A stretch of DNA of 64,000 nt from Pandoraea apista (lineage in GTDB: Bacteria; Pseudomonadota; Gammaproteobacteria; Burkholderiales; Burkholderiaceae), in the NCBI RefSeq assembly GCF_001465595.2, contig NZ_CP013481.2, positions 2,046,001 to 2,110,000 of the forward strand, written 5' to 3'. Shown here piece by piece: positions 1 to 64,000 of the stretch (its first letter is position 1; each line of letters opens with the position of its first letter). Below the pieces are notes generated by a model. The model was not told the DNA's origin. It saw only the letters and a list, made by a program, of their open reading frames with translations, and made no database searches. The position numbers and the translations under genes were made by a program.

Positions 1-343
1 CGGTCATCTGCTGCGGTTCGAATTTCTTCAGACGGCCATCGAGGTCGTTGTAGAAATCCTTTTGACTCTGTTGCAGGTTTGCAAGCTGGTTCTTCAGATC
101 TTCATTCTGACCGCGCTGGTCGGCCAGATCACGTTGCAACTGCTGGATCTGGTTGTTCAAATCCAGCACGTTGCGCGTGAGCCCCTCGATCCGTTGCTTG
201 TCTGAATCCAGACGGCTGCGGATATCGAGGATCGCTTTGCGCGCCTCGTCGTCGTCGAACAATCCGGCATGCGCCAGCGGGCTCAGCACCGTAGTGCCGA
301 GCATCGCCGCGCAGATCATGTTTTTAAGCAAACGAGACGTCAT
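1..343 (-). CDS. cpoB: Cell division coordinator CpoB / YbgF (N-terminal part, runs off the window)
   Basis: This is the first 114 or so residues of the periplasmic Tol-Pal accessory protein, which links outer-membrane constriction with septal peptidoglycan synthesis. The ATG at 343 begins a signal peptide (MTSRLLKNM..., hydrophobic core, cleavage near AHA-GLFDDDEA). A Gln/Asp/Leu-rich coiled coil follows (from about DIRSRLDSDKQRIEGL to LKNQLANLQQ), which is the trimerisation region of the family. The TPR part lies beyond position 1. The start lies 10 nt after the pal stop codon, so it is the last gene of the tol-pal operon. The assignment rests on the coiled coil and the context. Confidence 0.9.
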   Translation of the reverse strand, partial: MTSRLLKNMICAAMLGTTVLSPLAHAGLFDDDEARKAILDIRSRLDSDKQRIEGLTRNVLDLNNQIQQLQRDLADQRGQNEDLKNQLANLQQSQKDFYNDLDGRLKKFEPQQMT

Positions 344-353
344 GACGATTCAA

Positions 354-854
354 TCAATAAGCCAGGTCGGCGCGACGGTCCTGGGCCCAACCAGCCTCGT
401 CGGTGCCCGTAGCCTTTTCCTTGCCCAGCGAAACGGCTTCCATCTGGCTGGTGTTGGCACCCAGGGCCGACATGGCCTTCACCACGGCTTCAGCACGCTT
501 CTGACCCAGGGCCAGGTTGTACTCGCTCGTGCCGCGCGGGTCGGTGTTGCCCTGAACCAGCACGTGACGCTGCGAGTACTTGTTCAGGAAGGCGGCGTGC
601 GCCTGGAGCATCGGCGTGTACTGAGCGTCGACGTTGTACTGGTCGAAGCCGAAGTACACGCTGCGCTTGGCGAGCGGGCCGTTCGGGTTGTTCAGTTCGT
701 CAGCCGATGCGTCGACGGGGGCGACAGCGCGGGCGTCGGTCGTGGTCTGACCCTTGTTGGCGTTAGCCTGGTCGTCAAGCTTGACACCCGACGAGCAAGC
801 GGCCAGAGCGGCCAGCGAAGAGATGGCGAGGATGTTACGAAGCAGGGAACTCAT
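354..854 (-). CDS. pal: Peptidoglycan-associated lipoprotein Pal
   Basis: 166 residues. This outer-membrane lipoprotein binds peptidoglycan through an OmpA-like domain and is the outer partner of TolB. The N-terminus is a lipoprotein signal with lipobox LAAC (Cys about residue 20). The C-terminal OmpA-like domain contains the family's YFGFDQYNVDAQY and QGNTDPRGTSEYNLALGQKR stretches, with the Asp and Arg that contact diaminopimelate. A clear GGAGG lies before the ATG at 854. It follows tolB by about 30 nt and precedes cpoB. Length is normal for the family. Confidence 0.97.
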   Translation of the reverse strand: MSSLLRNILAISSLAALAACSSGVKLDDQANANKGQTTTDARAVAPVDASADELNNPNGPLAKRSVYFGFDQYNVDAQYTPMLQAHAAFLNKYSQRHVLVQGNTDPRGTSEYNLALGQKRAEAVVKAMSALGANTSQMEAVSLGKEKATGTDEAGWAQDRRADLAY

Positions 855-884
855 ATGAGCCTCCGATTGATGTTGCTGTTGATG

Positions 885-2177
885 TTATTGCATAAAAGGG
901 CCCCAGGAGGGTTCGCGAACTTCCCCTCCTCGAACCTGAAGAATCTGCCGGGTTTGCCCGTCCACCGAGACTGCCGCGAGAACCTTGCGGCCTCCCGACT
1001 GCGTTGCATAAAGAATGTACTTGCCGTTTGCAGCAAAACTCGGTGACTCGTCGTGGCTGGTGTCGGTCAGAGCCGTAACATCGCCAGTACTCATATCCTG
1101 CACGCACAGCTTGAATCCGCCACCCTGACGCGCGATGAACGCGAGCAACTTGCCGTCGGGACTGATTCGCGGGCTGACGTTGTAACTCCCCTTGAAGGTG
1201 ACGCGCTGCGCTCCGCCTTCACCCTCGCCCCCGGCCGGCATCTTGTAGATTTGCGGACCACCGCCACGATCGCTCGTGAAGTAAATCCATTTGCCATCCG
1301 GGGAATACTGCGGTTCGGTATCGATCGCGCCGCTACGTGACAGACGCTTGAGGTTACCGCCATTGGCGTTGACCTGATAAATCTGCGTATTGCCGTCGCG
1401 CGAGAGGGCCACGGCGAGCTTGCTGCCGTCCGGCGCCCACGACGGCGCGGAGTTGTTACCCTTCTCGTTGGCCAGCACGGCACGGCGCCCCGTCGGAAGA
1501 TCGTGGATGTACACGACCGGCTTGCGCTTCTCGAACGAGACGTACGCGACCTTGGTGCCGTCCGGCGACCACGCCGGCGAAATGATCGGCTCGCGGCTGT
1601 TGAGCGCGACGCGTGCGTCCTGGCCGTCCGAATCCGAAATCTGCAACTGGTAGTTGCTGCCGCTGTGCAACACGTAAGACAAGCGCGTGGCGAACACGCC
1701 GCGGTCGCCCAGCAACTTCTGATAAATATAGTCGGCAATCTTGTGTGCGGTCAGCCGCAGATTCGCCGCCGAGGAGGTGAGGGCCAGGCCGCCGAGCGGT
1801 TGACCGTTCACGGCGTCGTACAGGCGGAAGCTGACCTGGAAGTTGCCGTTGCCCGCCGGCGCAATCGTGCCGGAGACAAATGCGTTCGCGCCTTTCGCGC
1901 GCCAGGTGCCGAGGTCGACCGAATCGTCCACGCCAACGGTGGCGCCGCCCGTATCGACCTGATTGAAGCGTCCACTGTTGCTCAGGTCAGCCTTGACGAC
2001 GGACACGATGTCCGTTGGCGCGGTGCCCTTGAAATTCGACACGGCGATCGGGTAGCGGTTGGTACCGACGCCCGTGATGTCGACGGTCAGCGGTGTCTGC
2101 GCATGGGCGATCGTGCAAGCCGCGGTGAGCCAGGTGGCCACCAGCGCACGCCATGCATATTGACTGGAGATTCGCAT
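885..2177 (-). CDS. tolB: Tol-Pal system periplasmic protein TolB
   Basis: 430 residues. This periplasmic beta-propeller binds Pal and the TolA C-terminal domain. A signal peptide ends near IAHA-QTP. The N-terminal alpha/beta domain (residues about 25-165) is followed by a six-bladed propeller with repeated blade motifs such as [41 protein letters not shown] and [12 protein letters not shown]. It sits between tolA and pal in the standard order. No strong Shine-Dalgarno is visible before 2177, so expression may partly depend on upstream translation or a weak site. Confidence 0.97.
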
Positions 2178-2278
2178 GCGTTCGATTGGTCAGTTACGCG
2201 GTGCAAGGGCCATTTTTACCACATTCAAGTGAAAATGGACTCGCATCGCTCAGTTTTCGTTCCCGATTGACAACATAC

Positions 2279-3319
2279 TCAGCCTTTTGGACTAAAGCGC
2301 AGGTTGACGCTCGGGGGCGCTTTGCCGTTCGTGTCGCGCGGCAAGGGGTCGGATTTGGTGATGGCGGCCTGTACGGCGGCGTCCCACGCGGGATTGCCGC
2401 TCGACTTGACCAACTGCATCGATAGTACGCTGCCATCCGGAGCGAGGCGTACTGCGACAACAGCCGTGGGATTGCCCTCGGTGTCGCCGCCGTAAGCGAT
2501 GTTCGGTTTGACCTTGGCGCGCACGCGATCGGCATAGCCTGCCGATGCCGTGCCGCCGGCGCCCGAGCCGGTACCGCCGGCCTGCGAGCCCAGCCCGTTG
2601 CCGGTAGCGCCCGGCGTGCCGCCGGCCATGCCACGTAACGCCGCCAGACGCTCGGCGCGTGCGGCATCGGCAGCCTTCTGCGCTGCCGCTTCCTTAGCCG
2701 CCTTGGCCTTGGCGGCCTTGTCTTCCGCAGCCTTCTTCTCGGCGTCCGCCTTCTTCTGCGCGTCGGCCAGTTGTTGCTGCTTCTGTTGTTCTGCCTTCTT
2801 GGCTTCGTCTTCCTTCTGACGCTTCAACTCCTCGGCCTTCTTCTGATCCGCCAGCTTCTGCTGACGCGCCGCTTCGTCTGCGGCGGCTTTCTTGCGCGCC
2901 AGCTCGGCCGCCGCCTGCTGCTCGGCGAGTTGCTTCTGCCTGAGCGCTTCCTGACGTGCCTTTTCCTGCTGCGCTTCGAGCAGCCGCGCCTGTTCGGCGG
3001 CCTGCTGCTCTTGCTTGCGTTTCTTTTGCTGGAGCGCGATGTCGGCGTCTTCTGCCGGCGGCGTGGGGGCGGCAATGGCGGGCGGCGCCGGTGTCGGCGC
3101 AGGTGTCACGACCGGTGGCGTCGGCTCGGCGACTTCGGCGGGTGTCCACAGCTCGGCTTCGGAGCCGGCCGGCGAACTGTTCTGCCAGCGCATGCCGTAG
3201 AAGAGCAGCGCAAACAGCAGCGCGTGCATGAACAGCGCGAGGAGGAATGCCCGCCCCGTGCCCCGCTCATCCTTGCGCGGGCCAATGGGACGGTCGGAAC
3301 GGGCTACAGTGCGGCTCAT
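2279..3319 (-). CDS. tolA: Cell envelope integrity protein TolA
   Basis: 346 residues. This inner-membrane protein spans the periplasm and transmits proton-motive-force energy from TolQR to TolB/Pal. It has a short cytoplasmic N-terminus, one membrane helix (about residues 24-43, FLLALFMHALLFALLF), a Pro-rich linker and a long Ala/Lys/Glu/Gln-rich helical domain (about 95-225). A Gly-rich hinge and the TonB-like C-terminal domain (YADRVRAKVKPNIAYGG to the end) complete it. The start overlaps the tolR stop by 4 nt, which suggests translational coupling. The Ala/Lys repeat region is normal for the family. Confidence 0.96.
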   Translation of the reverse strand: MSRTVARSDRPIGPRKDERGTGRAFLLALFMHALLFALLFYGMRWQNSSPAGSEAELWTPAEVAEPTPPVVTPAPTPAPPAIAAPTPPAEDADIALQQKKRKQEQQAAEQARLLEAQQEKARQEALRQKQLAEQQAAAELARKKAAADEAARQQKLADQKKAEELKRQKEDEAKKAEQQKQQQLADAQKKADAEKKAAEDKAAKAKAAKEAAAQKAADAARAERLAALRGMAGGTPGATGNGLGSQAGGTGSGAGGTASAGYADRVRAKVKPNIAYGGDTEGNPTAVVAVRLAPDGSVLSMQLVKSSGNPAWDAAVQAAITKSDPLPRDTNGKAPPSVNLRFSPKG

Positions 3320-3750
3320 TTCTGCTTGACGAGCAGGCCCACGCGCTTCACGCCCTGGGCCTTGAGATCGGACATCACGTTCATGACGATTTCATAGCGC
3401 ACCGACTTGTCGGCGGCAATGACGACCGGCTGATCGGGATTCGCGGCCTGACGGCCTTGCAGGAACCCGGTCAGATCGCCCCCGCTCATGCGCTGCTCGA
3501 CGGTATTCTCCCCATCCTTGTAGCGCACCAGCATGCGGTTATCGGCTTCGATGTTAACGACTACCGGCGGCGTCTGCTGCTGCGGACTCGCGTTAGCGAC
3601 GCTCGGCAAATTGACGATCGACGGCGCGACGAGGGGGGCTGCCACCATAAAGATGACGAGCAGCACCAGCATCACGTCGATGTACGGTACGACGTTGATG
3701 TCCGCCATGGCGCGACGGCCGCGGCGAGCGTTGCGCATAGAACCTGCCAT
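3316..3750 (-). CDS. tolR: Tol-Pal stator protein TolR
   Basis: 144 residues, ExbD/TolR family. It has a single membrane helix near the N-terminus carrying the proton-path Asp in YIDVMLVLLVIFMV (about residue 25), followed by a periplasmic domain. With TolQ it forms the proton-driven motor that powers TolA. It overlaps tolA by 4 nt and follows tolQ by 21 nt. Length and the N-terminal basic stretch (RRGRRAMADINV) are typical. Confidence 0.96.
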   Translation of the reverse strand: MAGSMRNARRGRRAMADINVVPYIDVMLVLLVIFMVAAPLVAPSIVNLPSVANASPQQQTPPVVVNIEADNRMLVRYKDGENTVEQRMSGGDLTGFLQGRQAANPDQPVVIAADKSVRYEIVMNVMSDLKAQGVKRVGLLVKQK

Positions 3751-3771
3751 GTCTCGGCGCTCCCGGAATGC

Positions 3772-4446
3772 TTAGTGAATCTGCCGTTGCAGGATGTTGG
3801 AGAACTCTTCGATAAAGCTTTCGAAGCGGATCGACAGCCGGTCGATGTCGGTGGCGAAGCGGTTATAGGCAACCACGGCAGGGATAGCGGCGAACAGACC
3901 GATGGCCGTAGCCACCAGAGCTTCCGCGATACCCGGCGCCACATTGGCGAGCGTGGCTTGTTGCACGTTCGACAGGCCGCGGAATGCGTTCATGATACCC
4001 CACACCGTACCGAACAGACCGATGTACGGACTGACCGAACCGACCGACGCAAGGAACGGCAGATTGGCTTCCAGCGAGTCCATTTCACGTTGATAGCAAG
4101 CGCGCATGGCACGGCGTGCGCCGTCCAGAATGGCATGCGGATCGTTCAGACCTTTTTCGCTCGCCTTGATGTACTCGCGCATGCCCGACTCGAAGATGCG
4201 CTCGAGCGAGCCCGTTTGATGGCGGTTGTTCAGTGCGCTTTGATAGAGCGCTTGCAGATCGCCGCCGGACCAGAAGTCGCGCTCGAAACGCTCGGTTTGG
4301 GAGCGGGCACGGCGAATCGCGAAGATTTTGCGGAAGATGTGCGTCCACGAAAGCAGCGAGAGCAGCAGCAGCAGGGCCATCACTGCCTGGGCGAGCACGC
4401 TGGCATGCATGACCAGCGAAATAATAGAAAGATCTTGATCGGGCAT
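3772..4446 (-). CDS. tolQ: Tol-Pal motor protein TolQ
   Basis: 224 residues, MotA/TolQ/ExbB proton channel family. There are three membrane helices: one near the N-terminus (SLVMHASVLAQAVMALLLLL) and two in the C-terminal half around the conserved SVSPYIGLFGTVWGIMNAF and TAIGLFAAIPAVVAYN segments. It assembles as a ring around the TolR dimer. The gene lies 39 nt after ybgC and starts the tolQRA-tolB-pal-cpoB block. Confidence 0.97.
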   Translation of the reverse strand: MPDQDLSIISLVMHASVLAQAVMALLLLLSLLSWTHIFRKIFAIRRARSQTERFERDFWSGGDLQALYQSALNNRHQTGSLERIFESGMREYIKASEKGLNDPHAILDGARRAMRACYQREMDSLEANLPFLASVGSVSPYIGLFGTVWGIMNAFRGLSNVQQATLANVAPGIAEALVATAIGLFAAIPAVVAYNRFATDIDRLSIRFESFIEEFSNILQRQIH

Positions 4447-4485
4447 GGTGTGGTTATTGACTGACCGGAATTCTTGTCGTTGGCT

Positions 4486-4959
4486 TCAGGCGGCTGCCCC
4501 ACGGGCAGATTCGCCCGACGCGGCGTTGACCGACTTGGCGGCCGATTGCATGACGAGGCGCACTTGCGCTGGGATTTTGCCCGGGCGCAGCGTGTGTGCT
4601 GCCACGCAGCCGATTTTGATACTTCCGCGCGCCAACAGTTCGCTGCGGCCGTCGGGCGCTGCCCGCCAGGCTTCCTGTTCAAAATCGACGGAGGCCCCGC
4701 CAATGCGCTCGATGCGGCTCTTGATAGTGAGGAGATCGTCCAGCCGGGCAGGGCTCAGATAGTCGACGGCCGTTGAGCGCACGATGAAAATCATCCCGGT
4801 ATTGCGGGCTAGTTCGAGTTGCTCGATACCGAGCGAACGGAGCCACTCGGTGCGGGCCCGTTCAAAGAATTTTAAGTAGTTGGCGTAGAAGACGACGCCT
4901 CCGGCGTCCGTGTCCTCGTAGTAAACGCGAATTGACCAACTGGTATCAAAATCAGCCAT
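4486..4959 (-). CDS. ybgC: Tol-Pal-associated acyl-CoA thioesterase YbgC
   Basis: 157 residues from the ATG at 4959; longer starts at 4968 (ATG) and 4989 (TTG) are open but have no better ribosome site. Hotdog-fold 4-hydroxybenzoyl-CoA thioesterase family. The active-site segment RVYYEDTDAGGVVFYANYL carries the catalytic Asp. YbgC proteins hydrolyse short acyl-CoA or acyl-ACP esters and are encoded first in tol-pal operons, as here. The 3' end (...KSVNAASGESARGAAA) is an Ala-rich tail beyond the fold. Confidence 0.93.
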   Translation of the reverse strand: MADFDTSWSIRVYYEDTDAGGVVFYANYLKFFERARTEWLRSLGIEQLELARNTGMIFIVRSTAVDYLSPARLDDLLTIKSRIERIGGASVDFEQEAWRAAPDGRSELLARGSIKIGCVAAHTLRPGKIPAQVRLVMQSAAKSVNAASGESARGAAA

Positions 4960-5259
4960 GCCGCGCATTGTATCGGAACCGGGCAGCAACGCCAGTCACG
5001 GAAACAGAATTTTTCAAACCGACGCGCCGCCGTTCTGTTTACGGATGATTATGCGAACCGCCGTAGCGCACCAAACTGGGGCGAATTGGCGCGAATGCCC
5101 CGTGTGGCGGGGGATTGCGCTGGCGCCTGAGCGTGGCCCGTCTCTATAATGATGGCTCGCAAGCCCCCTGAATTTCAGACAGGGCCAAACGTGTGCGCAC
5201 GCCAGCATCGCGCCCCATTTGCGCCTCTTCTTAGCGAATCAACCTGCGAGGCCCTCGAA
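4960..5259. other. Intergenic region between ybgC and the HIBADH-type gene, with a plus-strand -10
   Basis: A divergent intergenic stretch of about 300 nt. It contains a consensus TATAAT at 5145-5150 on the plus strand, which points to the downstream dehydrogenase, and the weak minus-strand TACAAT at 4967-4972. No -35 of good quality is seen 17 nt before the TATAAT. An in-frame ATG at 5149 overlaps this -10, which argues against it being the translation start. No gene or RNA is recognised here. Confidence 0.5.
4967..4972 (-). promoter_or_regulatory. Possible -10 element of the tol-pal operon
   Basis: On the minus strand TACAAT lies 7 nt before the ATG at 4959. If used, transcription would begin at or next to the start codon and ybgC would be leaderless. 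No convincing -35 is seen at 16-18 nt spacing, so this is weak. Confidence 0.3.
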
Positions 5260-6168
5260 TTGACTTCCCCTTCATCGCAAGCATCTTCCCTTCGTGTCGC
5301 GTTCCTCGGTCTTGGCGTGATGGGTTATCCCATGGCCGGTCATCTGCAGCGTGCGGGTCATCAGGTCACGGTCTATAACCGTACGGCTGCCAAGGCGCAG
5401 CAATGGGCGAAGGAATACGGCGGCGCCACCGCCGCCACGCCGGCCGACGCCGTGCGCGGCGCCGATATCGTTGCCGCCTGTGTGGGCAACGATGACGACC
5501 TGCGCAGCATCGTACTCGGCGAGCAGGGCGCCTTCGCGGGCATGAAGGCCGATGCCGTGTTCGTCGACCACACGACGGCCTCGGCCGACGTTGCCCGCGA
5601 ACTCTATGCCGCAGCCCGCGAAAAGGGCCTGCATTTTGTCGACGCCCCGGTGTCGGGCGGCGAAGCCGGCGCCAAGAACGGCGTGCTCACGATCATGTGC
5701 GGCGGCGACGCCCCGGCGTTCGACCGCGTGGCCCCGACACTTGGCGCCTATGGCCGAGCCGTCACGCGCATCGGCGAGGCCGGTGCGGGGCAACTGGCCA
5801 AGATGGTCAATCAGATCTGCATCGCCGGACTGGTGCAGGGGTTGTCCGAGGCGATCAACTTCGGTCAGCGCGCCGGTCTGGACATGCCGCTCGTGCTCGA
5901 CGTCATCAACAAGGGCGCGGCGGCAAGCTGGCAAATGGACAATCGCGGCCAGACCATGATCGACGGCAAATTCGATTTCGGATTTGCCGTGGACTGGATG
6001 CGTAAGGATCTGGGGCTCTGTCTGGCCGAGGGGCAACGTAATGGTGTGTCGCTGCCGGTCACGGCGCTCGTCGATCAGTTCTACGGCGACGTGCAGGCGC
6101 TGGGCGGTTCGCGCTGGGATACGTCCAGCCTGATTCATCGGTTGCGCGTGCTGTCCGGCAAGGCCTGA
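5260..6168 (+). CDS. NAD(P)-dependent 3-hydroxyisobutyrate dehydrogenase family oxidoreductase
   Basis: 302 residues from TTG at 5260, which has GCGAGG about 10 nt upstream; upstream in-frame ATGs overlap the putative -10. Beta-hydroxyacid dehydrogenase family (3-hydroxyisobutyrate dehydrogenase / tartronate semialdehyde reductase). An N-terminal Rossmann motif, FLGLGVMGYPMAGHL, is followed by the substrate motif DAPVSGGEAGA and the GAGQLAKMVNQ segment with the catalytic Lys. The exact substrate cannot be read from the sequence. A monocistronic unit is likely, with an iclR gene about 300 nt downstream in the same direction that could regulate it. Confidence 0.85.
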   Translation: MTSPSSQASSLRVAFLGLGVMGYPMAGHLQRAGHQVTVYNRTAAKAQQWAKEYGGATAATPADAVRGADIVAACVGNDDDLRSIVLGEQGAFAGMKADAVFVDHTTASADVARELYAAAREKGLHFVDAPVSGGEAGAKNGVLTIMCGGDAPAFDRVAPTLGAYGRAVTRIGEAGAGQLAKMVNQICIAGLVQGLSEAINFGQRAGLDMPLVLDVINKGAAASWQMDNRGQTMIDGKFDFGFAVDWMRKDLGLCLAEGQRNGVSLPVTALVDQFYGDVQALGGSRWDTSSLIHRLRVLSGKA

Positions 6169-6469
6169 ACCTGCGGCGGCAGGGTAAGCATTTCGGTGGC
6201 GGCGAGTTGTCCGGCAGGGATCCAGGCGGTCGCCGTACACCGCCGCCTCATATCTGGTATTTGGAATATCTTCGGGTTTATCTCCAATCGTCAGCCGGGG
6301 GCGATTGGCACTAGAATGCGGAAAACGGGACGTCGCGGCGCGACGGTACGGCGGCGTGGCGGCTTGGGAGCGGGCTTGCGCGGTGGCGTGCCGACGTAGC
6401 GCAGAAGGGAGACCGCCGCGAGCGATAACGATCTAGAACACAACTCGAACCCGAGATCCAGGTACCGAC
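6169..6469. other. Intergenic stretch before the IclR gene
   Basis: About 300 nt with no gene recognised. It contains an AT-richer patch around 6250-6285 (ATCTGGTATTTGGAATATC) that could be part of a promoter or operator. I see no clear palindrome or terminator. Confidence 0.3.
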
Positions 6470-7228
6470 ATGAGCAATCAGTCGAACGCGGCGGCCGTCC
6501 GCGCATTTCGCATTCTCGAAATTCTCAGTGCCTCTGGCACGCCCATGACACTGGCGGAGATTGTCGCCGCCATCGGTCTGCCCAAGCAGACGGTGCATCG
6601 CATTCTCAAACAACTCGAAGCCGCCTGGCTGGTCACGCGCGAAGCGGGCAGCCGGCATTACGAGCCGTCGTCGCGGGTGCGGGCCATGGCCGTCAATGCG
6701 CTGATGCACGTAGGGCCCGCGGCGGCGCGTCACGCCGTTCTTCAGCAACTGGTCGACAAGCTGGGCGAGACCTGCAATCTCTCGATGCTCTCGGGCGACG
6801 ACCTTGTCTATCTCGATCGTGTGGAGACCGAATGGTCGCGGCAACTCAAGCTTTCGCCGGGATCGCGCGTACCGCTGCACTGCACGGCGAGCGGCAAACT
6901 GCTGCTGGCTTTTCTGCCGCGGGCGCGTCGTGAGAAGTTGATCGCCCATTTGCCGCTGCGTCCGCGAGCGGAGAACACCATCACCGATCTCGAAGACCTG
7001 CGCGAGGAGTTGGCGGAAACACGCAAACGCCGCGTGGGTACCAATAACGAAGAGCATGTGCCGGGCATGATCGCCGTGGCCGTGCCGGTGATGCTCGACC
7101 GCAACCGCGCGTGTGCCGCCATTGCGGTGCAAGCGAGCGCGCAGCATTGCACGCTCGAGAAGCTCATGACGTTCTTGCCGGACCTCCAGGCTGCGGCCGA
7201 GACGATGGCGGCGACGTTCAACGAATAA
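6470..7228 (+). CDS. IclR-family transcriptional regulator
   Basis: 252 residues. The N-terminal winged HTH (about 8-70) includes TLAEIVAAIGLPKQTVHRIL as the recognition helix region. The C-terminal effector domain (about 85-245) has the family's LSGDDLVYLDRVE and PLHCTASGKLLLAFLP segments. IclR proteins regulate catabolic genes in response to small acids. The target is unknown; the upstream HIBADH-type gene is the nearest candidate. Confidence 0.92.
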   Translation: MSNQSNAAAVRAFRILEILSASGTPMTLAEIVAAIGLPKQTVHRILKQLEAAWLVTREAGSRHYEPSSRVRAMAVNALMHVGPAAARHAVLQQLVDKLGETCNLSMLSGDDLVYLDRVETEWSRQLKLSPGSRVPLHCTASGKLLLAFLPRARREKLIAHLPLRPRAENTITDLEDLREELAETRKRRVGTNNEEHVPGMIAVAVPVMLDRNRACAAIAVQASAQHCTLEKLMTFLPDLQAAAETMAATFNE

Positions 7229-7333
7229 GCCGGGGAATCTGGTGCGGATCGCGGGTTGCGGGGCACGGACCCACGGCGGACCCAGGCACATGGTGTTATG
7301 GCTGCGCCCCTTTACCGCTCGTTGCTACCTTTT

Positions 7334-7921
7334 TCACTGCGCCTGCACAGCACTCGCTGCCGCGTCTGGCATCGACGCTGCGGCAGGCACGGCCGGAGCC
7401 AGCGCCTCGAAAATCTGTTCGAGTTGCTTCGCGCCTTGCGCCGATTCCGCCCGCATGCGCGGCCCGATGAAGATCGGATCGAGAACCAGAAAGAGCAGAT
7501 TCGGCGTGCGATAGATGAAGTCACGCTCGAAGCGCGTGCCCGTGCCGTCCGGCGTGAGCTTGTAGCGGACTTCGCCCGACGGTCGCCGGTTGATCTCGCC
7601 CTCGATGCGCCACGTCAGTGGTGGATTGGCGTCCACGACTTTCCAGTGAACGATACCGTGCCGTCCCGCGAGCCGGAATTCTTCTGCGACTTCCTCACCC
7701 ATCTTGAGCGGATGGTCGGTTGCCCCTTGCACGGTAATCGACGCCGGATGCCACTTCGGCCAGTGATCCGGCGTGGTGGCGTAGTCGTAGACCACCTGCG
7801 GCGGCGCGCGCAGCGTGACCGTATTCACCACATGGGTCTGACGCTCGAAGGGCAAGGGCAGAAGCGAGAGCAGGGCGAGCGCGGCCACCGCCCCGAGGAC
7901 GAACAGGAAGGCTCGCTTCAT
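7334..7921 (-). CDS. SRPBCC (START-like) family protein with N-terminal membrane anchor
   Basis: 195 residues from ATG 7921. A longer frame runs upstream but would overlap the gcvR stop. An N-terminal hydrophobic segment (MKRAFLFVLGAVAALALLSL) acts as anchor or signal. A polyketide cyclase / SRPBCC ligand-binding fold follows (TVTLRAPPQVVYDYATTPDHWPKW is split over strand 1 and helix 1). A C-terminal helix and an Ala/Pro tail close it. Only 10 nt separate it from gcvR, so co-transcription is likely. The ligand is unknown. Confidence 0.8.
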   Translation of the reverse strand: MKRAFLFVLGAVAALALLSLLPLPFERQTHVVNTVTLRAPPQVVYDYATTPDHWPKWHPASITVQGATDHPLKMGEEVAEEFRLAGRHGIVHWKVVDANPPLTWRIEGEINRRPSGEVRYKLTPDGTGTRFERDFIYRTPNLLFLVLDPIFIGPRMRAESAQGAKQLEQIFEALAPAVPAAASMPDAAASAVQAQ

Positions 7922-7931
7922 CGGCGTGCGC

Positions 7932-8462
7932 TCAGGCACCGGCAGGCGAATCGAGTTCGACATCGACCATCAGGTCGTCGGCCAGGCTTTCCAGTGTCTC
8001 GCGTAACGACTCCGTGCTGACACTCGCTGGCACATGAAGGCGCGCGGTCGCACGGAACAGTGTGCCGCCCGACATCGATCCTTCCACGCATTCGGTGGCG
8101 AGTTCATCGATGCTGATGCCGCGCGAGAAGAGCACGTGCGAGATTTCCTTGACGATCCCCGGGTGATCCTGTCCGACCAGATCGAGTTGAAGCGTACGGG
8201 CAGCCGGATCGGTGGCGGCACTCTGTGCGCGCGTGACGGTAACGCGCAAACCGTGCGTTTCCAGTGCGTGCAGGGTTTGCGTGAGCGTGTCGGCGTTTTC
8301 GTCGGGGACTTGCAGATGAATGATGCCGGCGAACTGGCCGGCAAGATTGGCGAGGCGGCTCTCCAGCCAGTTAGCGCCGGCGGCGCTCGCGCGATCGGCG
8401 ATCGCATTGACCAGACCCGGACGATCCGGGCCGATCACGTTGAGAATCAGGGACGTCGTCAT
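7932..8462 (-). CDS. gcvR: GcvR-like ACT-domain regulator
   Basis: 176 residues made of two ACT domains. The first starts LNVIGPDRPGLVNAIADRAS and the second LDLVGQDHPGIVKEISHVLF; both carry the DxPG turn that binds amino acids. This is the arrangement of the glycine-cleavage repressor GcvR, which acts by binding GcvA in E. coli. No gcvA or gcvTHP genes are adjacent. A GcvA-like LysR gene at 35272-36171 lies in the window but far away. The name follows architecture only. Confidence 0.8.
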   Translation of the reverse strand: MTTSLILNVIGPDRPGLVNAIADRASAAGANWLESRLANLAGQFAGIIHLQVPDENADTLTQTLHALETHGLRVTVTRAQSAATDPAARTLQLDLVGQDHPGIVKEISHVLFSRGISIDELATECVEGSMSGGTLFRATARLHVPASVSTESLRETLESLADDLMVDVELDSPAGA

Positions 8463-8591
8463 CAGAGGCTCCGTCGAAACTGAGGGGCAGGAGGCGGCAT
8501 GGCCGTTGCGCGCAGCAGGCTCAAGTGTAGTGCAATCGCGGGGTGCGCCGCTACGGCGAGCCTGTGCGGCCGGGCAGATTCCGACGCAGGC

Positions 8592-9254
8592 CTACGGACG
8601 CCCGGCAGCCATGGCGAGCAGTGCGATGACGGTGGCGTCGTCTGTTTGCGCGAAATCGTTGTACGCCACGCTCACCGCGTAGAAAGGCTGCGGCATTTCC
8701 AGACAGACGACGGCGTCTGCCAGCGTCGACAGCCGCGCGACGGCGTCGCGTGCACCGACCGGCGCACAGGCGATGAGCGGCGTGGCACCGAGGCGTCGCA
8801 TCGCGCGCAACGCTGCGATCATCGTTGCGCCGGTTGCAATGCCGTCGTCGACAATCACGACCGGGCGATCCTGTACATGGGGCGCGCCGCGTCCCGGCGT
8901 ATACGCCTGACGTCGCTGCTGGATCAGCGCGCGCTGGCGTGCCGTTTCATGCGAGAGATACGTGCCCGTCGCGCCGAGCGATAACGCGTGATCGGCGAGA
9001 AAGATGCCGCCGAACTCGTCGACGGCTCCCACCGCCAGTTCCGAATGGTGCGGTGCGCGCAATTTGTGGGCGAGCAGCACGTCGAGGGTGCCATTCAGCT
9101 GGCGGGCGATGGGCAGTGCGACCGGTACGCCGCCGCGAGGAATGGCCAGCACTAGCGGCGGCGCACAGCGTGCGATCAGTTCATGAGAGGCGAGGACTTC
9201 GGCCAGCGCGTTGCCGGCAGCGGCACGATCGAGAAACGAAGCAACGGCGGACAT
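8592..9254 (-). CDS. Phosphoribosyltransferase family protein
   Basis: 220 residues from ATG 9254. Type I PRTase fold with the PRPP loop VVIVDDGIATGATM at about residues 120-133. The early VLAIPRGGVPVALPIA stretch matches the stand-alone PRTases (often annotated as phosphoribosyltransferase or erythromycin-esterase partner) of Proteobacteria. The nucleobase substrate is unknown. Its 3' end lies about 130 nt from gcvR, and its 5' side is about 100 nt from the exporter gene on the same strand, so a shared transcript is possible. Confidence 0.85.
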   Translation of the reverse strand: MSAVASFLDRAAAGNALAEVLASHELIARCAPPLVLAIPRGGVPVALPIARQLNGTLDVLLAHKLRAPHHSELAVGAVDEFGGIFLADHALSLGATGTYLSHETARQRALIQQRRQAYTPGRGAPHVQDRPVVIVDDGIATGATMIAALRAMRRLGATPLIACAPVGARDAVARLSTLADAVVCLEMPQPFYAVSVAYNDFAQTDDATVIALLAMAAGRP

Positions 9255-9360
9255 GGTGCGAGGGCGGGGGCGAACCCGGTGTAGGGCATCGGTATTGCCA
9301 TCGTAACGCCGGGCCCTGATGCCCGTTTGGGCCAATCGGCGGGTTCGGCCCGGGAGTGGC

Positions 9361-10113
9361 TCAGCGGGCAAGCAACTCGGGCACGGTACCGACGAGCAGT
9401 GTCACGCCGGAACAGGCGAGCAGCGCAAGCACCATCCGCCGGAAGGCATGGTCGGAGAGGAACTGATAGGCCCATGCCCCGGCAAGTGTTGGCAGAATCA
9501 TCGACGGCACGGCAATCGCGAACACATGCAGTGTCTGCACGGTAATGACGCCATGTACTGCGTAGAGCGTGATGGTGAGCGTGTGCATGACGATGAAGAA
9601 GATCTGCATGACAGCGCGCTGCATGTCTTTGTCCCACCCGCGCAGCGTGCACCATAGCGTCGGCACCACGCCGACGAGCCCGCCGATCCCCCCCATCACC
9701 CCGCCGATGAAACCGACCACACCGTCTGCCGTGCGTCCGCCGTGCCGTATACGGGGCAGATGCGCCGCGAGCAGCAAGATCGAGCAATAGATCACGAGTA
9801 CCGCGCCGATGCCCGCCCGAAACCATACCGGATCGAGATAGCGAAGAATCCACACGCCGACCGGCACACCGATCAGGCCGCATAGAACGAACGGTGCGAG
9901 ACGATCGAGCGGCACAGCCCGGCGGGTGGCGCGTAACCCCAGAAGCTGGCCGACGAGAGAGCAGAATGCCGCTAGCGGGCCCGCTAGCGTGGGGGGCAGC
10001 GACCATGCCCAGAAGGACAGGGCGACCAGACTGAATGCAAAGCCGGACAAGCCTTGCACGAAGCCGGCGACGCAGGCGCCGGCAATGAGAGGAAGCAACG
10101 GATCGACAGTCAT
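9361..10113 (-). CDS. TSUP-family (TauE/SafE) anion exporter
   Basis: 250 residues from ATG 10113. A polytopic membrane protein with about eight hydrophobic helices, and the family repeats AGFVQGLSGFAFSLVAL near the N-terminus and GFIGGVMGGIGGLVGVVPTL in the middle. Members move sulfite, sulfoacetate or other small organic anions. The substrate here cannot be assigned. A longer reading upstream to 10173 exists but adds a basic stretch before the first helix. Confidence 0.88.
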   Translation of the reverse strand: MTVDPLLPLIAGACVAGFVQGLSGFAFSLVALSFWAWSLPPTLAGPLAAFCSLVGQLLGLRATRRAVPLDRLAPFVLCGLIGVPVGVWILRYLDPVWFRAGIGAVLVIYCSILLLAAHLPRIRHGGRTADGVVGFIGGVMGGIGGLVGVVPTLWCTLRGWDKDMQRAVMQIFFIVMHTLTITLYAVHGVITVQTLHVFAIAVPSMILPTLAGAWAYQFLSDHAFRRMVLALLACSGVTLLVGTVPELLAR

Positions 10114-10347
10114 GAATCGGGCGGCTTGGCCGGGGGGCGAGGCAGTGGCGCTGCGTCTGCATCGCTGCGACATTACGGTGCGTCAGGGCACCGGATGCCA
10201 CCGCACAGACACGCGGCAAACGTCCGGGCGATGCTCGCGGCTCGCCGCTGGCCAAGGAAGGCAGTCTTGGGTTTGTTGTTATCAGCGGGCATTATGCGGC
10301 GATCTCGCCGATTCACGAAATTGCCGCCTCAGGGCGTGTGCACGCGC

Positions 10348-11064
10348 TCACGCCCCCGGTCGGCTGCCCCAGCGTTGCCAGGCGGCCACGAACGCCGCGC
10401 CGAGCGCGATGCCAAGCGCGGCGCCCGCAAGCGCGTCGCTCGTCCAATGATAGGCGGCTGCGATCTGACCGAACCCCGTCAGCGCGACGGCAACGGCGCA
10501 CGGCCAGCGCAGCACGCGATGCCGCAACGCGAGTACCGTCGCGAACGCCAGCATGACGGTGAGGTGGCCGGAGGGAAACGACGCATAAGCCGCGCCGTCA
10601 CCCCCAAGGAGGCGAAACTCGAAAACGCCGTCGCGCAGATACGACGGATTTTCATGAATCCATGTGGCGGGCCATGTACGTCCGAACACAAACTTCAGCC
10701 CCTGTTTGAGCACACTCCCCACGCCCACTGCGCCCGCCGCCAGCCACACGGTGGCGGCCCATGCCGGGAGTTGACGGCGCCAGACGAACACTACGCCCGC
10801 GATCATGAACGTGGGCCACGCAAGGACGAACAGCGGCGAGGGCAACTCCGCAACACGCTCGATCCAGCGGGTGCCTTGCGTGTGCACATGCACGAAGTCC
10901 ACGACCGGCCGGTCGATCCATGGGATGGCGGCCATCGCCAGCACGAGACAAGCCATCGCGCTCAGCCACGCACTACGCAGACAGGGGCGGGAGGCGAGGG
11001 AGGCGAGGGAGGCGCCCGGGGCCTGCCATGTCTCCGGCCGGGAGTTCGGAGTCGGTTCGTTCAT
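10348..11064 (-). CDS. PAP2-family membrane phosphatase
   Basis: 238 residues from ATG 11064. Type 2 phosphatidic acid phosphatase / lipid phosphatase with several membrane helices. The three catalytic motifs are visible: KFVFGRTWP (motif 1), SFPSGH (motif 2) and YHWTSDALAG (motif 3, with His and Asp). It may act on undecaprenyl pyrophosphate, phosphatidylglycerol phosphate or lipid A phosphates; the sequence does not decide. The gene stands alone. Confidence 0.9.
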   Translation of the reverse strand: MNEPTPNSRPETWQAPGASLASLASRPCLRSAWLSAMACLVLAMAAIPWIDRPVVDFVHVHTQGTRWIERVAELPSPLFVLAWPTFMIAGVVFVWRRQLPAWAATVWLAAGAVGVGSVLKQGLKFVFGRTWPATWIHENPSYLRDGVFEFRLLGGDGAAYASFPSGHLTVMLAFATVLALRHRVLRWPCAVAVALTGFGQIAAAYHWTSDALAGAALGIALGAAFVAAWQRWGSRPGA

Positions 11065-11456
11065 GATTCGGGGGCAACTATTGGGCGTCGACGCGAGACG
11101 GAACTGCCATAGGGTAATCGCCATTGCCGACGGCGACACGTCGAACGCGGCGGCCGGGACATGCATGCCGCGTTGAATACCGTTTGGCACAACGACGGCC
11201 GGTGTGACGGCGCGCTTGAGACTGCACCGCTGTCATGGCGATTTGATGACGGTCAGGGCGCAGGCGTTGCGCCTGTGACATGCTCGGGCCGCAAGGAACG
11301 GAAAGTTTTTTTGCTGCGAGAGGGGGCAACGTCCTACAATCGTCCCCTACGTAAATGTCGTGCGTTGTCAGTTGCTGGATGGGGAGCGCACGCCGCACTT
11401 TGGGATGTTGCAGTTCGCTTGGCAAAACAAAATCAAAATCGCATGCGGGGGCAGTG
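11065..11456. other. Intergenic region upstream of the Mrr-like gene, with a promoter
   Basis: A divergent gap of 392 nt. A good plus-strand promoter is visible: TTGCTG at 11311-11316 and TACAAT at 11335-11340, spaced 18 nt. A small GC hairpin (GGCGCAGGCGTTGCGCC) lies about 65 nt before it. No gene or RNA family is recognised. Confidence 0.45.
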
Positions 11457-13079
11457 GTGAACCGGGGATTCGAAAGCATCATCGATCGTCTGGCGCGTGA
11501 GTTCTGGCGCGCCGCACACACGCGCGAGCAGCAGCACGCCCAGATGCAGGCACGTTCGCTCGCGGAAGTGCGCGCCATGGATCAGGCGCAGCGCGCGTTG
11601 GAAGACGCGCCCGCAGCAGACGCGGCGGCGCGTGAACGCCTGCAACTGGCATACCGGCAGGCCGAGGCAGCCGCACAGGGCGCCAAGGCGAAACTGGAAG
11701 TCGCGCGGCTCGAGCGCTTGCTTGCCGATGGTCTCGCTCGCGACCTGCGCATTCCGCCGGCCGACTTGCGCGCGCGCAACACGCCACCGGTGCTCGATAC
11801 GCGGCATCTCCCAAAAATTCTGGCCAAACCCGAATGGGAGACCTTTGCACCCGAAAAGCCGGGCCGGCTCGCGCTGGCCATGCCGGGGGCGTCGGGCCGC
11901 TACGAGCAGGCCGTCGCGAAGGCGCGTAGCGAATTCGTGCATGCGGAGCGCGAGTACGAGGCGTCGAAAATTCGCCGTACGCAAGGTTCGATGATTCTCC
12001 AGATCGCGCAGCAAAAGGCGACCGAGGCCGCGCGAGCCGACAGCGCACGTCAAAATGCGGCCGTGGCCGAGTTCGAAGGGGCGTTGTTGCGCGGCGAAGC
12101 CGCCGCCGTCACCGGCTATGCACGCATCGTGCTCAGCCGCAGCCCGTATCCGGAAGCGTTTGCACAGACGCTTGCGGCGCACTACGTCGAGAATCACAAG
12201 TTGCTGGCCATCGGCTACGACGTGCCGACGCTTGACGCTGCCGTACCCACCGCCCTTGAGTACCATTACAACGCCACGGAAAACCTCGTGCAGGGTATGC
12301 CGGCAGGCAACGCGATGCGGGCGCAGGTCTACGCCAACGCCTTGCGCCAGATCGTGCTTCGTTCGTTGCACGAACTGTTCTCGGCCGATCCGTTGCGTCA
12401 CGTGAATGCCATTGTGTTCAACGTCTACGCGAGCGACGGCGACGCACGCGTGTGTCTGGCGAGCGCGCATGTGGCGCGTGCCGACTTTGCGACGCTGAAT
12501 CTCGCAGAGGGCGATCCGGCGACGCATCTGGCGGCGCTGGGGGCTCGCGTTTCCGCGCGTCCCGAGGCATTGGAAGCGGTGACGCCGGTGGCGGGCGTCG
12601 ATATGACGCAGGTTGTCACGGACGCCGATGTTGCCGTCGACCGTCGTTTCAATCTGATGACGCTCACCGACAAGGACTTCACGCAAGTGATGTTCCACCT
12701 GCTGCGCTCGCATGGGTTCGAGGGCCCGCCGTTATTGCCGGGCGAAACACCGGGCATGCTGACGTGCCGCGCGTGGGACCCGCATCCGATTTTCGGCGGC
12801 GACGTCGTGGTGCATATCTACCGCGAGATGGACGCTGGCGCGCGTCTTGGCATGGCTGCCGCCCGCACGCTGCTCGCGGAGATGCAGCAGATTGGCGCGT
12901 CGCGCGGGATGCTGATCACCACGGGAGCGTTTGACGACGGTGTCGAGGAGTTTGCGCGCGATCGCCGCATCGAGTTGCTCGCCGGGCATCATCTGGTCTT
13001 CCTGCTCAAGGAGAACGCGGGCGTGGAGGCGAGCGTGGTGGTGCCCGAGACACAAGACGCCGCCGCAGCGTTGCTTTGA
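11457..13079 (+). CDS. Mrr-like (restriction endonuclease fold) protein with N-terminal coiled coil, probable loss of catalytic Lys
   Basis: 540 residues from GTG 11457 (purine-rich GCGGGGGC upstream). Residues 1-200 are Ala/Arg/Glu-rich helices (likely coiled coil). A central alpha/beta region of unknown type follows. The C-terminal 130 or so residues look like an Mrr/PD-(D/E)xK domain: DKDFTQVMFHLLRSHGFEG, then GGDVVVHIYREMD, then SRGMLITTGAFDDGVEEFA and RRIELLAGHHLVFLL. In active Mrr proteins the second strand ends in QxK; here it reads HIY. It is therefore probably a non-cutting DNA-binding or regulatory relative. No methylase is nearby. Confidence 0.7.
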   Translation: MNRGFESIIDRLAREFWRAAHTREQQHAQMQARSLAEVRAMDQAQRALEDAPAADAAARERLQLAYRQAEAAAQGAKAKLEVARLERLLADGLARDLRIPPADLRARNTPPVLDTRHLPKILAKPEWETFAPEKPGRLALAMPGASGRYEQAVAKARSEFVHAEREYEASKIRRTQGSMILQIAQQKATEAARADSARQNAAVAEFEGALLRGEAAAVTGYARIVLSRSPYPEAFAQTLAAHYVENHKLLAIGYDVPTLDAAVPTALEYHYNATENLVQGMPAGNAMRAQVYANALRQIVLRSLHELFSADPLRHVNAIVFNVYASDGDARVCLASAHVARADFATLNLAEGDPATHLAALGARVSARPEALEAVTPVAGVDMTQVVTDADVAVDRRFNLMTLTDKDFTQVMFHLLRSHGFEGPPLLPGETPGMLTCRAWDPHPIFGGDVVVHIYREMDAGARLGMAAARTLLAEMQQIGASRGMLITTGAFDDGVEEFARDRRIELLAGHHLVFLLKENAGVEASVVVPETQDAAAALL

Positions 13080-13174
13080 CGACTCGCGCCGGCGGGGCGA
13101 GTCATCGTCTCGGCACAGGCGTCCTGCTATAGTGAGCCAGCCTCACCCACGTCATTCACATCACGGAGGATCGT

Positions 13175-13684
13175 ATGTCGCGACGCATGGAAAGCTCGGC
13201 TAATGCAGGTTGGAAGATGTCCCGAATCGGGTTGGCAGGGGGTAGCGTTGCGCTGGTGCTGGCCTTGGGCGCACCGATGCAGGCGCAAGCGCAACTCGAT
13301 TTGCTCAAGAACGCCGTGGGCGGAAGTTCCGGTGGCGGCAACTCCGGTGGTCTGGCCGGCAGTCTCGGCGGGCTTGCCTCGACCGGCTCGCTGACCTCGG
13401 GCAGCGTTGGGAACGCGACCGGCGTGTTGCAGTTCTGTATCAAGAACAACTATCTCAGCGGCGCCAATCTGAGTTCGGCTACCGATGTCAAAGACAAGCT
13501 GCTCGGCAAGATCGGCACGCAATCGGGCTCGCCGGCGGCCAGCCCCGGCTACCTCGACGGGGCCAAGGGGCTGCTGTCCTCGCCGGACGGCAAGACAGTC
13601 GATCTGAACGGTGGCGGGCTCAAGGAACAATTGACGCGTCAGGTCTGCGACAAGGTTCTCGATCAGGCCAAATCCTTCCTCTGA
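13175..13684 (+). CDS. DUF2501 periplasmic protein (YjjA-like)
   Basis: 169 residues with strong GGAGG before ATG 13175. A signal peptide (cleavage after AQAQA) leads into LDLLKNAVGGSSGGG, a Gly/Ser-rich linker, then a domain with two Cys (LQFCIKNNYL and RQVCDKVLDQ) that probably form a disulphide. This is the DUF2501 pattern; function is unknown. It is a single gene transcribed from its own intergenic region. Confidence 0.85.
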   Translation: MSRRMESSANAGWKMSRIGLAGGSVALVLALGAPMQAQAQLDLLKNAVGGSSGGGNSGGLAGSLGGLASTGSLTSGSVGNATGVLQFCIKNNYLSGANLSSATDVKDKLLGKIGTQSGSPAASPGYLDGAKGLLSSPDGKTVDLNGGGLKEQLTRQVCDKVLDQAKSFL

Positions 13685-13862
13685 TACGGTCTTCCGGGCT
13701 CGCCGGCTGGCGGAGGATTCGCCCGCCGGCGTCCGGGGCGGGATGCCGTCCGGTATTCGGATGGCACCAAAATAATTCTGTACATTGGGTCTTTGCCAAG
13801 GGCCACGGGCGGACGTACGCTATGCGTAATCCCATCCCCGCCGATTTTGTCCGGAGCCATCG

Positions 13863-14507
13863 ATGTATCAGCCCGCCGCTTTTGCCGAGACGCGTACCGA
13901 AGTGCTGCACGATCTCATTCGCACGTATCCGCTCGGTCTGCTCGTGAGCGCCGGCTCGCAGGGCCTGATCGCCGATTCGATTCCTTTCCTTGTGTATCCG
14001 GATGAAGGTGAGTTCGGTACGTTGCGTGCGCATTTTGCGCGCGCCAATCCGCATGGCCCTGCGCTTCGCGATGTCGATGAATGTCTGGTCGCGTTCACGG
14101 GGCCGCAGGGGTACATCACGCCGTCGTGGTATGCCGCCAAGGCCGAGCATGGCAAGGTGGTGCCGACCTGGAACTATGCGGCGGTGCACGTGTGGGGGAA
14201 GCCACGTGTGATTGACGATGCGGCATGGCTGCGCCGGCTCGTGGGCGATCTCACACAATCTCAGGAACAGGGCCGCTCTGCGCCGTGGGCGGTGGAAGAC
14301 GCGCCGGCCGACTTCATCGACGGCATGCTGCGGGCAATTGTCGGTGTGGAGATTCCGATTCGACGCATCGAGGGCAAATTCAAGATGTCGCAGAATCGTG
14401 CGATGTCCGATCGCGTCGGTGTGGTCGAAGGACTGCGCGCCGACGGGCCGATGAACGAGCCGCTGGCCGCGCTCGTTGCGCAGCGCGGCGAAGTGCCGGG
14501 TGACTGA
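13863..14507 (+). CDS. FMN-binding negative transcriptional regulator (PaiB family)
   Basis: 214 residues. PaiB/YjbR-like flavin split-barrel fold. Key family stretches are RTYPLGLLVSAG, AHFARANPHG, GPQGYITPSWY and VVPTWNYAAVHVWG, with EGKFKMSQNR near the C-terminus (FMN phosphate site). In Bacillus PaiB represses protease and sporulation genes. In proteobacteria most members are better regarded as flavin-binding proteins of unknown role. Confidence 0.88.
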   Translation: MYQPAAFAETRTEVLHDLIRTYPLGLLVSAGSQGLIADSIPFLVYPDEGEFGTLRAHFARANPHGPALRDVDECLVAFTGPQGYITPSWYAAKAEHGKVVPTWNYAAVHVWGKPRVIDDAAWLRRLVGDLTQSQEQGRSAPWAVEDAPADFIDGMLRAIVGVEIPIRRIEGKFKMSQNRAMSDRVGVVEGLRADGPMNEPLAALVAQRGEVPGD

Positions 14508-14630
14508 ACGCCCCGGGGGATGGGGCCCTGTGTCGGCTGCCGTAACGAACCGAAACAATTCAGCGGGGCGGGGACGGGATAAACGGTGGTGTCCCCGCAT
14601 ACAATGCGGCAACCCTACTCGGATGCCGCA

Positions 14631-14789
14631 ATGAAAACGCTGCTCCTCATGCTCGCGCTGGTGCTTTGCCTGCTCTTTCTCGAGCAGGCATGGCTGCCAT
14701 CGGCGCAAGCGGACGAGTGCGACAACCTTGGCCCGGCCCAAACCTTGCAATGCGCCGCCTACGGTGCGGCAAACGTCGTCCCCGAATAG
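14631..14789 (+). CDS. Small secreted or membrane protein
   Basis: 52 residues from ATG 14631, preceded by GGATG. MKTLLLMLALVLCLLFLEQAWL is a signal or membrane segment (split here: MKTLLLMLALV and LCLLFLEQAWL). A 25-residue tail follows with Cys in ADECDNLGPAQTLQC, which could form a disulphide. A possible -10 (TACAAT at 14600-14605) sits before it. Homologues cannot be verified by eye, so this is a plausible but unproven gene. Confidence 0.5.
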   Translation: MKTLLLMLALVLCLLFLEQAWLPSAQADECDNLGPAQTLQCAAYGAANVVPE

Positions 14790-14840
14790 CCGTTCATCCG
14801 CTACAATCGCACCCCCTGACGTTTTACCCTAAGCCGTGCG

Positions 14841-15788
14841 ATGAAGCAGTCTCGATGGACGGTCACCGCAGTGCGCGCAAACCGCTTGCGCGCGATGACC
14901 GGGAAGTTGCCGTTGGCAGTGTCCTCTGCCTCTCTGTTCTCCCTGATTTCCCTTGCTTCCGCCATTGCCGTCATGGCGCTTCCGGGCGACGCGTTTGCCG
15001 CCGCCACGGCATGTGGCGACCATTATTGGGCGGGCACCGCACCCGACATCACCAATGCGGCGATGACACGCAACGCACGCGAGGTGTGCTTCAGTGCGTT
15101 CGGTGTCATGCACTCCGGGGTGACACGCACACCGTTGTGGTCGGCGGAACGTCTCACGCGCGCCGGCTTGAGCGATGCGCGTCAGATCTCTCGCGTCAAC
15201 AACTTCCACGCGGAATCGCGCCTTCCCCCGGGAGAGCGGGCTGAACTGCGCGACTATGTCCGCTCGGGGTACGACCGTGGACACATGGCGCCGTCGGCCG
15301 ATATGCCGGACGCGCAGGCGCAATCGGAGAGCTTCTCGCTGTCGAACATGGTGCCGCAGAACAGCGAGAACAATCGCTATTTGTGGGCAGGCATCGAGTC
15401 GAGCGTACGCAAGCTCGCGCAGGATCGCGGCGAATTGTTCGTTCTCACCGGTCCGCTGTTCAAGGGCAAGACGATTACGCAGGTCGGCAATCGGGTGATG
15501 GTGCCCACGCAGCTCTATAAGGTGGTCTACGATCCCAGGCGCAAGCAGGCAGGCGCCTACCTTGTCGCGAACGAAGCCACCGGCGACTATTCTGTGGTGA
15601 GCGTGGCGGAACTCGAGACGCTGGCCGGCATCGACTTCTTCCCTGGCATGCCGGCGGACGTGAAGCGCACGGCCATGCGATTGCCCGCACCCAAGGCGGC
15701 GGGCGGCAAGCGCAAGCGAGATCCGGAGGTGCCGTCGTTCCGCGAGGTGCAGACGGTGCTTGATTTCTTGCGTACGATCATTCGCTAA
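14841..15788 (+). CDS. Secreted DNA/RNA non-specific endonuclease (NucA/EndA family)
   Basis: 315 residues. A long basic N-terminus and hydrophobic core (SLFSLISLASAIAVMAL) end near AFA-AAT, giving export to the periplasm or outside. The beta-beta-alpha-metal nuclease motif DRGHMAPSAD (catalytic His) is at about residue 150, followed by FSLSNMVPQNSENNR with the metal Asn. Likely roles are nutrient salvage or defence against DNA outside the cell. A -10-like TACAAT (14802-14807) precedes it. Confidence 0.92.
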   Translation: MKQSRWTVTAVRANRLRAMTGKLPLAVSSASLFSLISLASAIAVMALPGDAFAAATACGDHYWAGTAPDITNAAMTRNAREVCFSAFGVMHSGVTRTPLWSAERLTRAGLSDARQISRVNNFHAESRLPPGERAELRDYVRSGYDRGHMAPSADMPDAQAQSESFSLSNMVPQNSENNRYLWAGIESSVRKLAQDRGELFVLTGPLFKGKTITQVGNRVMVPTQLYKVVYDPRRKQAGAYLVANEATGDYSVVSVAELETLAGIDFFPGMPADVKRTAMRLPAPKAAGGKRKRDPEVPSFREVQTVLDFLRTIIR

Positions 15789-15882
15789 GCCTGACGGTGG
15801 CGTGTGCAAGGCATTGCTACGAACGTTGCCGGGGGCATTTGCCCCGTTTCCACCTTGATTTCCCCCGACTGAGGAGTTTCCA

Positions 15883-16161
15883 ATGTCCGCTTCGTCTTCC
15901 GTTAACGCCAAGTTCGCTCCGTTCGCCAACGATGCCGATGCGCTCACGCTTGGCGAACTGAATGTCGAAAATCATACGGATCACGTTGCCATTTTTGGCA
16001 ACCTGGAAATTCGCCGCGATGCCGACGGGCTGCATCAGGCGCAAGCGCTCAAAGCGGTGCTCGACGCCGTTGTGGCGACGCTGTCGGGCGCCGATTTGCC
16101 TGCACACGCCGAGGCAGCGGGCACCACGGCGCGGCAAGTTAAAAATCCGTTCGAGTCGTGA
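15883..16161 (+). CDS. Conserved hypothetical protein
   Basis: 92 residues, acidic N-terminal half (DADALTLGELNVENHTDHVA) followed by GNLEIRRDADGL and a helical Ala-rich part. No signal peptide and no motif that I recognise. A good purine-rich site (GAGGAG) lies before ATG 15883. The pattern of a short strand-strand-helix domain suggests a small cytosolic protein; function unknown. Confidence 0.7.
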   Translation: MSASSSVNAKFAPFANDADALTLGELNVENHTDHVAIFGNLEIRRDADGLHQAQALKAVLDAVVATLSGADLPAHAEAAGTTARQVKNPFES

Positions 16162-16639
16162 CGTTCGCGGGGCGGGGAACCGCCCCCGGATTTACCCCAG
16201 CTTTGTGGTTTATCGAAAGAATCGATGTTGCGGTGCACTACGAAACAGGTGCGCCATGCGTTTCACCTCAGGTGCCTCCCGGTAGCCCGGCATACCGCCA
16301 AAGGCGCGTCTGCGACATGCACGTCCCTGTCGAAGCCTGAAAATCTCCCAATTCCACGATTCATGCGGGTTGCGCGACAACTTGTCGCACCTGCGACATT
16401 CTGTCGCATTGACACGGGCCGTCAAAAATCACGAATCGCGTCAGGGTGACGGTATTCCTGGTCAGGATATCGGGTCTCGAAATCCGGCCAAATCGGAGGT
16501 TTTGCTTGCGGCGACGCAGCACAGATGAGGGGTTTACGGCTGCCGGACAAAGCGCATACTAGCCCTGCGTCTCGTCGATTCCGATAGCGAGAATCGATGA
16601 CCGGCAAGGCTACGAACACTAAACAACGCGAGGTAACTT
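16162..16639. other. Intergenic region with two adjacent dyads, upstream of a small membrane protein gene
   Basis: A 478-nt gap with no ORF I trust. It contains two dyads sharing the half-site TGCGACA (16374-16388 and 16392-16408), an isolated half-site at 16311-16317, and a consensus -35 TTGACA at 16409-16414 right after the second dyad. No convincing -10 is seen 16-18 nt downstream. Confidence 0.5.
16374..16408. promoter_or_regulatory. Tandem TGCGACA dyad operators
   Basis: First dyad GCGACAA-C-TTGTCGC (16374-16388), second TGCGACA-TTC-TGTCGCA (16392-16408). Their centres lie 19 nt apart, roughly two helical turns, so two dimers would bind on nearly the same face. They abut TTGACA at 16409. 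This looks like a regulator-binding site; the regulator is unknown. Confidence 0.5.
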
Positions 16640-16825
16640 ATGCACATCCGTTGGAAAAAAGTGTATTCGAGTGGATGGGGGACGATTCATCACGATGCAC
16701 CCCGTTCCCATCGCAGCGCCACTGAGCGCGAGCAACTCTTTCAACGCCTGTTGGCAATCGCGATCGCCTGTAGTGTCGGCGGATTCGTGCTCTTGTCCGT
16801 GGGTGCGGCCTTCCTGGGACGCTAA
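16640..16825 (+). CDS. Small single-pass membrane protein (IRWxKxYS type), copy 1
   Basis: 61 residues with GCGAGG upstream of ATG 16640. It begins MHIRWKKVYSSGWG, has a basic/acidic middle (HRSATEREQL) and ends in one membrane helix (about 38-58). The N-terminal pattern IRWxKxYSxGxG and the layout recur in the protein at 17385-17552, so the two are probably paralogues. Topology: short cytoplasmic N-terminus, C-terminal helix. No function is known to me. Confidence 0.7.
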   Translation: MHIRWKKVYSSGWGTIHHDAPRSHRSATEREQLFQRLLAIAIACSVGGFVLLSVGAAFLGR

Positions 16826-17384
16826 AGTCACAGATCTTCCTTTTCGTGCGCGGCGCCGCCTTCAGCGGATCGCCGCGCAACGTTACTTCGGCTGACATTC
16901 CGGCTGCATATTCCCGCTTTTCAAGTGAAAAGTCCGCTCCCGCCCCTATGGTGCCGGGGGCCGCGGCGCTTTCATTTCGCCCTTTCGATCGCCCGCCTTG
17001 AACGAATGCCTTCGCCGTTTTGAAACGTCTTGTTACAAAGATTCTCCGTTTCAAAACGCTCTCGAACCCGGATGTCGGAAAATACCTGCAATTCCCCATT
17101 AAAAATCTGTCGACACCTACGATAAAGCGCGCAATGCGCGTTGATATCCATCGTCGATGACGTGGTCTCTCGTGGCGATGTAGCCGCGTTCTGCAAGGTC
17201 ACGCTATTGCGTTTACGAAAGAATAGTGCGATCTTGAAGCGAAGGCGCTTTGTCGGAATTTTGGGTAGTTCGCTGTTCGGAATTTGCCCGGATTTATCCG
17301 AATTGTCTTGCGCCTCATAACTTTCGATAAAGAAGAAAAGAAAACAGTTGTGCGGGCTGGTTTGATTGATTTGTGAGGTGCGCC
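16826..17384. other. AT-richer intergenic region between the two small membrane protein genes
   Basis: About 560 nt, clearly lower in GC than the neighbours. A 170-codon minus-strand frame crosses it but has no ribosome site and an unnatural composition, so I do not call it. No repeat, tRNA or clear terminator is seen. It may hold long untranslated leader or old transferred DNA. Confidence 0.35.
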
Positions 17385-17552
17385 ATGGAAATTCGCTGGG
17401 AAAAGTTGTACTCGGGCGGATTGGGTCGTTTTTACGACACTTCGGAATCGAGCCGCCGTCGGGCACGGCGCGCGCAGTTGGCATGGTTTGGCGTGGTCAT
17501 CTCCGTTGGCATCGCCATCGGGGCCATCGCCATCGCATGGCGCTGGCTCTGA
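17385..17552 (+). CDS. Small single-pass membrane protein (IRWxKxYS type), copy 2
   Basis: 55 residues with GTGAGGTGC before ATG 17385. It begins MEIRWEKLYSGGLG, has a very basic stretch (SSRRRARRAQ) and one membrane helix (about residues 34-53), ending WRWL. The N-terminus matches the 16640 protein (IRW, K, YS, G). Its stop codon overlaps the next start (TGATG), so the two genes are almost surely translated together. It is shorter than the usual 60-codon reporting limit. Confidence 0.7.
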   Translation: MEIRWEKLYSGGLGRFYDTSESSRRRARRAQLAWFGVVISVGIAIGAIAIAWRWL

Positions 17553-17908
17553 TGTTCATCACGGCAAAGCGTCGTTCGGGGATCACGGGGATAGGGGTGC
17601 TGCTCGCCATTGCGGTGAGCACGCCGGTTCGCGCGCAGACGCCGGCCATGCCGGCGGAGCCGCTCGACACGGCGGGAAGGCCGTGCGGGGCACTGCGCGC
17701 GCTACCTGCCGACGTTACCCACTATCGTTACGAAGTCGCGAACCGGTGCGAGCGTCCGGTCACATTCTTCTGGCGTTGCAGCGCCACCGATACGGAGCAC
17801 TCTCTGGAAATTCCCGGCAAAGCGACGCAATCCGCCACGTGCGTGAAGGCGACGGCCGCTGCCGGAGAGATCGTGTTCCGCTTCGATCCGCCCGGTACCG
17901 GCAACTGA
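17552..17908 (+). CDS. Secreted Cys-containing protein coupled to the small membrane protein
   Basis: 118 residues from ATG 17552, which shares its A with the preceding stop. A signal peptide (MFITAKRRSGITGIGVLLA..., cleavage after VRAQ) leads to a beta-rich domain with four Cys: GRPCGALRAL, ANRCERPVTFFWRCS and ATCVKATA. The 'NRCERPVTFFWRC' pattern resembles small periplasmic domains with two disulphides. No named family is recognised. Coupling suggests that it works with the upstream membrane protein. Confidence 0.65.
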   Translation: MFITAKRRSGITGIGVLLAIAVSTPVRAQTPAMPAEPLDTAGRPCGALRALPADVTHYRYEVANRCERPVTFFWRCSATDTEHSLEIPGKATQSATCVKATAAAGEIVFRFDPPGTGN

Positions 17909-18210
17909 ACGTCAGTTCGGTGTTCTCGCTGTGATGCGTCTGGTGCTGTCGTTGCCGGCCGCATGGCGTACGGCATAAGCCATATGCCGCTCGCCGCTTG
18001 CCGCATCTCGCCGGGCTAATCAGGCGAGGTAGATGCGCACCCTCTGGCCGGCCGGTCGCCACCGCCGCCGGGAATGGCTATCATGACGCCATAAGGATCG
18101 TCCGCCCGCCCGGCACTCCCGGAGAGGTCGGCGACGGACCCGCGACCGACCGGGCGCAAATTCCGCGAGCCGGCCTGTCGCGCCAACCGGAACACCCCCA
18201 AGGACTCCCC
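17909..18210. other. Intergenic region before the M20 dipeptidase
   Basis: About 300 nt, GC-rich, with no gene, repeat or terminator that I can support. The AAGGA ribosome site of the next gene lies at its end. Confidence 0.3.
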
Positions 18211-19671
18211 ATGACCGACACAGTCACCCCGACTCAGCCGTCGCTCGATACGGCGGCATTGCGCGAATTCGTCGAGCGCAAATGGAACGACGAAATTCTG
18301 CACGCGCTGACCGATTACATTGCCGTCCCCGCCAAGAGCCCGGGCTTCGATGCCGATTGGGCGCGCAACGGCTACATCGATCGCGTGGTGCGCGACGCTG
18401 CGCAGTGGGCAGAGCGTCAGCCGGTGAAGGGACTGAAGCTCGAAGTGATTCGTCTGGAAGGCCGCACGCCGGTGATCTTCTTTGAAGCCCCGGCCACGCG
18501 TTCCGGCAGCAGCGAGACGATCGTGCTCTACGGTCACCTCGATAAGCAACCCGAGTTCGACGGATGGCGCAAGGACCTCGGCCCGTGGACGCCCAAGTTC
18601 GAGGACGGCAAGCTCTATGGCCGTGGCGGCGCGGACGACGGCTACGCCATCTACGCCAGCGTAACGGCGCTTGCAGCGCTCGATGCGCAAGGTGTGGAGC
18701 GTCCGCGCTGTGTGGGTCTCATCGAGACCTGCGAAGAGTCCGGCAGCTACGATCTTCTGCCGTATGTCGACGCCTTGCGTGAACGTCTGGGCCGTGTCGG
18801 TCTGGTCGTCTGCCTCGATTCCGGGGCGGGCAACTACGACCAGTTGTGGCTGACGACGTCGCTGCGTGGCCTGATCTCCGGCAGCCTCGAAGTGCAGGTG
18901 CTCGACGAGGGCATTCACTCGGGCGGCTACGGCGGCATTGCGCCGTCGAGCTTTCGCATCATGCGCCAGTTGTTCGAGCGTCTTGAAGATGCCGGCACCG
19001 GCAACGTGCTGCCGCAGGGCTTTCATACCCCGATCCCGTTGCAGCGTCTGAAAGAGGCCGAAGCCACCGCCCGTATTCTTGGCGACGACGTCTGGAAAAA
19101 GATGCCGTGGGCTTGCGGACAAGACGGTTTGTCGGTGCTGCCGACCACGACCGATCCGAAGGAGGCGCTGCTCAATTCGACGTGGCGTCCGTCGTTGTCG
19201 GTGACGGGGGCTGCCGGTTTGCCCGCGTTGGCCGATGCCGGGAATGTGTTGCGTCCGCGTACGGCGTTCAAGCTGTCGCTACGGTTGCCGCCGCTCGTTG
19301 ACGCCGCCAAAGCCGTGGCCGAACTCAAGTCGCTGCTCGAACTCGATCCGCCGTACAACGCGAAGGTGACGTTCAAGTCCGACGCCGGCGCGGCTTCCGG
19401 TTGGAACGCCCCCGACGTTGCACCGTGGCTCACGTCGGCGCTCAATACGGCATCGCAACGGCACTACGGAGCGGATGTGGCGTACATCGGGCAGGGCGGC
19501 ACGATCCCGCTGATGAATACGCTGCAAGCCGGATTCCCGACGGCGCAGTTCATGGTGTGCGGCGTGCTTGGCCCGAAGTCGAACGCGCACGGCCCGAACG
19601 AATTCCTGCACGTGCCTTATGCGAAGAAGCTGACCGCTGCGGTCGCCGAGGTGATCGCTTTGGCGCCGTAA
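18211..19671 (+). CDS. M20-family metallopeptidase (dipeptidase)
   Basis: 486 residues from ATG 18211 (AAGGA 8 nt upstream). The M20 zinc peptidase signature is visible: VLYGHLDKQPEF (first His/Asp), KLYGRGGADDGYA (bridging Asp), IETCEESGSYD (catalytic Glu pair), CLDSGAGNYDQL, and a late His in NAHGPNEFLHVPY. Probably a cytosolic dipeptidase of the carnosinase/CNDP type that supplies amino acids. The gene converges on the amidohydrolase gene, with a terminator between. Confidence 0.9.
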   Translation: MTDTVTPTQPSLDTAALREFVERKWNDEILHALTDYIAVPAKSPGFDADWARNGYIDRVVRDAAQWAERQPVKGLKLEVIRLEGRTPVIFFEAPATRSGSSETIVLYGHLDKQPEFDGWRKDLGPWTPKFEDGKLYGRGGADDGYAIYASVTALAALDAQGVERPRCVGLIETCEESGSYDLLPYVDALRERLGRVGLVVCLDSGAGNYDQLWLTTSLRGLISGSLEVQVLDEGIHSGGYGGIAPSSFRIMRQLFERLEDAGTGNVLPQGFHTPIPLQRLKEAEATARILGDDVWKKMPWACGQDGLSVLPTTTDPKEALLNSTWRPSLSVTGAAGLPALADAGNVLRPRTAFKLSLRLPPLVDAAKAVAELKSLLELDPPYNAKVTFKSDAGAASGWNAPDVAPWLTSALNTASQRHYGADVAYIGQGGTIPLMNTLQAGFPTAQFMVCGVLGPKSNAHGPNEFLHVPYAKKLTAAVAEVIALAP

Positions 19672-19730
19672 GTCCGGCAAGCCGGGTGAGGCAGGTCTCG
19701 CGCCTCGATGGCGACGTGACGAGAGAAGAC

Positions 19731-19764
19731 AAAACGGGTCGCATGTTCGCGGCCCGTTTTGTTA
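19731..19764. terminator. Bidirectional terminator between convergent genes
   Basis: Hairpin AAAACGGG...CCCGTTTT (19731-19738 with 19753-19760) with extra GC pairs in the loop side. A/T tracts lie on both sides, so it can end transcription of the dipeptidase gene (plus) and of the amidohydrolase operon (minus). Confidence 0.8.
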
Positions 19765-19782
19765 TGTCGAGGCGGGATGCGT

Positions 19783-21036
19783 TCAGAGCCGATGCGTGGT
19801 GGCGTCAAGCACTTGTACGCCGCGCATGAAGTCGTCGAGATCCATGCTTTCGTGCGGATTGTGCGAGCCGTTGGCATTGCGCACGAACACCATGCCGCTT
19901 GGAATCCCGGCGTTGGCGAAGATGGCGGCGTCGTGACCGGCGCCACTCGGCACCCGCTCTTGCGGAAGATCGAGCATGCGGCAAGCGTCGACCAGCAGCG
20001 ACGACACCTGCGCATCCATGATCGCGGGGGCCGACGCCAGCCGCCGGTCGAACACGAACTGCACACCGCGATCGCGCTCGATGGCGCGGCACTCGGTACG
20101 CATCAATTCGTAGAACACATCGAGCGTATCGGAACTCTGGCTGCGGACTTCCAGACTGAAATCCACTTTGCCCGGAATGCGCGAGATGGCGTGCTCGGCG
20201 GGATCGGTGCCGACGATGCCGGTGGTCACGACCAGATCGATGCCGCGCTCCAGCAGGGCGCGCCAATGCTCGTCGAGTCGTGTGATGAGGTCCGCCACCG
20301 CGAACATGGCATCGTGACGCAGCCAGCGCGGCACGGCTCCCGAGTGGCCGGCTTCCCCCACGCATGACACGCGGTTATGCCGCACGTTGCCGCGAATACC
20401 GGGCACGATGGCCACGGGCATGTTGCGCGCGATCATCACCGGACCCTGTTCGATGTGGAGTTCCAGCCACGCCTTGGCCCGCGAGACGTCGAACAGCAGA
20501 GCGCCGTCGCGAATCGCGTCGATATCGGCGCCCGCCTCGGCCATGCATGCCGCGAGCGTTCGGCCATGCGTGCGATGGGGCATAGCCAGATCGGCGTCGT
20601 TCAGTTTGCCGAACAGTGCGCTCGAGCCCATGTACGCCTTGCCGAACCATGCGCTTTCCTCGCCGCGCAAGGCGAGTACGCGCACCGGCGTGGTGGTGCG
20701 GCGCTCGCTGCGCCGTTGTTCGACAAGGCACAACAGCCCGGCGACGATACCGGCCAGACCATCGTAATTGCCGCCTTGCGGCACCGAATCGAGATGCGAG
20801 CCAATCCATGTGGCGGGAGCGTCGCCAGTGTCGTCGGGCAGGGTGAAGATCAGGTTGGCGGCGCGGTCGCGTGCGACGGCCAGTCCTTGATGCCCGGCCC
20901 ATTCCGTCAGATACGAGGCGGCGGCATTCTCGCCTTCGCCGTAGCTGTCGCGGGTGATGCCGACACCGTCGTTGCCAAGACGGCGCAGATCGGTGAAGAG
21001 TTGCTCGGCCAGCGGGGCCAGCGCGTTCAGTTCCAT
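19783..21036 (-). CDS. M20-type Zn-dependent N-carbamoyl amino acid amidohydrolase (candidate ureidosuccinase)
   Basis: 417 residues, hydantoinase/carbamoylase (HyuC / allantoate amidohydrolase / beta-ureidopropionase) family. Metal and substrate motifs: GSHLDSVPQGGNYDG, LRGEESAWFGKAYMGS, HIEQGPVM and SGAGHDAAIF. Such enzymes remove the carbamoyl group of ureido acids, releasing CO2, NH3 and an amino acid. It is the last gene of a transporter-pyrK-pyrD operon, so N-carbamoyl-L-aspartate (product of dihydroorotate opening) is the most logical substrate. This is inferred from context; the family has several substrates. Confidence 0.85.
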   Translation of the reverse strand: MELNALAPLAEQLFTDLRRLGNDGVGITRDSYGEGENAAASYLTEWAGHQGLAVARDRAANLIFTLPDDTGDAPATWIGSHLDSVPQGGNYDGLAGIVAGLLCLVEQRRSERRTTTPVRVLALRGEESAWFGKAYMGSSALFGKLNDADLAMPHRTHGRTLAACMAEAGADIDAIRDGALLFDVSRAKAWLELHIEQGPVMIARNMPVAIVPGIRGNVRHNRVSCVGEAGHSGAVPRWLRHDAMFAVADLITRLDEHWRALLERGIDLVVTTGIVGTDPAEHAISRIPGKVDFSLEVRSQSSDTLDVFYELMRTECRAIERDRGVQFVFDRRLASAPAIMDAQVSSLLVDACRMLDLPQERVPSGAGHDAAIFANAGIPSGMVFVRNANGSHNPHESMDLDDFMRGVQVLDATTHRL

Positions 21037-21105
21037 GAGTGTGCTTCTTTTGTGTGCTTCTTTTCGCGTGAGGCTTTGCGAGGGTTACGTAAAACGTGTG
21101 ACGGC

Positions 21106-22056
21106 TCAGCCGGACTGCTGCGCAAAGCGCAGCCAGCGGTCGGTCAACTGGGCGTCGAGCGCGACGGCGCCGGTGAGCGTTGCGATGCGTTCGACGGCTT
21201 GCGCCTCGCAATACGCTGTCAACCCGTCGATGATGTGTCCCATCACGGCCGGATCGCGGAACGACGCGGTACCGACTTGCACCGCCGAGGCTCCCGCGAG
21301 CATGAACTCCACGGCGTCGTCTGCCGTTTCGATACCGCCGCAGCCGATGATCGGGATGCGCACCGCCCGATGGCACTGATGCACGAGCCGGACGGCGAGC
21401 GGCTTGATCGCCGGGCCCGAGAGTCCCCCCATGACGTTGCCCAGTTTGGGCTTGCGCGTGCGCACATCGATGGCCATGCCCAGTACGGTGTTGCCCATGA
21501 CGATGGCGTCGGCACCGGCGTCTTCCGCCGCTTTGGCGATCAACGCGATCTGTCCGGCGTTGGGGGTGAGCTTCACCCACAACGGATGCGAGGTGCGCCG
21601 GCGAATGGCGCTCACGGCCTTGTAAGTGGTCTCGGGCAGCATGGCAAAGGCCATGCCGTCGGCTTCAAGGTTCGGGCAGGAGATGTTCGCTTCGATGGCC
21701 GCGACTTCCGGCAGCGACAGCGTCTCGCAGGCTTCCCCGAAAGACTCCGCCGTGTCGGCCGAGACGGACACCACGACTGGCGTATCGAAACGCGTATAGG
21801 CGGGCAACACGTCCCGCCGGTAGGCGTCGAGCCCCTTGCTCGGAATGCCGATGGAGTTGAGCATGCCGCTGGCGGTCTCGGCCACGCGCGGTGTCGGATT
21901 ACCCGCACGCGTTACTGGCGAGACACTCTTGATGACGAGCGCACCGAGCCGGGTCAGGTCCAGCGCTTCGGCGTATTCGACCGCGAAGCAGCCAGAGGCC
22001 GGCATGACCGGATTGCGCAGCGTCAGCGATCCGATGCGTACGGAAAGATCAGCCAA
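21106..22056 (-). CDS. Dihydroorotate dehydrogenase, class 1B catalytic (PyrD-type) subunit
   Basis: 316 residues from TTG 22056, which overlaps the pyrK-like stop by 8 nt and has GGGGAGGTG just before. FMN-binding TIM barrel. Class 1 features: ASGMLNSIGIPSKG, the NISCPN motif with catalytic Cys, WVKLTPN, and GCGGIETADDAVEF (FMN phosphate site). Classical proteobacteria make pyrimidines with a quinone-dependent class 2 enzyme, so a 1B enzyme next to an amidohydrolase points to catabolism of orotate or a similar ring. No C-terminal ferredoxin domain, unlike dihydropyrimidine dehydrogenase. Confidence 0.88.
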   Translation of the reverse strand: MADLSVRIGSLTLRNPVMPASGCFAVEYAEALDLTRLGALVIKSVSPVTRAGNPTPRVAETASGMLNSIGIPSKGLDAYRRDVLPAYTRFDTPVVVSVSADTAESFGEACETLSLPEVAAIEANISCPNLEADGMAFAMLPETTYKAVSAIRRRTSHPLWVKLTPNAGQIALIAKAAEDAGADAIVMGNTVLGMAIDVRTRKPKLGNVMGGLSGPAIKPLAVRLVHQCHRAVRIPIIGCGGIETADDAVEFMLAGASAVQVGTASFRDPAVMGHIIDGLTAYCEAQAVERIATLTGAVALDAQLTDRWLRFAQQSG

Positions 22057-22990
22057 AGTCCACCTCCCCGACGACGTCGCGAATCGGAAACACCGGGCCC
22101 TCCCGGCACACGCGCAGGAATTGCTTGTCGCCATCGCGATCGAACAGGCGCACGCACGACAGGCAAACCCCCATGCCGCACGCCATGCGTTGTTCCATCG
22201 CGACCTCGGCCGTGATGTGCGGATGCGCATGCAGCACACGCTGGAGCAGCATCAATAAACGATGCGAGCCGCAGGTGTAGACAGCGTCGTGCGGCGCGGC
22301 GTCGAGCAGAGCACGTATGCGCGGCTCCAGGGCGTCTACGGCCGACGAGCCGTCGGTGTCGAACACGCAATGCACGTCGGCCAGTGCGCGGGCTTCGGGC
22401 GAGCGCAGAAATTCGTCGTGCATCAGGTCGGCTTCGCTGCGGGCCGACATGACGACCGTCAACTTCAGCCCGGCCGCCGCCGCCCGTTGCACTAGCGGCG
22501 CCATCGTCGCCAGCCCGACCCCGCGCGCGACCAGCATCACGCGTTGCCATTGCGAAGACTGGGTATTAAGCGTGAACGTATTGCCAAGCGGGCCGACGAT
22601 ATCGAGCGTTGCCCCTTCCAACAGGGTGGCAAGGGCGCGCGTGCCAACGCCAGTGACGTTGTAGAGAAACTCGATGGTGTCCGGCTCGGGGCCCGTGCCG
22701 TACACGCTCATCGGGCGCAGCAGGAAGGGGGCGTCGCTCAGCGTGACCGGACACTTCAGTTGGTAGAACTGGCCGGGCTGCGTGGTGAGGGCGATGGGCG
22801 CATCGGCTTGCAGACGCAAATAGCGGTAACGTGCGTTGACGGCGCGGTGCGTGAGCACGCGGCAGCGATGCGCGGCGACCGTAGGCGCTCGGCAAGACAC
22901 ATCGTGCGTGCCGTGTGCGTCGTGCGTGTCCGAGGGCGCATACCCCAATGGGTGGGCGACGTCGGTACGCGACAGGGTGGCAACTGACAT
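22049..22990 (-). CDS. Dihydroorotate dehydrogenase electron-transfer (PyrK-type) subunit
   Basis: 313 residues. Ferredoxin-reductase-like FAD and NAD domains: TTQPGQFYQLKCP and FLLRPMSVYGTG (FAD), MLVARGVGLATMAPLV (NAD side). A C-terminal [2Fe-2S] site follows: ACGMGVCLSC with a fourth Cys in RVCREG. PyrK passes electrons between NAD(H) and the FMN of PyrDB. The N-terminus is about 40 residues longer than usual and His/Asp-rich (DTHDAHGTHD). CCGGAG precedes ATG 22990. Confidence 0.88.
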   Translation of the reverse strand: MSVATLSRTDVAHPLGYAPSDTHDAHGTHDVSCRAPTVAAHRCRVLTHRAVNARYRYLRLQADAPIALTTQPGQFYQLKCPVTLSDAPFLLRPMSVYGTGPEPDTIEFLYNVTGVGTRALATLLEGATLDIVGPLGNTFTLNTQSSQWQRVMLVARGVGLATMAPLVQRAAAAGLKLTVVMSARSEADLMHDEFLRSPEARALADVHCVFDTDGSSAVDALEPRIRALLDAAPHDAVYTCGSHRLLMLLQRVLHAHPHITAEVAMEQRMACGMGVCLSCVRLFDRDGDKQFLRVCREGPVFPIRDVVGEVDFG

Positions 22991-23053
22991 GAGGGCTCCG
23001 GAGGGTGAGGGCTGGCGTGGCGCGCGGCGGGGACGTCGCGCATCTCGTTCTCG

Positions 23054-24316
23054 TTATTCGAGTTCAACGCCTTTGAGTTCGGGGATCAGGAATCGCGTCG
23101 CGATCATGTCGAGCACATACAGGCTCGCGAGCAGCGCAATGGCAATCTGGAACGAGTAGCGGGCGGCAAGCGCGCCCACGACGACCGGCCCGAGCCCGCC
23201 GATGGCGCGCCCGATGTTCCACAGCACGTTCTGTGCGGTGGCGCGTGCCGCAGTGGGATAAGCCTCGGACATGAGCGTGCCGTAGCCGCCGACCATGCCG
23301 TTCACGAACATGCCCATCAGCGCGCCGGCGAACAGCATGACCGTCGGATCGGTGAGTTGGGCGTAGACGAGGACCATGACCACGGCGCCCGCCTGATACA
23401 GCAGGAACGTGGGCCGGCGTCCGATACGGTCGGCCAGTTGCCCGAAGGCCCACACGCCGATCATCATGCCGATCACGGTGGCCGCGGTCCAAAGACCGGA
23501 CTTCGTGAGCGAGAAGCCGAGCTTCTGTGAGAGGAACGTCGGCAGCCAGATCATGATCCCGTAGTAGCCGAAGTTCTGAACCGAACAGAGGATCACGATG
23601 CCCAGACTCACGCGCGTGGTGCGGGCATCCTTCACGAGCAGACGGAAGGCGTTGCTGCCCGCGCCCGATTTCGCGGCTTTGCCGCTGCGCCGGACAAAGA
23701 CTTCAGGCTCGTGCAGCTTGTTACGCAGCACCCACGCGACGAGTGCCGGCAGCACCCCCACGAGGAACATGCCCCGCCAGCCGATATGCATCAGCAGCAG
23801 CGGCGTGAGCAGCGCGGCGGCGAGCACACCCGTCTGCCAGCCGAGCGCGACGTACGACGAGACACGTGCGCGCTTCGCCGCAGGCCACGCTTCGGCGGCC
23901 AGCGCCATGCCGATGCCGAACTCGCCGCCCAGTCCGATGCCCGCAATCGTGCGATACACCAGCAAGTCCCAGAAACCCTGGGCAAACGCGCACAGGCCCG
24001 TGAAGACCGCGAATAGCAGAATCGTCCACGTGAGCATGCGCACGCGCCCGTAGCGATCCGAGAGGGCACCGAACAGAATGCCGCCCGCGACGGCACCGAT
24101 CAATGTCCACGTCACGAGCGCGCCGGCTTGTCCGGGCGAGAGGTGCAGGCCGGCCGTAATCGCCGGCAGCATGAAGCCGAGAATCAGCAGATCGAAGCCG
24201 TCCATCGCGTAGCCGATGGCGGAGCCCGCGAGCGCTTTCCAAGCGTAAGGAGTGACGATGTCGTCAGACGTGGCGTCCGCGCGTTGCGCACTCGGTGTGT
24301 TCAGGTTGGCTTCCAT
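23054..24316 (-). CDS. MFS transporter, aromatic-acid/proton symporter type
   Basis: 420 residues with 12 predicted membrane helices. The early DGFDLLILGFMLPAI and the loop GALSDRYGRVRML are typical of the AAHS (PcaK/BenK-like) branch that imports aromatic and other ring carboxylates. The middle loop is acidic/basic and cytosolic. It heads the operon with pyrK, pyrD and the amidohydrolase. A perfect 9-bp-arm palindrome lies about 72 nt upstream. Orotate, an aromatic carboxylate, would fit as substrate; this is inference. Confidence 0.88.
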   Translation of the reverse strand: MEANLNTPSAQRADATSDDIVTPYAWKALAGSAIGYAMDGFDLLILGFMLPAITAGLHLSPGQAGALVTWTLIGAVAGGILFGALSDRYGRVRMLTWTILLFAVFTGLCAFAQGFWDLLVYRTIAGIGLGGEFGIGMALAAEAWPAAKRARVSSYVALGWQTGVLAAALLTPLLLMHIGWRGMFLVGVLPALVAWVLRNKLHEPEVFVRRSGKAAKSGAGSNAFRLLVKDARTTRVSLGIVILCSVQNFGYYGIMIWLPTFLSQKLGFSLTKSGLWTAATVIGMMIGVWAFGQLADRIGRRPTFLLYQAGAVVMVLVYAQLTDPTVMLFAGALMGMFVNGMVGGYGTLMSEAYPTAARATAQNVLWNIGRAIGGLGPVVVGALAARYSFQIAIALLASLYVLDMIATRFLIPELKGVELE

Positions 24317-24387
24317 GATCGATTCCTGTGAGGCGGCGAAGCGGCGTGGCGATTGACCTGGCGCCGCATTCGTCCAATCTCGTCAAA

Positions 24388-24407
24388 TTGTCTAAATTTT
24401 TAGACAA
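24388..24407. promoter_or_regulatory. Operator 1 of the orotate-type regulon
   Basis: Perfect palindrome TTGTCTAAATTTTTAGACAA (9-bp arms, 2-nt centre) in the leader of the MFS operon. Shares GTCTA-N6-TAGAC with two other sites (24804-24819, 26159-26174) within 1.8 kb. The likely binder is the XRE protein encoded at 26320/26359. Confidence 0.8.
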
Positions 24408-24465
24408 TCAAGTGAAAAAAAGCCGCCGGGGATGGGCATCGAGACTCGCTCGTCGTCACGCCACG

Positions 24466-24789
24466 TCACGCATAGATCTCGGCGGTCAGTTGCGCGGCAA
24501 AGCCGTTCAACGAGGCAAGAAAGCTCGCATCGGAGGTTGCTGCGGCGTCGCGCAACATCGTGGCATAGGCTTTGGTGCGAGCGAGGAATGCCTGAAACGT
24601 CTCGCCGTTCGCGGCAATGCCCGATTGACGCTCCGCGAAAGTCTGCGCGGCCTGCGCCAGCAACAGCAACGCAGCAGACTCGCGTGTAGCGGTCTTCGAC
24701 GCATGGAGACAACGCGCGGCAAAGTCTTCAATGTCGGACAGACCGACGGTGTCGCGCTGTAACCAGACGCATGCAAGTTGCAGATCCAT
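24466..24789 (-). CDS. Small helical protein inside the regulon
   Basis: 107 residues from ATG 24789 (GGAGAG upstream); in-frame ATGs at 24792 and 24801 are also possible, but the latter sits against the operator. All-helical, Ala/Leu-rich, with two Cys (LACVWLQRDTVG and ARCLHASK). No family recognised. It has its own copy of the operator immediately upstream, so it is regulated with the transporter operon and porin. It may be a regulator-like or chaperone-like accessory; unknown. Confidence 0.7.
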   Translation of the reverse strand: MDLQLACVWLQRDTVGLSDIEDFAARCLHASKTATRESAALLLLAQAAQTFAERQSGIAANGETFQAFLARTKAYATMLRDAAATSDASFLASLNGFAAQLTAEIYA

Positions 24790-24803
24790 CATGCTCTCCA
24801 TCT

Positions 24804-24819
24804 GTCTAAATATTTAGAC
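24804..24819. promoter_or_regulatory. Operator 2 of the orotate-type regulon
   Basis: Perfect 16-bp palindrome GTCTAAATATTTAGAC immediately upstream of the small helical protein gene. The arm sequence is identical to operator 1. AT content suggests it overlaps the -10 region, which would give repression. Confidence 0.8.
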
Positions 24820-24960
24820 TAAACGAACCCGACAAGGCAGGCAAGACGAAAATAATCGGGTCAAACCCTGATTTCGTGGCGGTGCGACGGCACGCTTCAA
24901 GGGCGGCAATCGTGTGCCGTCGCACACCTCGGGAAGGCTGGCCGAGTGGCCTGCCTTCGC

Positions 24961-26013
24961 TCAGAACTTCATGCGCAGGCCGGCGCCGTAGGTCTGTCCG
25001 GTCGACATGTCACTCATGTGGTCATACTTGTACGCGGCGTAAATGTCCGTGCGTTTGGACAGCGGGTAGTCGTAGCCAAGGGCCCACGTGGTACGGCGCT
25101 GGTTGTCGCCCGAACCGTTCGAGCCGGTGTAGGCGACCGAAGCGAGCACGCTGCCGCGGCCGAGCGGAACCGAGGCGCCCAACTGCCCGGTATTGGCGTG
25201 GAAGTTGCCGCTCGCGGCCTGACTCGCGATGAGCATGTATTGGGCGAAGACCTTCACCACGGCGAAGTCGTACGAGAGGCCGAGTTGTGCCGTGTTCTGG
25301 TTGGTCAGCCCGGTAACGCCCGGCAACTGCGAGCCGAAGTCGCCCGGTGTCGCACTGAAATTCACGTATTGATAGTTCACGGCCGCAGCGAACGGGCCGT
25401 TGGCATAGGTGATCGCAGCAGCCCACTTCTTAGCGCTATGGTCGGTCGGGCTGTTGCCGGTCGCATAGAGCAGTGTGCCCGCCATGCCGGCATACGTTGG
25501 CGACGTATATGCCACGGCGTTGTTCCATGCCGAATCGCCCACCACGCCCTGCGTCCCCAGACCCTTGTAGGTGTGGAAGATCATTGGCGAGAAGGTGTAC
25601 GAGTTGTTAAACGGGTTGAACTGGATCGTGGCGAGATAAAGCGGGGTGGTGATGCGGCCGAGGCGCAAGGTGCCAAGCGCGTTTGACAGACCCACGTAAG
25701 CATTGCGCGAGAAGAAGCTATCGCCGGCGAAGCGGCCGTACGTTCCGTTATTCGGCTGGAAGTAGCTCTCCAGCACGAACAGCGCGCTGTTGCCGCCGCC
25801 AAGGTCTTCGGTGCCGGCCAGCCCCCAATACGACGTGGTCATGCCGCCACCTTGCTGCACCACAGCGGCGTTGCCGCCGGGGTTCTTCACCGAGCCGACA
25901 TAGGCATCTGCCAGGCCATAGAAGCTCACGCTCGATTGCGCGTGAGCGGTGGTTGCGAGCGTCGCGGCGCTCAGTGCGGCGGCGCCAGCCACCTTGTGCC
26001 AGGTTTTCATCAT
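24961..26013 (-). CDS. Gram-negative (OmpC-like, Burkholderiales type) porin
   Basis: 350 residues. A signal peptide (MMKTWHKVAGAAALSAATLA..., cleavage after AHA) precedes QSSVSFYGLADAYVG, the start of the first strand that is typical of the 16-strand porins of beta-proteobacteria. It ends in aromatic MKF, the outer-membrane assembly signal (YGAGLRMKF). It has a good AGAGGG before ATG 26013 and shares the operator with the transporter operon, so it probably admits the same substrate. Confidence 0.9.
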   Translation of the reverse strand: MMKTWHKVAGAAALSAATLATTAHAQSSVSFYGLADAYVGSVKNPGGNAAVVQQGGGMTTSYWGLAGTEDLGGGNSALFVLESYFQPNNGTYGRFAGDSFFSRNAYVGLSNALGTLRLGRITTPLYLATIQFNPFNNSYTFSPMIFHTYKGLGTQGVVGDSAWNNAVAYTSPTYAGMAGTLLYATGNSPTDHSAKKWAAAITYANGPFAAAVNYQYVNFSATPGDFGSQLPGVTGLTNQNTAQLGLSYDFAVVKVFAQYMLIASQAASGNFHANTGQLGASVPLGRGSVLASVAYTGSNGSGDNQRRTTWALGYDYPLSKRTDIYAAYKYDHMSDMSTGQTYGAGLRMKF

Positions 26014-26358
26014 TCCCTCTTTGTTTGTATAAATTTCTGGACGGCGCGCAGGCTATCACTGCCGGCACGTGGAGTCACCCCCCCAAAACACCACAGGCTT
26101 GCCCTCGGGGCAGGGCATTCCCACGCCATGGGGTATCCGTGATCGGGATCGTGCAGATGTCTAAAAAAATAGACAATCGAAAAAATAATCGGTGGATCGA
26201 TGTGGGGTGTTTGCGACAGTGCCGGAAGGGAAACTGCGTGTCGGCAACGACAAAGGCCTGACATCGAGACGAGCAACCGACCGGTATAATTCCGGCACTG
26301 CAATGCGGGTGCGGCGCGTTTGGCTGACCCGGGCATTGGCAATCCGACAGGGGGCGAT
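26014..26358. other. Divergent regulatory region between porin and XRE regulator
   Basis: About 345 nt containing operator 3 and a consensus -10 TATAAT at 26284-26289 directed to the regulator. A GC-rich inverted repeat around 26098-26118 (TTGCCCTCGGGGCAGGGC) is also present, of unclear role. No small gene is supported. Confidence 0.5.
26159..26174. promoter_or_regulatory. Operator 3 of the orotate-type regulon
   Basis: GTCTAAAAAAATAGAC: same GTCTA-N6-TAGAC frame as the other two sites, with an A-run in the centre. It lies 146 nt before the porin and about 185 nt before the regulator gene, so it may control both. Confidence 0.7.
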
Positions 26359-27273
26359 TTGAATCGAGCTGCGACGACATCCCGGGCGCCGAGAGGTGCG
26401 CGTTTCAATTTCCGAGCCATTGGCGAGCGTTTGCGCGCCTACCGGCTGGCGGCGGAGTTACGTAGCGAGGATGTGGCGGAGCAACTCGATATCTCGCGCG
26501 CGGCCATCTACAAGCTTGAGCGCGGCGAAATCGTCAAGATCGACACGCTGGAGCGGCTCGCCGCGCTGCTCGGCGTGTCGCTGGCGAATCTGCTGGGGGT
26601 GGAGGTCGAATACCATGACTCGGCGGTGAGTTACTTCGAACGGATGCGTCAGTTGGAAAGCCGCTCGGAGCGTATCGTCGCGCATTTCGACCCGATCTCG
26701 TTTCTGCTCACCTCGGAAGACTATGACGTTTGGCTGCGTCACATGCTTGACGAGAGCATTCCGCCCTCACTCGCCGACCGTCACTGGACGAATACGATTG
26801 ATCGCGTGCTGGGAATTCTGCAGGAGCGCAAGTCGAGCTTCTCGCGTCAGCGGCTGGCCGTGACCAGCCTGATCGGGCTGCGTCAGATCGAGCAGTTTCT
26901 GCATCACGGGCTTGTGGGCCGGCTGGGGCTGCCGCCCGGGGTGCAGCTTGAGCGCAAGATGGCGGCACGTCGCGAGGTTGCGCGCATTGTCGAGTTTCTC
27001 GAAGCCGACACGACAGGCGTGCAGATCGGTATCGTGAGCGACAACATGCCCAATGAGACGTTCCAGATCTTCGAAGCGCAGGGCGAAGCCTATGTCGCCG
27101 TGTCGCCGTTCCGTCTGGGCGAGCTGCCAAACTTGCGTACCGGCATCGCCACGATCACCACGTCGCCCGACGGGGTGGGCATGTATCGCGCGATGATCGA
27201 TCGCCTATGGGCCGATTCGGCCAAGGGCAAGGAAGGGGCTGCACTCCTGGGCCAACTGCTCGCCCGCTTCTGA
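26359..27273 (+). CDS. XRE-type transcriptional regulator, proposed regulator of the orotate-type regulon
   Basis: 304 residues from TTG 26359 (GGGGG 5 nt upstream); an in-frame TTG at 26320 would add 13. The N-terminal HTH (about 15-70) is a clear Xre/Cro fold: FRAIGERLRAYRLAAELRSE, then LDISRAAIYKLERGEIVKID. The C-terminal 220 residues form an unassigned sensing domain with HFDPISFLLTS and VSDNMPNETFQIFE stretches and no cupin. It is divergent from the porin, with a shared operator in between. Confidence 0.8.
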   Translation: MNRAATTSRAPRGARFNFRAIGERLRAYRLAAELRSEDVAEQLDISRAAIYKLERGEIVKIDTLERLAALLGVSLANLLGVEVEYHDSAVSYFERMRQLESRSERIVAHFDPISFLLTSEDYDVWLRHMLDESIPPSLADRHWTNTIDRVLGILQERKSSFSRQRLAVTSLIGLRQIEQFLHHGLVGRLGLPPGVQLERKMAARREVARIVEFLEADTTGVQIGIVSDNMPNETFQIFEAQGEAYVAVSPFRLGELPNLRTGIATITTSPDGVGMYRAMIDRLWADSAKGKEGAALLGQLLARF

Positions 27274-27400
27274 TCCTGGCGGGAAACGGCTGTGTCGGTG
27301 CCACAAAGCGAAGGCATTCGACATTATCGACATCCGCTCACAGCGAATCCCTTTAGTCTCCTCGCGCTTGAAGACCATTCGGTCTGATGATCTGGAGACG

Positions 27401-28963
27401 ATGATGGGATCTATTTCTGCTGCGTCCGGCCCTGTGCCGGTGCAAGTCATTTCCGCCAATTGGTCGAAGCCGCCTGACGACGGTAACAGCTTCGGCTCGG
27501 ACTTTCAGCGATTGGGGTCAGTCTCGACCTCTGCGCTTTCCCCCATAGGCAAGGCCTGGCAGACATACCCTGCCCGGCAGAGGAGCGACCTGGAAAACTG
27601 CGGCATTCCGCTGGAAAGTTGGTGCAGCGCGCGCGATTGGGATGTCGCTCAAGCCAACCGATTGGAAGCCCACCCGCTGATGCCCAGGAGCGTTGGCGAA
27701 ACGCTTGAGTGCTGGCGTACCGCTTATCTCGACGCCATTGGCAACGAGGTGAGCTTCGAGCGGGATCGCTCGACAGCCATGCGTTCGGTGCGCAACGGCG
27801 TTCCGCTCGCCATCAATTCAATGCGCCGCGACATACCTCATTCCGCCAAGCCTTTTGTCCGGACGTTCGACGTGGCGCCCGTACGAGCGCAACTCGAGCA
27901 GATCGAACCGCTGAACCATGCGATTCGCGAACTGGACACGTTGATTCCGTCGCTGCCGCATGGCGAAGGGAAGCGGATCGCAGAAGGAAATCTCGCGGAG
28001 CTCGTCGCACTGCGCAACGCAATGCAGAACCTCTCCCTGAATGTGTGTGAACGTAAGCGCGACGAACTCAAGGTCGAAATCAGAGCGCTGATCGCGCTCA
28101 ACGACATGACACGCGAAGTCGAACGCGAGATGCACAATGGCGGTGCGGACGTACCGTTGCGGCTTTCCGTGCGCGATGGCAAATGGGTGCTCAAACCTGC
28201 GGCGTCGACATCGTGGTTTGCCAAGAACAAGATGCGTGCCGCCAACGACGCGGCGCGGCTTGCCTTGCTGCTCGGCTATCCGGCAAATCAACGTGTCACG
28301 CTCAGAATGATTCGGGAGCGAGGCTTCGGGGCGCACGAGTATACGTTGCTGCTCAACGATGCCCGGTCCGGGGGACAAGGGAGCACGGGGTCGTGGCTTG
28401 CCGGCAGAGCCCTGGATATCGACGTGGCGAAATCCGAAGGCAGCGCAGTGCTGGACGGTGCCATGCAAGCCTTCGAGGGCCGGCGGCCTGACGACGCGCT
28501 TGAGCCGGTGCTCGACGACGACATGTACGACGAGAATCAATACGCGACGCTCCCCCTGTTCGTCGGCGAGCGCCCGAGACGCGGCTACACCGCGGCGCAA
28601 ACACCTCGCGAGGACCTGGGCGTGGCGTCTCATCGAGACGTGGGTGAGGCCAGGGCCGCCCCCGAGGCCATGTTGCTCGACGACGATAGTGACGCCGTGC
28701 CGCATTTCGTCGGCCCGAATGGTGACGAATACGCACGCGTGCACTTCGATGAAACGTCCCCGGCGGGCGAGAGACGGCTGCGCAAGCCCGGCGCAGTGCG
28801 TTTTTCTGAGGCGCTAAGCGTGGCTCGTCGGCTCGAGACCCTCACGTTCAATGAGCCCCCGCCGCCGATTCCGGCGCGCGTGTTCCGGCATTCGTCACCT
28901 CCGCGCCCGTCATCCTTGCCGCCTTCGTACCCACCCCCGCCGCTGCCGCCCATCGATGAGTGA
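27401..28963 (+). CDS. Orphan protein with Tyr motifs and proline-rich PPxY C-terminus (candidate secreted effector)
   Basis: 520 residues from ATG 27401 (GGAG 6 nt upstream; TTG 27368 is an alternative). The first 60 residues are Ser/Pro-rich and poor in structure, as in type III secretion signals. Residues about 150-330 are helical (ELDTLIPSLPHGEGKRIAE and further charged helices). The last 150 are disordered and acidic, with NQYATL (Tyr about 381), DEYARVHF (Tyr about 444), PPPPIPARVF and a tail ending LPPSYPPPPLPPIDE (PPSY at 507-510). No homologue recognised. The eukaryote-type motifs suggest host contact, but this is inference. Confidence 0.7.
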   Translation: MMGSISAASGPVPVQVISANWSKPPDDGNSFGSDFQRLGSVSTSALSPIGKAWQTYPARQRSDLENCGIPLESWCSARDWDVAQANRLEAHPLMPRSVGETLECWRTAYLDAIGNEVSFERDRSTAMRSVRNGVPLAINSMRRDIPHSAKPFVRTFDVAPVRAQLEQIEPLNHAIRELDTLIPSLPHGEGKRIAEGNLAELVALRNAMQNLSLNVCERKRDELKVEIRALIALNDMTREVEREMHNGGADVPLRLSVRDGKWVLKPAASTSWFAKNKMRAANDAARLALLLGYPANQRVTLRMIRERGFGAHEYTLLLNDARSGGQGSTGSWLAGRALDIDVAKSEGSAVLDGAMQAFEGRRPDDALEPVLDDDMYDENQYATLPLFVGERPRRGYTAAQTPREDLGVASHRDVGEARAAPEAMLLDDDSDAVPHFVGPNGDEYARVHFDETSPAGERRLRKPGAVRFSEALSVARRLETLTFNEPPPPIPARVFRHSSPPRPSSLPPSYPPPPLPPIDE

Positions 28964-28991
28964 TTCATTGCCGTCGCCAGATTGAACAGCC

Positions 28992-29023
28992 AGGCCGCTA
29001 CCGGAATAGGGTGCGGCCTTTTT
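28992..29023 (+). terminator. Rho-independent terminator after the orphan gene
   Basis: AGGCCGC (28992-28998) pairs with GCGGCCT (29013-29019), followed by TTTTC. It ends the transcript of the orphan effector-like gene. Confidence 0.8.
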
Positions 29024-29340
29024 CTATACGCGAAGGTGTTTCTGCCTTCAAACGTTTCTCATCCGGCGGCTGAAAACGATTTCGAAATTTCGCTGATCGA
29101 AACGCTTCGTGCGCGCGTAATAGTAAATATTTTAATTATCTGCAAGCCTTTCCAATCAATATGTTGCGCAATTTACGCAACAATCTCTTGCTTTGCCATG
29201 TAGGGAACTTGTAAGTAGAATGACCGCGTTATAAGCGCTACGCGAGGTGAATGGCCTGTCAGGTTTTCTTCACGCATGGCGAGCCACCGCCTGACTGTCA
29301 TGCGTGATTCGTCCCGTCCCCCACAAAAACGGAGAACTCC
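29024..29340. other. AT-rich intergenic region before the dehydrogenase operon
   Basis: About 315 nt, with AT-rich stretches near 29100-29200. An open 73-codon frame (28982-29203) is present but lacks a ribosome site and has non-coding composition. It probably carries the promoter of the three-gene dehydrogenase operon; no consensus pair is certain. Confidence 0.35.
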
Positions 29341-30063
29341 ATGTCACAGGACAAGGAACCGCGCCGGCGCTTTCTGCGCCAGGTGCTGGCGATCGTGCCT
29401 GCCACGACTCTCGCCACCGGTGCGACGCTTACGCAGTCCGCCTGTAGCAGCGACAAGTCCGCTGCCCCCGCTGCTTCGACCACTCCCTACGAGCCCAAGT
29501 ACTTCACTGCCGACGAATGGCGGTTCGTGAACGCTGCCGTCGACCGTCTGATTCCCGCCGACGATCTCGGCCCGGGCGCGCTGCAAGCCGACGTGCCTCA
29601 GTTCATCGACCGTCAGATGGAAACGCCCTTCGGACACGGCAAGCTCTGGTACATGCAGGGGCCGTTCCATCCCGATCAGCCGCCCGAGATGGGCTACCAG
29701 TTGAGCCTCGTGCCGCGTGACATCTATCGTCACGGCATCGCGGCGTGCGATGCGTACTGCAAGAAGCAGTACAACAAGGCATTCGCCGACCTCGATCACG
29801 CCACGCAGGAAACCGTGCTCAGCGATCTCGAACATGCGAAGGTCGAGTTCGATAGCGTGCCTGCGCGCACCTTCTTCTCCTATCTGCTGGCCAACACGAA
29901 GGAGGGGTTCCTCTCGGACCCGATCCACGGCGGCAACAAGGACATGGTCGGCTGGAAACTGGTCGGATTCCCCGGCGCTCGCGCCGACTTCATGGATTGG
30001 GTGGATCAGCCCAACGTCAAGTACCCGTATGGGCCCGTGTCGATTTCCGGAAAGCGGGGCTAA
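29341..30063 (+). CDS. Gluconate 2-dehydrogenase subunit 3-type small subunit (Tat exported)
   Basis: 240 residues. The N-terminus RRRFLRQVLAIVPATTLATG is a Tat-type signal, so the protein and its partner flavoprotein can be exported folded. The body (EWRFVNAAVDRLIPADDLGPG, then the DLEHAKVEF helix region) is the subunit-3 family needed for maturation and export of GMC dehydrogenases. GGAG precedes ATG 29341. It is first of a three-gene operon with a 12-nt gap to the flavoprotein. Confidence 0.9.
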   Translation: MSQDKEPRRRFLRQVLAIVPATTLATGATLTQSACSSDKSAAPAASTTPYEPKYFTADEWRFVNAAVDRLIPADDLGPGALQADVPQFIDRQMETPFGHGKLWYMQGPFHPDQPPEMGYQLSLVPRDIYRHGIAACDAYCKKQYNKAFADLDHATQETVLSDLEHAKVEFDSVPARTFFSYLLANTKEGFLSDPIHGGNKDMVGWKLVGFPGARADFMDWVDQPNVKYPYGPVSISGKRG

Positions 30064-30075
30064 GGGGGCAAAATC

Positions 30076-31851
30076 ATGGCAATCAAGAAAGATAAAGTCG
30101 ACGCCGTCATCGTGGGCTTCGGCTGGACCGGAGCTATCCTCGGCCAGGAACTCACCGACGCCGGACTCAACGTTGTCGCACTCGAGCGAGGCGCCATGCG
30201 CGACACGCCGACCGACGCGCAGTATCCCAAGGTCATCGACGAACTCGAGTACTCGGTGCGCGGCAAGCTCTTTCAGGAGCTGGCGCGCGAGACCGTCACG
30301 ATTCGTCACACCCCTGACGACCTCGCCGTGCCTTACCGTCAGAACGGCTCGTTCCTGCTCGGCAATGGCGTGGGCGGTGCCGGGTTTCACTGGAACGGCA
30401 TGCACTACCGTATCCTCCCGGAAGAACTGAAGCTGCGCAGTCATTACGAAGAACGCTACGGCAAGAAGTTCATTCCCGAGGGCATGACGATTCAGGACTT
30501 CGGCGTAAGCTACGAAGAACTGGAGCCGCACTTCGATTTCGCCGAGAAAGTGTTCGGCACATCGGGCAAGGCGGGGAACCTGAACGGCAAGATCGTGCCG
30601 GGCGGCAACCCGCGCGAGGGGGCACGTTCGAGCGAATTCCCCACCCCGCCGTTGCAGAACACCTACGGCGCGACGCTTTTCGAGAAGGCCGCTCGCGACG
30701 TCGGTTTCAATCCGTATCCGGCACCTGCCGCGAACACCTCGCAGCCTTATACGAATCCGTATGGCGTGCGTCTCGGGCCGTGCAACTTCTGCGGCTTTTG
30801 CGAGAACTACGGCTGCTACATGTATTCGAAGGCCTCGCCGCAGACGACCATCCTGCCGGTATTGCTCAAGAAGACCAATTTCGAGCTGCGCACGAACGCC
30901 TATGTCGTCAAGGTCAATCTCGACAGCGACGGCAAGAAGGCGACCGGTGTGACGTACATCGACGCACAAGGCCGCGAAGTCGAGCAGCCTGCCGACCTCG
31001 TCATCATGGCCGCCTACCAGATGCACAACGTGCGCCTGCTGCTGCTCTCGGGGATCGGCAAACCGTACGACCCGAAGACGGGCGAGGGTGTCGTCGGCAA
31101 GAACTACGCGTACCAGATGAACGGCGCGGTGAACGTGCTGCTGCCCAAGGGCACGCAATTGAACCCGTTCATCGGAACGGGCGCCGGCGGCGTGTCGATG
31201 GACGACCTGAACGGCGACCAGTTCGATCACGGCCCGCTGGGCTTCATCGGCGGCGCGAGTATTCGTCACGTGCGCTATGGCGGGCGTCCGATCAAGATGA
31301 CGCCGACCGTGCCCGGCACACCGTCGTGGGGCAGCAAGTGGAAGGCCGGCATTGCCGACGCATATCAGCGCTACATGACCATCGGGATCTCCGGCTCCGT
31401 GATGTCGTACCGCGACGCCTGCCTTGATCTCGATCCGACCTACAAGGATGCCTACGGCGTGCCGCTGCTGCGCATGACGTTCGACTGGCACGACAACGAA
31501 TACGCCATGCTGGGCTACATGGGCGACCGCATGGAAGAGGTTGGCCGCGCGATGAACCCCGAGAAGGTGTTCCGGGCGATTCGCAAGAAGGGCACCCATT
31601 ACGACACGCGGATCTATCAGAGCACGCATACGACCGGGGGCGCCATCATGGGCACCAATCCGTCGAACAGCGTGGTCAACCGGTATTTGCAGAGCTGGGA
31701 CGTGTCGAACGTGTTCGTGATGGGCGCGTCGGCGTTCCCGCAGAACATGGGTTACAACCCCACGGGCGTGGTGGCGGCGCTGGCGTACTGGTCCGCGAAG
31801 GCGATTCGCGAACAGTACCTCAAGAACGCCGGCCCGCTGGTGCAAGCCTGA
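30076..31851 (+). CDS. GMC-family FAD dehydrogenase, large subunit
   Basis: 591 residues. A Rossmann FAD motif is at the N-terminus (IVGFGWTGAILGQELTDAG). A GMC substrate domain follows, and the C-terminal catalytic part (HTTGGAIMGTNPSNS with His, then GASAFPQNMGYNPTG with His/Asn partner) is complete. A cluster CNFCGFCENYGC (about residue 235) resembles the iron-sulfur site of FAD glucose/gluconate dehydrogenases. Substrate is a polyol, sugar or sugar acid, not resolved. It has no own signal and is probably carried by the Tat subunit. Confidence 0.9.
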   Translation: MAIKKDKVDAVIVGFGWTGAILGQELTDAGLNVVALERGAMRDTPTDAQYPKVIDELEYSVRGKLFQELARETVTIRHTPDDLAVPYRQNGSFLLGNGVGGAGFHWNGMHYRILPEELKLRSHYEERYGKKFIPEGMTIQDFGVSYEELEPHFDFAEKVFGTSGKAGNLNGKIVPGGNPREGARSSEFPTPPLQNTYGATLFEKAARDVGFNPYPAPAANTSQPYTNPYGVRLGPCNFCGFCENYGCYMYSKASPQTTILPVLLKKTNFELRTNAYVVKVNLDSDGKKATGVTYIDAQGREVEQPADLVIMAAYQMHNVRLLLLSGIGKPYDPKTGEGVVGKNYAYQMNGAVNVLLPKGTQLNPFIGTGAGGVSMDDLNGDQFDHGPLGFIGGASIRHVRYGGRPIKMTPTVPGTPSWGSKWKAGIADAYQRYMTIGISGSVMSYRDACLDLDPTYKDAYGVPLLRMTFDWHDNEYAMLGYMGDRMEEVGRAMNPEKVFRAIRKKGTHYDTRIYQSTHTTGGAIMGTNPSNSVVNRYLQSWDVSNVFVMGASAFPQNMGYNPTGVVAALAYWSAKAIREQYLKNAGPLVQA

Positions 31852-31862
31852 GGAGCGCAACC

Positions 31863-33263
31863 ATGATCCGCAAAACGATGATGAAACGCTCCGCCGGTGT
31901 TCTCGCGGCCGGTGCCCTGGCGCTGGTGGCTGCCGCCGTATGGGCGCAGACTGCCACGGCGCCTTCCGGCGCGGCAGTCTCGCCGGTGCCCACGCGTACG
32001 GTGCCCGCCGTCGCGGTGGAAGGGGGCGCGCAGCCTCCTGCCGCCAACGATCCGCAAACGCAACTCGTCAAGCAGGGCGAATACCTCGCCCGCGCCGCCG
32101 ATTGTGCGGCGTGCCATACGGCGCCCAAGGGCAAGCCGTTCGCTGGCGGTCTGCCGATTGCGTCGCCCATCGGCACGATCTACTCGACGAACATCACGCC
32201 GGACAAGGACACCGGCATTGGCAACTACAGCCTTGAAGACTTCGACAAGGCGGTGCGCCACGGCATCGCCAAGAATGGCTCGACGCTGTACCCCGCCATG
32301 CCGTATACCTCGTACGCGAAGGTGCGTCCGGCCGATGTGAAGGCGTTGTATGCCTACTTCATGAGCGGCGTGCAGCCGGTTGCGCAGGCGAACAAGGCGA
32401 CGGACATTCCGTGGCCGATGTCGATGCGCTGGCCGTTGTCGATCTGGCGCAAGATGTTCGCGCCGGCGGTCGCGGCCGACGCGGCGTCGACCGATAACGA
32501 TCCGATCTCGCGCGGTCGCTATCTCGTCGAAGGTCTGGGCCATTGCAGTGCATGCCATACGCCGCGCGGCATCGCTTTGCAGGAAAAGGCGCTCACGGAC
32601 GACAGCACGGCGTTCCTCTCGGGCGGCGTGGTCGACCACTTCCTTGCGAAGAACTTGCGAGGCGATGTCACTGACGGTCTGGGCAACTGGAGCGAGGGCG
32701 ATATCACGGCGTTCCTGAAGGGCGGACGCAACGATCATTCCGCAGCCTTCGGCGGCATGTCGGACGTTGTGCAGCACAGCACGCAGCACATGAACGACGA
32801 CGATCTCACGGCCATCGCCAAGTACCTGAAGACGCTTAAGCCGGTTGATCCGAACGCCAAGGCGCTTGCCTACGACGACACCGTGGCCAGGGCGTTGCGT
32901 GCGGGTTCCGACAAGAGCAACGGTGCGCTCACGTTCCTCGATAACTGTGCCGCGTGTCACCGCAGCACGGGCAAGGGCTACACGCAAACATTCCCGACGC
33001 TCGCGCTTAGCTCGACGGTGAACTCGGCAGACCCGACCTCGCTCATTCATATCGTGTTGCGCGGCGCGGAAATGCCGTGGACGAAGTCGGCGCCGACGCA
33101 TTATGCAATGCCCGGTTTCGATGACCGTCTGACCGATCAGGATGTGGCCGACGTGTTGACGTTCGTGCGTTCGAGCTGGGGTAACAAGGCGCCGGCGGTG
33201 ACGGCTGCGCAGGTGTCGAAGGTGCGCAAGGACGTTGGCGCCGCACCTCAGCCGCAGCGTTGA
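31863..33263 (+). CDS. Triheme cytochrome c subunit of the FAD dehydrogenase
   Basis: 466 residues. A Sec signal peptide (hydrophobic run AGVLAAGALALVAAAVWA) and three CxxCH haem sites: CAACH near residue 81, CSACH near 228, CAACH near 362. Axial Met candidates follow each domain. This subunit passes electrons from the flavoprotein to the respiratory quinone pool, as in gluconate, sorbitol and alcohol dehydrogenase complexes. GGAG site and 11-nt gap from the GMC gene. Confidence 0.93.
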   Translation: MIRKTMMKRSAGVLAAGALALVAAAVWAQTATAPSGAAVSPVPTRTVPAVAVEGGAQPPAANDPQTQLVKQGEYLARAADCAACHTAPKGKPFAGGLPIASPIGTIYSTNITPDKDTGIGNYSLEDFDKAVRHGIAKNGSTLYPAMPYTSYAKVRPADVKALYAYFMSGVQPVAQANKATDIPWPMSMRWPLSIWRKMFAPAVAADAASTDNDPISRGRYLVEGLGHCSACHTPRGIALQEKALTDDSTAFLSGGVVDHFLAKNLRGDVTDGLGNWSEGDITAFLKGGRNDHSAAFGGMSDVVQHSTQHMNDDDLTAIAKYLKTLKPVDPNAKALAYDDTVARALRAGSDKSNGALTFLDNCAACHRSTGKGYTQTFPTLALSSTVNSADPTSLIHIVLRGAEMPWTKSAPTHYAMPGFDDRLTDQDVADVLTFVRSSWGNKAPAVTAAQVSKVRKDVGAAPQPQR

Positions 33264-33331
33264 GCGAATGAGGTGTCGGGCGCGTGGCCGGGACTTGCCG
33301 GCACGCGCGCGCTGCCTGTGGTGAAATGAAG

Positions 33332-33364
33332 CCCCGCCGGGCAGTGGTGCCGGCGGGGTTTTTT
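33332..33364 (+). terminator. Rho-independent terminator after the dehydrogenase operon
   Basis: CCCCGCCGG (33332-33340) pairs with CCGGCGGGG (33350-33358), followed by a run of six T. It ends the three-gene dehydrogenase transcript. Confidence 0.9.
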
Positions 33365-33413
33365 GATGTTCGCGTTCTGTCGGTGCGAACGCTGTTGATG
33401 CAGGAGGGAGACG

Positions 33414-33881
33414 GTGCCATTCATTCTTCTGGCGATTGTTGTGCTGGCGGGCATTGTGTACGGCGCGGTGCGTCTCTATGCTGCTGTGGCGCTTCGGTTC
33501 GGCACGCTGGCTGCCGTGGCGACGATTGCGCTCGGCGTGCTGATCGTTGTGTGGCTCGTAGCGGACGCCGTGCGCCGCTATCGCGCCGTGCATGGGGTGC
33601 GGCGCGACGGCAAGCGCCTGGTGAGTATCGCGGGCGAATGGGGCGAACTCACGCTCGACGCGGATCGCAAGATGGGCACGATTCGCGTGGATGCTCACGA
33701 GACGCGATTCGTATTTTCGGACGTGTCGTCGGCGCATCCGGTGAGCGAGGCGGGGCGTTGGTGGCTTGTGCTCGAACTTGCCCATAACGCGCAGGCGAAT
33801 TGGCGTGTGCCGATGCCCGGGCGCTCGCTGGCGCAGCGCTGGGCGAAGATATTCCGTCTGGCGAACGGGCATCGGTTGTAA
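33414..33881 (+). CDS. Small membrane protein of unknown function
   Basis: 155 residues from GTG 33414, preceded by AGGAGGGAG. It has two N-terminal membrane helices (about 3-25 and 29-52), then a cytosolic beta-rich domain with GVRRDGKRLVSIAGEWGEL and WWLVLELAH. The second half looks like a small PH-like or beta-sandwich domain; no family recognised. It is transcribed from its own start after the terminator and converges on the MFS gene. Confidence 0.75.
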   Translation: MPFILLAIVVLAGIVYGAVRLYAAVALRFGTLAAVATIALGVLIVVWLVADAVRRYRAVHGVRRDGKRLVSIAGEWGELTLDADRKMGTIRVDAHETRFVFSDVSSAHPVSEAGRWWLVLELAHNAQANWRVPMPGRSLAQRWAKIFRLANGHRL

Positions 33882-33902
33882 CTCGCGGCTCTATGGGCGG
33901 AC

Positions 33903-35192
33903 TCAGGCACTGACGGGCATCGGCTGCCGCGTCGGCGACACCACGCTCTCGTCGTTGATCGGAAAGTGCAGGGCCGCCGCCACGGCACCGAGAATCGCTG
34001 TGGCGGCCCAGACGAGGTTGTATGAGCCGGTCACGTCGAGCACGTAGCCGCCCAGCCATGCGCCGAGGAACGAGCCGACCTGATGGCTCATGAAGCACAC
34101 GCCGAAGAGCGTCCCCAGATGCTTCGTGCCGAATACCTTCGCCACCAGACCGCTGGTGAGCGGCACAGTGCCGAGCCATGTCAGCCCCATGACGGCGGCG
34201 AAGAGCACCACGCCCGTATCGGATTTCGGCAGCAGGAAGAAGAGCGCGATAGCCGCGCCGCGAATCAGGTAGAGCCAGCCGAGGACATGATGTTGACGAT
34301 AGCGTCCGCCGAGCCATCCGCATGCCCAACTGCCCACCATATTGAACAGGCCGATGAGCGCGAGTGCGGTGGCTCCCAGTCCGATCGGCATGTGACACAT
34401 CAACAGATAGCCGGGCAGGTGCGTGGCGATGAACGCCAACTGGAAGCCGCAGGTGAAGAAGCCGAGCGTCAGCAACTGATAGCCGCGATGGGTGCGTGCC
34501 TGATGAAGCACGTCGCGCAGCGAGACGTGCTCGCCGCCGTTGTTGGCCGTGGGGGCGGGAAGTGAGGCGTCGGTTCCCGGTGCGGCCGCCTTGCCACGGC
34601 GATGCACTGTCATGAACAGGCCGAGCGGGGCGGCACAGCACAGGATCAGCGCGAGGACGAAGAGCGAGGTCGACACGCCGTATGTCTGACGCAGACCTTG
34701 CGCGATGGGCACGAGTGCGACCTGCCCGAGCGAGCCGCCAGCGCTCACCAGCCCCATTGCCATGGTGCGCTTCTCTGGCGAGACAGCACGACTGACGGCA
34801 GGCAGCACCACGCCGAACGTTGTGCAACTGATGCCGAGCCCGACCAGCACGCCGAGTCCGATAACGAGCCAGATCCCGGAGGGCGCGAGTGCCGCCAACG
34901 CCAATCCTCCGGCGAACGCAAACGCACCGAAGGCGACCACGGGGGCGGGACCGAAACGGTCCGCCATCGCCCCGGCAAACGGCTGAGCGAATCCCCACAC
35001 AAGGTTGTGCAATGCGATGGCGAAGGCCACGAGCGTGACGGGCACGCCTCGGTCGTACGAGAACGGATTGATGAACAGGCCGAAGGTCTGGCGAGTGCCC
35101 ATCGCCGCACTCAACACGAGGGCGCCGGCGATGATGATCAGGGTGATGCGGCTTTGCAGCGAGGGCGTGGCGCTAGCAACGTTTCTTTGCAT
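33903..35192 (-). CDS. MFS transporter
   Basis: 429 residues with 12 membrane helices; GALVLSAAMGTRQTFGLFI near the N-terminus and the loop GAMADRFGPAPVVAFGA are typical of the oxalate/formate-antiporter-like or NarK-type branch. Substrate unknown. It lies downstream of a LysR gene on the same strand (80 nt gap), so the two may be co-transcribed or the regulator may control it. Confidence 0.85.
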   Translation of the reverse strand: MQRNVASATPSLQSRITLIIIAGALVLSAAMGTRQTFGLFINPFSYDRGVPVTLVAFAIALHNLVWGFAQPFAGAMADRFGPAPVVAFGAFAFAGGLALAALAPSGIWLVIGLGVLVGLGISCTTFGVVLPAVSRAVSPEKRTMAMGLVSAGGSLGQVALVPIAQGLRQTYGVSTSLFVLALILCCAAPLGLFMTVHRRGKAAAPGTDASLPAPTANNGGEHVSLRDVLHQARTHRGYQLLTLGFFTCGFQLAFIATHLPGYLLMCHMPIGLGATALALIGLFNMVGSWACGWLGGRYRQHHVLGWLYLIRGAAIALFFLLPKSDTGVVLFAAVMGLTWLGTVPLTSGLVAKVFGTKHLGTLFGVCFMSHQVGSFLGAWLGGYVLDVTGSYNLVWAATAILGAVAAALHFPINDESVVSPTRQPMPVSA

Positions 35193-35271
35193 GATGGTGA
35201 CTCCTTCTCACCGAAGTCTCGCAACGAAAACGCCGTCTGGCAAAGGAGTTGTGCGTTATGCCGGGTGAAAT

Positions 35272-36171
35272 TTATTCACCTGAGGCGAGGTGGGCCTGCT
35301 CGATGACCCATTCCCGGAACGCGACACATTCGGGGTGTGGCTCGATGTCGTTCGCGCAGATCAGCCAGTAGGCGCCTTGCGCTGGCGTCGTAATGTCATG
35401 CGCGGCCACGAGCACGCCGCTTGCGAGATAGTCGTCGACCAGCGGACGGCGTCCGATAACCACGCCAAGCCCTGCCATCGCCGCTTCGAATGCCATCTGA
35501 ATGCTGTCGAAGCTCAGGCCTCCCCGGGCGTCGAAGTCGTCGATGCCCGCGCCTTCGATCCAGCCCTGCCAGTCTTCACTGGCGCTGCTGACGTGAATTC
35601 GCGTGACGGCGCGCAGGTCGATCTGGCCGTGGGCGTCGGCATGGCTCGCATGGTAGCCGGGGCTGCACACGGGGACGAATTGTTCGCCGAACAGCCGGTG
35701 CCAGGTGTCGCTTGCGACCGGCGCGCGCGACAGGCGGATAGCGAAGTCGAAGCCGTCGGTGGGGAAGCCCACTTGCCGGCGCGACGTATCCACCGTGACA
35801 TCGACGTTCGGCATGCGCTGCAAGAAGGTTCCGAGACGCGGAAGGAGCCAGCGTGAGGCGAGGGTCGGCGCGCAGGTTATCGAGATGGCGCGCGAGGCGT
35901 CGGGCGTGGGCAGGCGTCGTGTGCCGGTAAGGAGTAGCGAGAACGCCTCGGTCACGTACGCGAGATAGTCGACGCCTTCGGGGGTGAGTGAGAGCCCTTG
36001 CGGCGAGCGGGTGAACAGCGCGACGCCCAGCGTTTGCTCCAGCCCGACAATGCCGTGACTGACAGCGCTCGGCGTGAGATGCAGTTCGGCGGCGGCGCGT
36101 TTGAAACTCTGGTGGCGCCCGGCGGCTTCGAACAGGCGCAGGGCGGACAGCGGTGGCAGGCGGGGCGGCAT
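35272..36171 (-). CDS. LysR-family regulator, GcvA-like
   Basis: 299 residues from ATG 36171; a longer open frame upstream is not coding-like. The N-terminal winged HTH (SALRLFEAAGRHQSFKRAA, then HLTPSAVSHGIVGLEQTLG) and the C-terminal periplasmic-binding-like effector domain are complete. The LPPLSALRLFEAAGRH start and the TPEGVDYLA stretch place it in the GcvA/AmpR group. It faces a LysE gene across 303 nt, so either that exporter or the MFS gene could be its target. Confidence 0.9.
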   Translation of the reverse strand: MPPRLPPLSALRLFEAAGRHQSFKRAAAELHLTPSAVSHGIVGLEQTLGVALFTRSPQGLSLTPEGVDYLAYVTEAFSLLLTGTRRLPTPDASRAISITCAPTLASRWLLPRLGTFLQRMPNVDVTVDTSRRQVGFPTDGFDFAIRLSRAPVASDTWHRLFGEQFVPVCSPGYHASHADAHGQIDLRAVTRIHVSSASEDWQGWIEGAGIDDFDARGGLSFDSIQMAFEAAMAGLGVVIGRRPLVDDYLASGVLVAAHDITTPAQGAYWLICANDIEPHPECVAFREWVIEQAHLASGE

Positions 36172-36474
36172 CGGGGGCGGTGTCGAGCGGTCGGTGATCG
36201 GGGGCAAGCGCCGGTATCGAAGGCTTCGTTCGGATGGCGTCGATTTTCGCACGACACCGACTGTTATGTGGGAGAGGGGGGCCACCGGACAGGCGCTGAC
36301 GTATCGCGAGGGGCTGACGTCCAAACTGTCTCGGTGGGCCACCGGTACAGGCCCGTGCGAATTTGGCGAACTGTATCGGGATTCGGGCGGCGGGCGTGCC
36401 TATTCTGTGGCTCCGCGACTTCCAAGCGCACTGCCGGATGCAGCGCTGGCGCGGGGGCTTCAGAACTTTTGACC
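36172..36474. other. Divergent region between LysR and LysE genes
   Basis: About 300 nt, GC-rich. Open frames cross it on both strands but without ribosome sites. It likely holds the LysR-binding sites. I see no palindrome that I would call with confidence. Confidence 0.3.
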
Positions 36475-37074
36475 ATGACGACCGAACAATTGCTGGCCTT
36501 CTGCGCTTTCGCTGTCATCACGCTGGTGACACCGGGGCCGAACAACATGATGATTCTCGCCTCGGGGCTGAACTACGGCTTCGCCCGCACTTTGCCGCAT
36601 CTGGCCGGCATTGCCTTCGGCTTCGCATTGATGGTGTTTCTGACGGGCGCGGGGCTGCATTCGGTCTTCGTGCGCTTTCCTGTGATTCACACGGTGCTGA
36701 AGTACGCCGGGGCGGCATATTTGCTGTGGCTCGCGTGGCATCTGGCCCGGTCGGGGCCGATAGACGATGAGCGTCGTGAGCGCGAGCGTCCGATGGGGTT
36801 TCTCGGGGCGGCGGCGTTCCAGTGGGTCAATCCGAAGGCGTGGGTGATGGCCGTCGGCGCGATCAGCACGTATTTGCCGAACGCATCGCATCTGCCCGAG
36901 GTGATGGTGCTCGCGCTCATCTATGGCGCGCTGTGCGCGCCGTGCATCGGCTTGTGGGCCGGGTTTGGTGTCGCGATGCGTCGCGTGCTCACAGACGCGC
37001 GCTCGGTGCGGATTTTCAATGGATTTGCGGCGGCATTGCTGGTGGCGTCGCTGTATCCCATTCTGGTCGAGTGA
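36475..37074 (+). CDS. LysE/RhtB-family amino-acid exporter
   Basis: 199 residues from ATG 36475. Family start LLAFCAFAVITLVTPGPNNM (20 residues), with about six membrane helices and the conserved AAAFQWVNPKAWVMAVGA. Members export lysine, homoserine, threonine or other amino acids. Divergent from the GcvA-like LysR, a common exporter-regulator pair. Confidence 0.92.
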   Translation: MTTEQLLAFCAFAVITLVTPGPNNMMILASGLNYGFARTLPHLAGIAFGFALMVFLTGAGLHSVFVRFPVIHTVLKYAGAAYLLWLAWHLARSGPIDDERRERERPMGFLGAAAFQWVNPKAWVMAVGAISTYLPNASHLPEVMVLALIYGALCAPCIGLWAGFGVAMRRVLTDARSVRIFNGFAAALLVASLYPILVE

Positions 37075-37183
37075 TACGGCAAAGGGGGGCGGCGGAACGA
37101 GGCGAGGGGACGGTGCCGTCAAGAGAAGTTCCATCGTTATACTGACGGTTCCTGCGAATGCTCCCCAACCGTGAGGTGTCCCC

Positions 37184-38263
37184 ATGTCCCGCATACTCGT
37201 CAAGACACTGCCTTGTCTCGTCGCTGCTGCAACGCTCGTGCTCACGCCATTGTCATCATTGGCTTGCACCCGTGTGGTGTATCTCGGCGCCAACGAGGAC
37301 GTCATTACGGCGCGTTCGATGGACTGGAAGGTCGATGTCGCCACCAATCTCTATGTGTTGCCGCGCGGTATCGCGCGCTCGGGCGAAGCGGGGCCGAACT
37401 CGATTCGTTGGACGGCCAGGTATGGCAGCGTGGTGGCCACGGGCTACGACGTTTCGACGACGGATGGCGTGAACGAGAAAGGGTTGTCTGCGCAGTTGCT
37501 CTGGCTGGTGGAGTCGCAATATCCGAAATTCGACAAGGGGTCGAAACCGGGGCTGACGATCGCTGCGTGGGCGCAATACGTGCTGGATAACTTTGCGACG
37601 GTTGCCGAGGCTGTTTCGGCGCTGGAGAAGGCGCCGTTCACGATCGTGACGGATAACGTGCCGGGAGAGAACCGGCTCACGACGTTGCATCTGTCGATGT
37701 CGGACAAGACTGGCGACAGCGCAATCGTCGAGTACATTGGTGGCCGGCAGGTGATTCACCATGGCCGTCAGTATCAGGTGATGACGAACTCGCCGACGTT
37801 CGACGAGCAACTCGCATTGAGCACCTATTGGAAACAGATCGGCGGGACGACGTTTCTGCCGGGCACAAATCGCTCGTCGGACCGTTTTGCGCGGGCGTCG
37901 TTCTACGTCAACGCGATTCCCAAAAGCGAAGACCCGGTCGAAGCGTTGGCAAGCGTGTTCAGCGTGATTCGCAATGCGTCGGTGCCGTACGGGATTACGA
38001 CGCCGGGCGAGCCGAATATTTCGTCGACGCGCTGGCGCACGGTGGTCGATCACAAGCGGATGCTCTATTTCTTCGAGTCGGCGCTCACGCCCAATACGTT
38101 CTGGGTGGATCTGAACAAGGTGGATTTTGCGGCAGGGGCACCGGTGAAGCGGCTGGATCTCGGTAAGGATCAGCGCAATACGTTCAGCGGCGAGGTGTCC
38201 GCCGATTTCAAGGTCGCGCCGCCGTTTCCGTTTCTTGGATTGAGTACGGGCAAGGGGAACTGA
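37184..38263 (+). CDS. Exported linear amide C-N hydrolase (choloylglycine hydrolase / penicillin V acylase family)
   Basis: 359 residues. A signal peptide ends LSSLA, exposing Cys28 (ACTRVVYLG) as the N-terminal nucleophile after cleavage. The TARSMDW motif carries the conserved Arg and Asp of the active site. Further family residues are in TTDGVNEKGLSAQLLW and EYIGGR. Enzymes of this group open amide bonds of bile-acid conjugates, penicillin V or acyl-homoserine lactones. The substrate is not predictable here. A terminator-like hairpin within the ssrA-derived repeat follows. Confidence 0.88.
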   Translation: MSRILVKTLPCLVAAATLVLTPLSSLACTRVVYLGANEDVITARSMDWKVDVATNLYVLPRGIARSGEAGPNSIRWTARYGSVVATGYDVSTTDGVNEKGLSAQLLWLVESQYPKFDKGSKPGLTIAAWAQYVLDNFATVAEAVSALEKAPFTIVTDNVPGENRLTTLHLSMSDKTGDSAIVEYIGGRQVIHHGRQYQVMTNSPTFDEQLALSTYWKQIGGTTFLPGTNRSSDRFARASFYVNAIPKSEDPVEALASVFSVIRNASVPYGITTPGEPNISSTRWRTVVDHKRMLYFFESALTPNTFWVDLNKVDFAAGAPVKRLDLGKDQRNTFSGEVSADFKVAPPFPFLGLSTGKGN

Positions 38264-38290
38264 GGAGAAAGCGCGATCCCGGGACCGGGA

Positions 38291-38380
38291 AAAAGAAAAC
38301 CCCCGAAGAGGCTTGCTCTATCGGGGTTTTGAGGAAGACTGAGACAGTCTTCGGAAGTGTTGTTGGTGGAGCCGGCGGGG
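38291..38380. repeat. Left att copy: 90-bp direct repeat of the ssrA 3' end and terminator
   Basis: 90 nt with only two mismatches to 41114-41203. It comprises the ssrA terminator hairpin and the last part of the tmRNA acceptor/T-arm (ending GGTGGAGCCGGCGGGG). It marks the far end of the element inserted at ssrA. Confidence 0.9.
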
Positions 38381-38394
38381 GGACTGTCCTCGCT

Positions 38395-38731
38395 CAACGC
38401 TGCTTGGCTGAATGAGGCCGCGACGCTGTTTCGCCGACGCTATGACAAGAACCGGCAGCCACGCGGGCTTCACCTGTACATGACGGACTGGCGCAGAGCC
38501 AGCAGGATGTCGAAGTGCCGAAGTGCCGAAGTGCCGAAGCGCTCGAAGGGGCCGGCCAACATCCGCGACCTCTTCATGTACGTGCCGGACGGCAAGAAGG
38601 ACGGCATGCAGATCATCCCTCCGTCCGAAGTGGCTGCGAAAGATGAGTTCTTCAACATCAAGAATGTGATGCGCGATGATCTGCTGGCGGCGAATCGTGT
38701 GCCGCCGCAGCTCACGATTTACTTCATTTAA
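38395..38731 (+). pseudogene. Fragment of P2-type phage portal protein (gpQ-like)
   Basis: Frame 38357-38731. After the att repeat it reads AAWLNEAATLFRRRY, then RDLFMYVPDGKKDGMQIIPP, SEVAAKDEFFNIKNVMRDDL and LAANRVPPQL, which is a distinctive central to late part of P2-family portal proteins. The N-terminal half and the C-terminus (PQLxG onward) are absent, and an 8-bp tandem repeat (CGAAGTGC) distorts the middle. It is too short for a portal (usual about 340 residues). Confidence 0.85.
38511..38542. repeat. 8-bp tandem repeat in the portal fragment
   Basis: CGAAGTGC repeated three times and once as CGAAGCGC. Probably slippage in decaying phage DNA. Confidence 0.7.
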
Positions 38732-39944
38732 TCGCCGGGTTGCTGCATGCATCGAAGCGGCTGTCTTGATAATAGGTGCATGCACGCACGAAGCCAGAGG
38801 AGTACCTGCACTTATATTCGGTATACGGCATGCCTGCGTTGGTTACGCCTTTGCCGGTCTGGCCCAACCACTGACCGTGCTCCTGACCGCATTGACATTG
38901 AAACTGGTTGGCGTTCGCCAGATTGCATGTGGAACCTGTGCTCGGTGATGTCCCTCCCTTCGCGTTGCTAAAAGATCCGCTAGGGAGGTTGCCTGATGCC
39001 TGGTTGACAACGGGAGTCGGCGTGCCACCGCCTGCGATTTGCAGAGCGCTGCCGATCGCTTGATAGTTCGCCGCGTTTTTGCCCCCGCCAGCTGCGACGC
39101 CTTGCGCCGCAGCGCCGAGCAGTCCGGCGACAAAGGAAAGTGCGCTCGGGCCCTCATTGGATGACGAAGCTTGCGAACGTACGCCGTTGCTATACGTGGC
39201 GATGATAGTACCGTCCGGGCCCGACTCGTTGCCAGCGTAGAACTTTCCGGCAACGAACTGGCCGGCGAGCACCGTGCCATCGTTGGCACGCGTGAATACG
39301 CCGGGACCATTGTAGGTATCGTCCGCCCATCCGCCTCGGTAGCTGTTGCCCTTCGCGTCGACGAGATAGCCTTGACCGGTCCTCGAGCCTTCGAAGTAAT
39401 CGCCTTCATACCGACTTCCGTTCGCCCAAACGGTGACTCCTTTTCCGGTGCGCTTGCCATCGACGAAGTCGCCCTCGTAGCTGTCGCCATTGGCCCAAGT
39501 TAGCTTGCCTTTGCCAGTGCGCTTGCTCACAACGAAGTCACCCTCGTACACGTCGCCGTTGGTCCAAATGAGCTTGCCTTTGCCGGTGCGGTCGTTGTTG
39601 GTAAACTGGCCCTCAAAGCGATTGCCGTTTGCCCAGGTGTACGTGCCGAAGCCTGTACGCTTTCCCCGTGCCATTTCTCCATCCAGGCGCTGATCGAAGA
39701 CGCCGTTGTTAAACCACTCGAGCACACCTTTGCCTTCGGCATAGCCGTTTTTGCACTGACCGACCCACGTCGGTGTCCACGTGATGCCCGTATTTCCGGG
39801 ATCGTCGGTCCATACCTTGCAGTTCGTATTCGCAGCGGTGACATAGCCTTCGGCATATGCCATTGGCGCCCCGACAAGGCAGACGGTCGCCGCAACACTG
39901 AGCGCGAGCAGCGTCCCCGGTTTGGCATTTTTCCGATGTGCCAT
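38724..39944 (-). CDS. Secreted MORN-repeat protein (prophage cargo)
   Basis: 406 residues from ATG 39944 (GGGGAT upstream). A signal peptide (LLALSVAATVCLVGAPMAYA) leads to about seven MORN repeats of about 23 residues, such as GKGKLIWTNGDVYEGDF, GKGKLTWANGDSYEGDF and GKGVTVWANGSRYEGDY. A Ser/Gly/Ala-rich linker with a short hydrophobic segment follows (ALSFVAGLLGAAAQGVAAGG). A Cys-rich C-terminus (QCQCGQEHGQW, YKCRYSSGF, CTYYQDSRFDACS) closes it. MORN repeats bind proteins or lipids. It overlaps the portal fragment tail on the other strand by 8 nt and is intact, unlike the phage genes around it. Confidence 0.85.
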   Translation of the reverse strand: MAHRKNAKPGTLLALSVAATVCLVGAPMAYAEGYVTAANTNCKVWTDDPGNTGITWTPTWVGQCKNGYAEGKGVLEWFNNGVFDQRLDGEMARGKRTGFGTYTWANGNRFEGQFTNNDRTGKGKLIWTNGDVYEGDFVVSKRTGKGKLTWANGDSYEGDFVDGKRTGKGVTVWANGSRYEGDYFEGSRTGQGYLVDAKGNSYRGGWADDTYNGPGVFTRANDGTVLAGQFVAGKFYAGNESGPDGTIIATYSNGVRSQASSSNEGPSALSFVAGLLGAAAQGVAAGGGKNAANYQAIGSALQIAGGGTPTPVVNQASGNLPSGSFSNAKGGTSPSTGSTCNLANANQFQCQCGQEHGQWLGQTGKGVTNAGMPYTEYKCRYSSGFVRACTYYQDSRFDACSNPAIK

Positions 39945-40119
39945 GAGTATCCCCGTTACGTTCGTCGAGTGTCCTTTTAGGCTGTGAGGATACAGAAGAG
40001 TCCCGGTTTGCGGCATCCCCCATTTGGGGGAATCGTGTCACGTGGCGTTATCTGCCATCTGTGCGCTGGGGCACGGCGGAAGGTCTGGTACGTATAGGAC
40101 GGCATGCAGTTTGCTTCTA

Positions 40120-41007
40120 TCAACAGCATTTTCGTCCGTCGGAGGGCCGGTCCAGGCACCACACAGAAGCAGCACCGTTCGCCTTTCCATCCTCCGTGCG
40201 TTTCATCCGGCTCGGTGGGATCTCCCATGCCGCGCCATCCGGATCGAACGCCGACCACTCAGCCAGCCGCTGCTCGCCCGGTCGCTGGAAAAGATAGGGG
40301 CTCAGTGTCAGTGCCGTTTCCACGACAGGATTGCCGGTGTATCCGTGAATCGTCCTGAGCGTCGCGCCAAGCTGTTCCGGGTCAATGATCGCTGCGTAGT
40401 GCCTCAGGTGCTTGGGAGGAATCGCGCCGCGCAGGTCTGTGCTCGGGGCACGTGTGGCGCGGACGGTGGCGATCGCGTATTGAAACGCTTGACCCATGAT
40501 TGAGCGCAGCCGGTGGGCCGTCTCGAGGTTTCCTCTCGCCTCCACACGTTGCTGCGCATCAAGGATCGTTGGCGCGTCCACGTCCGTGATGGGAGTTTGG
40601 CCGAAGTAGGGGAAGACGTGCGCCTCCAAGCGTCGCAGGTTCGTCGCCGCATGAGATTTGGACAAATCTGCTAAAAACTCGTGGTGCTACTCCTGCGCGG
40701 TACTTTCGGACGAGTTGGATGCAGCGATTCTTCGGCTGGACTTTGTGGCCGTGCGCGCAGCGCCCGGGTCAACTCCCTTACCGAGCAGGGCACGGGCCGC
40801 ATCGCGTGCCTCGCGCGCGTCCTTCAAGCCGACGGCAGGGTAGACACTGAGCGCAAGCGTTTTCTGCTTCTGGTCGAACCGGTATCGCAGTCGCGAGCAC
40901 TTCGCGCCGCTCGGCTGCACTTCGAGGTACATGCCTGCGGCATCGCCCAAGCGGTATTGCTTGTCAGCCGGTGCGGCCTTACGGACGGCATTGTCAGTAA
41001 GTGGCAT
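40120..41007 (-). pseudogene. P4-type tyrosine integrase, broken by an in-frame amber codon and C-terminal loss
   Basis: The frame starts MPLTDNAVRKAAPADKQYRL (Arm-binding domain, DUF4102 type). It is stopped by TAG at 40687-40689 and continues in the same frame with HHEFLADLSKSHAATNLRRL and on to LFQRPGEQRLAEWSAFDPDG. Integrases of this type have Trp at the stop position (EWH), so TGG to TAG is likely. The end reads MKRTEDGKANGAASVW, then an unrelated tail; a +1 frame shows VVP typical of the next strand, so a frameshift is probable. The HxxR...Y part is lost. Confidence 0.85.
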
Positions 41008-41113
41008 CTCACGGGTGGTATTCGCGGTATCGGGTTTTCAGCCGAGCGCAGATGCCACCACAAATACCACCAAGTACCACCGGAAAAGCGCAAAAGGGAA
41101 TAATCGGCGGAGG

Positions 41114-41203
41114 AAAAGAAAAACCCCGAAGAGGCTTGCTCTGTCGGGGTTTTGAGGAAGACTGAGACAGTCTTCGGAAGTGTTGTTGGTGGAGCCGGCG
41201 GGG
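41114..41203. repeat. Right att copy at the ssrA 3' end
   Basis: 90 nt, two mismatches to 38291-38380. It holds the last 17 nt of ssrA and the ssrA terminator hairpin (CCCCGA...TCGGGG at 41119-41151 with T-run on the minus strand). Integration at this place restores ssrA, so the intact copy remains on the integrase side. Confidence 0.9.
41117..41152 (-). terminator. ssrA: Rho-independent terminator of ssrA
   Basis: On the minus strand, CCCCGACAG...TTCGGGG followed by TTTTTC, about 35 nt after the tmRNA 3' end. The duplicate at the left att site probably ends the hydrolase gene at 38263. Confidence 0.8.
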
Positions 41204-41544
41204 ATCGAACCCGCGTCCGCAAGTACTCTACGACCAGTTCTACATACTTAGTTCAGTCATTTAATTTAACTGTTTTGTCGCGGACGAACACGCTACGCAA
41301 CAGCGATCCATTTAATTTTCGGCCCCGGCGCCATGGCACCACCGGAGATTATCTGACGTAAATGACCTCGCGAGGTATTGCTACCCTGGCCCGTCAGCGA
41401 GCCAGTGCGAGGAAGGCGCCCTTAGGCAGCCAGTGCGTACGAGTTATCGTTAGCAGTTACTAATTTCCCATTGATTAACGAGGTGACGGGTCCTCGGTAT
41501 GCCCTGAATCGCTTCGCTACCCACGTCGAAACCATGTCGGCCCC
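41187..41544 (-). ncRNA. ssrA: Transfer-messenger RNA (tmRNA)
   Basis: About 358 nt. The 5' end GGGGCCGACATGG and 3' end CGGCTCCACCA pair as the acceptor stem, with a T-loop GGTTCGATCCCC and encoded CCA. The tag frame (41422-41454) codes ANDNSYALAA then TAA, which ends in the normal ALAA degradation signal. The single-piece form is intact. It rescues stalled ribosomes with SmpB. The 3' end is the target of the neighbouring prophage. Confidence 0.95.
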
Positions 41545-41573
41545 AGTGGAACCAGAATTATGACACAAATGGC

Positions 41574-44500
41574 TCATTTCAGTGCGAAGTCCACCCGGGT
41601 GGTCGCCCCCTTGTCCTTGATGCCGTCGGCGTTGAGCTTCGGCGCTACGACGAATAACCGATCCGACGCGATCTTCCCGTCCAGCCACGACCGCACCCGC
41701 TGAGCACGCCGCTCCGCCAACGCCCGCAGATCGTCGTCGTTCACCTTGACGTTCGTCTCCAGCAGTTTTTCCATCTCGTCGTCCGGCAGCGATTTGGCAA
41801 GCCCGATCATGTTGCGCGGTTTGGCAAAGTCGGCCGCCTTGTAAGCCGCCGTCAAGTACTTGCTGCGCTCCTCCGGGCTCACCGTCACGCTGTCAGTGTC
41901 GATGCTCTCGCCCTTGCCGACCATCGACTTGACCTTCTGCGCCTTGATCGCACGCTCCACCGCCACGCTGCGAAGACCGTCGGTGTCCTTCGCCGGATCG
42001 ACACGGCCTTCGATATCCAGCTTCAGGGCCGTGCGATCGGTCAGCGCCTTTACCAACGTTTCAAGCCGCTTCTCACTCTCGGGGGTGAGACGTGCGCTGC
42101 CCGGCGCGAACTCCACATAGCCCAGTTCCTGATCGCCGCCGCCAAATGCCGACGCGAGCAAACTGAACGGCGCCGTCACTGCCTTGACGATCAGGTTCAC
42201 AAACGCCCGGAAAATCACGCCACCGAGACTGAACTGCGGATCGTCGAGTGAACCGGAAATCGGAATGTCGACGTCGATCTCGCCACGCGAATTCTTCAGC
42301 AGCGAGACCGCCAGCCGCACCGGCAGATTCGTGGCCGTCGGACTCTCCACCCGGTCGCCGAACGTCAACTGGTCGATAAAAATGTGATTGTTCGCCGTGA
42401 GCTTCGCCTGATCGAGCAGGTAGTGCACATCGACCGTGAGCTTGCCCTTTTCAATAGGGTAGCCCGCGTACTTCGTAGAGTACGGCGTGAGGTTGGTCAG
42501 TTCGATACCATCGGCCTTCGCCCCAAGATCCACGAACGCCATCGGCGCGAGCGGATTGATCTTGCCGGTGATGTCGATCGGCGCATTGCGGTTGACCTTG
42601 CCTTGCAGTGTGACCTCCGCAGGCTCGGTCGTCGCCGTCCCGAATGCGCCGATGCGTCCGCCAATATCCGTCAGGTTGGCCGTGTAGTTCGGCTTGACGA
42701 AGTTGTCGGTGAAGTTGATGTTCCCGCCCTGCAGCGTGATACGTCCGATGTGAACGTTCGCAGGCAGCGCCTTGCCGGCACCATACCCCGGGCCGCGCTG
42801 CGCCGTTGTCTCGCCCGGCTTCTGCTCCTTCTTCTCGACTTCCGTCGGTTGTCCGGCTTCGACGGCAGACGCGGCCGCATCGAGCGGTGGCTTGTCAGCT
42901 GCTCCGCCGAGCGGTACGCCTTCGTTGGCACGCGTCAGCGAACGGGGTGCCGTCTCCTTGTTGCCGACCACATCGGCCAGATTCAGGCGCCCGTTGGCGT
43001 TGATGATCAAACGCGCGTAGAAGCGCGACAGCGCAATGCTGCCCAACTGCACATTGGGCTTGCCGCTGCCCACCGCCAGATTGATCTGCTGCACCGCCAG
43101 CGCGTTCCAGCGCATGAAGTCGTCCGTCGTCACCTTGTCGAGCAAGCGGACGTTGCCAAGGGTTGCATCGCCCCGATACGTTGCCTGCGGAGTGTCTCCC
43201 TTCATGGCAAACGTGGCGCGTCCGTTGCTGGAAAGCAGGGCGCTTGCGATGCTCGCGTTCAGTTGATCGCTCATATAAGAGTCGAACGCGGCCAGATCGA
43301 GCAACTGAGTTTTGATCTGGAGGTCGCCTGCGAGCGGTTGCGGCGTGATATTGCCGGACGCGTTGAGCGAACCTTTCTTGTTGAGCGTGCCATTGATTTC
43401 GAGCTGCAAAGGCTTGCTCATGTCTTGCGATGCACCTTGCACCTTCACATTCAGCGGCGCAAATTTCGCATTGATCGGACGACCCTTAACGTCCCGGTCT
43501 TCGAATCCGATGCTCGCGTTCTCGACCGAGACCTTGCCGACCTTCCATTGCCAATCGCCAGGGCTCGCCTTCGATCCCGAGGCCTTGGCTGAGGTTCGGC
43601 GACCGCGTTCGGTGCCGACTCGCGCGTTGATTCCCTGGCCGTTGCTCGCGGCGGCCTTTGGCTGGCCATCCCCCGTCAGGGCGAGCAGGTTGATCTTGCC
43701 GTCCTTGTCCCGGCGTGCCGAGACATCGAGGCCGGTGACCGTGACCTCATCGACGACCGCTTGTCGCGCGCCCAGGTCGAAGCGGGAGAGTTTCGCTTCC
43801 GCCTTGGCGAGCTTGAGCGGTGCATCGCCCTTGTGGCCGGTGAGCCACTCGATCTTTTCGAGCGTGGCCGTGGCGGGCGAGATCTGCACGTTCGGTTGCT
43901 TGTCGGGGGCAAAGGCCGCATTGAACTTGGCCTGTGCGCCCACGGTGCCACTCTTCAGATCGCCGGCAAGCGCGCCTTGCGCCAGGGGCAGCAACGGTGC
44001 GAGGGCGATCGACTGCGCGTCGAGTTCGCCGCTCGCGTTGTACGCATTCAGGCTGAACTGTCCACGCGCCTTGACCGAGCCTCCGCTTTGAATGCCGAGC
44101 GATGCGTCATACGTGGCCGGTTCCTTGCCGAGTGTCGAGAACTGCTTTACGTCGATCTGAACGTTTTCGAGCGCTACATTCGCCGGTTTTGCCCCGCGCT
44201 CGTCGGTGAAACGTACTTTGCTGTTCACGAGTGAGACATCACCGATCAGCAAATCGAGCGGCGTAGGCTGCGCCGCGGCTTGCGCCTTCGTTTGCGCCGC
44301 TTCGGCGGCAGAAGCGGGGGACGCAGGCTGGGCTGTCTGCTGCGCGGGGACTTGCGGCGCATTTTTTGCCGCCTCGCTGGCCTGAGGCGACGCGGCCGCC
44401 TGATCGACGGCTTTGCCCACGGCCTTGATCACCGTGCGTTGCGGCAGCAGTGCCTTCTCGACGTTCAGCGAGCCGTCCTTTTTGAGCGTGACTTGCTGGT

Positions 44501-45557
44501 CGAGGCCATCGATGCGTACGCTGTCGATGTGATAGACGTTGTTGAGCGGCTCCACCTTGCCCAGTTTCACATCAACCTGCTTGACGGCGACGATCGGCGC
44601 GCCGTTCGGCTCGACGACCCTGGCGTCGGAGAGCCCCGCCGTGCCCGTGAGCAGAACGTGATTGCCGTCTTTGTCGCGTGTGAAGCGCAGCTTGAGATCG
44701 GTGCTGATCGCGGCGCTCTTGATTTGTGCGGGTACCGTCACCGGCGAATAGCCGAGGTACTTCGGCACGTCGAGACGATCGAGTTTGATGTCGACCGTCG
44801 ATTCCATCGAATTGGCGAATGGCTTGGTTTTCCCCGAAATGTGCAACGGCGAGCCGTCGATGGACGCCTGAAGCAGCGGCTGCACAAAGATGTCGGTGTC
44901 GGCCGGCAGGTTTGCGATGAACGGCACACCGACCTGCAGATTGTCGACGACGTGCTTTTCGTTCTGCACCTCATCGTCGAAGCGAATCGTGCCGTTCTTG
45001 ATCTGAACGTTGTTCAGCGCAAAGCGCGCAGGCTTGGAAGGCTCGGGCGAGGGCGGTCCGGAGGTTGCGCGATCGATGATGTCCGAGAAGTTGAAACGCT
45101 GCGGCGCGGTGCGCACGATGTTGACAACCGGCGTGTCGATGTAGAGTTCGTCGACGATCGGCGCGAAGCGGAACAGCGATCCCCACGAGGCGTTCACACG
45201 CAACAGGCCGACGTCCACGAACGGCTGCCCCGGCGCCTTGTCACCGATGTGCACCTGATGCAGGTCGAGCCGCAGTGTGTAGGGGTTGAAGCTCACGTCG
45301 CCCACGCTCACCGGCCTTTCGAGATAGGCGGAGAGCTTGTCGACGGCGTAGTGCTTGAGGACTGCGGGTACGGTGAAATAGCTGACGACACCAAATACGG
45401 CGATAACGCCTGCGGCCCACAGACCGGTCTTGCGCGCACGACGGCGCACGTCAGGATCGCGTCCGAGCGCTTGTGCGCGAGCGATACCTTGTTGCAGGCG
45501 GGTGCCGCCCGAGGATGATTCCGAAGAGGGTTTGCGATCGTTCGCTTGCTCGGCCAT
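41574..45557 (-). CDS. DUF748 (AsmA-like) protein with OmpA-like C-terminal region
   Basis: 1327 residues from ATG 45557 (GGGAG upstream). One N-terminal membrane helix (GLWAAGVIAVFGVVSYF) and a long periplasmic beta-helix-like region made of AsmA/DUF748 repeats (LENVQIDVKQFS, FADVGL-like blocks; repeated 'NRNAPIDITGKINPLAP', 'KGKLTVDVHYLLDQAKL'). Near the C-terminus SARLTPESEKRLETLVKAL resembles an OmpA-like fold start. AsmA-like proteins are thought to move phospholipids between membranes. Length is high but normal for the family. Confidence 0.85.
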   Translation of the reverse strand: MAEQANDRKPSSESSSGGTRLQQGIARAQALGRDPDVRRRARKTGLWAAGVIAVFGVVSYFTVPAVLKHYAVDKLSAYLERPVSVGDVSFNPYTLRLDLHQVHIGDKAPGQPFVDVGLLRVNASWGSLFRFAPIVDELYIDTPVVNIVRTAPQRFNFSDIIDRATSGPPSPEPSKPARFALNNVQIKNGTIRFDDEVQNEKHVVDNLQVGVPFIANLPADTDIFVQPLLQASIDGSPLHISGKTKPFANSMESTVDIKLDRLDVPKYLGYSPVTVPAQIKSAAISTDLKLRFTRDKDGNHVLLTGTAGLSDARVVEPNGAPIVAVKQVDVKLGKVEPLNNVYHIDSVRIDGLDQQVTLKKDGSLNVEKALLPQRTVIKAVGKAVDQAAASPQASEAAKNAPQVPAQQTAQPASPASAAEAAQTKAQAAAQPTPLDLLIGDVSLVNSKVRFTDERGAKPANVALENVQIDVKQFSTLGKEPATYDASLGIQSGGSVKARGQFSLNAYNASGELDAQSIALAPLLPLAQGALAGDLKSGTVGAQAKFNAAFAPDKQPNVQISPATATLEKIEWLTGHKGDAPLKLAKAEAKLSRFDLGARQAVVDEVTVTGLDVSARRDKDGKINLLALTGDGQPKAAASNGQGINARVGTERGRRTSAKASGSKASPGDWQWKVGKVSVENASIGFEDRDVKGRPINAKFAPLNVKVQGASQDMSKPLQLEINGTLNKKGSLNASGNITPQPLAGDLQIKTQLLDLAAFDSYMSDQLNASIASALLSSNGRATFAMKGDTPQATYRGDATLGNVRLLDKVTTDDFMRWNALAVQQINLAVGSGKPNVQLGSIALSRFYARLIINANGRLNLADVVGNKETAPRSLTRANEGVPLGGAADKPPLDAAASAVEAGQPTEVEKKEQKPGETTAQRGPGYGAGKALPANVHIGRITLQGGNINFTDNFVKPNYTANLTDIGGRIGAFGTATTEPAEVTLQGKVNRNAPIDITGKINPLAPMAFVDLGAKADGIELTNLTPYSTKYAGYPIEKGKLTVDVHYLLDQAKLTANNHIFIDQLTFGDRVESPTATNLPVRLAVSLLKNSRGEIDVDIPISGSLDDPQFSLGGVIFRAFVNLIVKAVTAPFSLLASAFGGGDQELGYVEFAPGSARLTPESEKRLETLVKALTDRTALKLDIEGRVDPAKDTDGLRSVAVERAIKAQKVKSMVGKGESIDTDSVTVSPEERSKYLTAAYKAADFAKPRNMIGLAKSLPDDEMEKLLETNVKVNDDDLRALAERRAQRVRSWLDGKIASDRLFVVAPKLNADGIKDKGATTRVDFALK

Positions 45558-45674
45558 GCGGTCTCCCGTAAGTCGCCAGTGAAGCACGCGCCGCGCCACT
45601 GTAGCGCGGCGGGACAGACCCGGGACCGGCCACGGCTGCGGCGGCCCTGTCCCGGCAGGTAATGACGCGGATGT

Positions 45675-46409
45675 TCAGACCGGCGACATCACCAGCGGGG
45701 CGATCGCACCCGCGCATTCGACCACTGCGTCGGCCTGCCATTGCGCAGGGGCCAACGAGTCACCGCAATAACCGTAAGCGGCTGCGACGGTCGCCATGCC
45801 CGCCGCCTTGCCCGCCTGAATATCGCGCAGGTCGTCGCCGACATACACAATCTGCGCGGGTGAGATTCGGATGCACTCGGCCGCGTACAGCAGCGGGGCC
45901 GGATGCGGCTTGCTATGGGGGGTGGTATCGCCGGAGACCACGCACGCGGCACCGTCGTTCAGCCCGAGCAGCTTGACGAGCGGATTCGTCAGGCGGGCGG
46001 CCTTGTTGGTGACAATGCCCCAAGGCATGCCTCGCTCGGCCAAGGCCGCCAGCAACGCGGGAATGCCGTCGAACAGACGGCTCTGTACGCACAGGGCGGC
46101 TTCGTAATTGGCGAGAAACGCATCGCGCAACGAAGGAAACGCGGCGTCGTCAGGGCCAACGCCGAAGGCACTGCCGATCAATCCGCGAGCGCCGTGCGAC
46201 GCTTGCAAGCGCAATGTCTCGTAGGGGCCCGGCGGCAGGCCGCGGTCGGTACGCACCTTGTTGACTGCTGCAACGAGATCCGGTGCCGTATCGGCCAGCG
46301 TACCGTCCAGATCGAACAGGACAGCACGCACATCGCCGTCCAGCAGGCGCTGCACAGTATCGGGAGAGAAGGCAGGCACTCGGGCGGGGGGCTCGAACAT
46401 ATCAGGCAT
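45675..46409 (-). CDS. gph: Phosphoglycolate phosphatase
   Basis: 244 residues from ATG 46409; its start overlaps the ubiG stop region. HAD hydrolase: [11 protein letters not shown] (nucleophile Asp, motif I), IVTNK (motif II), then Lys of [10 protein letters not shown] (motif III) and [12 protein letters not shown] (motif IV acidic pair). The cap domain is of the Gph type. It removes 2-phosphoglycolate, a by-product of DNA end repair and oxygenase side reactions. Translationally coupled to ubiG. Confidence 0.92.
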
Positions 46410-47097
46410 CACGCGTGCACGCGATCATGTAGTTGACGTCGGTATCGCGATTGATCGCGTAACGTTTGCTCAGCGGGTTGTACGTCATGCCACGCAGGTC
46501 GCGCACCGTGAGGCCACTCGCGCGGGCAAACGACGCGAGTTCCGAGGGGCGGATGAACTTGGCGTAATCGTGCGTGCCGCGCGGCAGCATGCGCAAGACA
46601 TACTCTGCACCGACTACCGCCAGCAGCCAGGCCTTCGGCTTGCGGTTCAGCGTTGAGAAGAAGACATGTCCGCCCGGTTTGACGAGCGTTGCGCAGGCCG
46701 CCACGATCGATGCGGGCGACGGCACATGCTCGAGCATTTCCATGCACGTCACCACGTCGTACGTTCCGGCTTCGCGGGCAGCGAGGGCTTCAGCCGAGAT
46801 TTCTTCGTAATCGATGGACAGACCGGCTTCAAGGCTATGCAGGTCGGCCACGCCGAGCGCCTTCTTCGACAGGTCGATCCCTTTGACTCGCGCGCCTTGG
46901 CGGGCCATCGATTCGGAGAGAATGCCGCCGCCGCAGCCGATATCCAGCACGCGCTTACCTTGCAGCGGCACATGCTGCTCGATCCAGTCGAGGCGCAGCG
47001 GGTTGATCTCGTGCAGCGGCTTGAATTCGCTGTGCGGGTCCCACCAACGGTGGGCCAGTTCACTGAATTTATTGAGTTCTTGCGGATCGGCGTTCAT
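46402..47097 (-). CDS. ubiG: Ubiquinone biosynthesis O-methyltransferase UbiG
   Basis: 231 residues from ATG 47097. SAM-dependent methyltransferase: motif [17 protein letters not shown], then GIDLSKKAL and the EMLEHVPSP stretch. The N-terminal [19 protein letters not shown] is the UbiG signature, and [16 protein letters not shown] near the C-terminus also fits. It carries out the two O-methylations in ubiquinone synthesis. The neighbouring gph after ubiG is a frequent order in beta- and gamma-proteobacteria. Confidence 0.94.
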
Positions 47098-47536
47098 CAC
47101 TTGCTCATGGACATTGACGGCTCGGGGCAGGCGGGGCTTGGCGTGGCAGCGCGTGCCTGTGTACCGGCGGGTGCCGTCGAGATGGGGCAAGTATAACGAA
47201 GGGAGTGTGCCCATGTCCAAAGCGCGAGGCGTGGCGCGGGCCCGGGGCCAATTCGTTGCCAATGTCGCGCGGGTAAAACAGGCGTTTGGAATGCATGAGA
47301 ATCGGCACTCGCGCCACGCATGGCACGAGCATGGCAGCGCGCTGTCCGTCACCTGACAACCCCTTGTATAGGCAGGGAAAATGCGGACTGCGAGCGCTGC
47401 GCAGATACGACACACTCGTGGACACATCCCGCCATCTGGCCGGGACGACACTGTGTTTGTCGCAGCGTCAGACGGCGCCGGCCGCCGCAGCGACAGGCTC
47501 CCGGCCATTCCGGTTCGGACTCCCCAGGGAGGCGTC
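47098..47536. other. Divergent region between ubiG and the RND operon
   Basis: About 440 nt, GC-rich, no gene recognised. A -10-like TATAAC is near 47193 on the plus strand. The start of the RND adaptor is marked by AGGGAGG. Long open frames in this region are shadows. Confidence 0.35.
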
Positions 47537-48805
47537 ATGACGCAACCCACGGCGCAAGACAACCCCGACCCCGCGCCTGGCGCATTGCGGCGCCGGCGCT
47601 GGTTCGCCCTCGCCGCGTTGGTCATTGTTGCCCTGTTCATCTGGCGCTGGTTCGCACACCGCACGGCGCCCCCCGCTGCCCCCCCGCCGCCTGTCGCCGT
47701 CGTGTCGAGCGTTGTGACGTCCAGGGACCTGCCGCGTTACATCGTCGGCATCGGCACGGTGCAAGCGACGACGTCCGTCACCGTGCGAGCGCGCGTGGAC
47801 GGCCAGATCGAACGGGTTGCCTTCTCTGAAGGGCGTGACGTGAAGGCGGGCGATCTGCTCGTGCAAATCGATGCGCGGCCATACCGGGCACAGCTTGAAC
47901 AGGCGCGTGCCACGAAGGCGCGCGACGTTGCGCAACTCGTCAATGCACGCCTCGATTTGAAGCGTTATCAAACCCTCGCCGCGCAAGGCGCCTCGCCTCA
48001 GCAGCAGGCGGATACCCAGGCAGCGCTCGTCAAACAGCTTGAAGCGGCCGTGCTGACCGATCAGGCGCAAATCGACTACGCTGCGGTGCAACTCGATTAC
48101 ACGACGATCCGGTCTCCTATCGACGGGCGGACCGGCGTGCGACTGGTCGATGTCGGCAATATCGTGCACGCAGCCGACGCGAGCGGCATCGTCGTTGTCA
48201 ATCAGATTGATCCGATCACAGTCCTGTTCACATTGCCGGAAGACACCGTCGGCGCTGTGAATGCCGCCATGCAAACGGCGGGCAATGCCGGGCTGGCGGT
48301 CGATGCTTACGCGCGGAACGGCGGTGAGCGATTAGCCTCTGGCAAGCTCACGCTGATCAACAACCAGATCGATAACGCGAGCGGTACGGTGCAGCTCAAA
48401 GCGACCTTCGCCAACGCCAGCCATCGCCTGTGGCCGGGCCAGTATGTCAACGCGAGGCTCACGCTCGGGGTAATACCGCAGGCGATCGCGCTCGATGCGT
48501 CGGTGGTGCAGAATGGCCCCGGCGGAACGTTCGTCTACGTGGTGGATGCTCAGGGAAAAGCGGCAGTGCAACCCGTGAAGGTGAGTGTCACGCAGGGGAC
48601 GCAGGCCATTATCGAGAGTGGCCTGACAGCGGGCACGCGTGTCGTGATCGATGGGCAACTTAAGCTTCGGCCGGGAACGCCGGTCACGGAGGTACGTAGC
48701 GCGCAGGGGAGCGGATCGGGGGCCGGGCAGGCAACGGCTCGTGGCGGGGGAACGATACGGCAACCCGCTTTGCCGTCCGGAGCCTCGGGTCCCGCAGGCC
48801 GCTAG
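47537..48805 (+). CDS. RND efflux periplasmic adaptor (membrane fusion protein)
   Basis: 422 residues from ATG 47537. One N-terminal membrane helix ([17 protein letters not shown]), then barrel-sandwich and coiled-coil hairpin regions: [20 protein letters not shown] and [20 protein letters not shown] (20 residues), and a second lipoyl half with [20 protein letters not shown]-terminal Gly/Ser-rich tail. MdtA-like. It is followed 30 nt later by an RND permease, so together they form a drug or metabolite efflux pump. No outer-membrane channel gene follows. Confidence 0.92.
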
Positions 48806-48835
48806 CGCGCTCGTCGACCCGTCGCACACTCGCCC

Positions 48836-51800
48836 ATGTCCATCTCCGCCACGTTCATCAAACGGCCCATCGGCACGTCGTTACTCGCGGCCGCGTTGTT
48901 TCTGGTCGGTGTGGCGGCCTGGCCGCTGCTGCCGGTCGCCCCCTTGCCGCAGGTCGACTTTCCGACGATTCAGGTCTCGGTCACGCTGCCCGGTGCAGAC
49001 CCCTCGACCATGGCGTCGAATGTCGCCACGCCGCTCGAACGTCAGTTTTCACTGATCGCAGGCCTCTCGCAGATGACGTCGACAAGTGCGCTCGGCACGA
49101 CGTCGATCACCTTGCAGTTCGACCTGAACCGCAACATCGATGCTGCCGCTGTCGACGTACAGGCCGCGATCAACGCGGCGGGCGGACAATTGCCGAATAA
49201 CCTGCCGAGTCCGCCGACATACCGCAAGATCAATCCTGCCGACTCGCCAATTCTCATCATGTCCGTCAAGTCGGACACCTTACCGCTCACAGTCGTCAAC
49301 GACTACGCCGACAACGTGCTCGCACAGCAGATCTCACAGATCGATGGCGTTGGGCTGGTGAATATCGGGGGGGTCCAGAAACCGGCCATTCGCATTCAAC
49401 TGGATCCGGACAAGGTGGCGGCGCTCGGACTCGATCTGGAGACGGTGCGAGGCGCACTGGCCAGCGCGACAGTCAATACGCCGAAGGGGAGTTTCGACGG
49501 GCCGCGCCAGAGCGTGACGGTCTACGACAACGGCCAACTGCTCGATCCGGTGCTCTGGAACGACGTGATCGTCGCCTATCGTGGCGGCGCGCCGGTGCGC
49601 ATGCGCGATCTGGGGCAGGCGGTGGCGGGGCCGGAAAACGCACGCTTTGCCGGATGGGCGTACCGCGGGGCCGCCATGCCCGATGGCGAGACGCTCAAGA
49701 GCGGTCGCTCGGTATTTCTCGCGGTGACCAAGCAGCCGGGCGCCAACGTGATTGCCACGGTCGAACGTATCAAGGCGGCGCTGCCGCGCTTGCAGGCGTC
49801 GATACCGCCAGCGGTCGAGGTGAATATCCTGACCGACAGAACGCAGACGATCCGGGCATCGGTCGAGGACGTTGAGTTCACGCTGGTGCTGACCGGCGTG
49901 CTGGTGGTGCTGGTGATCTTTCTGTTCCTGCGCAATCTGCCGGCAACGTTGATTCCGGCGGTGACGGTGCCGCTCGCCATGATGGGAACGGCGGCCGTGA
50001 TGTACGTGATCGGATTCAGCCTGGATAACCTGTCGCTCATGGCGCTCACGATCTCCGTCGGCTTCGTTGTCGACGATGCCATCGTGATGCTGGAGAACAT
50101 CTATCGCCACGTTGAGGACGGCATGTCCCCGATGGAGGCGGCGTATCGCGGGGCGGCTGAAATCAGCTTCACGATCGTGTCGATCTCGGTGTCGCTCGTG
50201 GCCGTCTTCATCCCCCTGCTGTTGATGAGCGGGATTGTCGGACGGCTCTTCCGGGAGTTTGCCATCACGGTGACGTTGACTATCGCCATTTCGGTGATCG
50301 TGTCACTGACGCTTACGCCGATGCTGTGCTCGCGATTTCTGCGGCACGCGGCACCCGAGCGGCATGGCCGCCTGTATCGTTGGTTCGAGGCGGGCTTCGA
50401 CCATATGCAGAGTGGCTATCGGCGTGGCTTGCAGGTCGTTCTGGCGCATCAGTTCGTGACACTGCTGGTATTTCTGGCCACACTTGCGCTCACGGCGGTG
50501 CTTTATGTCGTGATTCCGAAAGGGTTCTTTCCTCAGCAAGACACCGGCTTCGTCTTCGGTTTCGCGGAATCCGCCCAAGATACGTCGTTCACGTTGATGA
50601 GTGAGCGTGTGGTTCGCGTGGCGGATGTGGTGCGTCAAGACCCCGACGTGCTCAGCTTCGTTGCGAACACCGGCAACAACACCGCTAATACCGCCAACTT
50701 CTTCATCAATCTCAAACCCAAGGCGGCCGGGCGCACGCTCTCTGCGGATCAAGTCATTGCTCGGCTGCGGCCCAAACTCGCGCAGCTCGAAGGGATCAAC
50801 CTGTTCTTGCAGGCGGGCCAGGACATTAATGTTGGCGGTCGCCTTGCTCGTACGCAATACCAGTACACGCTGACCGATGCAGACATCAATGAACTCAATC
50901 ACTGGGCACCTTTGCTGCTGGAGCGGTTGCGTCGGCTGCCGCAGCTCACGGATCTCGCGACTGACCAGCAGAGCAATGCGGCGACTGCGACGCTGATCAT
51001 CGACCGTGACCGGGCTTCGAGCTTCGGCATCTCGCCGGCACTGATCGAGGCCACGTTGTACGACGCCATCGGGCAGCGGCAGATCGCACAGTACTTCACG
51101 CAGATCAACAGTTATCACGTGGTCATGGAAGTCACGCCCGCCTTGCAGGCCGATCCGGCGTTACTCGACAAGCTCTACCTGATGTCGCCGACGACCGGTA
51201 ATCGAGTACCGCTCTCTACGTTCGTCCGCATTGATCGTAGCAAGACGAACTATCTGCTCATCAGTCACCAGAGCCAGTTTCCGGCGGTGACGCTGTCGTT
51301 CAATCTAGCGCCGGGCGTGTCGCTTGGCGAGGCGGTCGATGCGATTCGCCGCACGCAGGCGCAGATGAATCTCCCCCTTTCGCTTAACGGCAATTTCCAG
51401 GGAACGGCGCAGGCGTTCCGCGACTCGCTGTCGACGCAGCCGTATCTGATTCTGGCCGCGCTGGTGGCTGTCTATATCGTGCTTGGACTGCTCTACGAGA
51501 GCTACATCCATCCGCTCACGATCCTCTCGACGCTGCCGTCGGCCGGTGTCGGTGCGCTGCTGATCCTGATGCTCGGCGGCCATGACTTGAGCGTGATCGC
51601 CCTGATCGGCATCATTCTGCTGATCGGCATTGTGAAGAAGAACGGGATCATGATGGTCGACTTTGCGCTTACGGCGGAGCGCGACCAAGGGCTTTCGCCG
51701 CAGGAGTCGATCTATCAGGCGTGCTTGCTGCGTTTCCGTCCGATCATGATGACGACGATGTGCGCACTGCTTGCAGGGTTGCCGCTGATGCTCGGCTCCG

Positions 51801-51979
51801 GTGCCGGGTCGGAGTTGCGGCGTCCGCTGGGGTACGCCATGGTCGGTGGGTTGGTGTTGTCGCAGGCGCTCACGCTGTTTACAACCCCGGTCATTTATCT
51901 CTATCTCGACCGGGCGAGTCTCTGGTTCCGCGAGCGCAAGGCGCGCCGTGCCCGGCAGGGTACGCAAGCACCAGAGTGA
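48836..51979 (+). CDS. RND multidrug efflux permease (MdtB/MdtC-like)
   Basis: 1047 residues with 12 membrane helices and two large periplasmic loops. Early SISATFIKRPIGTSLLAAAL, the proton-relay Asp pair in SVGFVVDDAIVMLENI (DD near residue 408), and the LIGIVKKNGIMMVDF stretch in the second half are all typical of HAE-1 RND pumps. In E. coli MdtBC uses two such permeases; here only one is encoded. No local repressor or TolC-type gene is seen. Confidence 0.93.
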   Translation: MSISATFIKRPIGTSLLAAALFLVGVAAWPLLPVAPLPQVDFPTIQVSVTLPGADPSTMASNVATPLERQFSLIAGLSQMTSTSALGTTSITLQFDLNRNIDAAAVDVQAAINAAGGQLPNNLPSPPTYRKINPADSPILIMSVKSDTLPLTVVNDYADNVLAQQISQIDGVGLVNIGGVQKPAIRIQLDPDKVAALGLDLETVRGALASATVNTPKGSFDGPRQSVTVYDNGQLLDPVLWNDVIVAYRGGAPVRMRDLGQAVAGPENARFAGWAYRGAAMPDGETLKSGRSVFLAVTKQPGANVIATVERIKAALPRLQASIPPAVEVNILTDRTQTIRASVEDVEFTLVLTGVLVVLVIFLFLRNLPATLIPAVTVPLAMMGTAAVMYVIGFSLDNLSLMALTISVGFVVDDAIVMLENIYRHVEDGMSPMEAAYRGAAEISFTIVSISVSLVAVFIPLLLMSGIVGRLFREFAITVTLTIAISVIVSLTLTPMLCSRFLRHAAPERHGRLYRWFEAGFDHMQSGYRRGLQVVLAHQFVTLLVFLATLALTAVLYVVIPKGFFPQQDTGFVFGFAESAQDTSFTLMSERVVRVADVVRQDPDVLSFVANTGNNTANTANFFINLKPKAAGRTLSADQVIARLRPKLAQLEGINLFLQAGQDINVGGRLARTQYQYTLTDADINELNHWAPLLLERLRRLPQLTDLATDQQSNAATATLIIDRDRASSFGISPALIEATLYDAIGQRQIAQYFTQINSYHVVMEVTPALQADPALLDKLYLMSPTTGNRVPLSTFVRIDRSKTNYLLISHQSQFPAVTLSFNLAPGVSLGEAVDAIRRTQAQMNLPLSLNGNFQGTAQAFRDSLSTQPYLILAALVAVYIVLGLLYESYIHPLTILSTLPSAGVGALLILMLGGHDLSVIALIGIILLIGIVKKNGIMMVDFALTAERDQGLSPQESIYQACLLRFRPIMMTTMCALLAGLPLMLGSGAGSELRRPLGYAMVGGLVLSQALTLFTTPVIYLYLDRASLWFRERKARRARQGTQAPE

Positions 51980-52047
51980 TGTGAGCGCGAGGCCGGCGCT
52001 GCGCCGGGTGAGAAATGCTCCGGCCCAGCGCCAGGGGGCGCGCGAGA

Positions 52048-53181
52048 TTACGCCGCGGCGGGCAAGTTCGCCAACACCGCATGCGGGTCGTGATAAGCCA
52101 TGCCCAGCGCGTCGGCGACGCCTCGGTTGGTGACCATGCCCCGCGCCACATTGAGCCCCGCCAGCAAGTGCGGGTCGGCACGCATCGCAGCGACCGGACC
52201 GAGATCGGCCAGTTGCAGAATGAAGGGCAACGTCACGTTGTTGAGGGCGAACGTCGAGGTACGCGGCACCCCGCCCGGCATATTGGCCACGCAGTAGTGC
52301 ACAACGCCGTCCACGACATACACCGGATCGGCATGCGTCGTGGCGTGCGACGTTTCGCAGCAACCGCCTTGATCGATCGCGACATCGACAATCACTGAGC
52401 CCTTGCGCATCAGCCCCAGCATTTCGCGGGTGACCAGTTTCGGCGCCGCCGCGCCAGGAATTAACACGCCGCCGATTACGAGGTCGGCCTCGCGCAAATG
52501 CGTTTCGATGGCGTGCCGGGTGGAATAGACCGTCTGAACGCGTCCACCGAACTGCGCGCTGATGCGGCGCAGCGCGTCGACCGATTTGTCGATGACCGTG
52601 ACCTGCGCCCCAATACCGACGGCCACCGTTGCCGCGTTGGTCCCGACAACGCCACCGCCCAGAATCACAACCTTGCCGGCCTCCACGCCCGGTACGCCGG
52701 AGAGCAGAAGTCCCAGCCCGCCATGCGTCTTCTCGAGCGCCGTTGCCCCTGCCTGGATCGACATACGGCCGGCGACCTCGGACATCGGCGCAAGGAGCGG
52801 TAGGCCGCCATTTGCGGACGTCACGGTTTCATACGCAATGCATGTCGCGCCGCTCTTGATCAGGTCGCGGGTCTGGTCGGGATCGGGGGCGAGATGGAGA
52901 TACGTGAAGAGTGTGTGATGCGGGCGCAGCCGGGCACGCTCCACCGCCTGGGGCTCCTTGACTTTGACGATCAGCTCGGTGCGGTCGAACACGTCGACGG
53001 CATTGGCGGCAATGCGCGCGCCAGCGGCAGCGTAGACCGTATCGTCCATGCCGATGCCTGCACCGGCCTGTGTCTCGATCCACACCTCGTGCCCGCGTGC
53101 CACCACTTCGCGTACGGCTGCGGGCGTCATGCCTACGCGATATTCGTGGTTCTTGATCTCCTTCGGTACACCGATTTTCAT
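52048..53181 (-). CDS. ald: Alanine dehydrogenase
   Basis: 377 residues from ATG 53181 (AAGGAGACGC upstream). MKIGVPKEIKNHEYRVGMTP is the family start; LFTYLHLAPDP has the catalytic His, and the NAD motif GGGVVGTNAATVAVGIGAQ is in the middle. The enzyme converts L-alanine and NAD to pyruvate and ammonia. It lies downstream of dadA on the same strand with a terminator between, and both face an Lrp-type regulator, so the block serves alanine use. Confidence 0.95.
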   Translation of the reverse strand: MKIGVPKEIKNHEYRVGMTPAAVREVVARGHEVWIETQAGAGIGMDDTVYAAAGARIAANAVDVFDRTELIVKVKEPQAVERARLRPHHTLFTYLHLAPDPDQTRDLIKSGATCIAYETVTSANGGLPLLAPMSEVAGRMSIQAGATALEKTHGGLGLLLSGVPGVEAGKVVILGGGVVGTNAATVAVGIGAQVTVIDKSVDALRRISAQFGGRVQTVYSTRHAIETHLREADLVIGGVLIPGAAAPKLVTREMLGLMRKGSVIVDVAIDQGGCCETSHATTHADPVYVVDGVVHYCVANMPGGVPRTSTFALNNVTLPFILQLADLGPVAAMRADPHLLAGLNVARGMVTNRGVADALGMAYHDPHAVLANLPAAA

Positions 53182-53285
53182 GATGCGTCTCCTTTGTAGT
53201 GATGTGACAGCAAGAAACGGGTACTTCTCAAGCAAACCATGCGGCGGCCCCCAGGCAGTTCAGGCGGCCCGGGCCGCCCAAACAA

Positions 53286-53311
53286 AAAACGGCACCCGAA
53301 GGTGCCGTTTT
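53286..53311 (-). terminator. dadA: Rho-independent terminator after dadA
   Basis: AAAACGGCACC-CGAA-GGTGCCGTTTT, a perfect 11-bp stem, on the minus strand just after the dadA stop at 53316. Because of the A-rich side it could also act in the other direction. Confidence 0.9.
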
Positions 53312-53315
53312 GGGG

Positions 53316-54602
53316 TCAGGCAAAGGCCGGTTGAGCCTGAGCCTCGGACGCGCCACTGTAGCGCGCCACCGACAGATCGTCGGCAAGGATCGCCGGCCGG
53401 CGTCCTGACATCAGATCGGCCAGCAACTGGCCGGACCCGCAGGACATCGTCCAGCCCAGTGTGCCGTGCCCCGTATTCAGGAACAGATTGCGCAAGGCAG
53501 TGGCGCCGACGATCGGTGTGCCGTCCGGGGTCATCGGCCGCAGACCGGTCCAGAATGACGCCTCGGCCGTGTTGCCAGCGCCCGGATACAGGTCGTTCAC
53601 CACCATTTCCAGCGTGGCGCGGCGTGCCGGATTGAGCGACTTGTCGTAGCCCACGACTTCGGCCATGCCCCCGACGCGGATGCGGTCGTCGAAACGGGTG
53701 ACGGCAATCTTGTACGTCTCGTCGAGCACCGTGGACACCGGGGCGCGGGAGGCGTCGACGATAGGCACGGTGATGGAGTAGCCCTTGAGCGGGTAGACGG
53801 GAATGTCGACAATGCCGCGCAGGAACGGTGTGGAATACGAGCCGAGCGCGACGACATAGGCGTCGGCACGCTGCATCATGCCCGCGCAGACCACGCCTTC
53901 GATTTTGTCGCCGGCGACTTGCAGGCCGTCGATCGGCATGTCGTAACGGAATTTCACGCCGAGGGCCTCGGCCATTGCTGCCAGACGTGTGGTGAACAAC
54001 TGGCAGTCGCCTGTCTCATCGTTCGGCAAACGCAAGCCACCGGTGAGCTTGTGCGATACCGCCGCCAGTGCGGGCTCCGCGCTGGCGAGCGCAGTGCTGT
54101 CGAGCAGTTCGAACGGCACCCCCGCCTCTTCGAGCACCGCGATATCGCGCGCGGCGTTCGCCAGTTGCTCGTCTGTGCGGAACAGTTGCAGCGTGCCAGC
54201 TTGACGGCCTTCGTAGGGAATGCCGGTCTCGGCACGCAGGGATCGGAAGCAATCGCGGCTGTATTCCGCGATTCGCACCATGCGCTCCTTGTTGACGGTG
54301 TAACGCTCCGGCGTGCAGTTGCGCAGCATCTGATAGAGCCACTTGAGCTGCGTGAGCGTGCCGTCCGGACGGATGGCGAGGGGGGCGTGCTTCTGGAACA
54401 ACCACTTGATGGCCTTCGTCGGAATGCCCGGTGCTGCCCACGGCGAGGCGTAGCCCGGTGAAATCTGGCCGGCGTTTCCGAAGCTGGTTTCGAGTGCCGG
54501 ACCTGCCTGGCGGTCGAGCACCGTGACGTCGTGCCCGGCCTTCGCCAGGTAGTAGGCGCTGGTGACACCTATGACGCCGCTGCCGAGAACGATGACCTTC
54601 AT
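53316..54602 (-). CDS. dadA: D-amino acid dehydrogenase (small subunit family)
   Basis: 428 residues. N-terminal FAD motif [20 protein letters not shown], then [19 protein letters not shown], and the late [14 protein letters not shown] and [20 protein letters not shown] (20 residues) that close the FAD site. The enzyme oxidises D-alanine (and other D-amino acids) to keto acid and ammonia, and gives electrons to the respiratory chain. It lies opposite an Lrp-type gene, as in many dad loci. Confidence 0.93.
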
Positions 54603-54706
54603 TGCGTTGACTCCTGTAAAACCATAGTTATCCAGTAATAATTCGCATGCTATTCTCGGATTGCTAGGTTTAGTTAATGTTTATTTTTGTAATTCAGGAA
54701 TAAATC
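54603..54706. promoter_or_regulatory. AT-rich divergent promoter region of dadA and lrp-type gene
   Basis: About 100 nt, clearly AT-rich (TTAGTTAATGTTTATTTTTG and neighbouring stretches), as expected for Lrp/AsnC binding. Both promoters must lie here; no single consensus pair is clear. Confidence 0.55.
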
Positions 54707-55195
54707 ATGAGAGTTCAGCAGCAATCGGTCCGGACGCTGGATCGGCTGGATCGGCGCATTCTGACGTTGCTTCAGCAAGACGGCCGAATGTCGATGAAAG
54801 ACCTCTCGGAACAGGTCGGGCTGTCGATCACGCCCTGTATCGAGCGCGTGAAGCGCATGGAGCGCGACGGCGTGATCATGGGCTACTTCGCGCGGGTAAA
54901 TCCGGCAGCGCTTGGGGCGTCGTTGCTCGTGTTTGTCGAGATCACGCTGGATCACAAGTCGGGCAACATGTTCGACCAGTTCCGGCGCGAAGTCCTGCGG
55001 ATTCCGGAGGTGATGGAGTGCCATCTGATTTCCGGCGATTTCGACTACCTCATCAAGGCGCGCATTCGTGAGATGTCCGAGTACCGGAAGCTGCTCGGCG
55101 ACATCCTTTTGCAGTTGCCCGGCGCCGTGCAATCGAAGAGTTATGTCGTGATGGAAGAGATCAAGGAGACACTTACCATCCATGTCGAGGAGTGA
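54707..55195 (+). CDS. Lrp/AsnC-family regulator of alanine catabolism
   Basis: 162 residues. HTH: LDRLDRRILTLLQQDGRMSM and LSEQVGLSITPCIERVKRME (20 residues each). A C-terminal RAM/ASNC domain with GASLLVFVEITLD and VMECHLISGDFDYLIKARI. Close in style to Lrp and DadR. It is divergent from dadA with about 100 nt AT-rich DNA between, so it most likely activates dadA (and ald) in the presence of alanine or leucine. Confidence 0.92.
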   Translation: MRVQQQSVRTLDRLDRRILTLLQQDGRMSMKDLSEQVGLSITPCIERVKRMERDGVIMGYFARVNPAALGASLLVFVEITLDHKSGNMFDQFRREVLRIPEVMECHLISGDFDYLIKARIREMSEYRKLLGDILLQLPGAVQSKSYVVMEEIKETLTIHVEE

Positions 55196-55316
55196 ACGGC
55201 GGGGGAGGTACGGCAGGCTGGGGTTATGCGACGCGGCGATCCGTGCTTCGTCCCCTTCCGGCGAAAGAACGCCCAGCGTGCGTTGCCTATCCATTCAAGC
55301 GCGGCGGCGACCCCGC

Positions 55317-56492
55317 CTAGAAAAGGCGCATTTGTGGGTCGGCTTTACCGGAAGCGTTGTCTTGCGTTTGGGCGTTGAACCCCGGCCGCTGACGCGCGGC
55401 GCGCTGTCCGTCTTCAAGGGGGGACGTAATGGGGGCAGGCACGTTGAACTGATCGTTGCGCAACGGCGGTCTGGCCTGATTAAGCCCCAACTTGCGTGCC
55501 GCCAGGTGAAACCGCTGGCGTATCAGCTCGGCGTGCAAACCGGTGCCCCGCATCCGTGTGCCGAATTCGGCGCTATTGTGTTTGCCGTCGCGCACCTGCT
55601 CGATCAGGCTCATGACATGGCGTGCCCGCATTGGGTAATGGGCTTCCAGCCAGTCGACAAATACATCGTGGACTTCGCGGGGAAGCCGCAGCATCACGTA
55701 GGCCGCATAGGTTGCACCGGCTTGCGCGGCTGTCGTCAACACCCGTTCGATGTCGAAATCGGTCAGTGCCGGCACGATCGGCGCCACGATCACCCCGGTC
55801 GGTATGCCTGCCTCAGTCAGCTTGCGTATGGCTTCGATGCGGCGCGAAGGGGTATTGGCGCGGGGCTCCATCTTGCGGGCAATATCCGCATCGAGCGTTC
55901 CCACTGAAATGAAAACGCGGGCAAGGCCACGCGCTGCCATGCGCGACAGGATGTCGATATCCCGCGTGACCAATGCGGATTTCGTGGTGATGCCCACGGG
56001 GTGACCGAACCGCTCAAGCACTTCGAGCACGCTCCTGGTAATGCCGAATTCGCGCTCGATGGGCTGATATGGGTCGGTATTTGCGCCGAGTGCGAGTAGA
56101 GCCGGTTGATAGCCCCGCTTGCGCAGTTCTGCGTCGAGTCGCTCGGCCGCGTTGTGCTTCGCGTACAGACGTGTTTCGAAATCGAGTCCCGGTGACAGCC
56201 CCAGATAGGCATGCGTGGGCCGGGCAAAACAATAGGTGCAGCCGTGTTCGCAACCTCGGTAGGGGTTGATCGAACGATCAAACGGAATGTCGGCAGATTG
56301 ATTGCGCGAGATGATCGTCCGCGCGTTCTCCAGCGCGACTTGGGTTGCGAACTTAACCTCACATTCCTGGGCGGCGTCCGATTCATGTCGTGTTTCGTCG
56401 CTTTCGCGGCGGAATTCGGAATAGCGCGATTCGAGATTGGCGGTGGCGCCCCGGCCCTTGCGCGACGGGGGCGGCGCGAATGACGAAGCCAT
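55317..56492 (-). CDS. PA0069-family radical SAM protein, apparently LexA-controlled
   Basis: 391 residues from ATG 56492 (AAGGAGACGAGCC upstream); an in-frame ATG at 56537 has no ribosome site. Radical-SAM cluster GCEHGCTYC (C-x3-C-x2-C) in NPYRGCEHGCTYCFARPTH. Other family stretches are LGANTDPYQPIERE and ITTKSALVTRD, and the C-terminal MRGTGLHAELIRQRF. Related to the SplB/Rv2578c group; its reaction is unknown. A LexA-type box lies over its promoter (56560-56579), so it may take part in the DNA-damage response. Confidence 0.9.
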   Translation of the reverse strand: MASSFAPPPSRKGRGATANLESRYSEFRRESDETRHESDAAQECEVKFATQVALENARTIISRNQSADIPFDRSINPYRGCEHGCTYCFARPTHAYLGLSPGLDFETRLYAKHNAAERLDAELRKRGYQPALLALGANTDPYQPIEREFGITRSVLEVLERFGHPVGITTKSALVTRDIDILSRMAARGLARVFISVGTLDADIARKMEPRANTPSRRIEAIRKLTEAGIPTGVIVAPIVPALTDFDIERVLTTAAQAGATYAAYVMLRLPREVHDVFVDWLEAHYPMRARHVMSLIEQVRDGKHNSAEFGTRMRGTGLHAELIRQRFHLAARKLGLNQARPPLRNDQFNVPAPITSPLEDGQRAARQRPGFNAQTQDNASGKADPQMRLF

Positions 56493-56555
56493 GGCTCGTC
56501 TCCTTGATGGCAGTCCGGGGGCACGAATGCGGGGCATTCGCGAGGCATGCTTGTC

Positions 56556-56579
56556 ATTATACTGTGTTTTTATACAGTG
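56556..56579 (-). promoter_or_regulatory. LexA-type SOS box overlapping a -10 element
   Basis: TACTGTGTTTTTATACAGTG at 56560-56579 fits CTGT-N8-ACAG. The minus-strand -10 TATAAT (56556-56561) touches the box, and the possible -35 (TCGAAC) lies on the far side, so LexA would block the promoter of the radical-SAM gene. Confidence 0.8.
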
Positions 56580-56684
56580 TTCGAGACGAGAGGCAGAATG
56601 ATGGCTATACGACTTGAGCCTCCGGCGAGCTGGCCTTGGCGGCTGGTCTCGACCGGTTGGGCCTGCTGGGGCAGGTGGGTGTCT

Positions 56685-57617
56685 CTAGGCGTCGCTTTCT
56701 GTGGGGAACGGCGGCAAATAGGGCGCGATGGTGTGTGCGATGGCGTCGAGCGCGGCGCTGTCCGCGTTCGGCCGTTGGCGGGCAAGGTGAATGGCGCGAA
56801 GCGTCAGGAGCGAGTAGAGCGTGGCGTGATTGCCCCCCATGGAGGCGAGGACTTCCGTGTGACGTGCCACGATGCGGGCGTCGCCGCGAGACACCGGGCC
56901 GGCCAGTGCGCCGGACAGCCCTCGGTTACGAGCGGCGTTGAGGGTGCCCATGACGAGCGGCCACATGGCTTCATGGGCGTCGTCTTCGGGCATGCCGATC
57001 GCTTTCCACAACAAGGTGGCTTCGTCGAGCAGGCACAGCAGAAAACTGGCGGCATAGTTGGCGCCAGCGTGATACCGCATTCGCTCGCCGGCCGGTATCG
57101 ACAGCGCACGGCAGCCAATCGCGTTGGCGAGGTCATGCAACGTAGCGTTCAGCGGTGCGTCAGCCTCGATGGTGATCGCGCTTCCCGACATGCGCGATGC
57201 GTCGTCATCAAGCCCAGCGAAGAGAAACAGCGGGTGGAAGCCGCCGATCTGCGCACCTTGCCGCGTGGCTGGCGCAAGCAACGCGACCTCAGAAGCCCCG
57301 CTGCAATGCACCAGAGCCTGACCGGCACGAGGGGCGAGATACGTGGCACATGTGGCGATGGCATCGTCGGGAACGGTCAGGAAAACCAGATCGGCATGCG
57401 AGAAGACGGCATTCATGTCTTCCGAACGATGAATCGGCAGTGCCTCGCATTCCGGCAGCGCAGACGCAATGCGCTTTGCGGCGTCGATCTGTCGGCTGGC
57501 GACCGCCGACACCGCGTAGCCTGCACTGCTGGCAGCGGTGGCAAGCGCGCGAGCGACACGCCCGGCACCGATGAAACCCAGTGTGGGCTGTTGGCGGTGG
57601 GTGATGGGGGTTGTCAC
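56685..57617 (-). CDS. Rossmann-like, DUF2520 domain oxidoreductase-like protein
   Basis: 310 residues. N-terminal NAD(P)-binding fold starting LGFIGAGRVARALATAAS, then VFLTVPDDAIATCA and VHCSGASEVALLAP. The C-terminal DUF2520 half is helical with YHAGANYAASFLLCLLDEA. Related in fold to pyrroline-5-carboxylate reductase and ketopantoate reductase; substrate unknown. It is followed 9 nt later on the minus strand by no overlap partner but shares its strand with the TM2 gene. Confidence 0.88.
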   Translation of the reverse strand: MTTPITHRQQPTLGFIGAGRVARALATAASSAGYAVSAVASRQIDAAKRIASALPECEALPIHRSEDMNAVFSHADLVFLTVPDDAIATCATYLAPRAGQALVHCSGASEVALLAPATRQGAQIGGFHPLFLFAGLDDDASRMSGSAITIEADAPLNATLHDLANAIGCRALSIPAGERMRYHAGANYAASFLLCLLDEATLLWKAIGMPEDDAHEAMWPLVMGTLNAARNRGLSGALAGPVSRGDARIVARHTEVLASMGGNHATLYSLLTLRAIHLARQRPNADSAALDAIAHTIAPYLPPFPTESDA

Positions 57618-57626
57618 GGTAAGGGA

Positions 57627-58076
57627 TTACTGCGAAAGCCGGTTCGGCGTGTCGTGCATTTCGAAATAGGTCTGAAACGCGACGGCGAGGCCGACCATCA
57701 TCAGCATCGCGCCAACGAACAGCGACACGCTGACGATGATGACGGCGATCCAGCCGGAGTGCGACTTTTGCTCTGCACGACTGTTGAACTGGGCATCCCA
57801 GCGTTCGTCGGGGCGAAGTCCGTAGACGATGGCCGCGAGGAACGCCGAGAACAACGAAATGGCACCGAGAATCGTGAGGATCCACCCTGCCGGCGAACGC
57901 AGTTCGCTCGTGACCAGCAGCCCCCAGCCCGCCACGCCGCACGCCGAGCCCACGATATGGGCCCAGCCGAAGCGGTCGCGCAAACCGTACAGATAGAAGC
58001 GATGCAGGCCGAGCGTACCGAACAGCATCGCCAGGCCGGCGGTCAGGGTCTTGGATTTATAGGCGACTGCGTTCAT
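57627..58076 (-). CDS. TM2-domain membrane protein
   Basis: 149 residues with TM2 signature: KTLTAGLAMLFGTLGLHRFY (20 residues) and the paired helices around GWAHIVGSACGVAGWGL. Four membrane segments are predicted in total. Function of TM2 proteins in bacteria is not known. It ends 9 nt before the DUF2520 gene, so the two form a likely operon with the META gene 9 nt upstream. Confidence 0.88.
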   Translation of the reverse strand: MNAVAYKSKTLTAGLAMLFGTLGLHRFYLYGLRDRFGWAHIVGSACGVAGWGLLVTSELRSPAGWILTILGAISLFSAFLAAIVYGLRPDERWDAQFNSRAEQKSHSGWIAVIIVSVSLFVGAMLMMVGLAVAFQTYFEMHDTPNRLSQ

Positions 58077-58085
58077 TTGAAGGGG

Positions 58086-58898
58086 TTATCGGGCAGGCGT
58101 TTCGCGAATGACTTCGACGAGCGTCCATCGCATGCTCGAAGCGTCGGCGGGCGGGTTGGCGACAGGTTCGCCGTGAATTTTCACGCGGTATTCTACGCCG
58201 GGCTTCCACTCGAATCCATCGATGTGGGCATACCAGAGTTCCCACTGCGCTTTCCCGGAATCGTCGGCATTACGCACACGCAAACACTTGCGCGGCGCGA
58301 CCCCTACACAATCCGCCATTTGCGAATCGACGTCGAGAATGCGGTCTTCCGTCTTGCTGGCGGCGCCGGTGCCTGCGACAGGACGATTGAGCAACGTTTG
58401 CGAAGCGTAGGTCAGCGTTTCGCCGTTCGAGGCGCTCAGCGTCAGTTGCGTGTCGCGCCGTTCAAAGCGCGTGACAAGGGGGAGCGTTTTCAGATAGCGA
58501 TCTTCGAACGCCATGGAGTCGGGGCATGCCATTCGGGTCGTGGCCGGGGCCTTCAATGTGACCTGTCCATTCGCCGGCCCAACGGTGTATTGACCGAAGA
58601 TACGGTTGCAGCCGCCCGTACCCGAAAAGGCGCCCTTGTCGTTGAATGTCAGGTTAATTAAGCGGCCTTCCGGCAGGTTCGGAACATCGTTAGTGCCTTC
58701 CCATTTCACCAGTTGCCACGTACCGAGAATATCGGCCGGGGTGGTTGCTGCGGCGCTGGCGCCGGGCGTCTCCGAAGGTGGCGTGGCGCCGCCACCCGAC
58801 GGTGCGGCGCAGCCGGCGAGCATGGCAGCCGGCACCAGCAGGGTAGCGATATAAGACGCGAAAGAGGACGGCAGGAACGAGAGTAGGCGTTGGGTCAT
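58086..58898 (-). CDS. Lipoprotein with META and DUF4377 domains
   Basis: 270 residues from ATG 58898. Lipoprotein signal with LAGC (Cys about residue 29). META domain (heat-shock HslJ-like) at about 50-160 with FSGTGGCNRIFGQYTVG and TTRMACPDSMAFEDRYL. A C-terminal DUF4377 part follows with DCVGVAPRKCLRVRNAD and WYAHIDGFEWKPG. HslJ-like proteins are linked to novobiocin resistance and envelope stress. It is first of a compact minus-strand group with the TM2 and DUF2520 genes. Confidence 0.88.
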   Translation of the reverse strand: MTQRLLSFLPSSFASYIATLLVPAAMLAGCAAPSGGGATPPSETPGASAAATTPADILGTWQLVKWEGTNDVPNLPEGRLINLTFNDKGAFSGTGGCNRIFGQYTVGPANGQVTLKAPATTRMACPDSMAFEDRYLKTLPLVTRFERRDTQLTLSASNGETLTYASQTLLNRPVAGTGAASKTEDRILDVDSQMADCVGVAPRKCLRVRNADDSGKAQWELWYAHIDGFEWKPGVEYRVKIHGEPVANPPADASSMRWTLVEVIRETPAR

Positions 58899-59086
58899 GA
58901 TCTTGTGTCGACGGAGTGGCGAAGGTGGCAGGGACGGCGAAAATGTCGCGACGGACAGGGGGCGAGTTGTCCGTGGGGCGCCGTGAGTACCGTGAAAGAT
59001 TGACCGGGCAGGGAGTGCGGCAGTTCCTTGCGTAGTCTCTGATGCCAGATTTCCAAATCGGCGCCAAGGCGGGTCATCAGAATGCC

Positions 59087-60292
59087 TCACGGTTTCCGGT
59101 ACGTAATGCGATAAATGGCGCCTGCGTAGTCGTCGCTAATCAATAATGAGCCGTCGGGCAAGGTGAGAAGATCGACTGGGCGGCCCCAGACCGATTCGTC
59201 GTCACCTAACCAGCCTTGCGCGAAGACTTCTTGCCGGGCGACATTGCCCTTGGCATCGAGTACGACGCGTACGACCCGGTAGCCGACCTTCCGGCTTCGG
59301 TTCCAGGAGCCATGTTCCGCGATAAAGATGCTGCCGCGATAGTCCTCCGGGAATTGCTTGCCGGTATAGAACTTCATACCGAGGGCGGCGACGTGGGCAC
59401 CGAGTTTCGCCACTGGAGGGGTGAAAGCTGAACAGCGCTTCTCTTGACCAAACTCCGGGTCGGCAACGTCGCCGGCATGGCAGTAGGGGAATCCGAAGTT
59501 CTCGCCGGGGCGGCTGAGGCGGTTGAGTTTGTCGTCAGGAACGTCGTCACCCAGCAAGTCGCGGCCGTTGTCGGTGAACCACAGGGTATGGGTTCCCGGC
59601 TGCCAGTCGAAACCCACGGTGTTGCGCACACCGCGCGCGACGACGCGCCAGTCTGTACCGTCCGGCTTCATGCTGCCGATTATCGCGTAGCGGTTCTCGT
59701 CGCGCTTGCAGACATTGCAGGGCGCGCCAACCCCTATATATAAACGTTGATCGGGGCCGAATGCGATATATCGCCACCCGTGATGGCTTTCGCTTGGCAG
59801 CTTATCGTAGACGATGGCCGGTTTGCCCGGGTTGTCGAGACGGTTTTCGATGTCGTCAAGTTTGACGATGCGTGAAACGGCGGAGATATATAGGGCGCCG
59901 TTGCGCATGGCCACGCCGACGGGCATGTTCAGGCCGGAGGCCACGGTTCGGACTTTTGCGGCGTAGGCGCGAGATGGGTCGAGTGTGATGGCATAAACGT
60001 CACCCTGTGCCCGGCTGCCGACGAACAATGTGCCCTTGGGACCAAGTACCATGCCTCGGGCGCCCGGAACCTGATCCGAGAGGACTTCGACGTGGAAACC
60101 GGGAGGAAGCGTGAGACGTTCGATGGGAAGGGCGTCGCGTGCGTTTGCAAATCGTGGTGCGAGCGTTATCGCTGTGGCGATAAGCAGGCCCGCCTGACCC
60201 ACAAATCGCACGAGGCGGCCAACTCGCGCGCTGATCCGTGTTGGCCTGTGTGGTCGAAATGGGTGTTGCCATCCATCGGGAAATCGTCGCAT
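59087..60292 (-). CDS. PQQ-type soluble sugar dehydrogenase / sorbosone dehydrogenase family protein
   Basis: 401 residues from ATG 60292 (GGAGCGAG upstream; ATG 60325 is an alternative without a site). A signal peptide ends near ANA. Six-bladed propeller of the soluble glucose/L-sorbosone dehydrogenase type: [19 protein letters not shown], then [18 protein letters not shown], and [19 protein letters not shown] with the active His region. Cys pair in CNVCKRDEN. It may bind PQQ and oxidise sugars in the periplasm. PQQ synthesis genes are not in the window. Confidence 0.87.
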
Positions 60293-60428
60293 GCCAGACT
60301 CGCTCCGCTCACAGGATGCGTGCATTGTAGACTAGTGCCCATCGGGCGCGATGCTCCCCGATATCCCCGTATCGCCCGCCCAATCGGGGCGCGGTTGGGC
60401 GGGGTGCGGCCGGTGTCGGGGGAAGTGT

Positions 60429-60457
60429 TTGTTTTGACGAGGGTTTTGCGCTATAAT
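60429..60457 (+). promoter_or_regulatory. rpsP: Promoter of the rpsP operon
   Basis: TATAAT at 60452-60457, with a TTGTTT at 60429-60434 (17-nt spacer) as possible -35. It lies about 45 nt before the rpsP start. Confidence 0.6.
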
Positions 60458-60502
60458 CACGCGTTTTCTGTCCGAACACTTCTGGATTCACAAGGATTTA
60501 TT

Positions 60503-60754
60503 ATGGTCGTTATCCGCCTGGCTCGCGGCGGCGCGAAGAAGCGCCCGTTTTACAACATCGTTGCAACCGACTCGCGTAATCGTCGCGATGGCCGCTTCAT
60601 CGAGCGTATTGGCTTCTACAACCCGGTCGCTGCCGAAGGCACGGAAGGTCTGCGCATTGCTCAAGACCGTCTGACCTACTGGCAAGGCGTTGGCGCGCAA
60701 CTGTCGCCGACCGTGGCTCGTCTGATCAAGCAAGGCGCCAAGGCTGCTGCCTAA
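60503..60754 (+). CDS. rpsP: 30S ribosomal protein bS16
   Basis: 83 residues from ATG 60503 (AAGGA 8 nt upstream). [20 protein letters not shown] and the [14 protein letters not shown] stretch are diagnostic. It begins the rpsP-rimM-trmD-rplS operon and needs the promoter at 60429-60457. Length is normal. Confidence 0.98.
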
Positions 60755-60883
60755 GCTCTTCAGCTAGTCGAGCTGTACGCATTGCTGTCGGTCTGCCGAC
60801 GGCATAAGAATTGAACGGCGGTGCCTGTTCCCGAGTGATCTGGGGCAGGCATCGCCGTGTGTTCGTCACAACGTTGGATTGGC

Positions 60884-61534
60884 ATGGTTCGTTCCGCTCG
60901 ACCCGCACGTGAGCGGGTACCGTTGAAAATCGGTGCCGAGGCGCGGCGTGCCGCTGGCATACGCGCAGAGCAGGTGCTCGCCCCGGTGACCGAAGTGCCC
61001 GACGATCTCGTCGAGCTGGGTTACATTGGCGACGCCTACGGGATTCGCGGCTGGATCAAGGTGCAGCCGCATACGGGCAAGGGCGATGGGCTCTTGGCCG
61101 CAGAATGCTGGTACTTCCGTCGTCCCGGTGAGTCGGTCTATACCAAGGCCAATGTGCTGCACAGCCGCGGGCATTCCGGTACGGTCGTTGCGCAATTGCG
61201 TGGCAGCGACAGCCGGACTGCCGCCGAGGCGCTGAAGGGGCTTCAGGTCTGGGTTCCGCGCAGTGCGTTTCCGACGGCTGGCGAAGACGAGTTCTACTGG
61301 GTCGACCTGATCGGTGCCCAGGTAACGAATTTGCAGGACGAATCGTTGGGCAAGGTCGTTGGTTTGCTCGATAACGGCGTGCACACTGTATTGCGTGTTG
61401 TCTATGACGTACCTGCCGTCGACGGTATGCCAGCGAAGACCGCTGAGCGGTTGATCCCGTTCGTGGGCCAATATGTGCAGACCGTCGATGTCGATGCGGG
61501 GCGTATCGTGGCCGACTGGGGTCTCGATTACTGA
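60884..61534 (+). CDS. rimM: Ribosome maturation factor RimM
   Basis: 216 residues from ATG 60884; an upstream ATG at 60857 lacks a clear site. An extra basic N-terminus (about 45 residues) precedes the N-terminal RimM beta-barrel (VELGYIGDAYGIRGWIKVQP, 20 residues). The PRC-barrel C-terminal domain starts around EDEFYWVDLIGAQV. It helps assembly of the 30S head around bS13/uS19. Standard operon position between rpsP and trmD. Confidence 0.95.
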   Translation: MVRSARPARERVPLKIGAEARRAAGIRAEQVLAPVTEVPDDLVELGYIGDAYGIRGWIKVQPHTGKGDGLLAAECWYFRRPGESVYTKANVLHSRGHSGTVVAQLRGSDSRTAAEALKGLQVWVPRSAFPTAGEDEFYWVDLIGAQVTNLQDESLGKVVGLLDNGVHTVLRVVYDVPAVDGMPAKTAERLIPFVGQYVQTVDVDAGRIVADWGLDY

Positions 61535-61594
61535 GATACCGATTGATCGCCCGGCCGTTATTGCGTCCGGGCACCTCTGGACGGAAACGGTCTG

Positions 61595-62365
61595 ATGCAG
61601 TTTGACGTCGTCACGCTCTTTCCCGAGATGTTTCGGGCACTGACCGACTGGGGCGTCACCAGCCGGGCGCTCAAGCAGTCGCGCTACGGTCTGCGGTTTT
61701 GGAATCCGCGTGATTTCACGCACAACAACTACCGTACGATCGACGATCGGCCTTATGGCGGCGGTCCGGGCATGGTTATGCTCGCCAAGCCGCTCGACGA
61801 TGCGATCAATGCAGCGAAAGCGGCGCAGGCCGAGGCTGGTGTGCCGCGCGCTCGCGTGCTGTTGATGTCACCGCAGGGTAAGCCGCTCACGCATCGCCGG
61901 GTCGTCGAGTTGCGCGAACAGGAGCAGGGGTTGATTCTGCTCTGCGGCCGCTACGAAGCCATCGATCAACGTTTGATTGATCGTGTGGTAGACGAAGAGG
62001 TCAGCGTTGGCGATTTCGTTTTGTCGGGTGGCGAGTTGCCTGCCATGGCGTTGATGGATTCGCTGATCCGGCTACTGCCGGGGGCGCTGAACGACGAACA
62101 ATCGGCTCAGCAGGACAGTTTCGTGAATGGACTGCTCGATTGCCCGCATTACACGCGGCCTGAAGAGTACGAAGGTGTGCGCGTGCCCGATGTGCTGTTG
62201 GGCGGGCACCACGCAGAGATTGAAAAATGGCGACGCCGCGAGGCGTTGACCAATACCTGGCGCAAGCGTCCCGATCTGATCGAGAGTGCGCGCGCCAACG
62301 GATTGCTCAGTCGTGCTGATGAGGCGTGGCTGGCAAGCCTGCGGGCCGATACGTCGGTCAAGTAG
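61595..62365 (+). CDS. trmD: tRNA (guanine-N1-)-methyltransferase TrmD
   Basis: 256 residues. SPOUT fold with knotted SAM site: [52 protein letters not shown] (20) and [19 protein letters not shown]. It methylates G37 of tRNAs to prevent frameshifting. Starts 60 nt after rimM. Confidence 0.97.
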
Positions 62366-62468
62366 GTCGCGGGTGTCGTCATGGGGACGGCATTCGGTTT
62401 GAACCCATCCTCTGTCGGGGCCGGCATGCCGGTATATAACGCCGATACGATGGCACAAGGAGTGGTAA

Positions 62469-62858
62469 ATGAATCTGATCGCTAAGATCGAGCAGGAAGA
62501 AATCGCGCGTCTGACCGCGAACAAGACGATCCCCGACTTCGCCCCGGGCGACACCGTGATCGTCAACGTGAACGTTGTGGAAGGTACGCGCAAGCGTGTG
62601 CAGGCTTACGAAGGTGTTGTGATCGCCAAGCGTAACCGCGGCCTGAACTCGGCGTTCATCGTTCGCAAGATTTCGTCAGGTGAAGGCGTTGAGCGTACGT
62701 TCCAGACGTACTCGCCGCTGATCGCCAGCATCGAAGTCAAGCGTCGTGGTGATGTTCGCCGCGCCAAGCTGTACTACCTGCGCGAGCGTTCGGGCAAGTC
62801 GGCACGTATCAAGGAAAAGCTCACGTTCAAGAGCAAGACCACTGCTGCTGCCGAGTAA
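62469..62858 (+). CDS. rplS: 50S ribosomal protein bL19
   Basis: 129 residues. Key stretches: [20 protein letters not shown] (20), [20 protein letters not shown] (20), [20 protein letters not shown] (20) and [19 protein letters not shown]. Last gene of the operon; a terminator follows. AAGGAG precedes ATG 62469. Confidence 0.98.
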
Positions 62859-62914
62859 GTCGGACGCCGCTACGCCTGGCGACCTCGTGGCCGGGCGCAG
62901 CCAAAACCGCATGG

Positions 62915-62941
62915 AAAAAGCACCCTTCGGGGTGCTTTTTT
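62915..62941 (+). terminator. rplS: Rho-independent terminator of the rpsP-rplS operon
   Basis: AAAAAGCACCC-TTCG-GGGTGCTTTTTT: an 11-bp stem with a T-run, 57 nt after the rplS stop. Confidence 0.9.
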
Positions 62942-63091
62942 CATTGTGTCAGGCCGCATCTATCGCAATGCGGCGGCGCGTCATCGCCAATGAATGCGAC
63001 GAATTGCCGAGGGATTGGCATTTTCTTCGCGAGTACGCATTTCCGGCTTACTCGCTAAAATAGCGAAGTTATTTCTCATTTAAAGGTCTAC

Positions 63092-63778
63092 GTGGCGCCA
63101 CCTCTCATCCTGCATCCTGAAGCGTTACCCATCGTCTCGACGGGCGAAGGGGAGCCCACGGTGCCGGCAGAGCGGCTGACCCCCGACGCGTTACGAGATC
63201 GCCTCGCCAGCCCACCGATATGGACACCGGAGTCAGGCGCCATCGAGCTTGTCTCCCCGTCACTCTTCACGCCACGGGCTGCCGCCGTGCTCGTGCCACT
63301 GGTGATGCGTCCGCATGGCACCACGGTATTGCTCACCCGGCGCACGCAGCATCTCAGCACGCATGCGGGACAAGTCAGTTTCCCTGGCGGTAGTCGGGAG
63401 CCCGATGACCCGACGCCGATTGCGACTGCCTTGCGCGAGTCGCGAGAGGAAATCGGGCTTGATTCCAGGGTGGTGGAAGTCATTGGCCGCTTGCCTGACT
63501 ATGTCACGGGCACAGGTTTTCGTGTCGCGCCGGTCGTGGGGTTGGTCAAGCCGCCGTTCGATCTCGTGGCCGATGCCGGTGAGGTGGACGAGATTTTCGA
63601 AGTCCCGCTCGATTTTCTGATGAACCCCGCGCATCATCAGATTCGCGTCTTCAACTATCAGGTGGGCGAGCGCCGGTTTTACGCGATGCCTTATCCGAAG
63701 CCGGCGGGCGGAGAGTACTTCATCTGGGGAGCGACAGCTGGCATGCTGCGTAATTTCTATCAACTGCTGCGGGCTTGA
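63092..63778 (+). CDS. CoA pyrophosphatase, Nudix family
   Basis: 228 residues from GTG 63092 (AAAGG upstream). The CoA-specific motif LLTRRTQHLSTHAGQVSFPG precedes the Nudix box, whose key part is ALRESREEIGL. After it, GRLPDYVTGTGFRVAPVVGL (20) is typical of NudL-type enzymes. It splits CoA into phosphopantetheine and adenosine 3',5'-bisphosphate. It stands alone and is transcribed with the window's right end genes. Confidence 0.92.
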   Translation: MAPPLILHPEALPIVSTGEGEPTVPAERLTPDALRDRLASPPIWTPESGAIELVSPSLFTPRAAAVLVPLVMRPHGTTVLLTRRTQHLSTHAGQVSFPGGSREPDDPTPIATALRESREEIGLDSRVVEVIGRLPDYVTGTGFRVAPVVGLVKPPFDLVADAGEVDEIFEVPLDFLMNPAHHQIRVFNYQVGERRFYAMPYPKPAGGEYFIWGATAGMLRNFYQLLRA

Positions 63779-63913
63779 TGCGAAAGACGAATCGATTTCG
63801 CGAGTTGTCTGCTCGAACGATGAATTGAGCGCGCCGTAGAGGCGCTTGGGGCGGGCATTCGCGAGAAGCTGTGCTATCGTTACATCATTCCGTCTGGTGA
63901 TCTGAACGCACGC

Positions 63914-64000
63914 ATGACATTCTTTTCGGTACTCCTCGCGCTGATCCTCGAGCAGGTGCGTGCGCTCTCCACGCAAAACCCGATCTACAACCTGATTCGC
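63914..64000 (+). CDS. CobD/CbiB-like membrane protein (start only)
   Basis: Only the first 29 residues are in the window: MTFFSVLLALILEQVRALST, then a short tail. This start is typical of the CobD/CbiB-like proteins of Burkholderiaceae, which resemble adenosylcobinamide synthases but are often annotated without activity. The assignment is tentative because most of the gene lies beyond 64000. Confidence 0.6.
   Translation, partial: MTFFSVLLALILEQVRALSTQNPIYNLIR

Follow-up and report, generated by a model that had tools for sequence, protein, structure and literature searches.

Why should a Pandoraea genome that has its own class-2 PyrD also encode a class-1B dihydroorotate dehydrogenase, side by side with an amidohydrolase whose family would be expected to break down carbamoylaspartate? 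The locus that raises this question lies in a 64,000-nucleotide stretch of Pandoraea apista DNA (the window, to which coordinates refer unless marked otherwise), and an earlier note had read it as a candidate regulon for the uptake and breakdown of orotate. Our analysis supports that interpretation: the cluster is very probably a regulon dedicated to taking up and catabolising orotate. The orotate degradation pathway dates from the 1950s and its chemistry is classical, known from Clostridium oroticum. No gene cluster for orotate catabolism was found in the literature searched, and the gene set, the regulon and its small protein are undescribed there. As such, an old pathway becomes a testable set of genes.

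An open-reading-frame check of the window confirmed the reported genes (the PyrDK pair, an M20 enzyme, an MFS carrier, a porin, a small helical protein and an XRE regulator), each being an open frame in its place. Conservation was followed in two overlapping samples, namely 16 near relatives and 46 core relatives from a Burkholderiaceae sample (24 Pandoraea and 22 others), and MFS-PyrK-PyrD-M20 recurs in 16/16 and 46/46 of them, respectively, too constantly for a chance neighbourhood. The AAHS-type MFS carrier (23054..24316, reverse strand), a candidate orotate:H+ symporter, belongs to PF07690 and has TIGR00895 as its best NCBIfam model (351 bits, below the 419-bit cut-off); its gene is conserved in the cluster in both samples, and a TRAP carrier replaces it in loci L106, L113 and L120, where PyrK, PyrD and M20 are retained. 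A general porin (24961..26013, reverse strand; PF13609, 179 bits), the candidate for outer-membrane entry, has an operator upstream and occurs in 24/24 other Pandoraea clusters of the 46-cluster sample. A second M20 gene, encoding a dipeptidase (18208-19671), adjoins the cluster in 24/24 Pandoraea and 0/22 non-Pandoraea; it was left out as a cluster member given this distribution, its position on the opposite strand and the failure to find an operator at it. A consensus scan for promoters and terminators returned no more matches than chance.

PyrD (21106..22056, reverse strand), the class-1B catalytic subunit and candidate orotate reductase, scores 363 bits with the class-1B model NF005574 (cut-off 269), and its best solved relatives are 5ue9, 5ksw and 1ep1. 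The catalytic Cys127 (NISCPN) is present in 73/73 M20-linked PyrD rows, and in these same rows nine of ten orotate-site positions checked are identical to those of the biosynthetic enzymes, the tenth showing a mild I/L change. Sister groups of PyrD found in other settings have N67 and T190 changed (9/9) or N129 changed (5/5). In the PyrD tree, a 100/100 branch separates 31 M20- and XDH-linked rows from 64 others; the M20-linked rows do not form a clade of their own, because an XDH-linked clade is nested inside them, albeit with weak support (86/84).

The partner subunit is PyrK-like (22049..22990, reverse strand; its frame and that of pyrD overlap by 8 bases), an electron-transfer protein for FAD and a 2Fe-2S cluster that carries the DHODB Fe-S domain PF10418 (51.6 bits) and matches 1ep1_B. 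Its RPMS motif (FAD) and Cys 271, 276, 279 and 295 of the 2Fe-2S cluster are invariant in 12 rows. Its nucleotide-binding loop is unusual: RGVGLAT is found in 87/87 rows of the wider branch and 0/57 others, and the pyridine-nucleotide loop GGxGxx[P/A/S], present in 55/57 of those other rows, is missing from the cluster PyrK. Against full-length PyrK models the best score is 126 bits, versus a curated equivalog cut-off of 314; this shortfall and the altered loop both count against the catabolic reading. Sister branches with RGVGLAT adjoin molybdenum hydroxylases (XDH-type), UbiD or Rieske oxygenases, so the PyrKD family is not limited to orotate. RGVGLAT marks a wider PyrDK branch that includes these sister groups, and it is the intact orotate site that picks out the orotate group. 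Annotation assigns this PyrDK branch to pyrimidine synthesis, but its role is probably a catabolic one.

The genes that relatives keep inside the cluster trace a route. Dihydroorotase is encoded in 15, aspartate ammonia-lyase in 13 and orotate phosphoribosyltransferase (PyrE) in 9 of the 22 non-Pandoraea core clusters (in-cluster PyrC, TIGR00856, 452 bits; AspA, TIGR00839, 703 bits in L010), which argues for a path from orotate through dihydroorotate and carbamoylaspartate to aspartate and, in some, fumarate, and strengthens the catabolic reading first proposed. Candidates for the orotate reductase, the dihydroorotase and the carbamoylaspartate hydrolase stand together in 15/22 non-Pandoraea clusters and in the Klebsiella plasmids opened. 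None of the 24 Pandoraea clusters carries pyrC, aspA or pyrE, so the pathway in Pandoraea leans on the single housekeeping PyrC; the window genome has one pyrC and one pyrE, both away from the cluster, in keeping with the prediction that a dihydroorotase would lie outside the window. As a candidate AspA in this genome, the best of three matches was rejected: it is FumC (fumC_II 806 bits, over the 665 cut-off; aspA 470, under 681), so aspartate is here probably transaminated.

Class-1B enzymes are usually biosynthetic, and PyrK-PyrD might instead be a second, NAD-linked dihydroorotate dehydrogenase for synthesis or salvage, for example at low oxygen, with the carrier importing orotate for the PyrE found in 9/22 clusters. 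With PyrE encoded in that many clusters, part of the orotate taken up may indeed go into making UMP. We nevertheless reject a biosynthetic role for PyrDK, and consider it highly improbable, given that the genome has a class-2 pyrD and that one of the cluster's enzymes is of the carbamoylaspartate-destroying kind. The former turned up in the search that the earlier note had called for (C1:2451431-2452300; TIGR01036, 442 bits, cut-off 200), and the latter, a carbamoylase-type enzyme in 46/46 clusters, would work in opposition to synthesis, as would AspA by degrading the product. In addition, no carAB, pyrB or pyrF was found among nine window proteins scanned with Pfam, eight scanned with NCBIfam, or the further proteins scanned.

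The M20-family N-carbamoyl amidohydrolase (19783..21036, reverse strand) scores 265 bits with the hydantoinase/carbamoylase model TIGR01879 (cut-off 204), which places it in that family. H81, D92, E126, E127, H194 and H392, which we take to be its metal and catalytic residues, are kept in 27/27 relatives, as is R215, and R237 is kept in 24/27. Its specificity for N-carbamoyl-L-aspartate is not certain from sequence; context makes it a candidate, and its gene a candidate for that of ureidosuccinase (EC 3.5.1.7), an enzyme for which we know of no assigned sequence. The word ureidosuccinase is absent from the literature searched, and the matches to EC 3.5.1.7, judged by titles and abstracts, are apparently longer EC numbers that share its beginning. 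The closest NCBIfam models, allantoate amidohydrolase (397 bits vs a 399-bit cut-off) and Zn-dependent hydrolase, would suit an allantoate amidohydrolase or amino-acid carbamoylase whose function has nothing to do with the neighbouring pyrKD. This is scarcely credible for an enzyme that accompanies pyrKD in 46/46 core clusters and on plasmids of Klebsiella, Pseudomonas, Roseomonas, Variovorax, Nitratireductor and Agrobacterium, that clearly fails the AllC equivalog TIGR03176 (183 vs 598 bits) and whose gene, like that of the MFS carrier, has no match in the stored loci of 64/64 more distant class-1B pyrD. A shift in the specificity of PyrD and M20 towards a different ring, be it a substituted pyrimidine, a hydantoin or another cyclic ureide, is also improbable. 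The breadth of the M20 superfamily and the sister PyrKD branches, with their changed substrate-site residues and other neighbours and one of them nested inside the M20-linked set, would allow for it, but the M20-linked PyrD retains nine of ten site positions throughout, and the relatives' clusters encode AspA together with PyrC and PyrE, which are specific to dihydroorotate and orotate. The hydantoin or cyclic-ureide option raised at the outset found no support here: the orotate site is intact, and the annotations of the plasmid clusters opened include neither a hydantoinase nor a dihydropyrimidinase.

The available data favour a model of orotate catabolism in which we infer the substrate and the direction of the reaction. 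Porin and MFS carrier would bring orotate into the cell, where PyrK would pass electrons from reduced pyridine nucleotide to PyrD, which would reduce orotate to L-dihydroorotate. Ring opening to N-carbamoyl-L-aspartate would then fall to the housekeeping dihydroorotase PyrC, encoded outside the window and within the cluster in many relatives, and from N-carbamoyl-L-aspartate the M20 enzyme, as ureidosuccinase, would release aspartate, CO2 and NH3. Aspartate would enter central metabolism, by way of aspartate ammonia-lyase and fumarate where the cluster encodes that enzyme.

That these genes form a regulon, as had been suggested, is borne out by a private operator that they share. The near-palindrome TGTCTAAA-N2-TTTAGACA occurs at only three sites in the genome, each upstream of cluster genes, and allowing one mismatch adds no further occurrence. 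The putative operators are TGTCTAAATTTTTAGACA (24389..24406), upstream of the MFS-pyrKD-M20 genes, TGTCTAAATATTTAGACT (24803..24820), directly upstream of the gene for the small protein, and TGTCTAAAAAAATAGACA (26158..26175), between the porin and regulator genes; in other genera, too, the cluster has related sites upstream. The XRE-type regulator (26359..27273, forward strand; HTH_31/HTH_3) has, by fold matches, a phospholipase-D-like C-terminal domain as its putative effector domain; in our reading it likely starts at TTG 26359, within a frame open from 26320. It is a single copy in the genome and is linked to the cluster in 15/16 near and 43/46 core relatives. The XRE protein may repress the cluster through the three near-identical operators until orotate or a pathway intermediate releases it.

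The conservation of the small protein, the changed nucleotide loop of PyrK and the travel of the module on plasmids are observations that go beyond the earlier note. The 111-aa all-helical protein (24466..24801, reverse strand; model pLDDT 85) has relatives in 15/16 near-relative and 43/46 core clusters and is thus a conserved, unnamed component. A fold search with its model gave no match (best E 1.3), a sequence-profile search of solved structures gave none (best E 0.27), and Pfam and NCBIfam gave nothing above cut-off for its relatives. Two independent HMMs were used for the family, with an unrelated Roseomonas protein of L115 left out. Its two halves have no mutual matches above reversed decoys, save weak ones to L009 (0.027) and L004 (0.16) with the second model, and L120 and L121 bridge both halves (E 4.8e-4 and 2.1e-4 with one model, 4.9e-8 and 2.9e-6 with the other). 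The noise level is given by a best decoy of 0.19 and an antisense frame in L006 at 0.0096 for the first model, and by a best decoy of 1.4 for the second. Profile-profile alignment of Pandoraea with non-Pandoraea proteins (hhalign) gave a probability of 95 and an E of 2.8e-8. Judged by the weak mutual matches, the bridging and this profile probability, homology of the Pandoraea protein to that of Klebsiella and Variovorax is likely, not certain.

The module was found on 53 Klebsiella plasmids, in 49 of them in one stretch with lacZY, and at least one plasmid with the module also carries fec iron genes. The Klebsiella cluster had no match in E. coli genomes at megablast sensitivity. Cow milk contains orotate (PMC12399412), and the one paper on mastitis plasmids that was consulted (PMC12724306) makes no mention of the orotate genes, its main text containing none of orot, dihydro or pyrimidine. 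Only 9/49 lac-linked records bear milk or mastitis labels. These plasmids, of dairy and other Klebsiella, can now be read anew as carrying orotate genes beside lac. In Agrobacterium pAt1 the small protein is fused to the M20 enzyme, which suggests partnership. Tentatively, and with more doubt than conviction, we propose jointly that the 111-aa protein is an activating or substrate-channelling subunit of the ureidosuccinase and that the module in Klebsiella is a mobile adaptation to milk, with lactose genes for carbon beside orotate genes for nitrogen and carbon.

Among known systems, Clostridium (Zymobacterium) oroticum degrades orotate reductively. The route proposed here resembles it in running a class-1B dihydroorotate dehydrogenase towards dihydroorotate, followed by dihydroorotase and hydrolysis of carbamoylaspartate, although the C. 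oroticum side of the comparison is biochemistry, not genes; its enzyme is listed as class 1B (PMC10395836). The proposed route differs in its Burkholderiales setting, with a separate class-2 pyrD and with an MFS or TRAP carrier, M20, XRE and the small protein clustered. With reductive uracil degradation by dihydropyrimidine dehydrogenase, dihydropyrimidinase and beta-ureidopropionase, the route shares ring reduction, hydrolytic opening and decarbamoylation, and the M20 beta-alanine synthase (1r3n) is a distant relative of the cluster enzyme; the reductase, however, is PyrDK rather than PreTA (132 bits with the PreA model vs a 335-bit cut-off), the ring-opener is of PyrC type and the product would be aspartate, not beta-alanine. 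The Lactococcus-type biosynthetic class-1B enzyme (1ep1-1ep3) is alike in subunit make-up, catalytic Cys, Fe-S cysteines and orotate site, whereas the cluster's wider branch is split from 64 class-1B rows at 100/100 and has RGVGLAT in PyrK and catabolic neighbours. Finally, the N-carbamyl-L-glutamate amidohydrolase ErtE and AllC match the cluster M20 in family and reaction type, but it falls far below their equivalog cut-offs (265/520 and 183/598 bits) and is set apart by its conserved arginines 215 and 237.

The gene content of the cluster and of its relatives indicates that it is very probably, as the earlier note proposed, an orotate uptake and catabolic regulon. Pfam and NCBIfam assignment of the window proteins bears out the gene families named there. 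In this 5.57 Mb genome, whose nearest relatives are Pandoraea (window C1:2046001-2110000), the minus strand carries, in transcription order, a porin (26013-24961), a 111-aa protein (24801-24466), an MFS carrier (24316-23054), a PyrK-like protein (22990-22049), PyrD (22056-21106) and an M20 carbamoylase (21036-19783), with an XRE regulator on the opposite strand ending at 27273. The class-2 pyrD sought elsewhere in the genome was found (TIGR01036, 442 bits, cut-off 200), and biosynthesis is therefore independent of the cluster's PyrDK. A dihydroorotase outside the cluster, also anticipated, is present as a single PyrC, 58% identical to the catabolic PyrC, which the Pandoraea cluster probably borrows. 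PyrE (one copy) and FumC also lie elsewhere in the genome; an AspA over its cut-off was not found there. Beside the cluster, an M20 dipeptidase-like gene (18208-19671, plus strand) runs convergent with it and is kept in 24/24 Pandoraea and 0/22 other core loci. Past the regulator, at 29341-33263, open frames read by eye suggest a set resembling gluconate/sorbitol dehydrogenase: a small subunit, a GMC-type flavoprotein and a cytochrome c.

The core of the cluster is stable across relatives. One genome scan returned 80 loci, 16 near (PyrD 73-97% identical) and 64 distant; MFS-PyrK-PyrD-M20 is kept in all 16 near loci and the regulator in 15 (L017 lacks it), and these loci add AspA in 8, PyrE in 9 and PyrC in 6. 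No M20 or MFS match was seen in the 64 distant loci, many of which are short. PyrK of this family occurs in 59 of 398 sampled Burkholderiaceae genomes, 47 of them (window genome included) in the core range (E < 1e-130) and 12 in the divergent range alone; within the genus it is present in 25/32 genomes. The other 46 core-range genomes were each sampled at one core locus, leaving aside a second copy in genome G647; MFS-PyrK-PyrD-M20 is present in 46/46, and the regulator and a small protein in 43/46 each. This sample shares members with the 16 near loci and is not independent of them. PyrC, AspA and PyrE accompany 15, 13 and 9 of the 22 non-Pandoraea core loci and none of the 24 from Pandoraea. 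In the Cupriavidus basilensis locus L017, the PyrC match is a 51-residue piece at 9603-9755 alone, a sign of clusters losing pyrC.

These added genes score 452 bits for PyrC (cut-off 293), 703 for AspA (cut-off 681; a second AspA, at 673, falls just below) and 253 for PyrE (cut-off 245; another, at 225, is below). Read from sequence, PyrDK, the carbamoylase and the added genes spell a predicted route from orotate through dihydroorotate, carbamoylaspartate and aspartate to fumarate. In three loci (L106, L113, L120) a TRAP carrier replaces the MFS protein while PyrK-PyrD-M20 is retained. On a Pseudomonas putida plasmid, p716811-VIM (L119, 9230-14122), a longer dihydroorotase and the small protein are followed by genes for a malic-enzyme-like protein and a chemotaxis receptor.

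An order-wide sample found wider-family PyrK in 18/399 genomes, window genome counted. Eight of the other 17 loci were opened, with an M20 neighbour in L106, L111 and L113 and none in L107-L110 and L112, which form a sister PyrK-PyrD branch. Around this branch lie an XDH-type molybdenum hydroxylase (Pfam; large subunit in L107, L108, L110 and L112, small subunit in L109), an XRE relative (45% identity; L107, L110, L112), PyrC (L107, L109, L110), UbiD-type decarboxylases (Pfam; L109, L110), a TctC receptor (L107) and an amidase (L109); it possibly represents another heterocycle-degrading pathway. A third PyrK-PyrD branch (L169-L177), which also takes in the additional PyrK of a Pandoraea genome (G428), has Rieske ring-hydroxylating oxygenase genes (Pfam) nearby in all three loci opened (L169, L174, L177).

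Such neighbours frame the alternative that the cluster degrades a different ring, which we consider improbable. In a 95-row PyrD tree, from which the third branch was left out, 31 M20- and XDH-linked rows split from 64 others by a 100/100 branch. Inside the 31, the XDH clade (100/100) joins four M20-linked rows from plasmids, though weakly supported (86/84), which means that the M20-linked set is no separate clade; this nesting raises the different-ring alternative slightly and lowers the orotate reading to match. The active site argues the other way. Ten PyrD positions were checked, which we take from Lactococcus enzymes to be the orotate contacts. In all 73 M20-linked rows (window PyrD excluded, some genomes counted twice), nine carry the residues of the biosynthetic enzymes (64/64 in those); position 71, the exception, has I in 72 rows and L in one, against L in 63/64 others. 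XDH-linked PyrD has N129T (5/5 rows) and third-branch PyrD N67F and T190A (9/9), which indicates partial loss of the orotate site in relatives belonging to other pathways and its retention in M20-linked enzymes.

Two further features set these enzymes apart. The PyrK loop RGVGLAT is found in 73/73 M20-linked, 5/5 XDH-linked and 9/9 third-branch rows and in 0/57 others, of which 55 have the usual GGxGxx[P/A/S]; being common to all three groups, it marks the whole branch and not orotate use alone. The M20 metal and catalytic residues are kept in 27/27 sequences, as is R215, with R237 in 24 (two K, one L), whereas the L-carbamoylase of solved structure 3n5f has A and M there. We propose, without proof, that both arginines would bind carbamoylaspartate by its additional carboxylate.

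The small protein, modelled as five helices (pLDDT 85), gave no structural match, nor did it or the relatives scanned match Pfam or NCBIfam over cut-off. Its relatives occur in 15/16 near clusters and on plasmids of Klebsiella, Variovorax, Pseudomonas and Nitratireductor. On Agrobacterium pAt1 it forms the C-terminal part of a 552-aa M20 protein (E 2.9e-6 and 2.1e-4 by two independent models, whose best reversed decoy reached 0.19 and one antisense frame 0.0096), and on a second Agrobacterium plasmid the equivalent stretch is annotated inside the hydrolase; this fusion links it to the candidate ureidosuccinase.

A near-palindrome, TGTCTAAA-N2-TTTAGACA, lies upstream of each transcription unit: of the MFS gene at 24389, of the small-protein gene at 24803 and of the porin/regulator pair at 26158. 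Genome-wide, at most one mismatch to TGTCTAAAWWWWTAGACA is met at just these three sites (reversed-pattern control, 0). The five other Pandoraea clusters of the initial set each have two or three copies of the operator core, and Caballeronia has one; the exact core is absent from the other ten near loci, where a looser site, scored against GTCTAAAWWWWTAGAC, lies upstream of the cluster. Scanning each whole stored locus with strands counted apart, the best upstream score is reached at no more than two positions in 14/16 loci (exceptions L012, 5, and L119, 7). Since these upstream stretches are rich in A+T, a composition that favours such a motif, the cross-genus evidence is supportive, not decisive. 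The regulator gene is single-copy in this genome. The modelled C-terminal domain of the protein (pLDDT 75) has a fold similar to those of the phospholipase-D family (best E 3.7e-5; for single-domain targets, TM of 0.50-0.58 when normalised by target length and about 0.3 by query length); no HxK motif was seen there by eye, and it may be a non-catalytic sensor domain.

The M20 gene also lies on 72 plasmid records, 53 from Klebsiella. Four Klebsiella records opened carry MFS (opposite), PyrK, PyrD, M20, PyrC, XRE and the small protein, then lacY-lacZ, with lacI beyond where the stretch extends to it; on the mastitis plasmid NZ_CP092403, fec genes come next. At least 49 records, all Klebsiella and including the query's own, cover at least 80% of this 13-kb orotate and lac stretch, a few with insertions; among the 49 matches listed, 9 carry a milk or mastitis label and 27 a human one. 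According to a review (PMC12399412), orotic acid accounts for 3.4% of the non-protein nitrogen of cow milk and is absent from human milk. The joining of lactose and orotate genes may reflect adaptation to milk, unproven by a sampling in which most labels are non-dairy. Mastitis plasmids of lac+ fec+ type are the subject of a 2025 paper (PMC12724306), whose main text contains no orot-, dihydro- or pyrimidine terms.

In the open-access literature searched, neither a gene cluster for orotate degradation nor any use of the word ureidosuccinase was found. The known part is the chemistry, which reportedly runs in Clostridium oroticum. PMC10395836 lists the dihydroorotate dehydrogenase of this organism as class 1B, the class of the PyrDK pair described here.
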